Assembly (NCBI GenBank): GCA_947472795.1
Contig: CANJBL010000019.1
Location: 1-49,057 of the forward strand
DNA from: Fidelibacterota bacterium
GTDB lineage: Bacteria > Pseudomonadota > Alphaproteobacteria > Rhodospirillales > Rhodospirillaceae
Length of the DNA stretch: 49,057 nt
Direction of reading: 5' to 3'
Shown here: one piece after another, positions 1-49,057 of the stretch
Layout of the letters: every line of letters starts with the position of its first letter
Position numbering within the stretch: position 1 is the stretch's first letter
Made by a program: the position numbers and the translations under genes
The notes under the pieces: generated by a model
What the model was told of the DNA's origin: nothing
The model's database searches: none
The model's input: only the letters and a program-made list of their open reading frames with translations

Positions 1-149
1 GCAGGAACGACACCGCATCAAACGGAAAACCATCGAACATCGTCGCTTGCTTCACCGCAAGCTCGCCGCCTAAGATCGATCAACCATATGAGGCTAACAC
101 TCCGCTAAATCACGCCCGCATCTGTCCCAAATGATCTGACGACGCACAC
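1..149 (+). mobile_element. End of an insertion sequence (left copy)
   Basis: The first 149 bases are an exact reverse complement of the last 149 bases of the window (48909-49057); identity stops abruptly at base 150. The segment holds the final codons of a transposase followed by about 75 bases of non-coding IS end. The outermost bases, read inward on the opposite strand, begin GTGTGCGTCGTCAGATC. This is one end of a multi-copy IS, and the window starts inside the element. The rest of the element is outside the window, so the family cannot be settled. The coding tail resembles transposases with an integrase (rve) core of the IS3/IS481 type. Confidence 0.8.
2..73 (+). CDS. Transposase, C-terminal fragment (partial)
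   Basis: An open frame enters from the left edge and ends at TAA 71-73. The readable tail is QERHRIKRKTIEHRRLLHRK followed by LAA and stop. Tails of the type ERxRIKRKTIxxRRLxHRxLAA close many IS3/IS481-like integrase-core transposases, which is the basis of the call. The catalytic DDE residues lie outside the window. An identical copy occurs on the minus strand at the right edge. Confidence 0.6.
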   Translation, partial: QERHRIKRKTIEHRRLLHRKLAA

Positions 150-246
150 AACTATCGCGCCCATCCATGGTCGCGTGGCGACCTACGCCGACTTGCGTCG
201 CGAGATCGGCCTACCCCCGCCGGCTCCGCCGGCAAAGAAGCGGTAG
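150..246 (+). pseudogene. 3' remnant of a gene cut by the IS
   Basis: Directly after the IS end an open frame reads TIAPIHGRVATYADLRREIG, then LPPPAPPAKKR and a TAG stop at 244-246. A strong hairpin terminator follows 25 bases later. A short frame with a Pro/Ala/Lys-rich tail, beginning exactly at the IS boundary and ending just before a terminator, is what the 3' end of an IS-interrupted gene looks like. The family is not recognised from these 32 residues. The 5' part is not in the window. Confidence 0.4.
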
Positions 247-270
247 AAGCCGACACTATCTTCTTCAAAA

Positions 271-305
271 CGCCCCGGCCCCTATGGACCGGGGCGTTTC
301 TCTTT
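271..305. terminator. Rho-independent terminator
   Basis: Inverted repeat CGCCCCGG (271-278) / CCGGGGCG (289-296) with two further inner pairs and a short loop, followed by TTTCTCTTTCT. On the other strand it is followed by TTTTG, so it may work in both directions. It closes the truncated gene ending at 246. Confidence 0.75.
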
Positions 306-447
306 CTGTAAGAAACTCTGACGACAACGGCAAGAGTGTCAAAGACTGCGACACGTTTTTCCGATATTCCTCAGGCAAACAGCCACTCAGTACGCGGCAC
401 AGTGATTGCAAGGAATTTCCCATCAGCCTTGTGTGAGGGAGAACTCC

Positions 448-633
448 ATGCGCTGTATCATTGCTATCACGATGTTTATTGCTGCCCCTGTCCTGGTTTC
501 CATGTTGAGCACGTCCGTAACCTTGGAGCGTTCCGACGTGGATGTTGCCGGCGTTGCCGCGCCGCAGAGCAGTCTTGCGCGTTTTGCCGGTTTCGCACGC
601 GTTCCCGCCGGCTCGAACGCCGAGGAACAATAA
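448..633 (+). CDS. Small exported or membrane-anchored protein, 61 aa, unknown
   Basis: The ATG at 448 is preceded by GAGGGAGAACTCC, a good ribosome binding site. An earlier ATG at 406 has none. Residues 1-21 are hydrophobic (MRCIIAITMFIAAPVLVSML) and suit a signal peptide or single membrane anchor. The rest is a short Ala/Ser-rich, weakly charged tail ending in NAEEQ. The gene lies six bases before the GlsB-type gene, so the two are probably co-transcribed. No family is recognised. Confidence 0.5.
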   Translation: MRCIIAITMFIAAPVLVSMLSTSVTLERSDVDVAGVAAPQSSLARFAGFARVPAGSNAEEQ

Positions 634-639
634 CCTGTC

Positions 640-894
640 ATGTCCCTAATCAGCGTAATCGTCATTGGTTTCTTGGTTGGTCTTGTGGCCCGCCTGCTTA
701 TGCCGGGCCATGATCCCGCCGGTTTCCTATTGACGGTCGCGCTGGGGATAGGCGGCGCGCTTGTGATGAGCTATCTCGGACAGGCTGTGGGTCTATATGC
801 CACCGGCGAGCCCGCGAGCTTTCTGGGCGCTGTGCTGGGCGCGGTCATCATCTTGGCGTTGGGACGTATCGTCGGCCGTAGACGGCACGCCTAA
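640..894 (+). CDS. GlsB/YeaQ/YmgE-family membrane protein
   Basis: 84 residues with three hydrophobic segments, roughly 2-20, 28-48 and 60-78, rich in Gly. They carry the family's layout of IGFLVGLVARLLMPG near the start and FLGAVLGAVIILAL near the end. The length matches the transglycosylase-associated / GlsB stress-response family (about 80-90 aa), small inner-membrane proteins often induced by stress and of unclear biochemical role. The start ATG follows an AACAATAACCTGTC leader and the gene directly follows the small exported protein. It converges on the DUF2807 gene, whose stop is five bases away. Confidence 0.8.
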   Translation: MSLISVIVIGFLVGLVARLLMPGHDPAGFLLTVALGIGGALVMSYLGQAVGLYATGEPASFLGAVLGAVIILALGRIVGRRRHA

Positions 895-898
895 CCAG

Positions 899-1747
899 CT
901 AACTCCGGTCGCCGGCAGGTGATTGGATCAAGCGTCCCGATCCCATGACCTTCGTAGAGAGTCGCGTGGGATGCGTGAGAAGCCGAACGTCGCCCGACCC
1001 CATGATCTTAATATCCGCCTCTTCGGTAGGAGCGGCTTCGGCATTGCCGCTGCCGGCTACTTTGACCTCTAGGCTCTTTATGGCCAAGGCGCCAAGGTCC
1101 GCGTCGCCAGACCCGGCGATGGAGATTGTGGCTTTGTCGGCCGATCCCTGAGCTTTGAGCGACCCACTGCCCGCAACTTTCACTTCAAAAGTCTTTGCGG
1201 TGAACTCCGTCACAAAGGCCTCGCCGGAGCCGGCGATTGAAACCTCCATGCGATCTGCCTGTCCCTGGGCGCGGAGTGTGCCGCTGCCGGCGATGCGCAA
1301 GGTCAAGTCCGGCTGATTAATATTCTCCATCACGACATTGCCCGAGCCGAGGAGAGAAACCTGCTGAAAGGTTCGGCCGGGAAGCACGATCTCAAGATCT
1401 GAATGCTTTCGGCCAAGCCTGCAATCTATTGAGATGCGACCGTCGTGCACCGTCACATGGGCCAACAAGGCAGGATCTCCGCGCGCGATGACCTCCTCGC
1501 CCTCGCCGCCGCGGTAGCGGACTGAAGCCGGTATAGCAATGTCCACTTTATCCGCACCATCCCAGTTCCATCGGCGTTCACTGGCCACCACCCCGCCGGG
1601 ATTTTGCGGTTCGCAAGCCGGATGATTGGAATTGAGGTTTTCCAATACATCAAGCAGATCGCCAGCTTGCGTCGCCGCAACTACGGCAAACGATGCAATG
1701 CCAACGCAGATGCCGCCGAACGCGATAAGTCCTAATTGCTTTCTCAT
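899..1747 (-). CDS. Exported DUF2807 (GIN domain) protein
   Basis: 282 residues. Residues 1-28 form a signal peptide or membrane anchor (MRKQLGLIAFGGICVGIASF). From about residue 130 the chain shows repeated GSG motifs (GSGNVV, AGSGTLRAQG, AGSGEAFV, GSGSLKAQG, AGSGDADLG, MGSGDVRLL), the mark of the putative head GIN domain (DUF2807), a right-handed beta-solenoid exposed to periplasm or surface. It is the last gene of the padR - DUF1700 - DUF2807 operon, 15 bases after the DUF1700 gene. This operon type is widespread and thought to work in envelope stress or homeostasis. No enzymatic residues are apparent. Confidence 0.85.
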   Translation of the reverse strand: MRKQLGLIAFGGICVGIASFAVVAATQAGDLLDVLENLNSNHPACEPQNPGGVVASERRWNWDGADKVDIAIPASVRYRGGEGEEVIARGDPALLAHVTVHDGRISIDCRLGRKHSDLEIVLPGRTFQQVSLLGSGNVVMENINQPDLTLRIAGSGTLRAQGQADRMEVSIAGSGEAFVTEFTAKTFEVKVAGSGSLKAQGSADKATISIAGSGDADLGALAIKSLEVKVAGSGNAEAAPTEEADIKIMGSGDVRLLTHPTRLSTKVMGSGRLIQSPAGDRS

Positions 1748-1762
1748 GTCTTCCTCCGCTTT

Positions 1763-2332
1763 CTATACGGCTTCGCTGGCCCGGTTGATCAAGGTGAAAT
1801 GCAGCCTCACGAAATGACTGAGCGCTTTCACGACAACGCCCATGATGAGAAATAACAGTGCTCCACCCCCGACGCCGAAGCCGAGGAAGCCAATGCCCAA
1901 CAGGATGTGGATGAGCCAGCCTCCGATATGCGCGCTTCCCGGCATCAGGCCGATGAGGATCGCAACGCCGGCGACACACAGCGCGCCCACCACGACGATG
2001 GAAATGAAGGCAAACAACAATAGCGCGCCCAGTACCGGCAGCAGGAACACGAAGTCGACCGCGACAAGAGCAAGCAAACCAAACAGCAAACCAAGGAAGT
2101 TTGCCGGTGTACGTGCGAGTTCCCACTTCCGAAAGCCGGCTTCGGCGCGTAGTTCGCGCGCGAGGCGCATGGGATCGCCGAGAGCGGCCGCGATCTCTTC
2201 TTCGGTGCGTCCAGATGCGATGCCGTCTGCGAAATGGGTGGCGTAGTCGGCGATCACATCTTCGATCTCGGCCGCGGGCACACCCGCAAGACGGCGACGC
2301 AACGTATTCAGGAATTCGTTCTTGGTCATCAT
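1763..2332 (-). CDS. DUF1700 / HAAS-domain membrane protein
   Basis: 189 residues. Residues 1-75 form a soluble alpha-helical domain beginning MTKNEFLNTLRRRLAGVP with an IEDVIADYATHFADGIASG stretch, typical of the HAAS/DUF1700 domain that partners PadR regulators. Residues about 80-180 contain four hydrophobic segments. The start ATG overlaps the stop of padR by four bases (ATGA), indicating translational coupling. In characterised systems of this kind HAAS proteins are linked to PadR-controlled envelope functions; the exact role here is unknown. Confidence 0.8.
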   Translation of the reverse strand: MMTKNEFLNTLRRRLAGVPAAEIEDVIADYATHFADGIASGRTEEEIAAALGDPMRLARELRAEAGFRKWELARTPANFLGLLFGLLALVAVDFVFLLPVLGALLLFAFISIVVVGALCVAGVAILIGLMPGSAHIGGWLIHILLGIGFLGFGVGGGALLFLIMGVVVKALSHFVRLHFTLINRASEAV

Positions 2333-2700
2333 TCGGCTCCTGCCGCATTAGCGACGACATTGGGAAATTTGGAGGCTTTGAACTCGTCAAGAATCTTGGA
2401 GACACCTTCGGAGAAGGCGATCCATTCGGCGGTCTGGGCCATTAGCGCCGCCCGGCCACTCTTCGTGAGTTGGTAGTATTTGCGTGGCGGCCCGCTGGAG
2501 GATTCCTCCAAATAGGTCTTCACCAGGCCGTCAGCCTGCATGCGGCGCATGAGGGGGTAGATCGTGCCTTCGCCCATGCCGATGTCCTCGGCGAGGCGGC
2601 TAGCGATGTCGTAAGCATAGCCATCAGCGCGGGATAAAAGTGCCATCACGCACATCTCCAGAACACCTTTGCGCAATTGAACTTGTACCGAATCCGCCAC
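2329..2700 (-). CDS. PadR-family transcriptional regulator
   Basis: 123 residues with a winged-helix DNA-binding domain over residues 5-80. It includes the family hallmark LRKGVLEMCVMALLS, then GYAYDIASRLAE, GEGTIYPLMRRMQADGLV and PPRKYYQLTKSGR. The C-terminal helix (about 85-115) would serve in dimerisation. It is the first gene of a three-gene operon, and a 19 bp palindrome lies 30 bases upstream of its start, so autoregulation is likely. The length is that of the short PadR-s1 subgroup. Confidence 0.9.
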   Translation of the reverse strand: MADSVQVQLRKGVLEMCVMALLSRADGYAYDIASRLAEDIGMGEGTIYPLMRRMQADGLVKTYLEESSSGPPRKYYQLTKSGRAALMAQTAEWIAFSEGVSKILDEFKASKFPNVVANAAGAE

Positions 2701-2729
2701 ACATCACTCCACTAGGGCATATTGCATGA

Positions 2730-2748
2730 TACCTTGTTATGCAAGGTA
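2730..2748. promoter_or_regulatory. Candidate PadR operator palindrome
   Basis: TACCTTGTTATGCAAGGTA is a perfect 7-5-7 inverted repeat (TACCTTG/CAAGGTA) lying 30-48 bases upstream of the padR start codon, where a repressor would cover the promoter. PadR proteins bind dyad-symmetric AT-rich sites. Assignment to this PadR rests on position and symmetry only. Confidence 0.5.
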
Positions 2749-2798
2749 GTGGAAGCGGCCCGGTGAGTCCAGGGCCAAATTTCAAAAAAGGGGAAATG

Positions 2799-2840
2799 AA
2801 AACGGCGGCCCAGCGTTCGCTGCGAGGCCGCCGTTTTTTT
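2799..2840. terminator. Rho-independent terminator
   Basis: AACGGCGGCC (2801-2810) pairs with GGCCGCCGTT (2826-2835), with a further small stem in the loop and runs of T (plus strand) or AAAA/TTTT (minus strand) at both flanks. It lies 18 bases beyond the stop of the SGNH-like gene on the minus strand and probably terminates it. Confidence 0.8.
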
Positions 2841-2857
2841 GCCGTCTCGAGGACGGG

Positions 2858-3751
2858 CTATTTCATGGCAATGCTGACGCCATGGGCCATGAGTTCGTCA
2901 TGGGCCACTTGCTGCAAAGCCACGCGCAGTGTCGGCGAAATCTCGAGGTCTTCTGCGCAAGGTTCCTTGTTGCCGAGCACGAGCGGATCTTTGCCCGTGA
3001 CAGCACCGAAGATCATGAGCGCTTCGAGATACAGACCGGACGGGCTGGCGTGATAGTTGTCCCAGGTCCAGAGGTTGGTCTGGTTGGCAGAGATACCATC
3101 ATAAGGATTGGTGTCCGCGATGTTGGTTTTCATAGCGCGGTTGAAGGCAAGGCCTACCGTGACGATGCCGTTCACGCTTTTGCCGGCTTCCTTAGCGGCG
3201 GCCTGGTAGGCCTTGTCCACATCGATGCCCATTTGCTCAATGGGTTTGCCGTGCCAGGGTCTGCCTTCCGGGTAGGTCTGGTCAGCCCGGCTCCAGGTAG
3301 CATCGAGATAGATCTTGGCGCTGGGGCTTTTGGCGCGCATCGCATCGCCAAGCATTTTTGTGTATTTGATCAGCAATGCCGGATTGCCCGGGTTTTTCTC
3401 ATCCAGCGTGCTGTAGCCCTGCAGGATGATGTCGTCATAGGACTTCGCTGTGATGACACTGAGTTTCTCGTTGTAGTGATAGTCGAAGCCCTTGCCACCG
3501 ACGGTTTCCATGGAGACGTCGTAGTCCAGGCCTACCTGCTTGGTGAAAGATTTGAACAGCGCCGGCACACCGCCAATATTGGTGCCGTTGAGATCCGTGA
3601 CTGTGTCTGGCTTGTAGTGCATCACCGCCGTATGCGACGCAAACAGGAAGCTGTTTCCGACGAAGATAATGGTGCGGGCCGAAGCGGCCGTCGCGCTCAT
3701 GCCGAGAGCCAGCGCGGCGAGGCCAAGGCTGGTAGCAAGTTTGCGTTTCAT
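2858..3751 (-). CDS. Exported SGNH-like hydrolase
   Basis: 297 residues. The ATG at 3751 is preceded by AAAGGGAGGGACTTAT, which decides the start over the one at 3817. Residues 1-25 are a signal peptide (MKRKLATSLGLAALALGM, ending ASA). The mature protein opens with TIIFVGNSFLF, the block I Ser region of SGNH-type hydrolases in its GNS form. It ends with DNYHASPSGLYLEAL, the block V Asp/His region. Internal GGKGFDYHYN and DDIILQGYS could supply the Gly and Asn positions. The protein is likely an exported esterase or carbohydrate-active hydrolase; the substrate is not readable. It stands alone, with a terminator after it. Confidence 0.7.
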   Translation of the reverse strand: MKRKLATSLGLAALALGMSATAASARTIIFVGNSFLFASHTAVMHYKPDTVTDLNGTNIGGVPALFKSFTKQVGLDYDVSMETVGGKGFDYHYNEKLSVITAKSYDDIILQGYSTLDEKNPGNPALLIKYTKMLGDAMRAKSPSAKIYLDATWSRADQTYPEGRPWHGKPIEQMGIDVDKAYQAAAKEAGKSVNGIVTVGLAFNRAMKTNIADTNPYDGISANQTNLWTWDNYHASPSGLYLEALMIFGAVTGKDPLVLGNKEPCAEDLEISPTLRVALQQVAHDELMAHGVSIAMK

Positions 3752-3976
3752 ATAAGTCCCTCCCTTTGAAATGGCGGTCGCGGCACGCCGGGATGTACCG
3801 TGACCTGGCAAAATCATATGTCGCCTGCCGGTTGATGTCCCTCTCGGAAGTTATTTTGCAGTGCAGCAATTCTGACACTGTCACGGCAGTAACACATATC
3901 TAACCTCACACACGGGCTACCCCATTGGCTCTGCCACGCGTATGCTAAGCCTATGTTCAGCCTGGGGAGATTTTCT

Positions 3977-4576
3977 ATGAAGTCATTCGCGCGCGTATTG
4001 CTTGCTGGGTCTATCGTCGCTTTGGGTTTCACTGCACCGGTTTGGGCAACCCCCGCCGATGATGCCCGCGCGGGCTATGAAGCAGATCAGAAGGGCGATT
4101 ATGCCACCGCCATGAAGCTCTATCAGACTGCGGCCGCAGGCGGCGACGCTTATGCCATGTTCAACATCGGAGCCATCTACTTCGACGGCAAAGGTGTGGA
4201 ACGCAGCTACATCCTGGCCATGAAGTGGTACAAGCAGGCCGCTGAAAAGGGCTATGCCGCCGCGCAAGCTGTCATGGGCTCCATGTACGAACAGGGCCAA
4301 GGCGTAAAGCGCGATATGGCTGAAGCTTCTAAATGGTACACAATGGCCGCTAACCAGGGCGTGTTGCAGTCGCAGAATGCCCTCGGTGTGATTTATATGA
4401 CGGGTGACGGAGCCAAGATGCAGCCAAATCTGGAGCAGGCTTATTACTGGTTCAGCATTGCCGCCAAGCAGGATGCCTCGGCCACGGCGCGTGCAGGGCG
4501 CGTAAAGGGCAAGCTGCAGCCGGCCCAGCTCGCAGACCTCGATAAGAAGGTCGCGGCCTTCAAGCCGAAGACCTGA
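3977..4576 (+). CDS. Exported Sel1-repeat protein
   Basis: 199 residues. The ATG at 3977 is preceded by CTGGGGAGATTTTCT and is chosen over the upstream ATG at 3953. Residues 1-24 are a signal peptide (MKSFARVLLAGSIVALGF, cleavage after VWA). The remainder is built of about four Sel1-like/TPR repeats: AGYEADQKGDYATAMKLYQT, AMFNIGAIYFDGKGVERSY, AQAVMGSMYEQGQGVKRDM, SQNALGVIYMTGDG. Such repeats form alpha-solenoids for protein binding, here in the periplasm. No enzymatic domain is present. A shared terminator separates it from the convergent cytochrome gene. Confidence 0.85.
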   Translation: MKSFARVLLAGSIVALGFTAPVWATPADDARAGYEADQKGDYATAMKLYQTAAAGGDAYAMFNIGAIYFDGKGVERSYILAMKWYKQAAEKGYAAAQAVMGSMYEQGQGVKRDMAEASKWYTMAANQGVLQSQNALGVIYMTGDGAKMQPNLEQAYYWFSIAAKQDASATARAGRVKGKLQPAQLADLDKKVAAFKPKT

Positions 4577-4597
4577 TCGACTTCAAAATAAAAAACA

Positions 4598-4634
4598 AAG
4601 AGCCGCGCGGCGAAAGCCCCGCGGCTCTTTTTTT
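4598..4634. terminator. Bidirectional terminator
   Basis: AAAGAGCCGCG (4598-4608) pairs with CGCGGCTCTTT (4620-4630), loop CGGCGAAAGCC, followed by seven T's and preceded by an A-rich tract. It sits between the convergent Sel1 and cytochrome c genes, 14-22 bases from either stop, and serves both. Confidence 0.9.
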
Positions 4635-4647
4635 GCCTGCTGGCTGG

Positions 4648-5691
4648 TTACGGCTCCAGGGACGCCAAGTAAGCCGAGACATTAAGTATATCGTCAGAGG
4701 TGAGGTGTCCCACGACAGGCGCCATCAAAGGACTCCAGGCGCCAATACGGTTGCCCTTTTGCATGTCATAGAGCTGGCGACCGAGATAGCTGGGTGAACG
4801 GCCAGCGAGACGCGGCACGGGGCCCAACCCGCGCAGGTCCGCGCCGTGGCAGACGGTGCAGGCCGTCACCTTGCCATTACCGGTACGTGCAAGGGCTTCG
4901 CCCTTCTTCACGCTGCCCGCCGGCACGTAGGCGATAAAACCTGAGCGCGGATTGCGCCAGAGCTCGAAGTCCTCGACGCTGATGGGTGTTTCGATGATGC
5001 GATTACCAAGGGGTTCGCTGCCCGCCTTGTCACCTTCCAACGGCAGGAAGACGCCGCCCGCCTGACGTGTGAGCGGGACCGTCGTGCTTTCTTTCACCGT
5101 GATCCACTTGGTCGCAGGGATCTGCGCGAAGTATGTTGCGGCAGCCTTGATATCCTCATCGGTCATGGATTTTGCGAAACCAGCCATGAGCGCGGTGTTC
5201 GTTTTGCGTGGATCGGACGTGACGCGCAAACCATCGCGAAAATCGTGCAACTGCTGGACAATGTATTCGTACGTAAGGCCCGTGACGTTGGCGTTCTCAG
5301 GTCGCCCCTTTCCGTTGGGCATGTGGCAAAGCCCGCACGGATAGATGGGATTGGGTTGGGCGGACTCACGACCGTGGGCCACGATGTCGGGCATCGCTGG
5401 ATGATCTTCTGGGTACCAGTCCACAGGCGCGTAACGCTGGCCGGCTTCGGCCCGGGTGAAAGAGAACTTGGAACCCGGAAGCGTGTGCTTGGTCGTATTG
5501 TCAAGCGCAGGTGTCGGCGCGGCAGCAGGAGCCGCAGATAGCGGCGATGCGGGCGGAGGTGTGACGTAACCCCACGCCCAAAGCGGCAGGGAAGTATCAG
5601 CCGCACTGTTTTTGTTGGCGGCACCAAAGGCCCCCGCGCAGGCCAACGCAACAACAGCAAATGCCGCGCCGGCTCCAAGCATTTTTTTCAT
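4648..5691 (-). CDS. Exported diheme cytochrome c
   Basis: 347 residues. The ATG at 5691 is preceded by GGGGAGGGGATCG, which excludes the longer frame running into the RND gene. Residues 1-24 are a signal peptide. Two c-type heme sites are visible: CGLCH (119-123) and CTVCH (278-282). Likely distal ligands are Met in the LMAGFAKSMTD and SPLMAPVVGHLTSDD segments. A Pro/Ala-rich linker (about 43-65) follows a PLWAWGYVTPP motif. The two halves resemble cytochrome c4/c553-type domains, so it should carry electrons in the periplasm. It is the last gene of the propeller/TolC/adaptor/RND operon, 118 bases after the pump, and a link between electron transfer and export is suggested only by position. 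Confidence 0.85.
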   Translation of the reverse strand: MKKMLGAGAAFAVVALACAGAFGAANKNSAADTSLPLWAWGYVTPPPASPLSAAPAAAPTPALDNTTKHTLPGSKFSFTRAEAGQRYAPVDWYPEDHPAMPDIVAHGRESAQPNPIYPCGLCHMPNGKGRPENANVTGLTYEYIVQQLHDFRDGLRVTSDPRKTNTALMAGFAKSMTDEDIKAAATYFAQIPATKWITVKESTTVPLTRQAGGVFLPLEGDKAGSEPLGNRIIETPISVEDFELWRNPRSGFIAYVPAGSVKKGEALARTGNGKVTACTVCHGADLRGLGPVPRLAGRSPSYLGRQLYDMQKGNRIGAWSPLMAPVVGHLTSDDILNVSAYLASLEP

Positions 5692-5809
5692 CGATCCCCT
5701 CCCCACTATGCCAACCTGCCTCCCGGTGCGATCGGCTGGAAAAGAGTACTCCAGCCAAGGGGCTACGGAGAAGAGCCGTTGGCAGAACGGAAAAGGCTTA
5801 AAACGGATT

Positions 5810-8800
5810 TTAAACGGCCTGGCCAGCCATGGACTCGTGCCTGTGGTGAGGCGTAGCCGCGCGCGGGTAGCTGTAACGCTTGGCGAGCGCCGGCAATACC
5901 AGGAGATTGAGGCCGGTCGAGGTGAGCAATCCGCCCAGCACGCTAACCGCCATGGGCCCCTGGATTTCCTGACCCGGCGAGCCAAGCCCGAAAGCCAGCG
6001 GCGCGAGCCCTAGGGCTGTAACCGCTGCGGTCATAAGGATCGGCACGAGGCGTTCGGATGCGCCACGCGCGATCGTGGCATCGTTCCACTCTTCACCCTC
6101 GTTCTCGACGAGGTGTTCATAGTGAGCCAGGAGCAGGATCGCGTTGCGCGCGCCAATGCCGAATACGGTGGCGAGACCCACCAGCGTGCCCAACGAGAGC
6201 CCGAGAGCGGTGATCCCGATAATTAGGATGCTCCCGATGAGGCTGAACGGCAGATTGATCAGGACGAGCCAGGGATGACTGCGCCGACTGAAACACAGGA
6301 AAAGCGTCATGACGATAAGTACAACTGCGAGCGAGGTATAGAGCGCAAGCTCGATCACGCCCGCTGCCCCAGCCTCGGCTTGGCCAACAAAAATCCAGCG
6401 CACGCCGGATGTTGCCGGCACCGCGGCGGCGACTTTGGCTTTCGCTTCGGCAGCGACCGAACGCAGATCACGGCCCTTGACGTTGAACGTGACCGAAACG
6501 CGACGCTGACCTTCCTCGTGATGAATCGTGAAACGTCCCTGAGCGGGCCCAATGCGCGCGATTTCACGCAACGGCACGGGTCCGAAAGGGCTGCCTATCA
6601 TCAGCGCGCCGATCTGTTCAATACGGTGGCGCAGATGATCTGGGAGGATGAGCACAACATCGATCTTGCGCGTCCCGGCATAGGTCTGCCCAACGGGTGC
6701 ACCGGCGTAGGCGGCGTGCACGGTTTCCAGCACGTCCTGGGCCTTCAGGCCATGCAGTGCCAGCGCCTCGGCATCAAGCGCGATGGTCATGGCGGGCGTT
6801 TGGGCATCGTGCTGGACCTGAAGGTCAACGACTCCTTCGACCTTGCCAAGAACCTCACCGATGCTGGTCGCAGCCTTGTCGAGTTCATCAAGATTGTCGC
6901 CGAAGATATTAACCACCTCTGCCGAGGTTTCACCGGTAAGACTTTCGCTGATACGATCACCGAGGAACGTCACGACTTCCACGTTAATGCCGGGATAGCC
7001 TGCGAGAACCGCACGCAACTGTTCCTGCACTTGCGCCTCGTCAACACCGGAATCATGCTTTAGCTCAACATGGAATTCGCTGCGTTCCGTACCAAAAACA
7101 TCCTCGCCGCCTTCGGAGCGGCCTAGCTGCTGCTCGACCGTAGCCACCGCGGGGATAGCCATGAGCTCCTTGCTAATCCGTAAGCCCAGGGATTCCATTT
7201 CCTCCAGTGACGTTCCCGGCACGGCACTATTGACCTGGATAACGAAACTGCCCTCGCGGAAATCGGGCATGAATTGTCCCTTGAGGAAGAACGTCGAGAC
7301 CAGTGCAGCAAGGAACACCAGTGCCAAGCCGCTCATCACCAGGCGCAGATGGCGATCGACGACAACGATAGTGCGGTTCTGGATATCCTTGAGCTTGATG
7401 ATCCAACCCGGCTCACTGTGGACAGCGTCAGCGTTTGGATTGAGCAGCAGAGCCGAGAGCGCGGGCGTGACCGTCAACGCGACTACGAGCGAAGCCACCA
7501 CTGCAAGCATGAAGGCGATGGCAAGAGGACCGACAAACTTACCCTGCACACCTGATGTCAAGAGCACGGGCAGAAAGGCCACTAGCACGACGAACGTTGC
7601 ATAGAACACCGGCCCTCGGATTTCGGTGGTGGCATCTCGGATAATGTCGAGGCGCGGTACCGGCGTGTTGCTTTCGGCATTCTGGCGCAGACGGCGGAGG
7701 ATATTCTCGATGCCAATGATAGCGTCGTCCACCAGCACGCCCAACGCCACAGCAAACCCACCCAAGGTCATAGTATTCAGGGTCTGACCCATGCGCCCCA
7801 TCACTACCACCGCGGCAACGAGGGAGAGCGGAATAGCCAGGAAGGAAATCAACGCCGAGCGCCAGTTGCGCATGAAGGCAAAGAGCACGACGAGAATCAG
7901 CACAGCCGCAATGATCAGGGACTTCTGGATATCGCCCAACGCCCGTTCGATGAAATTGGCGGGACGATGCAGCGTAGGATAGACCTCGATGCTTTGGCTC
8001 TTGAGCTGCGGGATGAGAGTGTTCAGTTCGTCTTCCACCGCATGGGTGGTTTCAAGAGTATTGGCGCCGAACTGACTCGACATCGACAGCAGCACGCCGG
8101 GCTTGCCCTGAATGAGAGCGTCTCCGACTTTCAAAGAGGGTGCTTCAGTGACTTTGGCGACATCGCGCAAAAGGATGGGCACATTCTGGCGCACAGCGAT
8201 GACGGCATTGGCGATGACCGCCGGATCGGGGGCGGGGGTGGGCATCTCGATAAGCACGCGCTGGGCTTTGGCATCGATGAACCCCGCACCGCGCAAAGCC
8301 AGCGCCGCGCGTGCCGCGTCGCCCAAGTCGGTCAGGGTGAAGCCGTAGGCGGCAAGTTTATCGGGATCGGGTTGGATCTGGATTTCGCGCGTCGCCCCGC
8401 CATAAACGGTGACGCGTGCGACACCCGGCACCGCAAGCAGCTGCGGCTTCAAGATCCACTGGGCAAGATCACGCAAGGCATAGGGATCAAGATTATCCGA
8501 GACCAGGCCGATCTTGAGCAAGTCCATGGTGCTGGAAACCAGCGGCGAGAGTGTCGGCGTGCCGACACCGGCGGGCAGAGTAATGGCGATCTCGGCAACA
8601 CGCTCGGAGATTCCCTGGCGCGCCTGATAGGGATCGGCATTGTCCGCGAAGTTGAGCGAGACCAAAGAAATTCCGGGGCTCGATTCCGACCGCATGGACG
8701 CCAGCGCCGGCGCGCCATTGACGGCCGCCTCGATGGGCCGAGTAACAAGCTGTTCCACCTGTTCTGGCGACAAGCCCGGCGCTTCGGTCTGAATCTCCAC

Positions 8801-8935
8801 TTGCACCGGTACGAATTCGGGAAAGACATCCAGCGGCACCTGCGCCGCATACCAGCCTGCGAGTACAAAACCAACCAGCGCGAAGACGGCAACGGCTGTG
8901 CGCCGGCGGACAGACCAGGAAACGAGGCGCTCCAC
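5810..8935 (-). CDS. CusA/CzcA-type RND efflux pump subunit
   Basis: 1041 residues, the usual RND length. It starts MERLVSWSVRRRTAVAVFAL and has the large periplasmic loop (about 35-335), TM2-TM6 (336-490), the second loop and the C-terminal TM bundle (about 860-1030). Conserved pieces include VPLDVFPEF, APGLSPEQVEQLVTRPIE and GVLVDDAIIGIEN (399-411). The last is the TM4 proton-relay region with Asp403, Asp404 and Glu410. This TM4 form has neither the DFG motif of CzcA nor the single Asp with Ala of CusA, so the metal specificity is unclear. It would pump an ion or small molecule across the envelope with the adaptor and TolC-like protein just upstream (gap of 6 bases). Confidence 0.9.
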   Translation of the reverse strand: MERLVSWSVRRRTAVAVFALVGFVLAGWYAAQVPLDVFPEFVPVQVEIQTEAPGLSPEQVEQLVTRPIEAAVNGAPALASMRSESSPGISLVSLNFADNADPYQARQGISERVAEIAITLPAGVGTPTLSPLVSSTMDLLKIGLVSDNLDPYALRDLAQWILKPQLLAVPGVARVTVYGGATREIQIQPDPDKLAAYGFTLTDLGDAARAALALRGAGFIDAKAQRVLIEMPTPAPDPAVIANAVIAVRQNVPILLRDVAKVTEAPSLKVGDALIQGKPGVLLSMSSQFGANTLETTHAVEDELNTLIPQLKSQSIEVYPTLHRPANFIERALGDIQKSLIIAAVLILVVLFAFMRNWRSALISFLAIPLSLVAAVVVMGRMGQTLNTMTLGGFAVALGVLVDDAIIGIENILRRLRQNAESNTPVPRLDIIRDATTEIRGPVFYATFVVLVAFLPVLLTSGVQGKFVGPLAIAFMLAVVASLVVALTVTPALSALLLNPNADAVHSEPGWIIKLKDIQNRTIVVVDRHLRLVMSGLALVFLAALVSTFFLKGQFMPDFREGSFVIQVNSAVPGTSLEEMESLGLRISKELMAIPAVATVEQQLGRSEGGEDVFGTERSEFHVELKHDSGVDEAQVQEQLRAVLAGYPGINVEVVTFLGDRISESLTGETSAEVVNIFGDNLDELDKAATSIGEVLGKVEGVVDLQVQHDAQTPAMTIALDAEALALHGLKAQDVLETVHAAYAGAPVGQTYAGTRKIDVVLILPDHLRHRIEQIGALMIGSPFGPVPLREIARIGPAQGRFTIHHEEGQRRVSVTFNVKGRDLRSVAAEAKAKVAAAVPATSGVRWIFVGQAEAGAAGVIELALYTSLAVVLIVMTLFLCFSRRSHPWLVLINLPFSLIGSILIIGITALGLSLGTLVGLATVFGIGARNAILLLAHYEHLVENEGEEWNDATIARGASERLVPILMTAAVTALGLAPLAFGLGSPGQEIQGPMAVSVLGGLLTSTGLNLLVLPALAKRYSYPRAATPHHRHESMAGQAV

Positions 8936-8941
8936 GGCGTA

Positions 8942-9904
8942 CTATTCCTCGGTTCCGGTTTCTTTGGCGAGCAGATGCCCCGCACCAGCCGTCACGACCT
9001 TCTCGCCTGCCTGCACGCCATAGGGCAAAACATAGCCTTCGCCGGAGGGCTGCGAGATATCGGCGGCCTGACGAACGAAATAGTCGGGCTTTTCTTCGAT
9101 GTAGAGCCACGTGCTGCCCTCGGCAACGATAATGGCCACAGACGGTACGAAAGCGCCCTGCCGCCCTTCTCCGCTGCGCGCTATGACGCGGGCACGATCA
9201 CCGTCGGCCAAGTCCTTGGCCCCTTCTACGAGCATATAATAAGTGCGGCCCGGCACCGCCGGATCGGCGGGAGCACTCCAGACCGCAGAGACGGTGAGGG
9301 GTTTGGCGTTGCGGGGCGTTGCGCCCAGAGAGCGGCCGAAAGGCACGATCTCGATAGCCGGTGTCTTGCCTCCAGCCATGATGTCGGTGGGGAATGTCGC
9401 CTTGAGAATGACGACAGTGCCCGCCCCGATCTTGGCCATCAGCGCGCGCCGCTCCGCCGAGGTGCGCCAAGGCGCGTCGCGGCCCCACGATGCCGTGGCC
9501 TTGCGTTGGGCGAGTGAAAGCTGCGCGGTATCAGTGGTCGCCTGATGCTGGGCAGTTTCCAGAGCTTGGCGTGAGATGCCTGTGTCGGCGTTAAACAGGC
9601 CTTGCGCACGCTTCAGGGCCGCATCGCTGGCCTGAGCGGCAGACTCCGCGATGCTGAGATCGGCATCGGTCTGGGCCAATACATCGAGCCCCAGAACCTG
9701 ACCGAGACCCGAGCTTTCAGCGCGGTAGGCGCGAGCCTGAGCGGTAACGGTGGTGATGCCGAGGTGCGCGCGGCTGGCAGCATCCAACGTCACGCTGCGG
9801 TCCGGCGCGGAAAAACTGTCGTCGTCCGCGGCAAGCACGGGAGTTAACCCAAGACCCGCCACCAGCAGCACACCAGACAGAAGTTCTGAAAAACGCGGCG
9901 TCAT
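8942..9904 (-). CDS. RND periplasmic adaptor (membrane fusion protein)
   Basis: 320 residues with a signal peptide (MTPRFSELLSGVLLVAGLG, cleavage after VLA). A split lipoyl-type motif lies around 60-85 (SSGLGQVLGLDVLAQTDADL), then a short helical hairpin rich in Ala/Gln (about 85-150). Beta-barrel segments follow (AGTVVILKATFPTD, PGRTYYMLVEGAKDLADGDR) and a membrane-proximal domain ends VQAGEKVVTAGAGHLL. This is the order found in CusB/CzcB-type adaptors, though the chain is shorter than usual and has no N-terminal metal-binding extension. It bridges the pump and the outer membrane factor, sitting between their genes with gaps of 6 and 9 bases. Confidence 0.8.
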   Translation of the reverse strand: MTPRFSELLSGVLLVAGLGLTPVLAADDDSFSAPDRSVTLDAASRAHLGITTVTAQARAYRAESSGLGQVLGLDVLAQTDADLSIAESAAQASDAALKRAQGLFNADTGISRQALETAQHQATTDTAQLSLAQRKATASWGRDAPWRTSAERRALMAKIGAGTVVILKATFPTDIMAGGKTPAIEIVPFGRSLGATPRNAKPLTVSAVWSAPADPAVPGRTYYMLVEGAKDLADGDRARVIARSGEGRQGAFVPSVAIIVAEGSTWLYIEEKPDYFVRQAADISQPSGEGYVLPYGVQAGEKVVTAGAGHLLAKETGTEE

Positions 9905-9913
9905 ATCTGTATC

Positions 9914-11332
9914 CTAATTCCGATTGAGAGCCGTCTGTTGAAGGTCGGGACGCGGCAACGTCAGGGCCGAAATCGGCCATACCGGCCGCTGCACGCTGTC
10001 TTCAATGGTTCCGAGTGCTTCCAAAGCCGCGCGCAGGGCATTGAGGGTTGCGCGTTCGACCGCCACTTGAGCGAGGCTTGCTGTCAACACTTCGCTTCGG
10101 TCGGCAGATCCCATGGCGAGACGATTATCAGCAGCTTCCGCCGCCTTGCGGCTGGCGGCCTCTGCGTTCTTTGCTTCGATCCACGCCGCATAAGCAGCGG
10201 CATAGCGCACCGAGCCGGTTTCGATTTCGTTGAGGGCTTGGGACTGCTCGAGATTGAACTGCACCGCAGCTTTGGCGCGTGCGGCCAGAGCCTGATCGAT
10301 GACCGCGCGGGCGCCATGAAAGAGCGGCAGCGTGAAACCAAGAGTCAGAGTCACGCCACGATCACCCTTGTCATAGACATAACCTGGACCGAAGCTGACG
10401 TCGGGATATTGTTTTGCTACTTCCATGCGCAGAGCTTGTTCCGTCACATGGTATTCGGCGAGCGCGCGCCGCAGACTGAGGCGGTTGGTCAATGCGGCAG
10501 CGCGCAGGGTGGGCATGTCAAGCATCTCGGGCTCGGGCAAGGCCTCGGTTTCGAGGGGTGCGAGACTAGTGAACGGAAAATTGCGCGTTGTGACACCGAC
10601 TGCCAACGCCAGCGTCGCATCGGCAGCAGCGGCATCGCCGGTCGCCGTGCGCGCGGCTGTTTGCGCCTGGGCGAGGGTCGTCACAGCGCTGAGACGTTCA
10701 GGCTGACCAACGGCCCCAAACCGCAGGGCATTCTCCACCCAGATGCTGAAGGATTGGCGAAGCATCGCTTCGCGCCGCGTAAGCGTCAGAGCAGACTGTG
10801 CCACCAAGCGCGCCGTGAGCGCCTTGCGGATGTCTTGGCGCATCTTCCAGGCTGCTTCAGCCAGCTGCCAGCGGCGCACGTCCGTCTCGGCCCGGCTTTG
10901 GGCCACGCGGATGCCGCGCTTGCCACCGGTCTCAATTGTGAAACCGAGAGAGGCGGCAAGAGTCCAAGGGCTGATGTTGCCTGAAGCATTGTCGTAGAGA
11001 TATTGCGGGTCAAATGAGAACGTCGGGTTCTGCAGTTGGCCAGCTGCGTGCTCGGCAGCATCGGCCGCCAAGACGTCGGCGGCGGCCCGCGCAAAATCGG
11101 GCCGCAGGCTCCAAGCGGCGGCGGTCAAGCGATCCAACGTCCAATTAGTCCCGGCGCCAAGGCCGGCCTTATTGAGCGCCGCGTTGACATCAGGATCGGT
11201 CAGCGAGCGGGCTTCGAGGCGCGCAGCCCGTGCCTCTGGATCAAGAGCAATGGGCGGCGCTTCCACGCATGCGGACAGCGCGATGGCGACCGCCCCGCAG
11301 GCGATAGCTGAAAAAAACCGGCCTCTCTGCAT
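9914..11332 (-). CDS. TolC/CzcC-type outer membrane factor, lipoprotein
   Basis: 472 residues. The N terminus MQRGRFFSAIACGAVAIALSAC has a lipobox (LSAC), predicting lipidation at Cys22. Two similar halves each contain long Ala/Gln/Arg-rich helices (for example RPDFARAAADVLAADAAEHAAG and LRRALAEYHVTEQALRMEVA) and the family phrase DVSFGPGYVYDKGDRGVTLTLGF in the second half, as in CzcC. It should form the trimeric outer-membrane exit duct for the RND pump. Gap of 9 bases to the adaptor gene and 26 from the propeller gene. Confidence 0.85.
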   Translation of the reverse strand: MQRGRFFSAIACGAVAIALSACVEAPPIALDPEARAARLEARSLTDPDVNAALNKAGLGAGTNWTLDRLTAAAWSLRPDFARAAADVLAADAAEHAAGQLQNPTFSFDPQYLYDNASGNISPWTLAASLGFTIETGGKRGIRVAQSRAETDVRRWQLAEAAWKMRQDIRKALTARLVAQSALTLTRREAMLRQSFSIWVENALRFGAVGQPERLSAVTTLAQAQTAARTATGDAAAADATLALAVGVTTRNFPFTSLAPLETEALPEPEMLDMPTLRAAALTNRLSLRRALAEYHVTEQALRMEVAKQYPDVSFGPGYVYDKGDRGVTLTLGFTLPLFHGARAVIDQALAARAKAAVQFNLEQSQALNEIETGSVRYAAAYAAWIEAKNAEAASRKAAEAADNRLAMGSADRSEVLTASLAQVAVERATLNALRAALEALGTIEDSVQRPVWPISALTLPRPDLQQTALNRN

Positions 11333-11358
11333 CGGATGATTGTCGCTTTACCGCACAG

Positions 11359-12387
11359 TTACGAAGGATCGAGGAACAGCAACTGTACCGTACCACGCCG
11401 AATTTGATAGCGCTGCCGCAGATTTTCGGCGTTGGGATTGACCTCGTCCAAATCGGCGGTCACGAGAAACAGGCGGCCACTATCGGAATCGACTGCCATG
11501 GTGCGAGCGAAGGGACGGCTCGGAATTTCGCCCAGTGAGGCGAATTTATCGGGCGCCTGTTCGCTGATGACCGAAACGGTACCTTCACCGTTGGAGCTGA
11601 ATGCCAGCTTGCGTTTGGAATCAAAAGCCGCGGCGTCGGTGCCCTTGCCGATGGGCAATGTCGCGACGACACTTCCCTTATCAAGATCGACCACAGACAT
11701 CTTGGCATTGGCGCAGCTGACGAACAGACGGTGGTTGGCGCGATCGATGGCGACACCGTGGGCGTTTTCACACTCAGAGATAGCCCAGCGGGCATCAACC
11801 TTGGCCGCTTTGGCATCAACACGGACAACCTCCTTCTTGTCGGTAAGTGCGATGTACATGTGGCCGGCGTCGTCCGAGGCGAGATATTCCGGCTTGCCGC
11901 CTAAGGGCAAATTGGTCACAGCCGTATCGTTCGTGGTGTCGATGATCGTGGCGTTGCCAGCATCGCCATTGACAACGAACACGCGTTTGCTCGCGGGTTC
12001 ATAGACCACACCGTCCGTATCAACGTCGGCGGGAATTTCCTTAGTGACTTTGAAGGTATTGAGGTCGAACACGATGGCGGCCTTTTTTGCGCGACTGTCG
12101 GTATAGCCCTTGCCGAGGCTGGGAACCACGGCCACGCCATTCACACCAGAGACACCTTGCACACGACCAAGGATATCGCCTGTGCGGCTGTCAACGACAG
12201 TGATCTCGTTTGAGTGGGCCACATAGACGCGGTGCTGCGTGGGTTCGAAGGTCACGTAGTCCCAGCCATCCGGCGCACCGAGAGGCACGCTTTTGGTGAC
12301 TTTATAAGCCGGCGCAGCAAAGGCAGGCGCGGCGATCATTGCCGCGGTCAATGCTGTCATCACAATAGCGATGCGTGTCCTTGGCAT
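11359..12387 (-). CDS. Exported YVTN-type beta-propeller protein
   Basis: 342 residues. The ATG at 12387 follows GGGAGGTCGCC and starts a signal peptide (MPRTRIAIVMTALTAAMIAA, cleavage after AFA). Blade repeats of the form hydrophobic-x-V-hydrophobic-D-xxxx recur: RVYVAHSNEITVVDSRTGDI, KAAIVFDLNTFKVTKEI, RVFVVNGDAGNATIIDTTND, HRLFVSCANAKMSVVDLDKG. These are typical of YVTN/lactonase-like seven-bladed propellers. No catalytic residues are apparent, so it may bind a ligand or cofactor in the periplasm. It is the first gene of the operon that continues with the RND efflux system and cytochrome c. Confidence 0.8.
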   Translation of the reverse strand: MPRTRIAIVMTALTAAMIAAPAFAAPAYKVTKSVPLGAPDGWDYVTFEPTQHRVYVAHSNEITVVDSRTGDILGRVQGVSGVNGVAVVPSLGKGYTDSRAKKAAIVFDLNTFKVTKEIPADVDTDGVVYEPASKRVFVVNGDAGNATIIDTTNDTAVTNLPLGGKPEYLASDDAGHMYIALTDKKEVVRVDAKAAKVDARWAISECENAHGVAIDRANHRLFVSCANAKMSVVDLDKGSVVATLPIGKGTDAAAFDSKRKLAFSSNGEGTVSVISEQAPDKFASLGEIPSRPFARTMAVDSDSGRLFLVTADLDEVNPNAENLRQRYQIRRGTVQLLFLDPS

Positions 12388-13021
12388 GGCGACCTCCCGT
12401 TCTGGCGTGGATAATGCCTTCGACTCTGGCATCCAAGGCCCCGTGGAAGCCATCTCGCGAATTATATGGTTCTGCAAGGAATCGATAAGCCACGGAGCGA
12501 ATAGGGCTGCCTTTGCAGCATCCTGACGATATCGTGGTTCTCTGTATCGCTGCGGATAGTTTAAAAAAATTCAAGGTTCGACCGCGCTGATACGCCGCCA
12601 ACAAATATGACAGTCTTTTTACAACGCGCTCAGCGTGTAGCAGCGCTGCGGGTTTCGAGACATGCCACCTCCACGCATTATGCATTGGCTGAGCGCGAGA
12701 TGTGACAAAGCCTGGAAATTTGTCAGAAAGCACGCACGCGTCATCAATCTTTCACTTGAGAGCCAGACCCCCGACGGCCTAAGTGCGCCCCGCGTGCCCT
12801 GCATAAGATATTGCAGCACGTCTTCTTCAGGCAGACTTGGTGTCGGCGTGACTGCGCGCCAACCTGATGGGTACAGGAGTACTAAGCACCGTTCTCTGTT
12901 TAGTACCGGCTGGTAGGGCGATGGTGTGCCGTGTGCTACGAAAGCGTGAACTCGTGGACGGTAATGGTTACGCTGACGAAATAACGACAACGCCAAGGAT
13001 GGTTTTATCAGCTTTTTGTCA
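12388..13021. other. Long gap without a recognisable gene
   Basis: 634 bases upstream of the propeller operon and beyond the end of a TonB-receptor fragment. It must contain the propeller operon's promoter. Open frames here (for example 12619-12996 minus) have no ribosome binding site, no family features and composition unlike neighbouring genes. I see no RNA gene or clear repeat. It borders gene debris and is probably eroded sequence. Confidence 0.5.
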
Positions 13022-13222
13022 TTACATCCGCACTCGAACCGTCACGCTAACCAATCGCGGGGCGCCCGCCTGGCCCAAGATCAGCCCGGAGTTTTCAGTC
13101 TGGATCGTGAGCGCGGTGACATAGTTTCTGTCGAACAGATTGCGGGCGAATAGCCGCACCGCCCAATTCTTTTCAAATCTATAGCCGATGCTGGCGTTGA
13201 CTGGCCTGCTGCCGGTTTGGTT
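13022..13222 (-). pseudogene. C-terminal fragment of a TonB-dependent receptor
   Basis: The minus strand reads NASIGYRFEKNWAVRLFARN, then LFDRNYVTALTIQTENSG and GAPRLVSVTVRVRM with a TAA at 13022-13024. The NLFDRNY and GxPR...V.V signature and the outward-facing last strand are the C-terminal barrel end of TonB receptors. Reading back, the frame meets a stop at 13232-13234, exactly where the truncated transposase ends. The receptor was therefore cut by an IS insertion and its N-terminal part is absent; the sequence beyond the IS is unrelated and in the other direction. Confidence 0.8.
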
Positions 13223-13231
13223 GACACCTAC

Positions 13232-13588
13232 TTAAGCTAATCCGGCCTTCATCTCGAACTCCACAGGGCTTATGTATCCGATGGTCGAGTGTCGGCGCTT
13301 CGGATTGTAGAAGCGTTCGATGTAATCGAACACGTCGGCCTTCGCCTCGTCCCTGGTCCGATACACCTTGCGCGCGGTGCGCTCGGTTTTCAATGACGAG
13401 AAGAAGCTCTCCATCGCGGCATTGTCCCAGACGTTGCCCGACAGGCTCATGCTACAGGTGACGCCGTGATCGGCCATCAGCCGCTGGAACTGATCGCTGG
13501 TGTACTGACTCCTTCGATCCGAATGGTGTAGCAGCACATCCGGTCTGCCCCTGCGCCAGATTGCCATCATCAGAGCGTCGGTGACAAA
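13232..13588 (-). pseudogene. IS3-family transposase (orfB), truncated 5' end
   Basis: About 118 residues of an integrase-core transposase: FVTDALMMAIWRRGRPDVL, LLHHSDRRSQYTSDQF (second Asp of DDE), GNVWDNAAMESFFSSLKTE (Glu of DDE), KADVFDYIERFYNPKRRHST and a stop. The usual N-terminal half with the first Asp is missing. The open frame continues to an ATG at 13744 (MSTDKNIAVLTREMRNSS...), but those 52 residues do not look like transposase and may be fused foreign sequence. The element's own end adjoins the TonB-receptor fragment near 13223-13231. It must be inactive. Confidence 0.85.
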
Positions 13589-13806
13589 CTGCGCCGCAAT
13601 CGACTGCAACAAGTTCCGTATAAACCGCAACAGTGCGAGCCAATGCACGTCAGTAATAAAATGTTCATTTGATTGTAAAGCCACGTCCGGTGATGAGTTG
13701 CGCATCTCGCGCGTGAGTACGGCAATATTTTTGTCCGTGCTCATTCACGACGGTGTCACGCGCAGAAAAAAAATGCGCGGACTTGTCTTACCTCCGGGGG
13801 TCGACC

Positions 13807-16035
13807 ATGGCGTGCTTAAACTATCGAAACAAATTTTCCTTGCTTGCGGCCACTTCGATCGTGGCTCTCACCTCGTGGCACGGCGCTTTCGCCGCAGATA
13901 ACACCCAGAAAGCCGACGCTTCAGCAACAACCGCGGATCAAGCCAAGTTAGGTTCGATCGAAGAGATCTTGGTTTATGGCACCGGCATGGCGATCGACCT
14001 CGCTCCGATTAAGTCATCGCTCGACGCGACGGAACCAGTGTCCATCATTACCCGCAAGTATATCGAGGATGCGATTCCGCAAACTGCGGACTTTGCGCCC
14101 ATAGCACAAATTTCGCCAAGCGCCTCGGGAACTAACAAAAACGGCCCGGGCTTCCAAGAATCGAAGACCGTACTGCGCGGCTTTCAGGACGGCGAATACA
14201 ACATGACCTACGACGGCATACCGTTTGGAGACACCAACAACCCGACTCACCACTCGACGTCGTTTTTCCCCGGCTCCACCATCGGCGCCATGGCCGTTGA
14301 TCGTGGTCCCGGAACCGCCGGCCAGCTTGGCCAGGCAAACTTCGGCGGGTCAATCAACATGTTTTCGCTGGACCTAGGAGACAAGTTCTCAGGCAGCCAG
14401 TCCTTTACGGGCGGCAGCTTCGACTCGACCAACTTCGTCACAACAATCCGTACCGGCGCGATCGATGAACTCGGCGGCGTCAAGGCGGTGCTCAATCTTC
14501 AGGAACTCAATACCGACGGATATCTGACCCACTCGTACAACAAAGCGTTCAACCAAACGCTTAAGATACAAATTCCCATCGGCGATAACGCGAAATTCAC
14601 GGCTTTTGGGTCGCACAACACGATCCGGTACTTTCAAACCGATAGCGACGGGGCGACGCTGGCACAGGTCGCGCAGTTCGGCAAGAACTTCGCCCTGAGC
14701 GATGACCCCACCAAGGCAACGTACTTTGGCTACAACGTCACTCACAAGGAGACCGACTTCGAGTACTTCCGCCTTCAAGCCGACGTTATGGATGCTATCT
14801 ACATCGACGACACGGCCTACACCTACTTCTACCAGAACGACACACTCTCAGCGCTCCAGGCCAACTATGTTGGGTCGGCCGCGCTTGGCACAAAGGCCGG
14901 CCCCGCCGGAAACAAGAATGTGCCTGGTTACTCGAAGAACAACGAGTACCGCGTGTGGGGCAATATCCTGCGTGTCAGCAGGTCATTCTCATTCGGAGAA
15001 CTGCGTACGGGCATGTGGTACGAGCGCGCCAGCACGAAGCGCTACCGCTTTGATTATGACTTCACTTTGGCACCGCCGCTGACGACGCCGACGCCGCAGT
15101 TGGTCAAGGATAACCGCGAAAAGACCGCTCCGCTCAACATCAACTACCTCCAACATTCAGGCTGGAACAACTACCAGCCATTCGTGGACTTCGAATTCAA
15201 GCCGATTGAGGGTCTCACCCTGACCCCCGGATTCAAGTACGTCAGCTTTAAACGATTCACCAACGCGGACGTGCAGCAAACCTCGCGGGTGCCATTCATT
15301 GGAAGCGGCACTTTCTCCAAAGCGCTCGAGTTTGTCACCGCAAACTACAAGATCGCGGAAACGTGGTCGGTGTATGCGCAGTACGCCAAGGGGTTTCTGG
15401 TTCCTGACTTGAACGTATTCTATCAGCCGAAGCCGAACGTCCGCGACCTCAAGCCGCAGACTTCGACAAACTATCAGATCGGTACGGTATTCAACGCCGA
15501 CAAGTTCACCTTCGACGGCGACGTCTATTACATCGACTTCAATGACAAGACTTCCTCGAGTCTGGTGAACGGTGAGACAGTGTTCACAAACCTCGGCGGC
15601 GCGGTTTACAAAGGTATCGAGGCGCAAGGCACCTATGCTTTCCAGCAGGGCTTGGCTGTGTTTGCGAACGGCTCGATCAACAGCGCCAAAACCAAGGACA
15701 CACACAAGCAGATTGCCAAGGCTCCGCAATGGACAGCGGCGTTCGGCGCCATCTTGAAGTACGGCGACTTGGGCGTCACCTTGGTCGACAAAGTCGTCGG
15801 TGATCAATGGAGCATCGCCGGCGAACCGGCGGGCTATAAGGTTAGCCCCTACAACACCACCGACCTGACCGCGACTTACGACTACCGTAACATTCATCTG
15901 ATCGCAGGCGTCTACAACCTCCTTAACAGCACCAAGATCTCATCGCTGTCTTCGCAGGGCTCCACAGCGGCTTTCGATCAATACTACTTCCAGGGCGGGC
16001 GGTCGTTCCAGGTCACAGCGAAGGTCTCGTTTTGA
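13807..16035 (+). CDS. TonB-dependent outer membrane receptor
   Basis: 742 residues. The ATG at 13807 follows CTCCGGGGGTCGACC and begins a signal peptide (cleavage after GAFA, about residue 29). The plug domain occupies roughly 50-210 (VYGTGMAIDLAPIKSSLDA, TVLRGFQDGEYNMTYDGIPFG, FGGSINMFSLDLG). The 22-strand barrel follows, with typical late segments FLVPDLNVFYQPKPNVRDLK, TSTNYQIGTVFN, AGVYNLLNS and a terminal Phe (QVTAKVSF). It imports a bulky ligand across the outer membrane using TonB energy. The acid phosphatase gene begins 33 bases downstream, so the ligand may be an organic phosphate; that is inference from position. Confidence 0.9.
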   Translation: MACLNYRNKFSLLAATSIVALTSWHGAFAADNTQKADASATTADQAKLGSIEEILVYGTGMAIDLAPIKSSLDATEPVSIITRKYIEDAIPQTADFAPIAQISPSASGTNKNGPGFQESKTVLRGFQDGEYNMTYDGIPFGDTNNPTHHSTSFFPGSTIGAMAVDRGPGTAGQLGQANFGGSINMFSLDLGDKFSGSQSFTGGSFDSTNFVTTIRTGAIDELGGVKAVLNLQELNTDGYLTHSYNKAFNQTLKIQIPIGDNAKFTAFGSHNTIRYFQTDSDGATLAQVAQFGKNFALSDDPTKATYFGYNVTHKETDFEYFRLQADVMDAIYIDDTAYTYFYQNDTLSALQANYVGSAALGTKAGPAGNKNVPGYSKNNEYRVWGNILRVSRSFSFGELRTGMWYERASTKRYRFDYDFTLAPPLTTPTPQLVKDNREKTAPLNINYLQHSGWNNYQPFVDFEFKPIEGLTLTPGFKYVSFKRFTNADVQQTSRVPFIGSGTFSKALEFVTANYKIAETWSVYAQYAKGFLVPDLNVFYQPKPNVRDLKPQTSTNYQIGTVFNADKFTFDGDVYYIDFNDKTSSSLVNGETVFTNLGGAVYKGIEAQGTYAFQQGLAVFANGSINSAKTKDTHKQIAKAPQWTAAFGAILKYGDLGVTLVDKVVGDQWSIAGEPAGYKVSPYNTTDLTATYDYRNIHLIAGVYNLLNSTKISSLSSQGSTAAFDQYYFQGGRSFQVTAKVSF

Positions 16036-16068
16036 CAATCTTGGAATCTTTGAACAAAGGACATCCTC

Positions 16069-16803
16069 ATGTCTAATCTTCGGCGATGCACGGCTCTCGT
16101 ACTCGTGCTGCTTGCGGTGCAAGGAATTCCGGCTGCGAGTGCCGCCGAGAAGGAGCCAAACTTTGTAGATCCCTCGAAGCTGGATCTCCGCACTCTTCTG
16201 CCACCGCCACCGGCTGTCAATTCCGCCAAGTCCAAGGCGGAGCTGGCGGAAATTCACGCCTTCGAAAAAACGCGGACACCTGAACGTGAAAAAATTGCAC
16301 AGGACGACGAAGCCGAGACCGTCTTTGTCGTGGTTCGGGATGATCTGGGCCCGGAATTCAACGAAGCCAATCTTCCGGTCACCGCCGCGTTCTTTAAGAA
16401 GGTGTTGTCCGACGAAAGTGCAATCGTGAATCCGGCAAAGGAGCTCTGGGCACGCCCACGCCCGGCGATCGCGGATCCGACGGTCAAGCTATGCGTCAAA
16501 CCCTCGACCAGCGGTTCGTACCCCAGCGGTCACACAACGATTGGCTACCTAACGGCAATTGTTCTTTCCGACATGCTGCCGGAATATCGCGGGGCCATTT
16601 TCGACGATGCTGCCCGCTTTGCCGAGAGCCGCATCATCTGCGGCGTCCACTACCGCAGCGATACCGATGCGTCGAAGGTAGCCGCAGCGGCCATGGTCAT
16701 GCAGATGCGAGAAAATCCCTCTTTCCAGCAGGAATTCGCGGCGGCGAAGGCGGAACTTCGAAAGTTCCAGGGTCAAGGCAAGATCGCAGCGCGCGCGCGC
16801 TAA
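16069..16803 (+). CDS. Class A acid phosphatase (PAP2 superfamily), exported
   Basis: 244 residues with a signal peptide (MSNLRRCTALVLVLLAVQG, cleavage after ASA, near residue 25). The full phosphatase signature is present: K124-x6-R131-P132, PSGH at 152-155, and S187-R188-x5-H194-x3-D198. This is the KX6RP-PSGH-SRX5HX3D pattern of PhoN-type non-specific acid phosphatases, in which His194 forms the phosphoenzyme and His155 is the acid/base. It releases phosphate from organic esters in the periplasm. RBS AAAGGACATCCTC. It lies 33 bases after the TonB receptor, very likely in one operon. Confidence 0.9.
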   Translation: MSNLRRCTALVLVLLAVQGIPAASAAEKEPNFVDPSKLDLRTLLPPPPAVNSAKSKAELAEIHAFEKTRTPEREKIAQDDEAETVFVVVRDDLGPEFNEANLPVTAAFFKKVLSDESAIVNPAKELWARPRPAIADPTVKLCVKPSTSGSYPSGHTTIGYLTAIVLSDMLPEYRGAIFDDAARFAESRIICGVHYRSDTDASKVAAAAMVMQMRENPSFQQEFAAAKAELRKFQGQGKIAARAR

Positions 16804-16918
16804 GGCTGTTCGCGCGCCGGGAGAGGTAAAGGACCGTCAAATTTGATGGCGTTGCCTCAGCCTTGAAAGTCAATACCTGCCTCTGTACCGCCGGAGAAGT
16901 GTTGTTGTCGTCCCAGTT

Positions 16919-17041
16919 TCAGAGCCACATTCTGATGCCAACGACAAAGCCGGTGCTGCCCGCCTTCTCCCCGGCGGCGTGGGTAAGATCGGCTGTTTGC
17001 CCCACCTTGCGCATGGATGAACCGCCCACGTAAGGCGCAAG
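16919..17041 (-). pseudogene. copB: C-terminal remnant of copper resistance protein B
   Basis: The minus strand reads LAPYVGGSSMRKVGQTADLT, then HAAGEKAGSTGFVVGIRMWL and a TGA at 16919-16921; the codon before the Leu is a stop. LAPYVG(V)xxxRKxGxTAdxaraaGe...vvGvRxWf is the closing sequence of the outer-membrane copper resistance protein B (CopB/PcoB). Only about 40 codons survive, abutting the phosphatase remnant head-to-tail at about 17041. It shows that a copper-resistance locus once lay here or was brought in and lost. Confidence 0.7.
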
Positions 17042-17232
17042 CTATTTTAGCGCGCGCCGACGAGCACGCCGAGAACCGGCTGGTCTGCGGTATGCACTTC
17101 CGCCGCGATATCGTCGGCGGTCAAGCTCTGGGGACAGCAGTTGCATTGGAAATGCTGAAAAATACCGTTTTCAAGGCCGAAGTCGATGCCGCCGCCAAGG
17201 AGCTGCGCGCGGCCCATATCGCCAAGGAGTAG
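17042..17232 (+). pseudogene. C-terminal remnant of a second class A acid phosphatase
   Basis: The frame reads ARADEHAENRLVCGMHFRRD, then IVGGQALGTAVALEMLKNTV and a TAG at 17230-17232. ENRLVCGMHFRRD corresponds to the SRX5HX3D motif of the intact phosphatase upstream, with Ser replaced by Asn, and the C-terminal helices align in type (FKAEVDAAAKELRAA). The KX6RP and PSGH motifs are missing, so it is a broken paralogue. A formal ATG at 17017 lies inside the CopB remnant and is not a real start. Confidence 0.7.
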
Positions 17233-17378
17233 GCCAACGGAATCCCCGGGTCTTTCCCTCGGGAGACCCGTCAGCGCCGTCGTTTCCGAAACCGTCATGA
17301 TTAGCTGATCGTGACGGACGCCGGGGGCGACGGCGCTTCTGCTTTTGCGCTATGATCACCGCGCAAGCATGATTGAAC

Positions 17379-18071
17379 ATGGGTGTGGTTTTGAAGATCC
17401 TCCTTGTTGAAGACGACGTCCAGACGGCGCGACATGTCAGCGGTGGCATGGCCGCGGAAGGCTACGACATCGAAGTGGCGGCGACCGGCCAGGACGGACT
17501 GACGCGCGCACTGGGCGGCGGCCACGACGTGGTGATCCTGGATCGCATGCTGCCGGGGCTCGACGGGCTGTCCATCGTCAAGTCCATGCGCGCCGTAGGC
17601 GTGCAGACACCGGTGCTATATCTCACCGCCATGAGCGGCATCCACGACCGCGTTGAGGGACTGGAGGCGGGCGGCGACGATTACCTCATCAAACCGTTTG
17701 CCTTTGTTGAACTGTTGGCACGTGTGCGCGCGCTGGGCCGGCGGTCCGCGGCCAGCCAGGACGAGCAGACCATATTGCAGGCCGGCAGCCTACGGATGGA
17801 CCGCCTGCGCCGCATGGTATGGCGCGACGGAGAGGAAATCGACCTCTTGCCCCAGGAGTTCAAGCTTCTGGAATATCTCATTCGTAATCAGGGCCGGACG
17901 GTGACACGGACCATGCTGCTGGAGAACGTTTGGGATATTCACTTCGACCCACGCACCAGTATTGTGGAAAGTCACATCAGCCGGCTGCGCACAAAACTCA
18001 ATCCGAACGCGCCCAAGGACATCATTCAAACTGTGCGCAATGTCGGTTATGTCCTCCGTGCGACCCGCTAG
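17379..18071 (+). CDS. OmpR-family response regulator
   Basis: About 230 residues. The receiver domain (5-120) has the acidic pair E11-D12-D13, phosphoacceptor D55 in VVILDRMLPG, Thr in LYLTAMSG and Lys in DDYLIKPFAF. A winged-helix output domain follows (about 130-228: LDLLPQEFKLLEYLIRNQG type, SHISRLRTKLNP, IIQTVRNVGYVLRA). The start is uncertain: ATG 17379, GTG 17385 and TTG 17391 (giving the common KILLVEDD opening) are all in frame, and none has a clear ribosome binding site. The kinase gene overlaps its end by 23 bases. Its position after the receptor/phosphatase/CopB debris could mean control of metal or phosphate genes, but the target is not visible. Confidence 0.9.
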   Translation: MGVVLKILLVEDDVQTARHVSGGMAAEGYDIEVAATGQDGLTRALGGGHDVVILDRMLPGLDGLSIVKSMRAVGVQTPVLYLTAMSGIHDRVEGLEAGGDDYLIKPFAFVELLARVRALGRRSAASQDEQTILQAGSLRMDRLRRMVWRDGEEIDLLPQEFKLLEYLIRNQGRTVTRTMLLENVWDIHFDPRTSIVESHISRLRTKLNPNAPKDIIQTVRNVGYVLRATR

Positions 18072-19410
18072 ACTTTTTCGAACGGAAAGTTTCCGCCTCA
18101 CCATCCTGCTAGCCGGACTTTTTGTCGGCGCGGTGCTCCTGCTGACCACGGCGATGTTCTTGGTCACGGAAAGCGCGCTGAACACCGACTTCATCACCTC
18201 GGTGCGCGGAAATATCGGAGCTGTGGACGAAGCTTACCGCAACGAAGGTTTGCCCGAGGCCATTGAAATCGTACTCCAGCTGACGGCGGGGCCGGGCAAC
18301 GATTACTACCTATTGCAGGACGCAAGCGGCGCCCGGCTTGCTGGTAATCTGCCCGCAATGACGCCGGTGTTCGCACTATCCACTGTGCCGCCGCCGCCAG
18401 ACGTGCCTGATCCCAGGAGCCATATGGTGCTCGGTGAAGGCAAGACGCTGCCTGACGGGAGCTATCTCTTTGTAGGCGCCGATAGCCATCAGCTATTGGA
18501 GGCGCGCAGGCATATCCTGATTGCGCTGATTGTCATTACGACCCTTACCATTGCTGTGGCCTTGGCGGGTGGCACTCTCCTCAGTGCCGGCGCGCTGAGG
18601 CGCACCGATGCCATCATTGAAGTCTGCCGAGCTATCGCCGCCGAAGATTGGAATCGCCGCATCGCCGTAAGTTCAGCCGGAACGGAAAGCGACCTGTTGG
18701 CTGCCACCATCAATAAAATGCTCGATAAATTGACGGCACTTATGGAGAACGTGCGCCAAGTTTCCACCGAGATCGCGCATGACCTGCGCATGCCGTTGAC
18801 TCATATGCGCCAGCGTCTGGAGCGAGCCCAAATGGAAGCCCGCACTCCCGCCGAATATGCGCAAGTCATGGAGAGGGCGCTTGCGGATTCCGATAACCTG
18901 TTGTCGATTTTTTCGGCGTTGTTAAGTCTGGCACAGATCGAAGCCGGTATTGGATCCAAAGCAGGCCCCGTCGATCTAACCGGACTTCTAGAGCAGCTCG
19001 CCGAAACTTACCGTCCCGTGGCGGAAGACCACGGACACACGTTGAGCACGGACCTCGCGCCCGGCGTCACGATCGCAGGGGACCGCACATTATTGATGCA
19101 GATGTTCACCAATCTGATCGAAAATGCCATTCGTCATTGTCCCCGGGGCGCTAAGATCGATGTGCGCTTGGCGAAGCAAGGCGAGCACATCGCGGCGGAA
19201 GTAGCCGACACGGGACCTGGTATTCCACAGGCGGAACACGACCGCATCTTTCAGCGCTTTTCGCGGGCCGAAGCCAACCGCCCGGCGACCGGTCACGGAT
19301 TGGGGCTAGCCTTGGTGGCCGCCATTGCGAAGCGACACGGGATTGGCATCACGCTGGGCGACAACGCTCCCGGGTTGGTCGTTCGGCTCAGCCCCTTCCG
19401 CCCGGCTTAA
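18049..19410 (+). CDS. Sensor histidine kinase
   Basis: 453 residues from the ATG at 18049, overlapping the regulator gene. TM1 is about 15-40 (LTILLAGLFVGAVLLLTTAM), then a periplasmic sensor loop of about 110 residues and TM2 about 145-170. HAMP runs about 170-225 and HisKA holds the phosphoacceptor in STEIAHDLRMPLTHMRQRLE. The HATPase has the N box (NLIENAIRH), G1 (DTGPGIPQAEHDRIF) and G2 (GHGLGLALV). All catalytic motifs are present. The partner is the OmpR-type regulator just upstream. The stimulus is unknown; the periplasmic loop is short and not rich in His or Met. Confidence 0.9.
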   Translation: MSSVRPARLFRTESFRLTILLAGLFVGAVLLLTTAMFLVTESALNTDFITSVRGNIGAVDEAYRNEGLPEAIEIVLQLTAGPGNDYYLLQDASGARLAGNLPAMTPVFALSTVPPPPDVPDPRSHMVLGEGKTLPDGSYLFVGADSHQLLEARRHILIALIVITTLTIAVALAGGTLLSAGALRRTDAIIEVCRAIAAEDWNRRIAVSSAGTESDLLAATINKMLDKLTALMENVRQVSTEIAHDLRMPLTHMRQRLERAQMEARTPAEYAQVMERALADSDNLLSIFSALLSLAQIEAGIGSKAGPVDLTGLLEQLAETYRPVAEDHGHTLSTDLAPGVTIAGDRTLLMQMFTNLIENAIRHCPRGAKIDVRLAKQGEHIAAEVADTGPGIPQAEHDRIFQRFSRAEANRPATGHGLGLALVAAIAKRHGIGITLGDNAPGLVVRLSPFRPA

Positions 19411-19567
19411 TCTCCCCTCCGCCCCAATTCCGCCACGGTGTTTCCACGGTACCGCTACAGTGCGGGAATACATATTACCTGTACGGGAAGAATCGGTCTT
19501 CAGGTTGGCAAAACAAAATCCAGGGACGTGCGTTGAATACAGTACGAACAGAATAAGGAGATTCGCC

Positions 19568-19942
19568 ATGAAACGACTGACATTGATTGCCTTGGCCGCG
19601 GGTTCTTTGGCTGGTGTGGCGCTGAGCGCTGCCGTACCGACCTCTGCGATGGCCCAAGGTTTCAGCTTTAGCTTCGATACTGGTAATGTAGCCGCTGCTT
19701 ATAGCGACGGCTATTGGGATCACAATCACCGTTGGCACCGCTGGCACAGTGCCCGTGAAGCACGTGAATACCGTGCCCGCTTCGCGCCGCGCTATTATCA
19801 CATGCCGCGTTATCGCGCTCCCAACATGGGTTGGCGCGACGAGGACCGCGACGGCGTGCCGAACCGCTATGATCGCGACCGTGACGGAGACGGCACCCCC
19901 AATCGCGCCGACCGTCGTCCAGATAATCCGTTCCGCCGCTAA
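19568..19942 (+). CDS. Small exported protein with calcium-binding-type Asp repeats
   Basis: 124 residues; RBS AATAAGGAG before ATG 19568. The signal peptide is residues 1-30 (cleavage after AMA). The middle is rich in His, Trp, Tyr and Arg (DHNHRWHRWHSAREAREYR). The C-terminal part has DEDRDGVPNRYDRDRDGDG followed by TPNRADRRPDNPFRR. This spacing of D-x-D-x-D-G-x-P-N matches thrombospondin type 3-like calcium-binding repeats. It could be a small envelope metal-binding protein. It lies 157 bases after the kinase gene, with its own terminator, so it is probably a separate transcript. Confidence 0.7.
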   Translation: MKRLTLIALAAGSLAGVALSAAVPTSAMAQGFSFSFDTGNVAAAYSDGYWDHNHRWHRWHSAREAREYRARFAPRYYHMPRYRAPNMGWRDEDRDGVPNRYDRDRDGDGTPNRADRRPDNPFRR

Positions 19943-19967
19943 GACCTAGCTTCGTGGAGATGGATGC

Positions 19968-20006
19968 AAAGCCGGTGGCCCACAATGGCCGCCGGCTTTT
20001 GTTTTG
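19968..20006. terminator. Rho-independent terminator
   Basis: AAAGCCGGTGGCC (19968-19980) pairs with GGCCGCCGGCTTT (19986-19998) with one G-T pair, loop CACAA, followed by TTTTGTTTTG. It ends the small exported protein gene and may also stop the minus-strand operon whose last stop is at 20031. Confidence 0.8.
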
Positions 20007-20030
20007 AGCCTGGAAGGTCGCGCGGGCGCC

Positions 20031-21362
20031 TCAGAGCGTTTCTTGAAACTTGACCGGCGCACCCACCGGCTTTTCCAGAACAGCATCGTCGCGCATGGCG
20101 ACATGGCCGCGGATGATAGTGGCAATAGGCCACCCCGTAACATCCATACCGTCAAAGGCCGTCCACCCGGTGCGGCTCGCAATCCACGCATTGGTGATTG
20201 TGCGCTTTGCCTTCAGATCAACGACGGTGAAGTCGGCGTCATATCCTACGGCGATGCGTCCCTTACCGGCGATGCCGAAGATACGCGCGGGGCCTGCCGT
20301 CATAAGATCCACAAAGCGCTGGAGCGTAAGGCGCCCTTCGGCGACATGGTTGAGCATGAGCGGCACGGTGGTCTGCACGCCGGGCAGTCCGGACGGACTG
20401 CGCGGATAGGGCCGGGCCTTTTCTTCAAGCGTATGCGGCGCGTGGTCAGAACCAATGCAGTCCACCACCCCGTCATTGATAGCTTTCCACAAGGCGTCAC
20501 GATGGCGTGCCTCGCGGATCGGCGGGTTCATCTGCGCTAATGTGCCAAGACGTTGATAGCATTCGGGCGCCGCGAGTGTGAGATGCTGCGGCAGCACTTC
20601 TACCGTCGCGATGTCCTTATGCTGAGCCAACAGCGCCATTTCCTCGGCTGTGGTTACATGCAGCACATGAACGCGGCGATGATGCTTGTGCGCCAAAGAC
20701 AGAAGGCGCTGGGTCGAACGAACAGCGGTCTCTACATCACGCCATTCCGGATGCATGGAAACATCGGCGCCACCCGCCACCAGAGCAGCGCGTTCCTGCA
20801 GGCGCATATCATCTTCGCTGTGGACGGTGACGCGGCGCGAGCCAGACTTCAGGACGCGGGCGACATTCTCATCGTCGGCCACCAGCAGCGTGCCGGTCGA
20901 GGACCCCATGAACATCTTGATGCCGCAACAGCCGGGCAGACGCTCCAGGGCATAAAGTTCGTCGGCGTTCTCGGGCGATGCCCCGACATAGAACGCAAAG
21001 TCGGTCCAGCACCGACCCGTGGCACGCGCGATTTTGTCATTGATCGCGGCTTCAGTCGTGGTGGCGGGATCGGTATTGGGCATCTCGAATACGGCGACAA
21101 TGCCGCCGAGCACTGCGCCGCGCGTGCCGCTTTCGAGATCCTCTTTGTGCGTGGGTCCAGGCTCGCGAAAGTGCACCTGCTCGTCGATACACCCCGGCAG
21201 AACCGTGAGGCCCTTGGCATCGAAATGCCGGCCACCAGCATCGCCGTCTATCTTGCCAAGAGTCGCGATCTTGCCGGCACGTACACCGACGTCGAGTTCG
21301 ACCGGGCCGCCGGGCGTGAACACCACACCGCCATGGATCACGAAATCAAAGGTGTCTGTCAT
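20031..21362 (-). CDS. pyrC: Dihydroorotase
   Basis: 443 residues. An amidohydrolase barrel: GCIDEQVHFREPGPTHKED (58-76), carboxylated-Lys region CGIKMFMGSSTG, HSEDD, VHVLHVTTAEE and the catalytic Asp in IGSDHAPHTLEEKARPYP. It interconverts carbamoyl aspartate and dihydroorotate in pyrimidine synthesis. The first metal His of the usual HxH is Gln62 here, as in some bacterial dihydroorotases with IDxQVHFREPG. The start at 21362 overlaps the asparagine synthase stop by four bases, so it is the last gene of that operon. A second dihydroorotase (pyrC/pyrB pair) is not in the window, so hydantoinase-like activity is a weaker alternative. Confidence 0.85.
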   Translation of the reverse strand: MTDTFDFVIHGGVVFTPGGPVELDVGVRAGKIATLGKIDGDAGGRHFDAKGLTVLPGCIDEQVHFREPGPTHKEDLESGTRGAVLGGIVAVFEMPNTDPATTTEAAINDKIARATGRCWTDFAFYVGASPENADELYALERLPGCCGIKMFMGSSTGTLLVADDENVARVLKSGSRRVTVHSEDDMRLQERAALVAGGADVSMHPEWRDVETAVRSTQRLLSLAHKHHRRVHVLHVTTAEEMALLAQHKDIATVEVLPQHLTLAAPECYQRLGTLAQMNPPIREARHRDALWKAINDGVVDCIGSDHAPHTLEEKARPYPRSPSGLPGVQTTVPLMLNHVAEGRLTLQRFVDLMTAGPARIFGIAGKGRIAVGYDADFTVVDLKAKRTITNAWIASRTGWTAFDGMDVTGWPIATIIRGHVAMRDDAVLEKPVGAPVKFQETL

Positions 21363-23125
21363 GATGCATCCGCCAAAGCCGAAAAAACATCGCCGTCCGT
21401 GCGCACGCCAATGATATGGCGTTGGTGCCACAAAGCATAGAACAAGAGTGTCCAGGCTTGAGGGGCATTGCGCGGCGTAACGGCGGCAAAAAGCGCCTCA
21501 ACGCTACCGGGAACGCACAACTCCCGCACACCAGCCTGGCGCGCCACCAGAGCGCCGAGGCGTGAGCCCTGCCCCGCGATCCATTCGGCCACCGGTACGG
21601 TAAATCCACGTTTACGCGCGAAGGCATCCGCTGCGGGGAAGTTCTCGGCCAGCCATTGGCGCAGGAGCCATTTGCCGCGGCGGCCACGAATTTTCTGACG
21701 ATCCGGGAGTGGGAAGGCAAAGGCGGCTACAGCGGGGTCGAGGAATGGGACCCGCCCTTCCACGCCATGAGCCATGAGGCAGCGGTCCACCTTCAGCAGA
21801 AGATCATTGGGCAGCCAACCGGCGCAGTCGATGGCCTGTAACGCCTTTAGACCGTGACCATAGAGTGTAGCGGCTTCGCGCTCGATAGCCTCCATGCCGT
21901 CACGCCAACCGGCAGGTTTTGTGCGCAAGCCGGGAAAGCCCGCGAGGATGTGACGGCGCCAAGGTTTTTTTGCAAAGGGCCAAGACCGCAGGGCCGCGCG
22001 CGTACGCCCGTATCCTGCAAAGAGTTCGTCACCACCCTCACCTGTCAACACGACTTTCACGTCGCGCGCAGCTGCCCTGGCGAGCAGAAACGTCGGCACG
22101 GCGGCATAGTCGATGGTGGGATCGTCGAGAGCGGCGGCGATGGCGGGAAGATGGCTCCAGAAATCGTCTGCGGTAATTTCGATTTCGACATGCCGCGCAC
22201 CGGCGGCCTTGGCAGCGGCCCGCGCCGCACCACGCTCGTCGTGCGTTGCTGTGCCGGGAAACGCTGCCGTGAAGGCTGTAACGGGCTGGCTGTTCAGACG
22301 CGCCATCATGGCAAGAACGGCAGCAGAGTCCGTACCACCCGAAAGGAACATGCCGTAAGGCACATCGGAGCGTTGATGGACAGAAACCGTGTCGTGCCAG
22401 ACGTGATCGAAGGCGGCGATAGCTTCCACTTCGCCGGATGGTCTTGCGGGCTCTTTGGGCACAGCGTACCGCCGCCGCCGCGCCGCTATGCGCCCACGCT
22501 CCACAATCAACGTTTCCCCCGGCGCTACCCGGTAGATCCTGGCGAAGGGTGTTTCATTGCCTGTAGAGAAATTGAACGCCAGCAGTTCGTCCCGCGCGCC
22601 GGCGTTGATCTTCGCCTCGACAACACCAGCGGCAATAAGCGCCTGTGGTTCGGATGCGAAGAAAAACCCCTCAGAGGTTTCCGCGTAGTACAGAGGTTTG
22701 ATGCCGAAGGGATCGCGGGCGAGCAGAAGCCGGCGCCGTACAGAATCGTGAATGGCGATGGCATACATGCCGCGCAGGGCATCGGCAAAGTCCTCACCGT
22801 CGCGCAAATAGACCTGCAGAGGGCTTTCGCAGTCGGAGCCGGTCTTGAAGACAGCACTGGGCATAGCGCCGCGCAAGGCCGGATCATTGTAGATCTCGGC
22901 ATTGGCAACGAGAGTGACCGCATCAGCATTTCCGCCCGAAAGCGGCTGGGACCCATGCGCAAGATCGATGATGGACAGGCGTGTATGCACGAGGGCTACG
23001 CCGTCTTGGATACACTGGCCGTTGCCGTCGGGGCCGCGATGACGAAGCGCTTCGGCCAGCCGCGTCAACATCCGCTGCGCGGGCGGGCGCCCGTCGAGGG
23101 TCATGACCCCGGCAATGCCACACAT
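21359..23125 (-). CDS. asnB: Asparagine synthase (glutamine-hydrolysing)
   Basis: 588 residues. The N-terminal class II glutaminase domain starts MCGIAGVMT with Cys2 as nucleophile, then RHRGPDG, TRLSIIDL and GSDCESPLQVY. The usual NGEIYN is ANAEIYND, with Ala in place of Gly beside the oxyanion-hole Asn. The synthetase domain has the PPi loop LSGGTDSAAV, VVLTGEGGDELFAGYGR, LLKVDRCLMAHGVEGRVPFLD and the C-terminal KWLLRQWL. It makes asparagine or amidates another carboxylate. Placed between glycosyltransferases and pyrC with gaps of only a few bases, it could act on a sugar or peptide in surface polysaccharide synthesis rather than on free aspartate. Confidence 0.85.
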   Translation of the reverse strand: MCGIAGVMTLDGRPPAQRMLTRLAEALRHRGPDGNGQCIQDGVALVHTRLSIIDLAHGSQPLSGGNADAVTLVANAEIYNDPALRGAMPSAVFKTGSDCESPLQVYLRDGEDFADALRGMYAIAIHDSVRRRLLLARDPFGIKPLYYAETSEGFFFASEPQALIAAGVVEAKINAGARDELLAFNFSTGNETPFARIYRVAPGETLIVERGRIAARRRRYAVPKEPARPSGEVEAIAAFDHVWHDTVSVHQRSDVPYGMFLSGGTDSAAVLAMMARLNSQPVTAFTAAFPGTATHDERGAARAAAKAAGARHVEIEITADDFWSHLPAIAAALDDPTIDYAAVPTFLLARAAARDVKVVLTGEGGDELFAGYGRTRAALRSWPFAKKPWRRHILAGFPGLRTKPAGWRDGMEAIEREAATLYGHGLKALQAIDCAGWLPNDLLLKVDRCLMAHGVEGRVPFLDPAVAAFAFPLPDRQKIRGRRGKWLLRQWLAENFPAADAFARKRGFTVPVAEWIAGQGSRLGALVARQAGVRELCVPGSVEALFAAVTPRNAPQAWTLLFYALWHQRHIIGVRTDGDVFSALADAS

Positions 23126-23128
23126 GGT

Positions 23129-24250
23129 CTAGTGAGTCGCGCCGGAGGGAATGCCAAGGAGACTGTCGCCAGGCCTTAAGCTTGCCAGGGTGCGCGGCGC
23201 TTCACCCGCCGCCGGCTTGGCGGTGATGCGCTCCAGCAGACTCATATACTGCGGCCCAACCTTGTCCATGGCGAAGGTCTCGGCGAAGGCGGCCCGGCCA
23301 GCAGCGCCCAGCCGCTTGGCCTGCTCGGGATTTTGCGTCAGGAGTTTGATGGCTTCGGCCATGCTGTTGGCAGCGCTCACCGGCACCAGCATGCCGTTCT
23401 CATTGTGACGGATGAGAAGCCCTGGCCCTAGACTGTCCGCGGCGATGACGGGCGCGCCGCACGCCCACGCCTCTGTGATAGCATCGCCGACATCGTCTTG
23501 TTTGCTGGGATAGACAAAGACATCACAGGCGGAGATGTAGGGCCCGAGTTTATCCTGCCAGCCCAGGAAGCGCACACGCGGCTTCACGCCGCGCTCGTGG
23601 GCGGCGGCTTCAAGAGCCTCGCGGTCGGCACCGTTAACAGCAATCCAGAGGTAATATCCGGAAAGCCGCGCCACGGCATCCAGCAACGTCTCCAAACCAG
23701 CTTTTTGCGTGAGACGCATGGCGGTAAAAATGAGATTTGATGTGGGTGGCGTGAAGACTGCTTTGCGATTGATTGCCTTTTCGGCGATCTCTTCCGGCGT
23801 CATGGGGACGTGAGGCAGGACATGCACCTGCTGCACAGACCAACCAGCGCGCATGGCAGCGTCGGCGCGGGTCTGACTGGGCGTAAAGATGTGATGGCAC
23901 TTGTTCAATAGAAGCTCGTGATCGAACTGCGTGCCGAGCCGAGCAAGATGAATGAAGCCGTCTTTTTTCACATAGGCCGCCACATCCGGGGTCCAGGAGA
24001 TGACAACATCGGGTTCGAAGCGGCGAATGACGGTGTTGATGCGACGCCGGTCCATGAAGGCGAAGCGGCTGGGAAACTCGATGGTGTTACCCTGAATGCC
24101 AAGGGCCTCGAAGTTCTTGGCACGCGCGGGCGGGCCACAGAGAAGCACGCGCTGCTCGACCCCGGCGCGCTTCAGCACACCGGCGAGGCGCTCGGCCTGT
24201 CGTTCGACGCCGCCATACGGCGCGCCACACATGAGATGCAAGACCTTCAA
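23129..24250 (-). CDS. Glycosyltransferase family 4-type
   Basis: 373 residues, GT-B fold. The N-terminal half opens MKVLHLMCGAPYGGVERQAE with a glycine loop for acceptor and nucleotide. The C-terminal half has FLGWQDKLGPYISACDVFVYPS, DDVGDAITEAWACGAPVIAAD and the E-x7-E-like donor site (DAITEAWACG), then ENGMLVPVSAANSMAEAI. It transfers a sugar from a nucleotide donor to a glycan at the cytosolic membrane face. The gene is three bases from asnB and 73 from the GT9 gene, in one operon for lipopolysaccharide or capsule synthesis. Confidence 0.85.
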   Translation of the reverse strand: MKVLHLMCGAPYGGVERQAERLAGVLKRAGVEQRVLLCGPPARAKNFEALGIQGNTIEFPSRFAFMDRRRINTVIRRFEPDVVISWTPDVAAYVKKDGFIHLARLGTQFDHELLLNKCHHIFTPSQTRADAAMRAGWSVQQVHVLPHVPMTPEEIAEKAINRKAVFTPPTSNLIFTAMRLTQKAGLETLLDAVARLSGYYLWIAVNGADREALEAAAHERGVKPRVRFLGWQDKLGPYISACDVFVYPSKQDDVGDAITEAWACGAPVIAADSLGPGLLIRHNENGMLVPVSAANSMAEAIKLLTQNPEQAKRLGAAGRAAFAETFAMDKVGPQYMSLLERITAKPAAGEAPRTLASLRPGDSLLGIPSGATH

Positions 24251-24323
24251 AGCCGCACCCTCTTTGTTGTGCTAAACTTCGCACGCCCGCCGGAAGCGGT
24301 TCAACAGTGCAATTTCAAGGATA

Positions 24324-25208
24324 TCAAGAGCGTGCCAGAAGTTCACGGAAAGCTTCTATGACCGTTACAACTTCCAGGTTGGCAATATCGCGATCCGGCG
24401 CAACCACCGCCCGGCCGCCCCAAGGTCCGTAACGGGCGGGATCCATAGGCCCAAAGATCGAAAGCGCCGGAATGCCGGTGGAGGCGGCCAGGTGCACAAG
24501 GCCGGAATCGTTGCCTATAAACGCACGACACCGGGCTAAAGCTGCATGCACGGTAAGAAGGTCGGCTTCGCCAAAGATCTTCAAGGCATGAGGCAGCGCC
24601 GCAAGAAGAGGTGCGGCGGCCACATCGTCACCGGGCCCGCCGAACAAAGCCACACGCCAGCCGGCGCAAACCCCATCGTCCGCCGTGAGTGCCGCGACGA
24701 GGGCCGCAAAACGCTCGGGAGCCCAGGTCTTGGGCTTTGTCGCCGCGACGGGTGCAATAGCCAGAACGGGTGCTCCATCTGGGATCAAGGTGGCGCCAGC
24801 TATTTGATGGCGTGCATCTGTGGCGAGAAAGGGTGAAGCAACGTCGGACAGCCGCAGAAGTTCGGAAAGATGCCTTACATGGTGCACACCGGCAGCAATC
24901 GGTCCCACTACATAGCGGTTGCGCACCGGCACGATGTAGGAAATGAGGGAGCGGCGCAGATCTACAATGATGTCCCATGTTGTGCCGCGCAGTTGGCGCC
25001 AGAGGGCAAACCAATGGGCATCGAAGGGGCGCTTCTCGAAAGGAATGATACGCTCCAGCCGCGGCGTAGACGCGAAGAGCGAAGCAGCCAGCGGGCCGCA
25101 GACAATGGTGAAGTGGGCATCGGGATAACGCTCGACCAGGTGATGAAGAATGCCTGACGACAGCACCGCATCGCCGATACGAGTGTGGGTGATGAAGAGA
25201 ACCTTCAA
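24324..25208 (-). CDS. Glycosyltransferase family 9 (heptosyltransferase-like)
   Basis: 294 residues from a TTG start at 25208, eight bases after the stop of the preceding glycosyltransferase. No ATG is available near the conserved N terminus KVLFITHTRIGDAVLSSGIL, so the TTG is preferred over a long overlap. Family marks are TRIGDAVLSSG (like RxGD at the start of WaaF/WaaC), IAPVAATKPKTWAPERFAAL and FIGNDSGLVHLAASTGIPALSIFG with PMDPARYGPWG. Such enzymes add heptose or related sugars to lipopolysaccharide core from an ADP-sugar. Operon with two GT4 enzymes. Confidence 0.8.
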   Translation of the reverse strand: MKVLFITHTRIGDAVLSSGILHHLVERYPDAHFTIVCGPLAASLFASTPRLERIIPFEKRPFDAHWFALWRQLRGTTWDIIVDLRRSLISYIVPVRNRYVVGPIAAGVHHVRHLSELLRLSDVASPFLATDARHQIAGATLIPDGAPVLAIAPVAATKPKTWAPERFAALVAALTADDGVCAGWRVALFGGPGDDVAAAPLLAALPHALKIFGEADLLTVHAALARCRAFIGNDSGLVHLAASTGIPALSIFGPMDPARYGPWGGRAVVAPDRDIANLEVVTVIEAFRELLARS

Positions 25209-25215
25209 GCGGAGC

Positions 25216-26394
25216 TCATCCGCGCGCGGACAAGGTGGCGACGAAAGCATCGAGCTCTTCTGCCGCCATGCTCCAGGTGCGCCGCCGCGTCGCATCCTCG
25301 GCTGCTGCATGCAGATTGGCGTACACGGCATCATCTTTCAGAATCTGCAGCGTGACATTAGCGAAACCTGTGTCGTCGGGCACGATGAAACCCGTCTGTC
25401 CATTGTCGATGCGTTCGTCGGTCCCACCGAGGCCGCGTGCGACGGCAGGCACACCAGCACCTTGTGATTCAGCCAGAGTCCAACACGCGTAGTCCTGGCG
25501 ATCGCCTGGATAAAGGTGCACACGCGTCTGGCGATAGGCCTCGTTCATGCCATCATCGGAGCGCGGATCGACGACGACGACATGGGAGTCGATAGCCGCC
25601 ATGACCTTCTCCAGGATCGGAAGCATGGTGGCAGGAATCTCCTCGCCCTTGAGCCCCTTGCTCAAAACTACGGAATAGACAGAGAGGCGCGCCGTAGGCA
25701 TTTCGGGATGGATCAGGCGCGTCCAGACATCGATAAGCCAATCCAGCCCCTGCAGTGGATGGGTGGTGACAATGGCATGAGGTGGCGGCGGCGGCGGTTC
25801 GAGCGGAACATTCGCGGCGGCAGCGGCGGCGGCCTCAGCGGCAACCGTTTCAGGATCAGGCTGTATATAATGTGGATCGTCGGCAGGGCCGGGAGCGATT
25901 TCCCCTGCCATGCTCATCCCCGGCAGCGTAAAGACCGGTTTCTGGAAATACACCCGGCGCACACCTGGCGTGACGACTGTATTGCGCACATTGCCCGCAT
26001 AGGCGCGCTTCTGATTCTGGCTCAGAAAGAGAAGCGAAGCATTGAAAGAGTCCCAGAGAGGCTCGTTGGCGGGCGCGGTGAGATAGTCGGGCGCACCCGT
26101 GACCCATAGAAGACGATGAGCTGCGCTGCGCAAAGTGCCAAGTAACGCGGGCTTGCGCATGGCAATGAGCACGTCTGCGGCCTTAGGTACCATGGTATCG
26201 CCGAAGGGAGTCCAATAGGCACCCTCGGCCATATGGGCGTAGCTGACGCGGTTGATGACCTTTACCTCATGGCCCCGTTCGTTCAGGGCCGACGCCATGC
26301 CGATCACCGCCTTTTCGGCGCCGCCGAGAGGTCGGCGCATGGGCGTATAACCGTCATAAGCCACGGCAGAATCGTCGATAAATACGTAACGCAT
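25216..26394 (-). CDS. Glycosyltransferase, GT4-like, with Ala/Pro-rich insert
   Basis: 392 residues from ATG 26394 (MRYVFIDDSAVAYDGYTPMR). The N half has RRPLGGAEKAVIGMASALNERGH (acceptor loop). The C half has DDGMNEAYRQTRVHLYPGDRQ, WTLAESQGAGVPAVARGLGGTDE with the E-rich donor site and NGQTGFIVPDD. Between the two Rossmann halves, residues about 176-206, lies an unusual linker DPETVAAEAAAAAAANVP followed by LEPPPPPPH. This insert is not a GT domain and looks low-complexity. It is the first gene of the operon and is divergent from ygfZ (105 bases between starts). Confidence 0.8.
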   Translation of the reverse strand: MRYVFIDDSAVAYDGYTPMRRPLGGAEKAVIGMASALNERGHEVKVINRVSYAHMAEGAYWTPFGDTMVPKAADVLIAMRKPALLGTLRSAAHRLLWVTGAPDYLTAPANEPLWDSFNASLLFLSQNQKRAYAGNVRNTVVTPGVRRVYFQKPVFTLPGMSMAGEIAPGPADDPHYIQPDPETVAAEAAAAAAANVPLEPPPPPPHAIVTTHPLQGLDWLIDVWTRLIHPEMPTARLSVYSVVLSKGLKGEEIPATMLPILEKVMAAIDSHVVVVDPRSDDGMNEAYRQTRVHLYPGDRQDYACWTLAESQGAGVPAVARGLGGTDERIDNGQTGFIVPDDTGFANVTLQILKDDAVYANLHAAAEDATRRRTWSMAAEELDAFVATLSARG

Positions 26395-26499
26395 GGAATG
26401 GTTATAGCCAGAGGTTCGAGCGAGCGAAAGCACGAAGGACGGCCCACCTTGCTTGGCGGCGCTGGAATGCTACATAACACGCTTCAGCGGAGTATTTTT

Positions 26500-27402
26500 A
26501 TGCCCCCCTTGCCGCATTTCACAGTATTGCCGTCCCGCGCCCTCGTGGCCGTCCGGGGCGCCGACCGCGTCAGCTTCCTGCAAGGGCTGGTCTCCAATGA
26601 CATGACGCGGGTGGAGGGTGGTGCAGCAGTCTGGGCGGCCTTCCTGACACCGCAAGGCAAGTTTCTGCACGAGTTCTTTGCCGTGCCTCACGGCGATGCG
26701 GTCCTGCTGGAGTGCGAGCGCACCCGGCGCGATGATCTCATCACGCGGTTGTCGCGCTATAAGTTGCGCGCCAAGGTCAGTCTGGCCGCCGATGATACTC
26801 TGGTGACGGGCGTGGCATGGGGTGAGGACGCCGGGGCGGCGCTGGAGACCAGCAACACGCCGGGCCAAGTGGTGAAACGCGGCGCGGGCCTGCTCTACAC
26901 GGATCCACGGTTGGCAGGTGCTGGCGTGCGTTTTGGGCTGCATGCCGATCAGATCGGCGGCCTCGCGAAAGCCGGACTGTCGCAAACCGCCGAGAGCGAC
27001 TACGACGCCCTCCGTTTTGCGTTGGGACTGCCCGACGGCAGCCGCGACATGGAAGTGGACAAAGCTTTGTTGCTGGAGAGCGGCTTCGAGGAATTAGCCG
27101 GCGTGGATTTCAAGAAGGGTTGCTATATCGGCCAAGAGTTGACCGCCCGTACGCATTACCGCGCGCTGATCAAAAAGCGCCTTATGCCGGTATCGATTGA
27201 AGGGCCACTGCCAGCACCCGGTGCGCCCCTAACTTCGGCAGAAGGGACTGATGCCGGTGAAATGAAAAGTGGCGCGGGCATCGCTGGTTTGGCCCTGATA
27301 CGCCTTGAAGCTCTTCGTAAGACAACTGAGCCGCTTCATGCTGGCGCGACGAGACTCACGGTTCATCAGCCGAGCTGGATGAAACTGCCGTCAGAGGTCT
27401 GA
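26500..27402 (+). CDS. ygfZ: YgfZ-type folate-binding protein
   Basis: 300 residues; ATG 26500 is preceded by CAGCGGAGTATTTTT. The GcvT-like fold begins LPSRALVAVRGADRVSFLQG, then LVSNDM and AAFLTPQGKFLHEFF. The signature K206-GCYIGQE-213 (KGCYIGQELTART) is complete, with Cys208 as the conserved thiol. Such proteins use tetrahydrofolate in maturation of iron-sulfur enzymes such as MiaB. In many alphaproteobacteria ygfZ neighbours a dihydroorotase; here four genes for glycan synthesis and asnB lie between them. Confidence 0.9.
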   Translation: MPPLPHFTVLPSRALVAVRGADRVSFLQGLVSNDMTRVEGGAAVWAAFLTPQGKFLHEFFAVPHGDAVLLECERTRRDDLITRLSRYKLRAKVSLAADDTLVTGVAWGEDAGAALETSNTPGQVVKRGAGLLYTDPRLAGAGVRFGLHADQIGGLAKAGLSQTAESDYDALRFALGLPDGSRDMEVDKALLLESGFEELAGVDFKKGCYIGQELTARTHYRALIKKRLMPVSIEGPLPAPGAPLTSAEGTDAGEMKSGAGIAGLALIRLEALRKTTEPLHAGATRLTVHQPSWMKLPSEV

Positions 27403-27464
27403 TAGAAGCTTCGCCAGAAATTGCGAAAAATTGTACCTGGTACGATTTATTTCTCGCCGTGCAC

Positions 27465-27890
27465 TTACTGCGCGATGAGATCGCGTTTCATCTGCTCGGA
27501 GAGAAGAACGAACTCACGCTGTAGCGTGTCACATGAGCCTTGATCGGCTTCGCACATCACGTCCAGAGAGACATCGCTCACGCCATTGCGTGTAACAATC
27601 GAGCGACAAACCGCCGCTGGGTAGGCCCGGTTAGCCGGTGTCGTGAAAGTCCAATAGCGCCGTGACGCCTCTTGCGCATAAACCACATAGCCATCGCCCG
27701 CTTGAGTCGCTGCAGCGCTGGCACCACTGATCTTGCTCTGTAAATCTGCGACGGACTCCGCTCTGACGCCGCAAACCTCGCGATTTGCGCTAGGCACGGC
27801 TGCGTTGGGTAAGGAAACCAACGGATGCAGATCGCCTGCAACAGCAGCTTTGAGATAGGAGGAAATAAGAAGAACTTGCATGCCGTTCAT
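27465..27890 (-). CDS. Exported protein of unknown function
   Basis: 141 residues. ATG 27890 is preceded by CAGAGGTGGTTC; the upstream ATG at 27917 has no such site. The first 28 residues are hydrophobic (MNGMQVLLISSYLKAAVAG). The mature part has four Cys (EVCGVRAES, AAVCRSIVTRNG, DVMCEADQGSCDTLQREF), which could form disulfides, and a YVVYAQEASRRYWTFTTPA segment. No family is recognised. It converges on ygfZ, and lies 90 bases downstream of the ppdK stop-side region on the opposite transcriptional arrangement (both minus; ppdK ends at 27980). Confidence 0.55.
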   Translation of the reverse strand: MNGMQVLLISSYLKAAVAGDLHPLVSLPNAAVPSANREVCGVRAESVADLQSKISGASAAATQAGDGYVVYAQEASRRYWTFTTPANRAYPAAVCRSIVTRNGVSDVSLDVMCEADQGSCDTLQREFVLLSEQMKRDLIAQ

Positions 27891-27979
27891 GAACCACCTC
27901 TGGGGCCTACGCTCCACAGATAGTTCAACGTCACAGGCGTGACTTTGTGCCCGTTAGACTTTTGCAATTTAAGATAGCT

Positions 27980-30892
27980 TTACTTCCTCTCCGCCAGCAC
28001 AGCCTGAGCCGCCGCGAGGCGTGCCACAGGCACGCGGTAGGGTGAGCACGAGACGTAATCGAGTCCGACTTTATGGAAGAACGTGATGGAATCCGGATCA
28101 CCACCATGTTCACCGCACACGCCCATCTTCATGCCTTTGCGCTGAGCCCTGCCCCGCTCAACGGCGGTTGAAATGAGCTCGCCGACGCCGTCCTGGTCGA
28201 GGCTGGCGAACGGGTCTTTCGCGTAGATGCCCTTGGAGCGATAGATCTCGATGAGGTTGGCGCAATCGTCGCGGGAGAGTCCGAGAGTCGTCTGCGTGAG
28301 GTCGTTGGTGCCGAAGGAGAAGAAGCCAGCGGTTTTTGCGATATCGCCGGCCTGGAGCGCGGCGCGCGGCAGCTCGATCATGGTGCCGACGATGTATGGA
28401 ATAGTGGTGCCGGCAGCCGTGAAAACAGAGAGTGCGGTTTCGTCCACCACTTTCTTCATCATGTCGAGTTCGGCGCGGGTGCCAACAAGCGGGATCATAA
28501 TTTCCGGCGCCACAGTCTTGCCGACCTTCATGACAGCGACAGCCGCCTCAAAAATGGCGCGCGCCTGCATCTCGTAAATCTCGGGATGCGATATACCTAA
28601 GCGAACGCCACGATGGCCCAGCATGGGATTGGTCTCATGCAGACGCACCAGCGCTTCGCGCACGGATTCAACAGACACGCCGGCCCCTGTGGCCACCTCT
28701 GCAATCTCGGCCTCGGTGTGAGGCAGGAATTCATGCAGCGGAGGGTCCAGCAGGCGGATCGTGACGGGCAAACCCTCCATAATGGTGAAGAGTTTGACGA
28801 AGTCGCCGCGCTGGAAGGGCAGCAGACGATCCAGCGCCGCTTTGCGCCCGCCTGTGTCCTTGGCAAGGATCATCTGGCGTACTGAAAGGATGCGCTGCGG
28901 ATCGAAGAACATATGCTCGGTGCGGCAGAGGCCAATTCCCTCTGCGCCAAATTTGCGGGCGGTTTCCGCATCCAGCGCGGTCTCGGCGTTGGCGCGCACT
29001 TTCAGGCGACGAATTTTATCAACCCAGCCCATGAGGATGGCGAAATCGCCAGTGAGTTCCGGCTGAATGGTGGCGACTTTTCCCAAGAAAATCTCGCCTG
29101 TGGCGCCATCGAGGGTGATGATGTCGCCTTCCAGCAAAATCTTGTCGCGCACGCGGGCCGTCTTTCCCTTGGTATCGACGTTGATATCGCCGGCTCCGCA
29201 GATGCACGGCGTGCCCATGCCGCGCGCCACTACAGCCGCATGACTGGTCATGCCGCCGCGTGTGGTGAGGATGCCTTGGGAAACATGCATGCCGCCAATG
29301 TCTTCGGGGCTGGTCTCGCGGCGGACAAGGATAACCTTCTCTCCGCGCTTCACCCAGTCCTCCGCGTCCTCGGCGGTGAAGACGATGCGGCCCGAAGCCG
29401 CACCCGGCGATGCGGGTAACCCGCGCGCGAGCAAGGTACGCTGGGCCTTGAGGTCCAACGTGGGATGCAGAAGCTGGTCGAGTTGGGCCGGGTCGATACG
29501 GCGCACGGCTTCTTCTTCGGTGATGAGACCTTCGCGCGCCATATCGACGGCGATCTTGAAACCGGCCTGGGCCGTGCGTTTGCCGCTGCGAGTCTGTAGC
29601 ATCCAGAGCTTGCTCTTCTGGATAGTGAACTCCATGTCCTGCATATCGGCGTAGTGGCGCTCCAAGCGATCCCGCGTTTCCACAAGTTCCTTGAACAACA
29701 CCGGCATGGCCTCTTCCATGGCGGGCAGATTTGAGTTCTGCGCTTTCTTGCCGGCCAGCGTGATCTGCTGCGGCGTGCGAATGCCGGCCACGACATCCTC
29801 GCCCTGTGCATTCACCAGATATTCGCCGTAGAAGACATTCTCGCCGGTGGACGGATCGCGGGAGAAGCAAACGCCGGTGGCGCAGTCTTCGCCCATATTG
29901 CCGAAGACCATGGACTGGATGTTAACGGCGGTGCCCCAACCGTCAGGAATGTCGTGTAGCTTGCGATACGTGATGGCGCGCTGGTTCATCCAGCTGCCGA
30001 AAACGGCGCCGATGGCGCCCCAGAGCTGCTCGTGCACATCTTGCGGGAACGGATGCTTCAGTTGTTCCTCGACGCGTTTTTTATAAGCGGCGACAAGGCC
30101 TTTCAAATCATCGGCGGTCAGGGCTGTGTCGAGCTTGACGCCTTTGTCGTCCTTCACGATGTCCAGCAGTTCCTCGAAGTCGTAGTGGTCCATCTCGAGG
30201 ACCACGCTCGAGTACATCTGAATGAAACGCCGGTAGCTGTCGTAAGCAAAGCGCGCATCGCCGGATTGTTTGGCCAAGCCTTCAACGGTCTCGTCATTGA
30301 GGCCCAGGTTCAGGATCGTATCCATCATCCCAGGCATGGAGGCGCGGGCCCCCGAACGCACGGAAACCAGCAGCGGCTGTTTCACGTCGCCGAATTTGGG
30401 CCCATCCAAAAGCGCCTCCACGTGGGCAATACCGCGCGCGGCCTGATCCTTCAGATCAGCCGGGTACTGCTTGCTGTTGGCGTAATAGTACGTGCAGACG
30501 TCGGTGGTGATGGTGAAGCCTGGCGGCACCGGCACACCAATGCTGCTCATTTCGGCGAGGTTCGCACCCTTGCCGCCAAGGAGGTCTTTCATGGTGACCT
30601 TACCTTCGGCCTTACCGGCACCGAAGGTATAGACCCACCTTTGAGGGCCGGCCGGGCTGGAGACGACAGTGGGTCCATCAGCGCCGGCCGGGTAGATATC
30701 GGGTCTCAATTCATGCCGGGTAACCTTGCCGCCGGTGGCCTGCTCTACCGCCAGGGCGCGCTCGGCAGGAACACGCTCCCACTGGCTGATAGCCTGAGGC
30801 GTGACATTGATGCTCCGGGCCAGGGCGACAGTGCCCCCAGCTTCGGTAATGGCACGTTCGAGGGCAGAATCGCGAGCGGAGGGTTCACGCAT
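27980..30892 (-). CDS. ppdK: Pyruvate phosphate dikinase with N-terminal helix-turn-helix domain
   Basis: 970 residues, about 80 longer than usual. Residues 10-68 form a Cro/YdaS-like HTH: LERAITEAGGTVALARSINV, TPQAISQWERVPAERALAVE, then VTRHELRPDIYP. The enzyme starts at about residue 85 (RWVYTFGAGKAEG): ATP-grasp domain (about 100-430, MKDLLGGKGANLAEM and SVRSGARASMPGMMDT), phosphohistidine domain with Thr549 and catalytic His551 in TTRGGMTSHAAVVARG, and the PEP/pyruvate barrel ending with Cys926 in GVCGEHGGDP. It interconverts pyruvate, ATP and Pi with PEP, AMP and PPi. ATG 30892 is preceded by AAAAGGTGAG and overlaps a repeat motif of the upstream region. No stop or frameshift separates HTH and enzyme. 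It follows glyS by 157 bases. The HTH suggests direct DNA binding, probably autoregulatory. Confidence 0.9.
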   Translation of the reverse strand: MREPSARDSALERAITEAGGTVALARSINVTPQAISQWERVPAERALAVEQATGGKVTRHELRPDIYPAGADGPTVVSSPAGPQRWVYTFGAGKAEGKVTMKDLLGGKGANLAEMSSIGVPVPPGFTITTDVCTYYYANSKQYPADLKDQAARGIAHVEALLDGPKFGDVKQPLLVSVRSGARASMPGMMDTILNLGLNDETVEGLAKQSGDARFAYDSYRRFIQMYSSVVLEMDHYDFEELLDIVKDDKGVKLDTALTADDLKGLVAAYKKRVEEQLKHPFPQDVHEQLWGAIGAVFGSWMNQRAITYRKLHDIPDGWGTAVNIQSMVFGNMGEDCATGVCFSRDPSTGENVFYGEYLVNAQGEDVVAGIRTPQQITLAGKKAQNSNLPAMEEAMPVLFKELVETRDRLERHYADMQDMEFTIQKSKLWMLQTRSGKRTAQAGFKIAVDMAREGLITEEEAVRRIDPAQLDQLLHPTLDLKAQRTLLARGLPASPGAASGRIVFTAEDAEDWVKRGEKVILVRRETSPEDIGGMHVSQGILTTRGGMTSHAAVVARGMGTPCICGAGDINVDTKGKTARVRDKILLEGDIITLDGATGEIFLGKVATIQPELTGDFAILMGWVDKIRRLKVRANAETALDAETARKFGAEGIGLCRTEHMFFDPQRILSVRQMILAKDTGGRKAALDRLLPFQRGDFVKLFTIMEGLPVTIRLLDPPLHEFLPHTEAEIAEVATGAGVSVESVREALVRLHETNPMLGHRGVRLGISHPEIYEMQARAIFEAAVAVMKVGKTVAPEIMIPLVGTRAELDMMKKVVDETALSVFTAAGTTIPYIVGTMIELPRAALQAGDIAKTAGFFSFGTNDLTQTTLGLSRDDCANLIEIYRSKGIYAKDPFASLDQDGVGELISTAVERGRAQRKGMKMGVCGEHGGDPDSITFFHKVGLDYVSCSPYRVPVARLAAAQAVLAERK

Positions 30893-31043
30893 GTAAGTAA
30901 GCTCACCTTTTAAAGGTATGTAAGTAAGCTATTCTTGAATAATACGGCATTTACCCGCTTACAACCCCTAAAACTGGAAAAAGTTGCCACTACCGCCCTC
31001 AATTTAAAGACTACGGCTTACATTTTTCAAAATGTAAGTAAGC
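30891..31043. promoter_or_regulatory. Cluster of GTAAG/CTTAC motifs upstream of ppdK
   Basis: The 157 bp between glyS and ppdK is AT-rich and holds three copies of ATGTAAGTAAGC (30891-30902, 30918-30929, 31032-31043). It also has GCTTAC at 30957-30962 and 31016-31021. Copies one and two are spaced 27 bases apart, and copy one overlaps the ppdK start codon. Between them lies ACCTTTTAAAGGT, a small palindrome containing the probable ribosome binding site. Repeated sites across promoter, leader and start codon are typical of a repressor operator array. The HTH domain fused to PPDK is the natural candidate to bind it. Confidence 0.6.
31017..31038. repeat. 22 bp palindrome in the ppdK upstream region
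   Basis: CTTACATTTT-TC-AAAATGTAAG is a perfect inverted repeat with 10-base arms and a 2-base centre, 125-146 bases upstream of the ppdK start and just after the glyS stop (31050). Its outer half-sites are the same CTTAC/GTAAG word as in the other copies. No T-run follows on the minus strand, so an operator is more likely than a terminator. Confidence 0.6.
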
Positions 31044-31049
31044 GCAGCC

Positions 31050-33122
31050 CTAGCTTTCGACTTTTGAGAAGTCGGCCACCCGGTTCATGGCCCCCTCGAT
31101 CCGAGACAGCAGCTTGAGGCGCGCGGCACGCTGGGCCGGGTCGTCGGCATTGACTTTCACCTTGTCAAAGAAGGTATCCACGGGCTGACGGAGACCCGCC
31201 AGGACGGTCATAGCCCCCCTGTAGTCCTCTTTGACCAGCAAGGGGGTCATGGCGTCTTCGGCTTTAGCGAGAGCCGCCAGAAGAGCTGTGGCCTCGGGGG
31301 CGCCGAGGTGATCGGCTGGAACGTCACCCTTATAGCTGGAACCGTCCTTCTTCTCCTCGATGCGCACGATATTGGCCGCCCGGCGATAAGCCACCAGCAG
31401 GTTGGCACCGTCGTCGCTGGTGACAAAAGCAGCCAAGGCTTCGACCCTGGCCATGAGGCGCACGAGATCGTCCTCATCTCCCAGCGCAAAGACCGCTGAG
31501 ATAAGGTCGTGACGCACGCCTTTATCGCGCAAATGCGCCTTCAGCCGATCGGCAAAGAACTCCAGCACTTCGCGCCCGATCTTATCGCGCGTGCCGTCGG
31601 CCACGAGACCGTTGTAACAGCCAAGGGCATATTCGAAGGCCGCCAGCAGCGGCAGACGCAGCTTGTTCTCCAGGATGATGCGAATGACACCGAGAGCGGC
31701 ACGGCGCAGCGCGTACGGGTCCTTGGAGCCCGTGGGCTTTTCGTTGATGGCGAAGAAGCCCACGAGACTGTCGATCTTGTCCGCCAATGACACAGCGATG
31801 CTGAGCGGCGCACTGGGGCAAGAATCATTGGGACCCAGCGGTGAATAGTGTTCGGCAATGGCATTGGCCACGTCCGCCTTCTCGCCCTGATGCAGCGCGT
31901 AGTAACGGCCCATAATGCCCTGGAGATCGGGGAACTCGCCGACCATTTCCGCAGACAGGTCGGCTTTGGCGAGTAAAGCCGCGCGTTTGGCGGCATCAGC
32001 ATCGGCGCCAACGGGTTTGGCAAGGTACATGGCCAGCGCCGCCATGCGGTCGACCTTGGCGCGCATGGTGCCGAGCTTTGCCTGGAAGATGCGTTCTTCC
32101 AGTTTCGGCAGGCGGGCATCGAGGGTCTTCTTCTTGTCCTGATCCCAGAAGAACTTGGCGTCGGAGAGGCGCGGACGCAGTACCTTCTCGTTGCCGGCGA
32201 TGATCGCCTTGCCTTTGTCCTTGGTGACCATATTGGCGACAACGCCGAAACGATTGGCGAGCTTGCCGTCTTTGGTCTGCAGCGAGAAATACTTCTGGTG
32301 TTTGCGCATGGCCGAGGTCAGCACCTCGCCCGGCAGTTCCATATAGGCCGCATCGATTGTGCCAAGCAGCGGCACGGGCCATTCGACAAGCCCAGTGACT
32401 TCCGCGAGAAGCGCCGGATCGTCTTTCACGGCAAGCCCTTCGGCGGCAGCAAGCTTGGTAAGTTCACGCGCGATAATGTCGCTGCGTTCAGTGGCATCCA
32501 CCAGCACGTAAGCTTTTTTGAGCTTGGCCTTGTAGTCGGTGAAGTTTTTCACACTGATGAAAGCCGGCGCCAGGAAACGGTGGCCACGCGTGGTAGTTGT
32601 TCCAGTTACACCACCGAACGAAACGGGCACGACAGCGCCGTTGAAGACGCAAACAATTCCATGCAACGGACGCACCCAGCGCGTCGGGTTCTCGGCCCAG
32701 CGCATGGATTTGGGCCAGGGAAATTGCGCCAGCGCGGCTTCGACGATGTCCTTCAACACATCGGCCGTGGCGCGGCCCGGCTTCTTGGTGACAGCAAAAT
32801 AGAATGTGCCTTTCGGCATTTCGCGCTTTTCAGCCTCGTCCAGGTTCTTGAGGCCAGCAGCTTTGAGAAAGCCCTGTACGGCCTGATCGGGCGCGCCGAC
32901 TTGTGGCCCTTTACGCTCTTCGGTGGTATCGGGCTGAGAGGTCGGCAAGCCAGCGGCGCTGAGCACGACGCGGCGTGGGCCGGCGGCAGTTTCCAAGGAC
33001 TTGGCTTCGATGCCGTTGGTCTTCAGCGCGTCGCCAATGAGGCGCGCGAGGTCAGCGGCGGCCTGCTTCTGCATGCGGGCCGGGATTTCTTCGGAGAAGA
33101 TCTCAAGTAGGAGCTCGGCCAT
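31050..33122 (-). CDS. glyS: Glycyl-tRNA synthetase beta subunit
   Basis: 690 residues from ATG 33122 (MAELLLEIFSEEIPARMQKQ). This is the tetrameric, two-gene type glycyl-tRNA synthetase, where the beta chain carries tRNA-binding and HD-like domains and the alpha chain the catalytic core. Family segments are LLEIFSEEIPARM, PKSMRWAENPTRWVRPLHG, EVTGLVEWPVPLLGTIDAAY, LRPRLSDAKFFWDQDKK and a C-terminal anticodon-binding region (FFDKVKVNADDPAQRAARLK). The gene starts two bases after the glyQ stop, so the subunits are made together. The length is normal. Confidence 0.95.
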   Translation of the reverse strand: MAELLLEIFSEEIPARMQKQAAADLARLIGDALKTNGIEAKSLETAAGPRRVVLSAAGLPTSQPDTTEERKGPQVGAPDQAVQGFLKAAGLKNLDEAEKREMPKGTFYFAVTKKPGRATADVLKDIVEAALAQFPWPKSMRWAENPTRWVRPLHGIVCVFNGAVVPVSFGGVTGTTTTRGHRFLAPAFISVKNFTDYKAKLKKAYVLVDATERSDIIARELTKLAAAEGLAVKDDPALLAEVTGLVEWPVPLLGTIDAAYMELPGEVLTSAMRKHQKYFSLQTKDGKLANRFGVVANMVTKDKGKAIIAGNEKVLRPRLSDAKFFWDQDKKKTLDARLPKLEERIFQAKLGTMRAKVDRMAALAMYLAKPVGADADAAKRAALLAKADLSAEMVGEFPDLQGIMGRYYALHQGEKADVANAIAEHYSPLGPNDSCPSAPLSIAVSLADKIDSLVGFFAINEKPTGSKDPYALRRAALGVIRIILENKLRLPLLAAFEYALGCYNGLVADGTRDKIGREVLEFFADRLKAHLRDKGVRHDLISAVFALGDEDDLVRLMARVEALAAFVTSDDGANLLVAYRRAANIVRIEEKKDGSSYKGDVPADHLGAPEATALLAALAKAEDAMTPLLVKEDYRGAMTVLAGLRQPVDTFFDKVKVNADDPAQRAARLKLLSRIEGAMNRVADFSKVES

Positions 33123-33124
33123 GA

Positions 33125-34177
33125 TCAAGCTCCTTTCATGGTGGTGGGGGCAAGCCAGGCTTCGCAACATTGCTTGGCCAGCGCACGCACACGCCCAATG
33201 TAGGCCGCACGCTCGGTAACACTAATGACACCTCGCGCATCCAGCAGATTGAAGGTGTGCGAAGCCTTGATGCACTGATCATAGGCGGGCTGAGCAAGTT
33301 TAGCGGCCAGCAGCGCGGCGCATTCCTTCTCGCAAGCCTTGAAGCGCTCGAAGAGAATATCGGTGTCGGCGTGCTCGAAGTTATGAGCGGAATAATCCAC
33401 CTCGGCGCGGTGAAAGATATCGCCATAGGTCACGCCTCTGCCATTGAAGTCGAGGTCGTAAACGCTGTTCTTGCCCTGGATGTACATGGCGAGGCGCTCA
33501 AGGCCGTAGGTAAGTTCGACGGAGACAGGATTGCACTCGATGCCGCCGACCTGCTGGAAATAGGTGAACTGCGTTACTTCCATGCCGTCGCACCAGACTT
33601 CCCAACCCAGACCCCAGGCGCCGAGCGTGGGGCTTTCCCAATCGTCTTCGACGAAGCGGATATCGTGGGCCATGGGGTCGATGCCGATGGCCTTCAGACT
33701 CTCGAGGTAGAGCGCTTGTGCGTCAGCGGGGGATGGTTTGATGATCACCTGGAACTGATAGTAGTGCTGCAAGCGGTTTGGGTTCTCGCCGTAGCGGCCA
33801 TCCGTAGGACGGCGCGAAGGCTGCACGTAGGCCGCGGCCCAAGGTTCCTTCCCCAAGGCACGCAACGTGGTGGCTGGATGGAAGGTGCCGGCGCCCATTT
33901 CCATGTCATAGGGCTGCAGGATAACGCAGCCCTGGTCGGCCCAAAATTTCTGCAGTGTGAGAATCAGGTTCTGGAAGCTGAGTGGTACACCGCGCGCTTT
34001 CTCGATCACGGGCTTCGCGGCTACGGTTTTTGCGACCGCCTTGGGTTTGGCTTTTACTTTGACCTTCGGCGCAGGCTTCTTGGTAGGCTTCCGGACAGCT
34101 TTCCGGACAGCCTTTTTGACCGGCTTCTTGGCCATTTTTTTGGGCTGTTTCTTGGGGGATTTTTTCTTGGAAGCCAT
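33125..34177 (-). CDS. glyQ: Glycyl-tRNA synthetase alpha subunit with basic N-terminal tail
   Basis: 350 residues; the catalytic part starts near residue 66 ([18 protein letters not shown]) and has the class II motifs: [73 protein letters not shown] and [12 protein letters not shown]. Typical GlyQ is about 300 residues. The extra N-terminal 64 are almost only Lys, Pro, Ala, Arg and Val ([30 protein letters not shown]), like a histone H1-type tail. The start is weakly supported by a ribosome binding site, but no other start lies between the tail and the core. It charges tRNA-Gly with GlyS. Confidence 0.9.
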
Positions 34178-34253
34178 GGGTCGCCCGAACGTTTGAGGAA
34201 GGGCGGAAGCTACCGGCCAGGGCCTTTGGAATCAAGCAATCCGGGATAGTCCG

Positions 34254-34484
34254 CTAGGCTTTTTCGCACGAACAGGGGCTACCGGCAGCAATATAGGAGC
34301 CGCACTTAGGACAAGGGACCAAGTCTTGCGCCACAGGCGTGCGAGGCGCCCGAGCAGCTTGGTCGGCAGCCTCACGGCGCTTCTCATCCATGACAACTTT
34401 GTGGGCAGCGGTAATGCGGTTCCAATGCTTGAAGACAAACCACACGCCATAGACCATGGCGACCGTGAAAAGAACTTTGAACAT
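34254..34484 (-). CDS. Small membrane-anchored zinc-ribbon protein
   Basis: 76 residues. A single hydrophobic N-terminal segment (MFKVLFTVAMVYGVWFVFKH) is followed by a charged helix (VVMDEKRREAADQAAR) and a C-terminal CPKCGSYIAAGSPCSC, which gives paired Cys for a small zinc ribbon. The gene starts six bases after the S49 peptidase stop, in the same direction, so it is probably co-transcribed with it and with glyQ (76 bases on). Resembles the short conserved proteins with a C-terminal CxxCG found beside such genes; function unknown. Confidence 0.7.
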   Translation of the reverse strand: MFKVLFTVAMVYGVWFVFKHWNRITAAHKVVMDEKRREAADQAARAPRTPVAQDLVPCPKCGSYIAAGSPCSCEKA

Positions 34485-34489
34485 GGCGC

Positions 34490-35377
34490 CTAGAGCCCGA
34501 AACGCGCCCAGAGGGCGCGCTCTTCCACTGCCGCCAGCGCGTCGCTGACCCACCCACCGCTGTCGCCACCGAAACTACCCAATGCCTGACCGGGCACCAG
34601 ACGCCCAAAGAGACGCTGCAGGAAGCCCGGACCGCGATCCAGAACCTGGAAGCGCACATTGGGCCCATATTTGTCGCGCATCACGGAGCGTACATCCCCA
34701 AGCCCATCGATGAGGCCAAGATCCAGTGCGCGATTTCCGGTCCAGACATCGCCGTTGAAAAGGACGTCGTCGTCGGCGCGCAACCTTGAGCCACGGCGGG
34801 CGCGCACAAAACTTTTGAATTCCTTGTGAATGTCGGCCTGGATCTCGCCAAGACGACGCACGTCTTCTTCATCTTCAGGCTTGAAAGGATCGAGCATACT
34901 CTTGTGCGTACCTTGCGCATGCACGCGGCGCTCGATGCCGATACGTTCGATGAGATCATGGAAGCCGAAACTGGCCGAAATAACTCCGATGGAACCCACG
35001 ACCGACATGGGGTCGGCATAAATCTGATCAGCGGCAAGCGAAAGCCAGTAACCGCCCGAAGCCGCCACATCTTCAACGAAGGCGAAGACAGGGATTTTCT
35101 TTTCCTGGGAATACTGGCGGATCAATCCTGCAATCTGCGAGGACTGGACCGCAGATCCACCCGGCGAATTGATGACCAAGCAAACCGCACGCGCACGGCG
35201 CGCGAAAGCGCGTTTGATGATGGGTTCCAAGGCGGCCAGGGTCAGGCCGCGCCGGGCCATGCTCACAGCGCCAATAGCGCCGCTGAGACGGAGTACCGCC
35301 ACCACGGGCGCCGCTCCTTGGGAGGATGTAAGGCCCAGATCGGCGAAGAATTCGTTGAAAGCCTCGGGGATGCTCAT
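34490..35377 (-). CDS. S49-family peptidase (SppA/SohB-like)
   Basis: 295 residues. Core S49 motifs are VCLVINSPGGSAVQSSQIAG (64-84), FVEDVAASGGYWLSLAADQI with nucleophile Ser107, SVVGSIGVI and GTHKSMLDPF with Lys159 as the general base. It has no strong N-terminal membrane segment, so it resembles the short soluble form rather than full SppA. It probably cleaves signal peptides or membrane-protein fragments. It heads the minus-strand cluster with the small zinc-ribbon gene, glyQ, glyS and ppdK, an order that is common in alphaproteobacteria. Confidence 0.85.
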   Translation of the reverse strand: MSIPEAFNEFFADLGLTSSQGAAPVVAVLRLSGAIGAVSMARRGLTLAALEPIIKRAFARRARAVCLVINSPGGSAVQSSQIAGLIRQYSQEKKIPVFAFVEDVAASGGYWLSLAADQIYADPMSVVGSIGVISASFGFHDLIERIGIERRVHAQGTHKSMLDPFKPEDEEDVRRLGEIQADIHKEFKSFVRARRGSRLRADDDVLFNGDVWTGNRALDLGLIDGLGDVRSVMRDKYGPNVRFQVLDRGPGFLQRLFGRLVPGQALGSFGGDSGGWVSDALAAVEERALWARFGL

Positions 35378-35507
35378 GGCCTTAAATATAGGATGCCAGC
35401 GACGTTAAAGAAACCCAGGCCGGTGCCTAAAAACCCCCGCGCCCGTTCCAGGCTCTGTGCTAGGTTTTACATATATAGGTATGGCTGGTGCATAAGGGAG
35501 GGATGCC

Positions 35508-36662
35508 ATGATCGTAACGTCTTGCCGCCGCCTGTTTGCGTTCGCTTGCGGTATCACGCTGCTGACGGCGGGATACGCCGCTCAAGCCGCCGACGCGGAA
35601 AAGCCGCCCACATTCAAAGTCGATCCCTTTTGGCCGAAAACGCTGCCCAACAACTGGATCCTGGGCCAGATCGGCGGCATCACGGTGGATAGCCGTGGCC
35701 ATGTGTGGATCAATCAGCGTCCGCGTTCCCTCACCAAGGATGAAGCTTCTGCCGCACAAAATCCGCCGCTGGCCAAATGCTGTATCCCAGCCCCGCCGGT
35801 CATCGAGTTCGATCCGGAGGGCAACGTGGTCCAGGGCTGGGGTGGCGACGGTCAGGGCTATGAATGGCCCACGCAGGAGCACGGCATCTTCGTCGATCAC
35901 AAGGGCAACGTGTGGGTCGGCGGCAACGGTGCCAAGGATGGCCAAGTCCTGAAGTTCACGCACGACGGCAAATTCCTGCTGCAAATTGGGAAAGCCGGCG
36001 GCCCCGGCGGCAGCGCCGATACCAAGCAATTGGGACAAGTGGCGGACTTCTATGTCGATGCGAAGACCAACGAGGTCTATATGGCGGACGGCTACGGCAA
36101 TCACCGCATCATCGTACTCGATGCGGACACCGGCGCCTTCAAACGCATGTGGGGCGCTTACGGCAATAAGCCGGTGGATCCGCCAAAGGTGGCCGGCGCG
36201 CCCGCGAACAATGGCGACGGCGGCGGCTATGACCCGAAAGCTCCGCCATCCAAACAGTTCGCCAATCCCGTGCATTGCGTGAAAGTGTCGAATGACGGGC
36301 TTGTGTATGTCTGCGACCGTACCAACAACCGCGTGCAGGTGTTCAAGACGGACGGGACCTTCGTTAAGGAGTTCTTCTACTTGAGGGACACGTTGCGTGG
36401 ATCGGTGACGGACGTGACGTTCTGGCCCGATGCCAAGCAGACCTATTTAATCACGGTGGACTTCGGCAACAACGAGATGCGCCTCGTGCGCCGGAGTGAT
36501 GGCGAGATTCTGTCCACTTATGGCCGTCAGGGCCGCAACGCCGGCCAGTTCCACTGGCTGCATGACGTGGCGGTGGATGCACAAGGAAACGTCTATACGG
36601 GCGAAGTGGGCGACGCCAAGCGCCTGCAAAAGTGGCTGCCTGACGCACCGCCGAAGAAGTAG
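35508..36662 (+). CDS. Exported NHL-type beta-propeller protein
   Basis: 384 residues; ATG 35508 after AAGGGAGGGATGCC. The signal peptide is residues 1-27 (cleavage after AQA). NHL blades are visible: GGITVDSRGHVWINQRPRS, GIFVDHKGNVWVGGNG, VADFYVDAKTNEVYMADGYG followed by NHRIIVLD, CVKVSNDGLVYVCDRTNNRV and HDVAVDAQGNVYTGEVGDAK. The closing motif KRLQKWLPD is typical. Likely a six-bladed propeller in the periplasm; the ligand or reaction is unknown. It sits on the opposite strand to its neighbours, with its stop four bases from that of the methyltransferase, and interrupts the S49 peptidase - trmN6 neighbourhood. Confidence 0.8.
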   Translation: MIVTSCRRLFAFACGITLLTAGYAAQAADAEKPPTFKVDPFWPKTLPNNWILGQIGGITVDSRGHVWINQRPRSLTKDEASAAQNPPLAKCCIPAPPVIEFDPEGNVVQGWGGDGQGYEWPTQEHGIFVDHKGNVWVGGNGAKDGQVLKFTHDGKFLLQIGKAGGPGGSADTKQLGQVADFYVDAKTNEVYMADGYGNHRIIVLDADTGAFKRMWGAYGNKPVDPPKVAGAPANNGDGGGYDPKAPPSKQFANPVHCVKVSNDGLVYVCDRTNNRVQVFKTDGTFVKEFFYLRDTLRGSVTDVTFWPDAKQTYLITVDFGNNEMRLVRRSDGEILSTYGRQGRNAGQFHWLHDVAVDAQGNVYTGEVGDAKRLQKWLPDAPPKK

Positions 36663-36665
36663 GCC

Positions 36666-37391
36666 TTAAAACACCAAAGCGCGGGCGTCGCGCAGCACCG
36701 CATCGGCGGCGGCTGTATAGCGGCCATCGGCTTCGTGCAGGATGATGCCGGGGTAGAGGGTGTCGGCCGTACGGCGGCCCTTTCCCGCATCGACGATCAC
36801 GCGCTTTGCCGGCGCCCCGGCTTTTGGAAAGATGGGGATAATGCGGATGTCCCCGGTCTTCTTTGCGTGTAGCACGTTGACGATATCCGAAAGCCGATCC
36901 GCGCGGTGAATAAGCACAATGCGGCCTTTTGGCTTTGCGCAGGCAAGGCACCCGCCAATCCACGCGGCGAGGTCGGCCTCGCCTTCCATGTGTGAGATCG
37001 CACGCGCGGCATTGAGTGGTGGCGTGCCGCTGTCGCCATAGGGTGGATTACTAATAACAACATCAAAAGCACCCACCAGATCGGGTGGTGGTTTGAGGAT
37101 GTCGCCCGTGGCGATGAAGGTCTCGGCAAGTTTATTGAGGGCGACGCCCTCGCCAGCCAACACCGCGTGCGCTTGCTGCAATTCCAAACCGGTCAACGTC
37201 AGCCCAGGCACACGCGCAGCCAGACAGAACATGGCAGCCCCGGTGCCGCAGCCGGCATCCAGTACATTCTCGCCGGCCTTGGCGCGCACAGCGGCAGCCA
37301 GAAGTACAGGATCAATGGCGGCCCGGTAGCCATCCAGAGGTTGGCGCACGATAACGCGGCCATCAAGCAGGCGGTCGTCGCTGGTGCTCAT
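36666..37391 (-). CDS. TrmN6-like tRNA/N6-adenine methyltransferase
   Basis: 241 residues from ATG 37391. SAM-binding motif I is NVLDAGCGTGAAMFCLA, motif II LTGLELQQ, and the N6-adenine motif DVVISNPPYGDSG carries the NPPY active site. The fold and length match the tRNA1(Val) A37 N6-methyltransferase family (TrmN6/YfiC). It lies three bases after the DUF2007 gene in the same direction and is convergent with the NHL gene. The exact tRNA target is inferred from the family only. Confidence 0.85.
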   Translation of the reverse strand: MSTSDDRLLDGRVIVRQPLDGYRAAIDPVLLAAAVRAKAGENVLDAGCGTGAAMFCLAARVPGLTLTGLELQQAHAVLAGEGVALNKLAETFIATGDILKPPPDLVGAFDVVISNPPYGDSGTPPLNAARAISHMEGEADLAAWIGGCLACAKPKGRIVLIHRADRLSDIVNVLHAKKTGDIRIIPIFPKAGAPAKRVIVDAGKGRRTADTLYPGIILHEADGRYTAAADAVLRDARALVF

Positions 37392-37393
37392 AT

Positions 37394-37609
37394 TCAACCC
37401 GGTGCCAAGCATTCAGGACAGAGACTGTGCACGATCATGCGGGCCGCAGCGATATCCTCCTCGCGCACCATAAGGCGGCGCGGAAACAAAGCGCCGTACA
37501 TGTCGGCGATGGGGCCGTCGAACTCAACAGCGGGAATGTCGGCCTCGGCCAGAGCAGCCTTGATCGCCGACAGCAGCACCCAGTCTTCCGTGTGCAGGAG
37601 TTCAACCAT
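37394..37609 (-). CDS. DUF2007 protein
   Basis: 71 residues from ATG 37609 (MVELLHTEDWVLLSAIKAAL). The pattern L-T-x-D-x-V-L-L-x-x-I-x-x-L-L-x-x-x-x-I at the start and LFPRRLMVREEDIAAAR later matches the DUF2007 small signal-transducing family. It ends with CPECLAPG, a possible half of a metal site. Directly upstream of the methyltransferase gene and divergent from the polyprenyl synthetase, as in many alphaproteobacteria. Confidence 0.8.
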   Translation of the reverse strand: MVELLHTEDWVLLSAIKAALAEADIPAVEFDGPIADMYGALFPRRLMVREEDIAAARMIVHSLCPECLAPG

Positions 37610-37809
37610 AGGGAAAAGCTGTCTTTCCGGCGCAGAATGGGCCCGTTCCCGGCCCTGGAAAAGGGATAGTGCAAGCGTGACGTGCCGCAGTAGAATTGGC
37701 AAGCCATCCCGGGGGACGGGACTTTTGGCGGGGATCGACGGAGGCGGGCGGACACAAGGTTCGCCCGGCTTTTTCCGCTTTCCCAGCAGATGAGTTTAAG
37801 GAACGTATC

Positions 37810-38844
37810 GTGGCGACGATTGTCAACCTGGAAGCCAGCCGGTTCGATGCAAACAAGCGGGCCAAGTCCAAGGCGTTGGATGCCCTGGTGGAGTTGGTGG
37901 ACGAGGACCTGAAGGCGGTCAACCGCACCATCGTGGCCCGCATGCACAGCCCCATAGCGCTGATCCCGCAGCTGGCGGGGCATATTGTGGCGGCAGGCGG
38001 AAAGCGTTTACGCCCTGTCCTGACGCTGGCTGCAGCCAAGTTGTGTGGTTATACGGGCGAACGCCATGTGCACCTGGCGACGTGTGTGGAGTTCATCCAC
38101 ACCGCCACTCTGCTTCATGATGACGTGGTGGATGAGAGCGCATTACGCCGCGGTCAGTCCAGCGCCAATGCCATTTGGGGCAATCAGTCCAGCGTACTCG
38201 TGGGCGACTTCCTGTTCAGCCGGGCCTTTGAGCTGATGGTGGAAGACGGATCGCTGAAGGTGCTGCAGATCTTGTCGCGCGCCTCTTCCGTCATCGCCGA
38301 GGGCGAGGTGCATCAACTCCTCACCTCCAACGATACCGAGACCAGTGAAGCGCAGTACCTGGAAGTGATCCAGGCCAAGACGGCGGAACTGTTCGCCGCA
38401 GCGGCGCGCATCGGTGCGGTCGTTGCAGATCGGCCGGACGTGGAAGAAGAAGCTTTGCGCGTCTATGGAATGAACCTGGGCATCGCCTTCCAGCTCATCG
38501 ATGACGTGTTGGACTACTCCGCGCGCCAGCAGGAATTGGGCAAGACCGTCGGCGACGACTTCCGCGAGGGCAAGATCACCCTGCCCGTCATCCTCGCCTT
38601 CCGCCGTGGTGACGAGGGAGAGCGCGGTTTCTGGAAGCGCACTCTGGAAACCTTGGAGCAGACAGACGCCGACCTGGAGCACGCCATGGAGCTGATGAAG
38701 CACCATAGCAGCCTGGCCGATACCGTGAACCGCGCGCGGCACTATGGTGCTGTGGCGCGTGATGCACTTGGCATCTTCCCGGACAGCCCCACGAAGGCAC
38801 GCCTGCTGGACATCATCGATTTCTGCATTGAACGGGCGTACTGA
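37810..38844 (+). CDS. ispB: Polyprenyl diphosphate synthase
   Basis: 344 residues from a GTG start at 37810 preceded by TTTAAGGAAC; the longer in-frame ATG at 37696 would have no ribosome binding site. The first Asp-rich motif is HDDVVDES (103-110) and the second is QLIDDVLDYSA (228-238). GGKRLRPVLTLA, GNQSSVLVGDFLFSRAF and GDDFREGKITLP are also present. It builds the long isoprenoid chain for ubiquinone, probably C40 or C50; chain length cannot be read. Divergent from DUF2007, as is usual in alphaproteobacteria. Confidence 0.9.
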   Translation: MATIVNLEASRFDANKRAKSKALDALVELVDEDLKAVNRTIVARMHSPIALIPQLAGHIVAAGGKRLRPVLTLAAAKLCGYTGERHVHLATCVEFIHTATLLHDDVVDESALRRGQSSANAIWGNQSSVLVGDFLFSRAFELMVEDGSLKVLQILSRASSVIAEGEVHQLLTSNDTETSEAQYLEVIQAKTAELFAAAARIGAVVADRPDVEEEALRVYGMNLGIAFQLIDDVLDYSARQQELGKTVGDDFREGKITLPVILAFRRGDEGERGFWKRTLETLEQTDADLEHAMELMKHHSSLADTVNRARHYGAVARDALGIFPDSPTKARLLDIIDFCIERAY

Positions 38845-38868
38845 CGCTCCGCAGATCGAGTGTCCGGT

Positions 38869-39645
38869 TCAGTTGAATCCTATATCGATGATGAACTTCA
38901 GCGTCCAGTCGTTGGAGCCACGTGTCCATCCGTGGCCGATACCAATATCCAGACCCACCGGCTCGCCGCCGTAGTCAGCAACCAGGAAGGTCTCCTGGGC
39001 CTGATCGGGCACTTTGAGCATATTGTTGATGGGGCCAAGATCGGCATAGTGCTCTACGGCAACGGTCCACTTCGGCGACATCTTGTATCCAAGACGCATG
39101 GCGGGCTCGAACGTGGGCGTATTGTTGTTGCCACTGAGCGCAACGCCCATGATCGGATTGATAATGAATTCCCAGGGGTCGGCACGCCACCCGATCATGG
39201 GCCGCACTTCCATATTGTAGCGATGCTCATCGTAGGTGGATTTGTAGATGCCGACTTCGAAATTGACGCCATAGAAAAAATCTCGTTCCGCCGCGTGGGG
39301 CGAGACAAAAAGTGTGCGCAGTTTTGCGGCGCCAACCTGGAACTTTCCGCCGGCACCGATTTCATAAGGGATATAAGCCCCAATCTCCCACCAATCTTTC
39401 AGTCCATAAGCGAATTCGGGTGTGCCGTTGAAGGCATGGTTCGGTGCGACACCGCGCGGGAAATCCGGCGTTTTAATACCGTCGATCACATAGTTGCCGT
39501 GAAGCTGCAGGCTGAATTGACCGGGATCATTGATCTCGGCGTTATAAACCTGGATCTCGTCAGCCGCCCGGCCGGGGGCCGGCATTAGCGCCACCATGAC
39601 GCTCGCCACCACGGTCCACTGCCGCCATCCATAGGAATAATTCAT
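38869..39645 (-). CDS. Outer-membrane beta-barrel protein of unknown function
   Basis: 258 residues. Signal peptide at 1-27 (MNYSYGWRQWTVVASVMVAL, cleavage after GRA). Alternating hydrophobic strands run through the chain (QFSLQLHGNYVIDG, WWEIGAYIPYEIGAG, FFYGVNFEVGIYKS, FEPAMRLGYKMSPKWTVAVE) and the last strand ends WTLKFIIDIGFN. This suits a small barrel of 8-12 strands. Similar proteins occur as putative transporters or porin-like proteins. It stands alone between ispB (convergent) and mmsA. Confidence 0.65.
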   Translation of the reverse strand: MNYSYGWRQWTVVASVMVALMPAPGRAADEIQVYNAEINDPGQFSLQLHGNYVIDGIKTPDFPRGVAPNHAFNGTPEFAYGLKDWWEIGAYIPYEIGAGGKFQVGAAKLRTLFVSPHAAERDFFYGVNFEVGIYKSTYDEHRYNMEVRPMIGWRADPWEFIINPIMGVALSGNNNTPTFEPAMRLGYKMSPKWTVAVEHYADLGPINNMLKVPDQAQETFLVADYGGEPVGLDIGIGHGWTRGSNDWTLKFIIDIGFN

Positions 39646-39880
39646 ATGAGCCCCATTTCCGCGTACCCCAAAACAGACGGCAGATTAGCGGTGACCGGGC
39701 AAATGCAGAAGAAGGGTCCCGGTTTAGAGCGCGGAATACTGCGGGAGAATGAAATTGAGAATTAGAATTTTGGCTTAGCGCGCTATTTGCCCCCGCCCGT
39801 AGACGCGGGTTCGGAATGATTATCATCCGTACTCTTAAATCGGAGCGTCCATTTCACGAGACCTGAGACGCGAATCTTCC
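39646..39880. other. Intergenic region without a gene
   Basis: Between the start of the barrel-protein gene (minus strand) and the mmsA terminator. It should hold the promoter of the barrel-protein gene. I see no open frame with a ribosome binding site and no RNA gene. Confidence 0.5.
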
Positions 39881-39920
39881 AAAAAAGAACTCCGGACCGC
39901 TTCGGTAAAGCGGCCCGGAG
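39881..39920 (-). terminator. Terminator of the mmsA operon
   Basis: CTCCGGACCGCTT (39890-39902) pairs with AAGCGGCCCGGAG (39908-39920) with one mismatch; read on the minus strand the stem is followed by TTCTTTTTT. It lies 64 bases beyond the mmsA stop. Confidence 0.85.
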
Positions 39921-39983
39921 TGTCGCAGCCGTCTTGGAGGGGAGCGGCTGCTGGGAGTCCCGTGGGGTGAACACGGGGTCGTG

Positions 39984-41489
39984 TTAGGACATTGTCGGCA
40001 TCACAAAAGCTGCATCACCAGCACTGGCTGCTCCGCGCTTCGGCCAGCGTTGGGTCACCGTCTTGGTCCGGGTGTAGAACTGAATGCCGTCCATACCGTA
40101 CTGGTTGGTATCGCCAAAAGCCGAACGCTTCCAACCGCCGAAACTGTAGTAGGCCACAGGCACTGGGATGGGCACGTTGACGCCCACCATCCCGACCTCG
40201 ACGCTGCTGGCGAATGTGCGCGCAGCTTCGCCGTCACGCGTAAAGATGGCCACACCGTTCCCGAGCGCATGCTTGCTCGGCAGCATGATGGCCTCTTCTA
40301 AGTTCTCGGCGCGCACAATCTGCAATACCGGTCCGAAAATTTCGTCCTGATAGCTTTTCATGCGCGGCTTGACGTGATCGAGCAGGGTAGGTCCAAGGAA
40401 GAACCCTTTCTCGTAGCCTTGCAGCGAGAAACCGCGACCATCTATGACGAGTTCCGAGCCTTCATCCACCGCCATCTGGATGTACTGCTCGATACGCGCT
40501 TTATGCTGTTGCGTAATGACCGGCCCATACTGAGCGTCGGAATCGGTGGAAATACCCACACGCATATCGCCAATGGCCGCAACCAGTTTCTGGCGCAGAG
40601 CGACGGCGGTCTTTTCGCCCACAGGGACCACGACCGGCAAAGCCATGCAGCGTTCCCCAGCAGAACCGAAGGCCGCGCCCATGATGTCGTTGACAGTCTG
40701 GTCGAGGTCGGCGTCGGGCATGACGATGCCGTGGTTCTTGGCGCCGCCCATGGCCTGCACGCGTTTGCCGTTAGCGGAGGCTGTCGCATAGACATACTGC
40801 GCGATGTCACTGGAGCCTACAAAACTGATGGCTTTGACATCGGGATGGTGCAGGAGCCCATCCACGACCGTCTTGTTGCCTTGCAGGACATTCAGAATGC
40901 CCGCCGGTGCGCCGGCTTCCATCATGAGTTCCGCGAGACGGATGGCGACGGAAGGTGCTTTCTCCGAAGGCTTCAGCACAAACGCATTGCCGCAGGCAAT
41001 GGCAACCGCCGACATCCACAGCGGAATCATTGCCGGGAAATTGAATGGTGTGATGCCCGCCACAACGCCAAGCGGTTGGCGGATGGAGTAGACGTCGATG
41101 CCCGGCCCCGCACCTTCCGTGAAGTCACCCTTCTGCAGATGCGGTACGCCGCAGGCAAACTCAATGACGTCGAGACCGCGTTGGATATCTCCCTTTGAAT
41201 CGGCGACAACCTTGCCATGCTCCGAAGACAACAGCTCGGCGAGCTGCTTCATGTTGGCTTCGATGAGACGCTTGAAGTCGAACATGACACGCGCCCGGCG
41301 CTGCGGATTGACCGCCGCCCAGCCCGGTTGTGCGGCAACCGCAGAGCGGATGGTCTCATCCACCTCCTTGCTTTCGCCTAACACAACCCGCGACTGGACC
41401 GCACCGGTGTTCGGATTAAAAACGTCGCCATAGGCGCGAGCTTCGCCCACAAAGCGGCGCCCACCGATAAAGTGTGGAATGGTTTCCAC
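39984..41489 (-). CDS. mmsA: Methylmalonate/malonate-semialdehyde dehydrogenase (CoA-acylating)
   Basis: 501 residues from a GTG start at 41489, with GGAG five bases upstream; the longer ATG at 41552 has no support. Aldehyde dehydrogenase fold: FIGGRRFV, SEHGKVVADSKGDIQRGL, PFNFPAMIPLWM, VGSSDIAQYVY and the catalytic Cys281 in GSAGERCMALPV, the form typical of CoA-acylating MmsA. MmsA converts (methyl)malonate semialdehyde, NAD and CoA to acetyl- or propionyl-CoA, CO2 and NADH. Next to the omega-transaminase it fits beta-alanine or valine breakdown. Gap of 35 bases to ald. Confidence 0.92.
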   Translation of the reverse strand: METIPHFIGGRRFVGEARAYGDVFNPNTGAVQSRVVLGESKEVDETIRSAVAAQPGWAAVNPQRRARVMFDFKRLIEANMKQLAELLSSEHGKVVADSKGDIQRGLDVIEFACGVPHLQKGDFTEGAGPGIDVYSIRQPLGVVAGITPFNFPAMIPLWMSAVAIACGNAFVLKPSEKAPSVAIRLAELMMEAGAPAGILNVLQGNKTVVDGLLHHPDVKAISFVGSSDIAQYVYATASANGKRVQAMGGAKNHGIVMPDADLDQTVNDIMGAAFGSAGERCMALPVVVPVGEKTAVALRQKLVAAIGDMRVGISTDSDAQYGPVITQQHKARIEQYIQMAVDEGSELVIDGRGFSLQGYEKGFFLGPTLLDHVKPRMKSYQDEIFGPVLQIVRAENLEEAIMLPSKHALGNGVAIFTRDGEAARTFASSVEVGMVGVNVPIPVPVAYYSFGGWKRSAFGDTNQYGMDGIQFYTRTKTVTQRWPKRGAASAGDAAFVMPTMS

Positions 41490-41524
41490 GGTTACTCCAA
41501 CGACAACTGATAAAAACTGTAGCT

Positions 41525-42634
41525 CTACGAAGCCATATCGAACGGGGTCCAATTCTTGCCGAGGCTCTGCGCCACGGCTTCATTGGTGATTTTCCCTTCG
41601 TGGATATTGAGACCGGCACGCAAATGCGGGTTGCTTTGCACCGCCTTCATGCCTTTGTCGGCCAGCGCAAGCCCGAAAGGCAACGTGGCGTTGTTAAGAG
41701 CGTAGCTGGAGGTCATCGGCACCGCGCCCGGCATATTGGCAACGCAGTAATGAATGACGCCATCGACATCAAAAGTGGGATTATCGTGTGTGGTTGCCTT
41801 GCTGGTTTCGAAACAGCCACCCTGGTCGATGGCGACGTCTACCAACACCGAACCTGGACGCATACGCTTCAACATTGGGCGCGTGATGAGCTTCGGCGCG
41901 CTGGCGCCAGGCACCAACACCGCACCAATCACGACGTCCGCATTCGTGCATTCCTGCTCAATGGATTCCAGAGTGGAAACACGCGTGCGTACGCGGCCTC
42001 CGAAGAGTTCGTCGAGCTGGCGCAGACGTGGAATGGATTGGTCGATGATGGAAACTTCGGCGCCCAAGCCAACGGCCATACGCGCCGCGTGAGTGCCGAC
42101 AACGCCGCCACCAATGACAACGACGCGGGCCGGCGCCACGCCCGGTACGCCGCCAAGAAGAAGGCCGCGACCACCGCGATAGCGCTTCAGCGCCTCACCA
42201 GCCGCTTCGATGGACAGACGTCCCGCGACTTCGCTCATAGGCGCCAGGAGCGGCAGTCCACCCCGTTCATCCGTGACAGTTTCATAAGCAATGGCGGAAC
42301 AGCCTGACGCAAGCAATCCTTTGGTCTGCTCGGGATCGGGCGCGAGATGCAGATAGGTGAATAGAATTTGCTTCGGGCGAAGACGCGCCCATTCCTGCGG
42401 CTGCGGTTCTTTCACTTTGACGATCATGTCAGCGGCGCCGAAGATTTCCTCGGCAGTAGCGGCAATGCTAGCGCCGGCGGTTTTATACTGTTCATCGGTA
42501 GCGCTGATGCCGGCACCGGCTCCTGTCTCGACGACGACCTCATGGCCCCGCGCGACATATTCGCGCACTGCCCCTGGCGTTAAGCCAACGCGATATTCTT
42601 GGGTCTTGATCTCTTTGGGCACGCCGATACGCAT
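41525..42634 (-). CDS. ald: Alanine dehydrogenase
   Basis: 369 residues, the family length. It begins MRIGVPKEIKTQEYRVGLTP with the substrate Arg15 and Lys in MIVKVKEPQ, then catalytic His in LFTYLHLAPD. The NAD domain is VVVIGGGVVGTHAARMAVGL with acidic D after strand two (SIIDQS). Ald interconverts alanine and pyruvate plus ammonia. Here it could recycle alanine made by the omega-transaminase downstream in the pathway: the transaminase gene lies 192 bases upstream in the same direction. Operon of three genes with mmsA. Confidence 0.92.
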   Translation of the reverse strand: MRIGVPKEIKTQEYRVGLTPGAVREYVARGHEVVVETGAGAGISATDEQYKTAGASIAATAEEIFGAADMIVKVKEPQPQEWARLRPKQILFTYLHLAPDPEQTKGLLASGCSAIAYETVTDERGGLPLLAPMSEVAGRLSIEAAGEALKRYRGGRGLLLGGVPGVAPARVVVIGGGVVGTHAARMAVGLGAEVSIIDQSIPRLRQLDELFGGRVRTRVSTLESIEQECTNADVVIGAVLVPGASAPKLITRPMLKRMRPGSVLVDVAIDQGGCFETSKATTHDNPTFDVDGVIHYCVANMPGAVPMTSSYALNNATLPFGLALADKGMKAVQSNPHLRAGLNIHEGKITNEAVAQSLGKNWTPFDMAS

Positions 42635-42796
42635 AGGACTTCCTTCGTGACGAAACTATGAAACAAAACCAAGGCACACCGCTCCGATATCTCCACGCGA
42701 GAGACTCGGTCGTGTTCTTGAGAATCTCAGTATGGGAAAGGCGACAGCACGCGCACAGGCGCGTTCATCTCTTGCTGTGGTGCGCCTCAGTCACCA

Positions 42797-42816
42797 CCCG
42801 GGGCTCGCGCCCCGGG
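42797..42816. repeat. Strong hairpin between the transaminase and ald genes
   Basis: CCCGGGGC (42797-42804) pairs perfectly with GCCCCGGG (42809-42816), loop TCGC. It lies 11 bases after the stop of the transaminase gene (minus strand). No T-run follows, so it may be a processing or stabilising hairpin rather than a terminator; it would separate expression of transaminase from ald. Confidence 0.5.
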
Positions 42817-42826
42817 AGGATTGACC

Positions 42827-44182
42827 TCAGTTCACGGCGGCAATCGTAGCCCGCAAGGTATCCATAATGCGGTCGATTTGCGCTTTATCGATAATGTAAG
42901 GCGGTGACAGCGCGATGATGTCGCCTGTCGTGCGCAGGAGTACGCCGCGTTCGAAGCAACGGTTGAACACTTCGGAGGCACGCGCGCCCGGCGCATCGGG
43001 CCGCGACACTAGCTGGATACCACCGATCAATCCGACATTGCGGATGTCTTCGATGTGCTGCGTGCCTTTGAGTTCATGCAGCTTCTGCTGGAAGTATGTC
43101 GCCATCTCCGCGCAACGCTGGAAAAGGCCTTCCTGACTATAGACGTCGAGCGTGGCCAAGCCGGCAGCGCACGCGAGCGGATGAGCCGAATACGTATAAC
43201 CGTGGAAGAGCTCAATGCCCTGGCCAGCACTCTCGGCGAGTGCCGAGAAAATGCCTTCACGTGCCATCACGCCGCCCATGGGAACGGCCCCGTTGGTCAT
43301 TCCCTTGGCCATGGTGATGAGGTCGGGCTTCACGTCGAAATACTGAGCCGCGAAGTTTGTGCCGAGACGGCCGAAACCGGTGATGACTTCGTCGAAGATC
43401 AGCAAGATGCCATGCTTATCGCAAATCTTGCGCAAGCGTTGCAGATAGCCCTTCGGCGGCGGCAGCACACCGGTGGAACAAGCCACCGGCTCAACGATGA
43501 CACAGGCGATGGTCGAAGCGTCGTGGAGCGCCACAATGCGCTCGAGATCATCGGCCAGTTCCTCGCCGTGCTCGGGTATGCCCTTTGAAAAAGCGTTTTT
43601 GCCGAGATCAAGCGTATGACGCATATGGTCCACGCCGGCGAGCATGGGGCCAAACACCTTACGGTTTGCAACGATACCGCCAACACTGATGCCGCCGAAG
43701 CCCACGCCGTGATAACCACGCTCACGTCCGATGAAGCGCGTGCGCGTGCCCTGGCCAATCGCGCGCTGATAAGCGAGGGCCATTTTCAGGGCCGTGTCGA
43801 CAGCTTCAGAGCCGGAGTTGCAATAGAAGACGTGGCTGAAGCCTTTGGGCGCCAGGTCGATAATACGGCTGGCCAGTTCGAAGGCTTTGGGATGGCTAAG
43901 CTGGAAAGCCGGCGCGTAATCCATGGTCGCGGCCTGCCGCTGGATGGCCTCGACGATTTTCGGATGGTTATGACCCGCGCTGGTGCACCACAGACCGGAG
44001 ACCGCATCAAGGATCTCGCGCCCGTCGTTGGTGCGGTAATACATGCCGTCGGCCGAGACGAGGATCTTGGGAGCGGCTTTGAACGCGCGATTGGGTGTGA
44101 ATGGAAGCCAATAAGATTCCATATCCGTTGTCGTCGTCGCTTGTTCCGGCATCTTATTGATACGCTCTTTGCTCGAACCCAA
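42827..44182 (-). CDS. Class III omega-amino acid:pyruvate aminotransferase
   Basis: 451 residues from a TTG at 44182 that has a strong ribosome binding site (GCGGAGGCAGTT); the ATG at 44152 has none. PLP type I fold: LWCTSAGHNHPKIVEAI, CNSGSEAVDTALKMA, RERGYHGVGFGG, DEVITGFGRLG and the PLP-binding Lys293 in LITMAKGMTNG. This group includes beta-alanine:pyruvate transaminases. It would give malonate semialdehyde for MmsA and alanine for Ald. A LysR gene is divergent, 275 bases away. Confidence 0.88.
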   Translation of the reverse strand: MGSSKERINKMPEQATTTTDMESYWLPFTPNRAFKAAPKILVSADGMYYRTNDGREILDAVSGLWCTSAGHNHPKIVEAIQRQAATMDYAPAFQLSHPKAFELASRIIDLAPKGFSHVFYCNSGSEAVDTALKMALAYQRAIGQGTRTRFIGRERGYHGVGFGGISVGGIVANRKVFGPMLAGVDHMRHTLDLGKNAFSKGIPEHGEELADDLERIVALHDASTIACVIVEPVACSTGVLPPPKGYLQRLRKICDKHGILLIFDEVITGFGRLGTNFAAQYFDVKPDLITMAKGMTNGAVPMGGVMAREGIFSALAESAGQGIELFHGYTYSAHPLACAAGLATLDVYSQEGLFQRCAEMATYFQQKLHELKGTQHIEDIRNVGLIGGIQLVSRPDAPGARASEVFNRCFERGVLLRTTGDIIALSPPYIIDKAQIDRIMDTLRATIAAVN

Positions 44183-44233
44183 AACTGCCTCCGCTTCTAT
44201 AAAGACTAAATCTGGTAAATAACGAGGGGCTAA

Positions 44234-44250
44234 AACAACCCCCAGTTGTT
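44234..44250. promoter_or_regulatory. Possible operator in the transaminase/LysR divergent gap
   Basis: AACAAC-CCCCA-GTTGTT is a 6-5-6 inverted repeat about 52-68 bases before the transaminase start, in the 275 bp gap shared with the divergent LysR gene. LysR regulators bind dyads in such gaps. The motif is short and could be chance. Confidence 0.3.
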
Positions 44251-44457
44251 GGTCAAAACTCTCAAAACTCGTGGCCGAACATAGCTTATTTTTCTGGAGT
44301 AGATTTATTATTGATAGTCGTGGAGGTGCTTACGATGCCTTCTGTGGTGACCTTACAACACCCAATGCGTGATCGTTACCGGCGCCCAATGCCGCTTTGA
44401 CAAAGGCAGCCCCCCCGGGCAGAGTTTCCATTCGACCGTCTATTCGGGAGCACGAAG

Positions 44458-45498
44458 ATGACGAGCACAAAAAAACCGCGCCAAAACATCGAGATAAGCT
44501 CCGTCGCTGACCGGCGCGCGATTCCGCCTTTTGCCTCTCTGAGGGCTTTTGAGGCCGTGGGTCGGGTGGGCGGCATTCGCAAAGCGGCGCTGGAATTATC
44601 CATTGATCATGCTGTTGTCAGCCGCCATTTGCGTGCGCTGGAAGCCTGGTTGGGTATTGCCCTTTTCGACCGGAATTCCGCCACGCCGAGTCTGAACGCC
44701 ACAGGCCGCCAGTATCATAAGGTCATTTCGGCCACCATGCGCGATATCGCCCGCGCGACACGCGACATCGTCGGTTCGGAGTCCGGCAGCCGCCTGCTGA
44801 TCTGGTGTGTCCCAGGTTTTGCCAGCCGCTGGCTTGCGGCCAATCTGGACCATTTCGCGATGCTGCATCCGCGCATCGAGGTTGAACTGCGCCCCACCGA
44901 TATCAGTCCGGACTTCAGCTGCGATGAAGCCGATGGCGATATCCGCTTTGTGCGCGACATCTCCAACCTTTCCCCGCCGCGTGGCGTCGACTGGCTGACC
45001 TTCGCCCGGCCCAAAGTATTCCCCGTCGCAACCGGCAAATGGATCGTCGAAAACGCGGCTTCCCATCCCATGCCCGCGGATTTCCTGAACTTGAAGCTCC
45101 TGCATGAGGAGAATGATGAGGAATGGCGCGGCTGGTTCACGGCCAATTCCGTCGTCGTTGGAACCCGCATTGCGGGGCCGCGTTTGTGGCACGCGCACCT
45201 GACATTGGCAGCCGCCATCCGTGGCCAAGGTGTTTGCCTGGCTAATCCATTTTTGATCGTGAATGACGTGGCTGACGGGCGGCTACAGATTATGACGACC
45301 CCAGACCACAGACCTGTTGACGCAGAGATCGGGGCTTACGTGTTCTCGTGCCGGAACGATGCGATGGAACGTCCCGCGATGCGTAAATTCCGCGAATGGA
45401 TCGTCGCGCGCGCCACAGACTTCCTGCAGAACGAAGCGCCGAGCCTCTTGGAAGAGTCGCGCCGCGTCAACCGACAGTCGTCAGTCTCAGCCGCCTAG
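44458..45498 (+). CDS. LysR-family transcriptional regulator (GcvA-like)
   Basis: 346 residues. The HTH spans about 22-85 (IPPFASLRAFEAVGRVGGIR, KAALELSIDHAVVSRHLRAL, EAWLGIALFDR). The effector domain begins at about 110 (LLIWCVPGFASRWLAANLDH) with the RL-type pattern of the GcvA subgroup, and has HLTLAAAIRGQGVCLANPFL late in the chain. Divergent from the omega-transaminase operon and convergent with the permease gene, so it most likely controls the transaminase-ald-mmsA operon. The N terminus carries about 15 extra residues. Confidence 0.9.
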   Translation: MTSTKKPRQNIEISSVADRRAIPPFASLRAFEAVGRVGGIRKAALELSIDHAVVSRHLRALEAWLGIALFDRNSATPSLNATGRQYHKVISATMRDIARATRDIVGSESGSRLLIWCVPGFASRWLAANLDHFAMLHPRIEVELRPTDISPDFSCDEADGDIRFVRDISNLSPPRGVDWLTFARPKVFPVATGKWIVENAASHPMPADFLNLKLLHEENDEEWRGWFTANSVVVGTRIAGPRLWHAHLTLAAAIRGQGVCLANPFLIVNDVADGRLQIMTTPDHRPVDAEIGAYVFSCRNDAMERPAMRKFREWIVARATDFLQNEAPSLLEESRRVNRQSSVSAA

Positions 45499-45525
45499 CT
45501 GGCAGCTGAGACCGCGCTTTTAAGC

Positions 45526-46890
45526 TTACCGCTTGGCGCGACGTTCCTTGATCACATAACAAACGTATACAAACGCCGTGACCAGAAGGCTTAAGTACAG
45601 CTGACTGGCCAGATCGGGCGTCAGCATCATGGCGACGAGCACCGCCAGGATTCCCACAATCACCGTATACGTCGACCAGGGATGGAACCACATCCGAATA
45701 GCCGGCAGGGGCTTACCGTCGCGTGCGAGGGCTTTGCGATCCTTGATGAGAGCAAAGCAGAGGAGAAGGTAGATGAAGAGCATCAGCGCGCCCGATGCGT
45801 TCACCAGGAAGCTGAAGACGCCCTGGGGCGACAACACAGCCGCCGCCATAGCGAGATAACCAAAGGCACTGCCGGCGATGATGGCGCGGGCAGGCACCCG
45901 GTTCCACGAGAGCTTCACCAGCGCCTGAGGCGCATCGCCTCGAGACGCGAGCACGAACAGCACGCGCGATGTGACATACAATCCGGAGTTCAGACACGAC
46001 AGCACCGCAATGAGCACGATGATGTTCATGGCCGTTCCGGCGCCTGGAATATTCATGCCCTCGAGCGCTGTAGTAAACGGCGAAGTGCCCGGCGTGACCT
46101 GCTTCCATGAAATGACCGAGACGATCAGGAAGATGGAGAGCACATAGAACAGCAGAATGCGGAGAGCAACGGAGCTTGTAATGTTGGCGATTGTTTTCTC
46201 GGGCTCGTTCGCTTCTGCAGCGGCGACAGTGGCAATTTCGGCACCTGTGAGAGCGAAGATCACGCTCGTTACGCCGGCGAAGATCGCGAGGCCACCGAAG
46301 GGAACAAAACCGCCCTCGGAGGTGAGATTAGCGAAGGTGGGACCGTCAGGGGCCGTCAGGCCGAAAGCATAACTGCCGGCAATAGCGATGAACGCGATGA
46401 TGCCGGCGACTTTCAGGGACGACAGCCAGAACTCAAATTCGCCGTAAGAACGCGTCGAGGTGAGATTGACGCCGGTCATGAGCGCAAGGAGCATGACGCC
46501 CAGCTGCCAGGTTTCATAGGGAAGCCAGTGCTTCAAAATATTAGCGCCGGCGATCGCCTCGATGGGCACAACGATGACCCAGAAATACCAGTAGAGCCAC
46601 CCGGAGACAAAACCAGCCCAATTACCCAGGCCCGCGCGTACAAACTCGGTGAAGGAACCGAGACCGGGGCGCACCATCGCCATTTCGGTGAGGATGCGCA
46701 TGACCAAAAGGACCAGAAGCCCAGCCAATGCATAGCTGATGACGACTGCAGGTCCCACAGTGGCAATGGATGTGCTGCTGCCGACAAAAAGCCCTGCCCC
46801 GATGATGCCGCCGATGGCAATCATGCTCACATGGCGCGAGCGCAGCGAGCGCGCTAACTCGGTGTTCTTCGTATCGAGCATGTTGGACAC
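45526..46890 (-). CDS. Amino-acid permease (APC superfamily, GABA permease-like)
   Basis: 454 residues from a GTG at 46890 preceded by AAGGGGAAACTGAC; the ATG nine bases later is spaced too far. About 12 hydrophobic segments. TM1 has the substrate-loop motif MIAIGGIIGAGLFVGSSTSI and TM6 has FALTGAEIATVAAAEANEPE, both typical of the AAT/GabP family. It would import an amino acid or omega-amino acid such as GABA or beta-alanine. Lies 27 bases from the LysR stop (convergent) and 77 bases after the amidohydrolase gene in the same direction. Confidence 0.88.
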   Translation of the reverse strand: MSNMLDTKNTELARSLRSRHVSMIAIGGIIGAGLFVGSSTSIATVGPAVVISYALAGLLVLLVMRILTEMAMVRPGLGSFTEFVRAGLGNWAGFVSGWLYWYFWVIVVPIEAIAGANILKHWLPYETWQLGVMLLALMTGVNLTSTRSYGEFEFWLSSLKVAGIIAFIAIAGSYAFGLTAPDGPTFANLTSEGGFVPFGGLAIFAGVTSVIFALTGAEIATVAAAEANEPEKTIANITSSVALRILLFYVLSIFLIVSVISWKQVTPGTSPFTTALEGMNIPGAGTAMNIIVLIAVLSCLNSGLYVTSRVLFVLASRGDAPQALVKLSWNRVPARAIIAGSAFGYLAMAAAVLSPQGVFSFLVNASGALMLFIYLLLCFALIKDRKALARDGKPLPAIRMWFHPWSTYTVIVGILAVLVAMMLTPDLASQLYLSLLVTAFVYVCYVIKERRAKR

Positions 46891-46920
46891 GTCAGTTTCC
46901 CCTTTTTTCCGACAGTCGCC

Positions 46921-46954
46921 TCGAAAGACCGGAGCCCCCGCCCCGGCCTTTCGA
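46921..46954. repeat. Hairpin between amidohydrolase and permease genes
   Basis: TCGAAAGACCGG (46921-46932) pairs with CCGGCCTTTCGA (46943-46954) with one mismatch. It lies between the amidohydrolase stop (46967) and the permease start (46890) on the minus strand. No T-run follows, so read-through with partial attenuation is possible. Confidence 0.4.
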
Positions 46955-46966
46955 GTGTCACTCGCC

Positions 46967-48679
46967 TTAGGTGTTCCCGTAAATGACTTTTCCGCCCAGG
47001 ATGGTGGATACCACCTTGATATCGAACAGGCCCTTACCCTTGATCGTGCTTGGATCACCGGAAAGCACTGCGAAATCGCCAAATTTGCCCACAGCAATGG
47101 ACCCCTTTACGTGCTCTTCATGCAGCGCGCGGGCAGGCCACAGCGTGTAGGTGCGGATAGCCTGGTCGAAGCTGAGGACTTGTTCCGGGACCAGCGTGCC
47201 GCCGTCTTGCGGCGATACCATCATGGATGCGATGCCGCCCAAGGGGCTGAATATGGGAACAGTGCCGGTCGAATCCGACACAGCCAATGGATCAAGCCCC
47301 ATTTCAGCCATGGTGCGCATGGCGGTTTTGGCGGCGCCACGGCCGCCTTCTCCGCCCGGGCCGGTGCGCGTGATCGTGACGCGAACGCCAAGGTCGATGA
47401 GTTTCTTGATATCAGCAGGATCGGTCAGGTATCCGACGTGCTCGATGCGGTGACGCAAATCCTTGCGCGACTTGGCCTGAGCCGCAGCGAAAGCGGCCAC
47501 GGCCATATCGAAGCCCGTGCGCGTGACGCAATGCAAAATGCACTGCAAGCCAACGCTGTGCGCCTTCCACACGGTTTCATTGAGTCCGGCTTGATCCCAT
47601 TTCAAATCGTCGTAGCGCTTGCCGAGGCCGTCGCCGCCGGTGCCGTCGACGAAAATCTTCATCCCGCCAAAACGCAGCATGTCGTTGCCGAAACCACGCG
47701 AGAGACCGGAATCCAGCTGCGCATCGATATCGATCGTTAGCGGGGTATGGATGTAATAACGCATCCGCATCGGCAGCTTATCTTCGACATTCAACTCCTG
47801 AATGGCGCGGATGTCGTAGGTGCCTTTGGGGATCGCGGCGACCGATGTCACGCCTTTGGCGACAAAATTAGGATCGGTGAATTTCAGGATCGCGGACTTG
47901 TATTCATCCACCGTGAAGGCATGTGCATCGTAGAAGAGGTCGGCGATTTCCGTGACGACACCGCTCGGCACACCTTTATCGTCGCGATGCACTGTAGTGC
48001 CGATACGTTTGACGCCATTACGCCATTTCAGGTTGGCCGCATCCTTCTCATCCCAGAGCTTCAGCTCTTTCATGGCCATGGTGTTGAGCATGGCTACATG
48101 CAAACCAGAGAACAGAATGACAGGATGTTTATCGCTGAGAGCATCCATTTCCAGACGCGTCGGAAAACGTTTCTCGGAGACTCTTTCAGCGAAATTGAAG
48201 TCCCCGCGACCGACGACCCAGCGCCCCGGCTGGGTTTCGCTGACCTTCTTTTTCATCAGAGCGTTGATTTCTTTCAGGCTCTTCAAGGGCGGTGTATGCG
48301 CATCGACCATGTACGCGAGAAAGACCGCGGTCAGTTCAAGATGCACGTGACCATCGACAAAGCCGGGTACGATAGTCTTGCCGCCGGCGTCATACACCGG
48401 GGCATTGCCGCGCGCGGCCTGAATGGCAGCATTGTCACCCAGCAGAGCAATGCGCCCGCCGCGAACCAGCGCGGCCTGAACCCGCGGCTGAGCCATTTCG
48501 AGGGTAATGATGTTGGCATTGACGATCGCGAGATCTGCGCCCGCGCCTCGCCCTTCCTGGCCAGCTAGCGCTGGCTTACCCGCCTCAGCCGCCATGGCTG
48601 AGGAAATCAGGCCGCCACCACCGGTAAAACCGGCGCCAAAAAGTGCTAGTCCGCCTTTGAAAATATCGCGACGCTTCAT
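46967..48679 (-). CDS. Tat-exported amidohydrolase (YtcJ-like)
   Basis: 570 residues from ATG 48679, preceded by GGGGGAGTGTC; the ATG at 48754 is not used. The N terminus MKRRDIFKGGLALFGAGF is a twin-arginine signal. The amidohydrolase barrel has VPGFVDGHVHLELTAVFLAY (metal HxH), RHRIEHVGYL with a late His and an Asp in LAVSDSTGTVP. A long insertion near 150-300 (AERVSEKRFPTRLEMDALSD) is typical of YtcJ/N-acyl-type amidohydrolases. It hydrolyses an amide or similar bond in the periplasm; the product could be the permease's substrate. The gene lies 77 bases upstream of the permease in the same direction. Confidence 0.85.
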   Translation of the reverse strand: MKRRDIFKGGLALFGAGFTGGGGLISSAMAAEAGKPALAGQEGRGAGADLAIVNANIITLEMAQPRVQAALVRGGRIALLGDNAAIQAARGNAPVYDAGGKTIVPGFVDGHVHLELTAVFLAYMVDAHTPPLKSLKEINALMKKKVSETQPGRWVVGRGDFNFAERVSEKRFPTRLEMDALSDKHPVILFSGLHVAMLNTMAMKELKLWDEKDAANLKWRNGVKRIGTTVHRDDKGVPSGVVTEIADLFYDAHAFTVDEYKSAILKFTDPNFVAKGVTSVAAIPKGTYDIRAIQELNVEDKLPMRMRYYIHTPLTIDIDAQLDSGLSRGFGNDMLRFGGMKIFVDGTGGDGLGKRYDDLKWDQAGLNETVWKAHSVGLQCILHCVTRTGFDMAVAAFAAAQAKSRKDLRHRIEHVGYLTDPADIKKLIDLGVRVTITRTGPGGEGGRGAAKTAMRTMAEMGLDPLAVSDSTGTVPIFSPLGGIASMMVSPQDGGTLVPEQVLSFDQAIRTYTLWPARALHEEHVKGSIAVGKFGDFAVLSGDPSTIKGKGLFDIKVVSTILGGKVIYGNT

Positions 48680-48908
48680 GACACTCCCCCTTGTGTTACC
48701 GTCACATTCACGCTCGGATGTGCGTACGCTCCGCAATCGCAGTAGGACGCACAACCTCTCTCCGAGGCCAAACGCCTTCTTGGCCGGCAGAGGATCAATT
48801 CCTCGCGATGATCCCTATTCTTGCAACATCTTCGGGAGGTGCGAAAGTTGATATAACCGGTGCTATGCGAACACCATGAAACTGCATGGTTTCTGCCGCT
48901 GTCGGGGA

Positions 48909-49057
48909 GTGTGCGTCGTCAGATCATTTGGGACAGATGCGGGCGTGATTTAGCGGAGTGTTAGCCTCATATGGTTGATCGATCTTAGGCGGCGAGCTTG
49001 CGGTGAAGCAAGCGACGATGTTCGATGGTTTTCCGTTTGATGCGGTGTCGTTCCTGC
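48909..49057 (-). mobile_element. End of an insertion sequence (right copy)
   Basis: Exact reverse complement of bases 1-149. The identity begins abruptly at 48909. The copy points into the right edge of the window, opposite to the left copy. The element interrupts sequence just upstream of the amidohydrolase gene. Confidence 0.8.
48985..49056 (-). CDS. Transposase, C-terminal fragment (partial)
   Basis: Minus-strand mirror of the fragment at 2-73 with the same 23-codon tail and stop at 48985-48987. The rest of the gene lies outside the window. Same family reasoning as for the left copy. Confidence 0.6.
   Translation of the reverse strand, partial: QERHRIKRKTIEHRRLLHRKLAA

Follow-up and report, generated by a model that had tools for sequence, protein, structure and literature searches.

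The window analysed here, a stretch of 49,057 nucleotides, carries on its reverse strand an open reading frame (27980–30892) that begins with ATG, contains no internal stop and encodes 970 amino acids. It comprises a YdaS/Cro-type HTH domain at residues 11–68 (30689–30862), with the recognition helix at about residues 30–38 (VTPQAISQW), a linker at residues 69–84 (30641–30688), and a complete pyruvate phosphate dikinase (PPDK; residues 85–970 plus the stop codon, 27980–30640). The upstream gene on the same strand (31050–33170) was named by eye, from its open reading frame, as glyS (glycyl-tRNA synthetase beta chain), and tblastn placed a match to its C-terminal end at most 700 bp upstream of the fused gene in 19 of the 33 genomes. 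The 157-bp leader of ppdK (30893–31049) contains an array of CTTAC/GTAAG words (30893–31042; words at 30893, 30897, 30920, 30924, 30958, 31017, 31034, and 31038). Two candidate operators of the form AAG-N5-CTTAC were recognized by their spacing on the reverse strand, one adjoining the start codon (30897–30909) and one (30924–30936) just downstream of the -10 element of a putative promoter on the same strand (TTGTAAG-N16-TATT, 30938–30964), the -35 of which contains an operator word. This candidate was located with a regular expression that, with spacers of N15–17, matched in just 9 of the 33 fused leaders; a sigma-70 scan did not find it and gave one other weak site (31030–31001).

Domain make-up of the fused protein

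An earlier note, made from the letters and translations, had described a YdaS-like N-terminus on PPDK, with the enzyme beginning near residue 85 without a stop, and the domain searches bore this out. YdaS_toxin (PF15943) matched residues 11–68 with an E-value of 1.3e-21 in the whole protein and 1.4e-22 in the N-terminal 84 residues alone (76.6 and 79.7 bits, gathering cut-off 30), P22_Cro (PF14549) matched residues 13–60 above its curated cut-off (E 3.1e-13), and the NCBIfam model TIGR01828 for PPDK was covered across its whole length by residues 85–965 (1366 bits, cut-off 843). PPDKs in the PDB matched residues 85–967 with an E-value of 0, and the GGMTSHA motif (G546–A552, including H551) was invariant in 49/49 aligned PPDKs; the histidine of this motif is the phosphohistidine site of the enzyme. 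The AlphaFold model of the HTH domain (pLDDT 80) has five helices and a TM score of 0.70 to the Cro protein 3bd1, which was also a sequence match (E 1.4e-9) and the sole PDB entry with E ≤ 0.001 in the fold search. Both the sequence and the model thus place an enzyme and a DNA-binding domain in one chain. The linker between them appears disordered (pLDDT < 50 at residues 69–82) and differs in length, with 16–40 residues separating LRPD from VYxFG wherever this pattern could be located (32 of 33 genomes).

The domain family and fold are those of lambdoid phage and prophage YdaS/Cro proteins (PF15943; Xfaso 1 Cro 3bd1; CP-933P YdaS), from which the PPDK domain differs in being attached to a housekeeping enzyme and passed down within a single clade. 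The complete enzyme and its catalytic motif are common to ordinary alphaproteobacterial PPDKs (TIGR01828), whereas the N-terminal HTH and the operator array are additions that the unfused relatives read here do not have. A related small HTH-like N-terminal domain, carph-isopro (NF046037), occurs on alphaproteobacterial CarA, PyrB, SerA, HisZ-like, and ArgB-like proteins, and no paper on it was found in the literature searched. The ppdK fusion domain scored 29.8 bits against this model, below the cut-off of 38, and by this sequence measure it is a relative rather than a member of that family.

Inheritance, selection and translation start

The same fusion, which the earlier note had suggested looking for in related genomes, was present in 36 of 73 genomes of the family. 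PF15943 exceeded its cut-off in 37 of them, 36 times within PPDK and once (G052) in a separate 98-aa protein; in the source genome the HTH of the fused PPDK was the sole YdaS match. Three genomes (G005, G051, and G055) in which contig ends cut the copy were excluded, and the remaining 33 complete fused proteins formed one clade, on one side of a single branch with an SH-aLRT support of 100, so that the HTH domain was apparently gained by PPDK once, in an ancestor of this alphaproteobacterial group. When plasmids were searched with the first 151 residues, none of 74 records reached 80% query coverage, so no fused copy was seen there.

Median dN/dS values were 0.093 for the HTH domain, 1.44 for the linker, and 0.132 for the enzyme, i.e., purifying selection is stronger on the HTH domain than on the enzyme (0.09 vs. 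0.13). Degeneration of the recognition helix, which the earlier note had regarded as speaking against DNA binding, was not seen: in 33/33 proteins it reads VT[PS]QA[IV]SQW, with variation at the bracketed positions only, and the residues expected to face DNA (T31, Q33, A34, S36, and Q37) are unchanged. Of the internal translation starts near residues 85–100 raised in the same place, one at residue 85 was rejected, as no start codon is conserved there. Within the columns corresponding to residues 66–100 of the window protein, GTG or TTG occurred at scattered places in 10 of 33 genomes (at residues 82–84 in two) and neither was found in the window protein itself; 32 of 33 genomes do have ATG101, but this codon falls inside the fold of the enzyme, and across 49 PPDKs, with and without the fusion, M101 shows a conservation of at least 90%. 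The YdaS/Cro-PPDK fusion is real, and the 33 complete copies together with the selection on the domain exclude chance or an annotation or assembly artefact.

Operator words and helix types

Words were counted in the 200 bp before each gene. The 33 fused leaders held 189 CTTAC/GTAAG words vs. 14.3 expected, with at least three in each leader, counts that are not independent because the 33 genomes are related. No words were found in 21 unfused ppdK leaders (20 from the same family and one from the same order; 5.5 expected), and a wider set of unfused leaders, of which 61 of 64 eligible were counted and which shares L030 with the former set, had 9 words vs. 9.8 expected. AAG-N5-CTTAC was the commonest arrangement (53 times, with the other gaps giving 1–12 and gap 10 giving 23). 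At least one such site was present in 27 of 33 fused leaders, the other six having words only, and the positions of the sites differed between genera. The perfect form GTAAG-N5-CTTAC was rare (2/33), most sites having one weak half. Across the window and 1.25 Mb of the 3.22 Mb genome (39%), the leader array alone exceeded three words per 120 bp; elsewhere in the 1.25 Mb there were six clusters of three words, where we estimated about four by chance.

The P22 Cro half-site consensus was the first hint of a Cro-like operator here; papers on P22 operators gave no lead. All four separate YdaS proteins with a QAISQW helix (L150, L224, L226, and L235, of which L224 and L226 share one family) have the exact GTAAG-N5-CTTAC site upstream, compared with 1/73 domains with other helices. 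Beyond these four, the set of 51 other YdaS domains held the exact site at L155 (QAVYQW) and at none of the remaining 46, L168 (QAVNQW) included; it was also absent from 14 further domains in reductase-like and TorD-like fusions and from 12 phage and plasmid relatives, two of which have QAVSQW (L304) and QAICQW (L301) helices. Among 40 loci fetched blind, the three with QAISQW were the only three with GTAAG-N5-CTTAC. At the level of sequence, helix type and candidate operator match in unrelated YdaS proteins. In viral contigs, the exact 15-mer GTAAGCATAACTTAC lay beside a YdaS-type helix in only 1/51 cases (control windows, 0/104). By eye, L304 and L301 have GAAAG-N5-CTT sites instead.

Probable control of the enzyme's own gene

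A conserved, non-degenerate HTH domain on a complete PPDK makes a trigger enzyme probable, and since an array of matching sites lies before its own gene, the fused enzyme very probably controls its own production. Our main reading, to which we assign a probability of roughly 0.8, is that the fused PPDK is a single-target trigger enzyme with negative autoregulation. The enzyme is probably a dimer, as PPDK is, and would bring a pair of flexibly tethered HTH domains to the pseudo-palindromic operators AAG-N5-CTTAC (in full, GTAAG-N5-CTTAC); at least three operator words sit in its own leader. Accumulating fused protein would occupy these words, cover the promoter together with the beginning of the mRNA, and lower its own transcription. 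Binding by the fused protein itself, repression as the outcome of binding, and the dimer as the unit that contacts DNA are inferred here.

The trigger enzyme proposed in the earlier note is therefore retained as probable, but the coupling of carbon flux to transcription that it envisaged is not, the array having been found only before ppdK in the 39% of the genome scanned. A wider role, in which the enzyme would couple the PEP/pyruvate balance to a global regulon, we regard as scarcely probable: the 1.25 Mb read of the 3.22 Mb contain no other cluster of more than three words, and six three-word clusters against an estimate of about four. Given a linker of variable length and neutral evolution, the sequence lends no support to allosteric control of DNA binding by PEP, pyruvate, or AMP, and the neutral linker argues against a tight coupling of regulation to substrate or catalytic state. 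The HTH domain does not replace the known kinase/phosphatase-type PPDK regulator (PF03618). The source genome retains this regulator, as do 67 of the 72 family genomes examined; among these, 33 of the 35 with the fusion have it (missing in G005 and G026, with a fragment only in G051). The fusion is thus an additional level of control.

The array could serve a purpose other than binding of the fused HTH. GTAAG and CTTAC might pair in RNA as alternative leader hairpins controlling translation or termination, and the leaders do fold more stably than shuffled ones (z averaging -2.74, or -1.94 if the words are left in place, or -1.68 if 9-base sites are, the coding control for the last giving -0.24; z < -2 in 20/33, 13/33, and 13/33 leaders, respectively), several of them having long hairpins that by eye resemble terminators of the preceding gene. 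We nevertheless consider this very unlikely, for the words are conserved letter by letter, AAG-N5-CTTAC gives a stem of three pairs only, the mean z is -1.05 when the last 100 bases are folded with 9-base sites kept, the leader in the window has a z of -0.7, and RNA pairing gives no reason to expect the agreement with YdaS helix type. That another HTH regulator targets the array, with the fused HTH serving a different function, seems highly improbable: the genome must encode further HTH proteins, but it has no other YdaS match, the array tracks the fusion (at least three words in 33/33 fused leaders, none in the 21 unfused ones), and unrelated QAISQW YdaS proteins carry the same site before their own genes. 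Finally, the domain might be a dimerisation or scaffold module without DNA binding, as may hold in HppE-like enzymes; the HTH-enzyme folds HppE and MPnS, which are not known to bind DNA, match the HTH model weakly (E at least 0.7). This is extremely unlikely given the five unchanged residues expected to face DNA and the co-occurrence of operator words with the fusion, and the disordered, neutral linker does not suggest a tight interface.

The autoregulation proposed for the fused PPDK has partial parallels. In EMSA and DNase I footprinting, YdaS of prophage CP-933P bound the intergenic region that includes its own promoter (PMC8630535); it repressed the neighbouring promoter more strongly, its own being repressed more by PaaR2. 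For E. coli, PMC8249747 names five trigger enzymes (BirA, NadR, PepA, PutA, and PyrH), and describes PutA as an enzyme whose DNA binding is confined to the spacer separating its gene from putP. With PutA, BirA, NadR, and PepA the fused PPDK shares an enzyme and a DNA-binding regulator in one chain, and PutA likewise acts at its own gene region. The fused PPDK differs from these trigger enzymes in the enzyme concerned, in having a phage-related Cro/YdaS HTH instead of, for PutA, that protein's own DNA-binding domain, and in having an array of many sites and no known ligand switch.

Around ten other proteins, the majority of them enzymes, carry similar HTH domains: Cro-type ones on ketopantoate-reductase-like and MurA-like proteins, an NAD(P)H-hydrate repair enzyme, RraA-like proteins, and a TorD-like chaperone, and related ones on CarA, PyrB, SerA, HisZ-like, and ArgB-like proteins. 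Parallel fusions have dyads of their own in their leaders, TACA-N8-TGTA and ATAG-N7-CTAT being the sites predicted for the ketopantoate-reductase-like and TorD-like fusions; the five ketopantoate-reductase-like leaders are not independent, L141 and L143 looking like close copies. An inverted-repeat test on 11 single-copy leaders with 100 shuffles each gave a mixed result: the observed arms were reached in 0/100 shuffles for L155 (where the repeat is not the operator) and L147 (a separate protein), in 4/100 for L173 and L178, and in 15–26/100 for L146, L157, and L175, and no inverted repeat of at least six bases was found in the leaders of L176, L177, L149, and L150. On balance, we lean towards the view that alphaproteobacteria repeatedly captured Cro-type HTH domains on metabolic proteins, making them single-target self-repressors with their own operators readable from the helix, some maybe gated by substrate. 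Wherever an operator could be read, it corresponded to the type of recognition helix in the fusion, so that the helix-to-site rule is directly testable, and so is whether it is their abundance or their substrate that these enzymes sense at the promoter. Trigger enzymes have so far been a handful of unrelated cases; if this view is true, they would include a set built with one reusable phage Cro-type part, and some such fusions might be one-protein metabolite-responsive circuits. Similar domains on about ten proteins suggest a general way to build self-controlling enzymes, and annotations of an enzyme with an extra 70 residues may, in these bacteria, mask transcription regulators.

A YdaS-type domain on pyruvate phosphate dikinase

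The open reading frame at 27980-30892 (minus strand) encodes 970 aa without a stop. Its N-terminal 84 residues, queried alone, matched Pfam YdaS_toxin at residues 11-68 (E 1.4e-22); the N-terminal part also matched P22_Cro (E 3.1e-13, both over cut-off), and residues 85-965 matched the pyruvate phosphate dikinase (PPDK, gene ppdK) model TIGR01828 with 1366 bits vs. a cut-off of 843, which bears out the earlier note's claim of a YdaS-like domain and PPDK in one uninterrupted frame. The family label "toxin" looks historical, and the YdaS of prophage CP-933P is described in the consulted parts of two papers as a Cro equivalent (PMC8630535, PMC9986795). The predicted structure of the helix-turn-helix (HTH) domain has five helices (pLDDT 80), and its sole PDB fold match at E ≤ 0.001 was Xfaso 1 Cro (3bd1, TM 0.70; sequence match E 1.4e-9), followed at E 0.06-0.11 by DNA-bound N15 Cro (6on0), CP-933P YdaS (8c7k), and P22 Cro (1rzs). 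Residues 69-82 were disordered in the full-length model (pLDDT 85), and 16-40 residues separated LRPD from VYxFG in the 32 genomes, of 33, that showed this pattern.

The query was matched in all 99 relatives searched, some matches being related PEP enzymes or fragments, and only a subset of the PPDKs aligned from residue 1-7 onward. The recurrence of the fusion in related genomes, a point raised in the earlier note, was confirmed: PF15943 exceeded its cut-off in 37 of 73 family genomes, 36 times on PPDK and once (genome G052) on a separate 98-aa protein. Three genes cut by contig ends (G005, G051, G055) were left out, and 33 complete fused copies were analyzed. In a quick tree of the enzyme part (n = 58; 33 fused, 21 unfused from the family or order, 4 others), all fused PPDKs fell on one side of a single branch (SH-aLRT 100), so that one origin followed by vertical descent is the simplest reading; the exact place of the divergent G040 is unsure because of its long branch and odd composition. 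Relatives with names were metagenome genomes, their labels being Rhodospirillaceae, Proteobacteria, uncultured bacterium, or apparently wrong ones. Public genomes filed under Marinimicrobia or Caenispirillum bisanense (loci L061, L073, L098) contain a gene 82-85% identical to that of the window, and these labels look wrong.

Nei-Gojobori dN/dS was calculated for all 528 pairings of the 33 genes, and medians were taken over those with a dS of 0.1-1.2. The HTH gave 0.093 (86 pairs), the linker 1.44 (147 pairs), and the enzyme part 0.132 (191 pairs). The recognition helix (V30 T31 P/S32 Q33 A34 I/V35 S36 Q37 W38) varied at positions 32 and 35 only. These patterns indicate that the HTH domain on PPDK is maintained.

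The predicted operator array and its match to helix type

In the part of the 33-leader alignment inspected, CTTAC/GTAAG words recur amid poorly conserved sequence. Eight lie within 150 bp 5' of the start codon of the window's ppdK, forming the sole word cluster in the window. The fused leaders (200 bp, n = 33) held 189 words vs. 14.3 in dinucleotide shuffles, at least three in each, and in 30 of 33 none of 200 shuffles reached the observed number. Unfused ppdK leaders held 9 words vs. 9.8 expected (61 of 64 eligible loci; L075, L083, and L108 were excluded because they lacked a start codon or had too short a leader), and a second unfused set, 20 from the same family plus G062 from the same order, held 0 vs. 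5.5 in mononucleotide shuffles (n = 21; L030 is in both sets). Averaging the sites of the fused leaders widened the word to about GCTTACAT, with AAG upstream. AAG-N5-CTTAC occurred 53 times, spacing by 10 bases 23 times, and other gaps 1-12 times; at least one AAG-N5-CTTAC was present in 27/33 fused leaders and a perfect GTAAG-N5-CTTAC in only two, the predicted shape being a dyad operator made up of a strong half and a weak half. A glyS match was found upstream in 19 of the 33 genomes and the upstream gene differs among them, so the array belongs with ppdK and not with its neighbor. In nine fused leaders, including that of the window, a promoter-like TTGTAAG-N15-17-TATT places the operator word inside the -35 element.

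We then asked whether this site also precedes the genes of unrelated YdaS domains that share the PPDK helix. Among 51 other domains (40 fetched blind and 11 obtained beforehand, two of the latter, L150 and L155, having already been seen by eye), exact GTAAG-N5-CTTAC occurred within ~330 bp upstream of five and before none of the other 46. Four of the five (L150, L224, L226, L235) are all the QAISQW helices in the set, and L155 has QAVYQW. The exact site was also absent from 14 further domains (reductase-like and TorD-like fusions) and 12 phage or plasmid relatives, none QAISQW, giving totals of 4/4 with this helix vs. 1/73 without. Among the 40 fetched blind, the site occurred before all three QAISQW proteins and before no other (chance 1 in 9880 by our arithmetic; L224 and L226 share one family). 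Counting against the match, L168 (QAVNQW) lacked the exact site, as did L304 (QAVSQW) and L301 (QAICQW), which by eye had GAAAG-N5-CTT sites instead. In viral contigs a YdaS-type helix adjoined the exact 15-mer in only 1 of 51 cases (L295, QAVSQW), kept out of the counts since it was found via the site. L155 (523-2286), a YdaS-NAD(P)H-hydrate epimerase/dehydratase fusion, has GTAAGCATAACTTAC as its putative operator, which corresponds to the PPDK site in full form.

Proposed local control by the enzyme, or less probably by leader RNA

In 1,249,057 bases (39%) of the window's genome there were 976 words. More than three per 120 bp occurred only in the ppdK leader, three-word clusters elsewhere numbered 6 vs. 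~4 expected by our estimate, and the fused domain was the sole PF15943 match in the genome. The predicted control is local, not global, and the wider coupling of carbon flux to transcription envisaged in the earlier note found no backing in this part of the genome.

In the consulted part of PMC8630535, CP-933P YdaS is shown by EMSA and DNase I footprinting to occupy the promoter region that precedes its gene; YdaS represses the neighboring PRM more strongly, its own promoter being more strongly repressed by PaaR2. From this pattern, putative negative autoregulation by enzyme amount would be the simplest mechanism: fused PPDK would bind sites in its own leader, and rising enzyme amount would lower its own expression. 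We consider it the best explanation, with a probability of roughly 0.8, that fused PPDK is a single-target trigger enzyme (an enzyme that also regulates transcription) repressing its own gene. PutA is such a single-target case, and trigger enzymes are a known kind (PMC8249747, consulted in part).

The words could instead act in leader RNA, which appears quite improbable. Fused leaders do form more stable folds than their shuffled versions (mean z -2.74, and -1.94 with words kept), and with the 9-base sites kept the mean z was -1.68 for 150 bases and -1.05 for the last 100, compared with -0.24 in coding sequence. The window's own leader reached only -0.7. In L002 and L003, strong hairpins (terminator-like by eye) lie ~90-126 bases before the ppdK start; their base contains GTAAG/CTTAC, which makes these hairpins overlap the operator words.

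Similar domains on other proteins

Wider searches with PF15943 and NF046037 (the carph-isopro domain) were performed and part of the resulting ORFs was read, among which in-frame N-terminal domains of the YdaS kind occur on other proteins. Pfam was used to name the main part of ten. The HTH exceeded the Pfam cut-off on a ketopantoate reductase-like (L141), an RraA-like (L146), the NAD(P)H-hydrate epimerase/dehydratase (L155), an EPSP-synthase-family protein read as MurA-like (L157), and a nitrate-reductase-delta/TorD-like chaperone (L158), whose Bradyrhizobium relative is named TorD family in PLSDB. It exceeded only the NF046037 cut-off on CarA (L173), SerA-like (L177), and PyrB-like (L178) proteins and, only when taken together with its neighbors in the frame, on an ArgB-like protein (L176); on a HisZ-like protein (L175) it was under both. 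The HTH domains of these five enzymes are carph-isopro-like. A domain of this type was also seen by eye on mitofilin-like membrane proteins (L169-L172, L174), a setting in which DNA binding would be unexpected.

Separate predicted operators were seen in two groups. TACA-N8-TGTA occurs in the leaders of 5/5 ketopantoate-reductase-like fusions, where shuffles reached at most 2, and ATAG-N7-CTAT in those of 7/10 TorD-like fusions, where they reached at most 3. The former fusions (L141-L145; genus g63, family f27) show CCTACAA/TTGTAGG-type dyads before the start codon. TorD-like fusions comprise L156, L158-L166, and L305, the last adjoined by a formate dehydrogenase gene, and ATAG-N7-CTAT is carried by the leaders of L160-L166.

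Among open-licence PMC papers we found none on YdaS with PPDK or on the carph-isopro domain, none, judged by title, on a YdaS-TorD fusion, and nothing on such fusions in the titles and abstract beginnings of the matches listed. A larger class of HTH-enzyme fusions behind fused PPDK is plausible.
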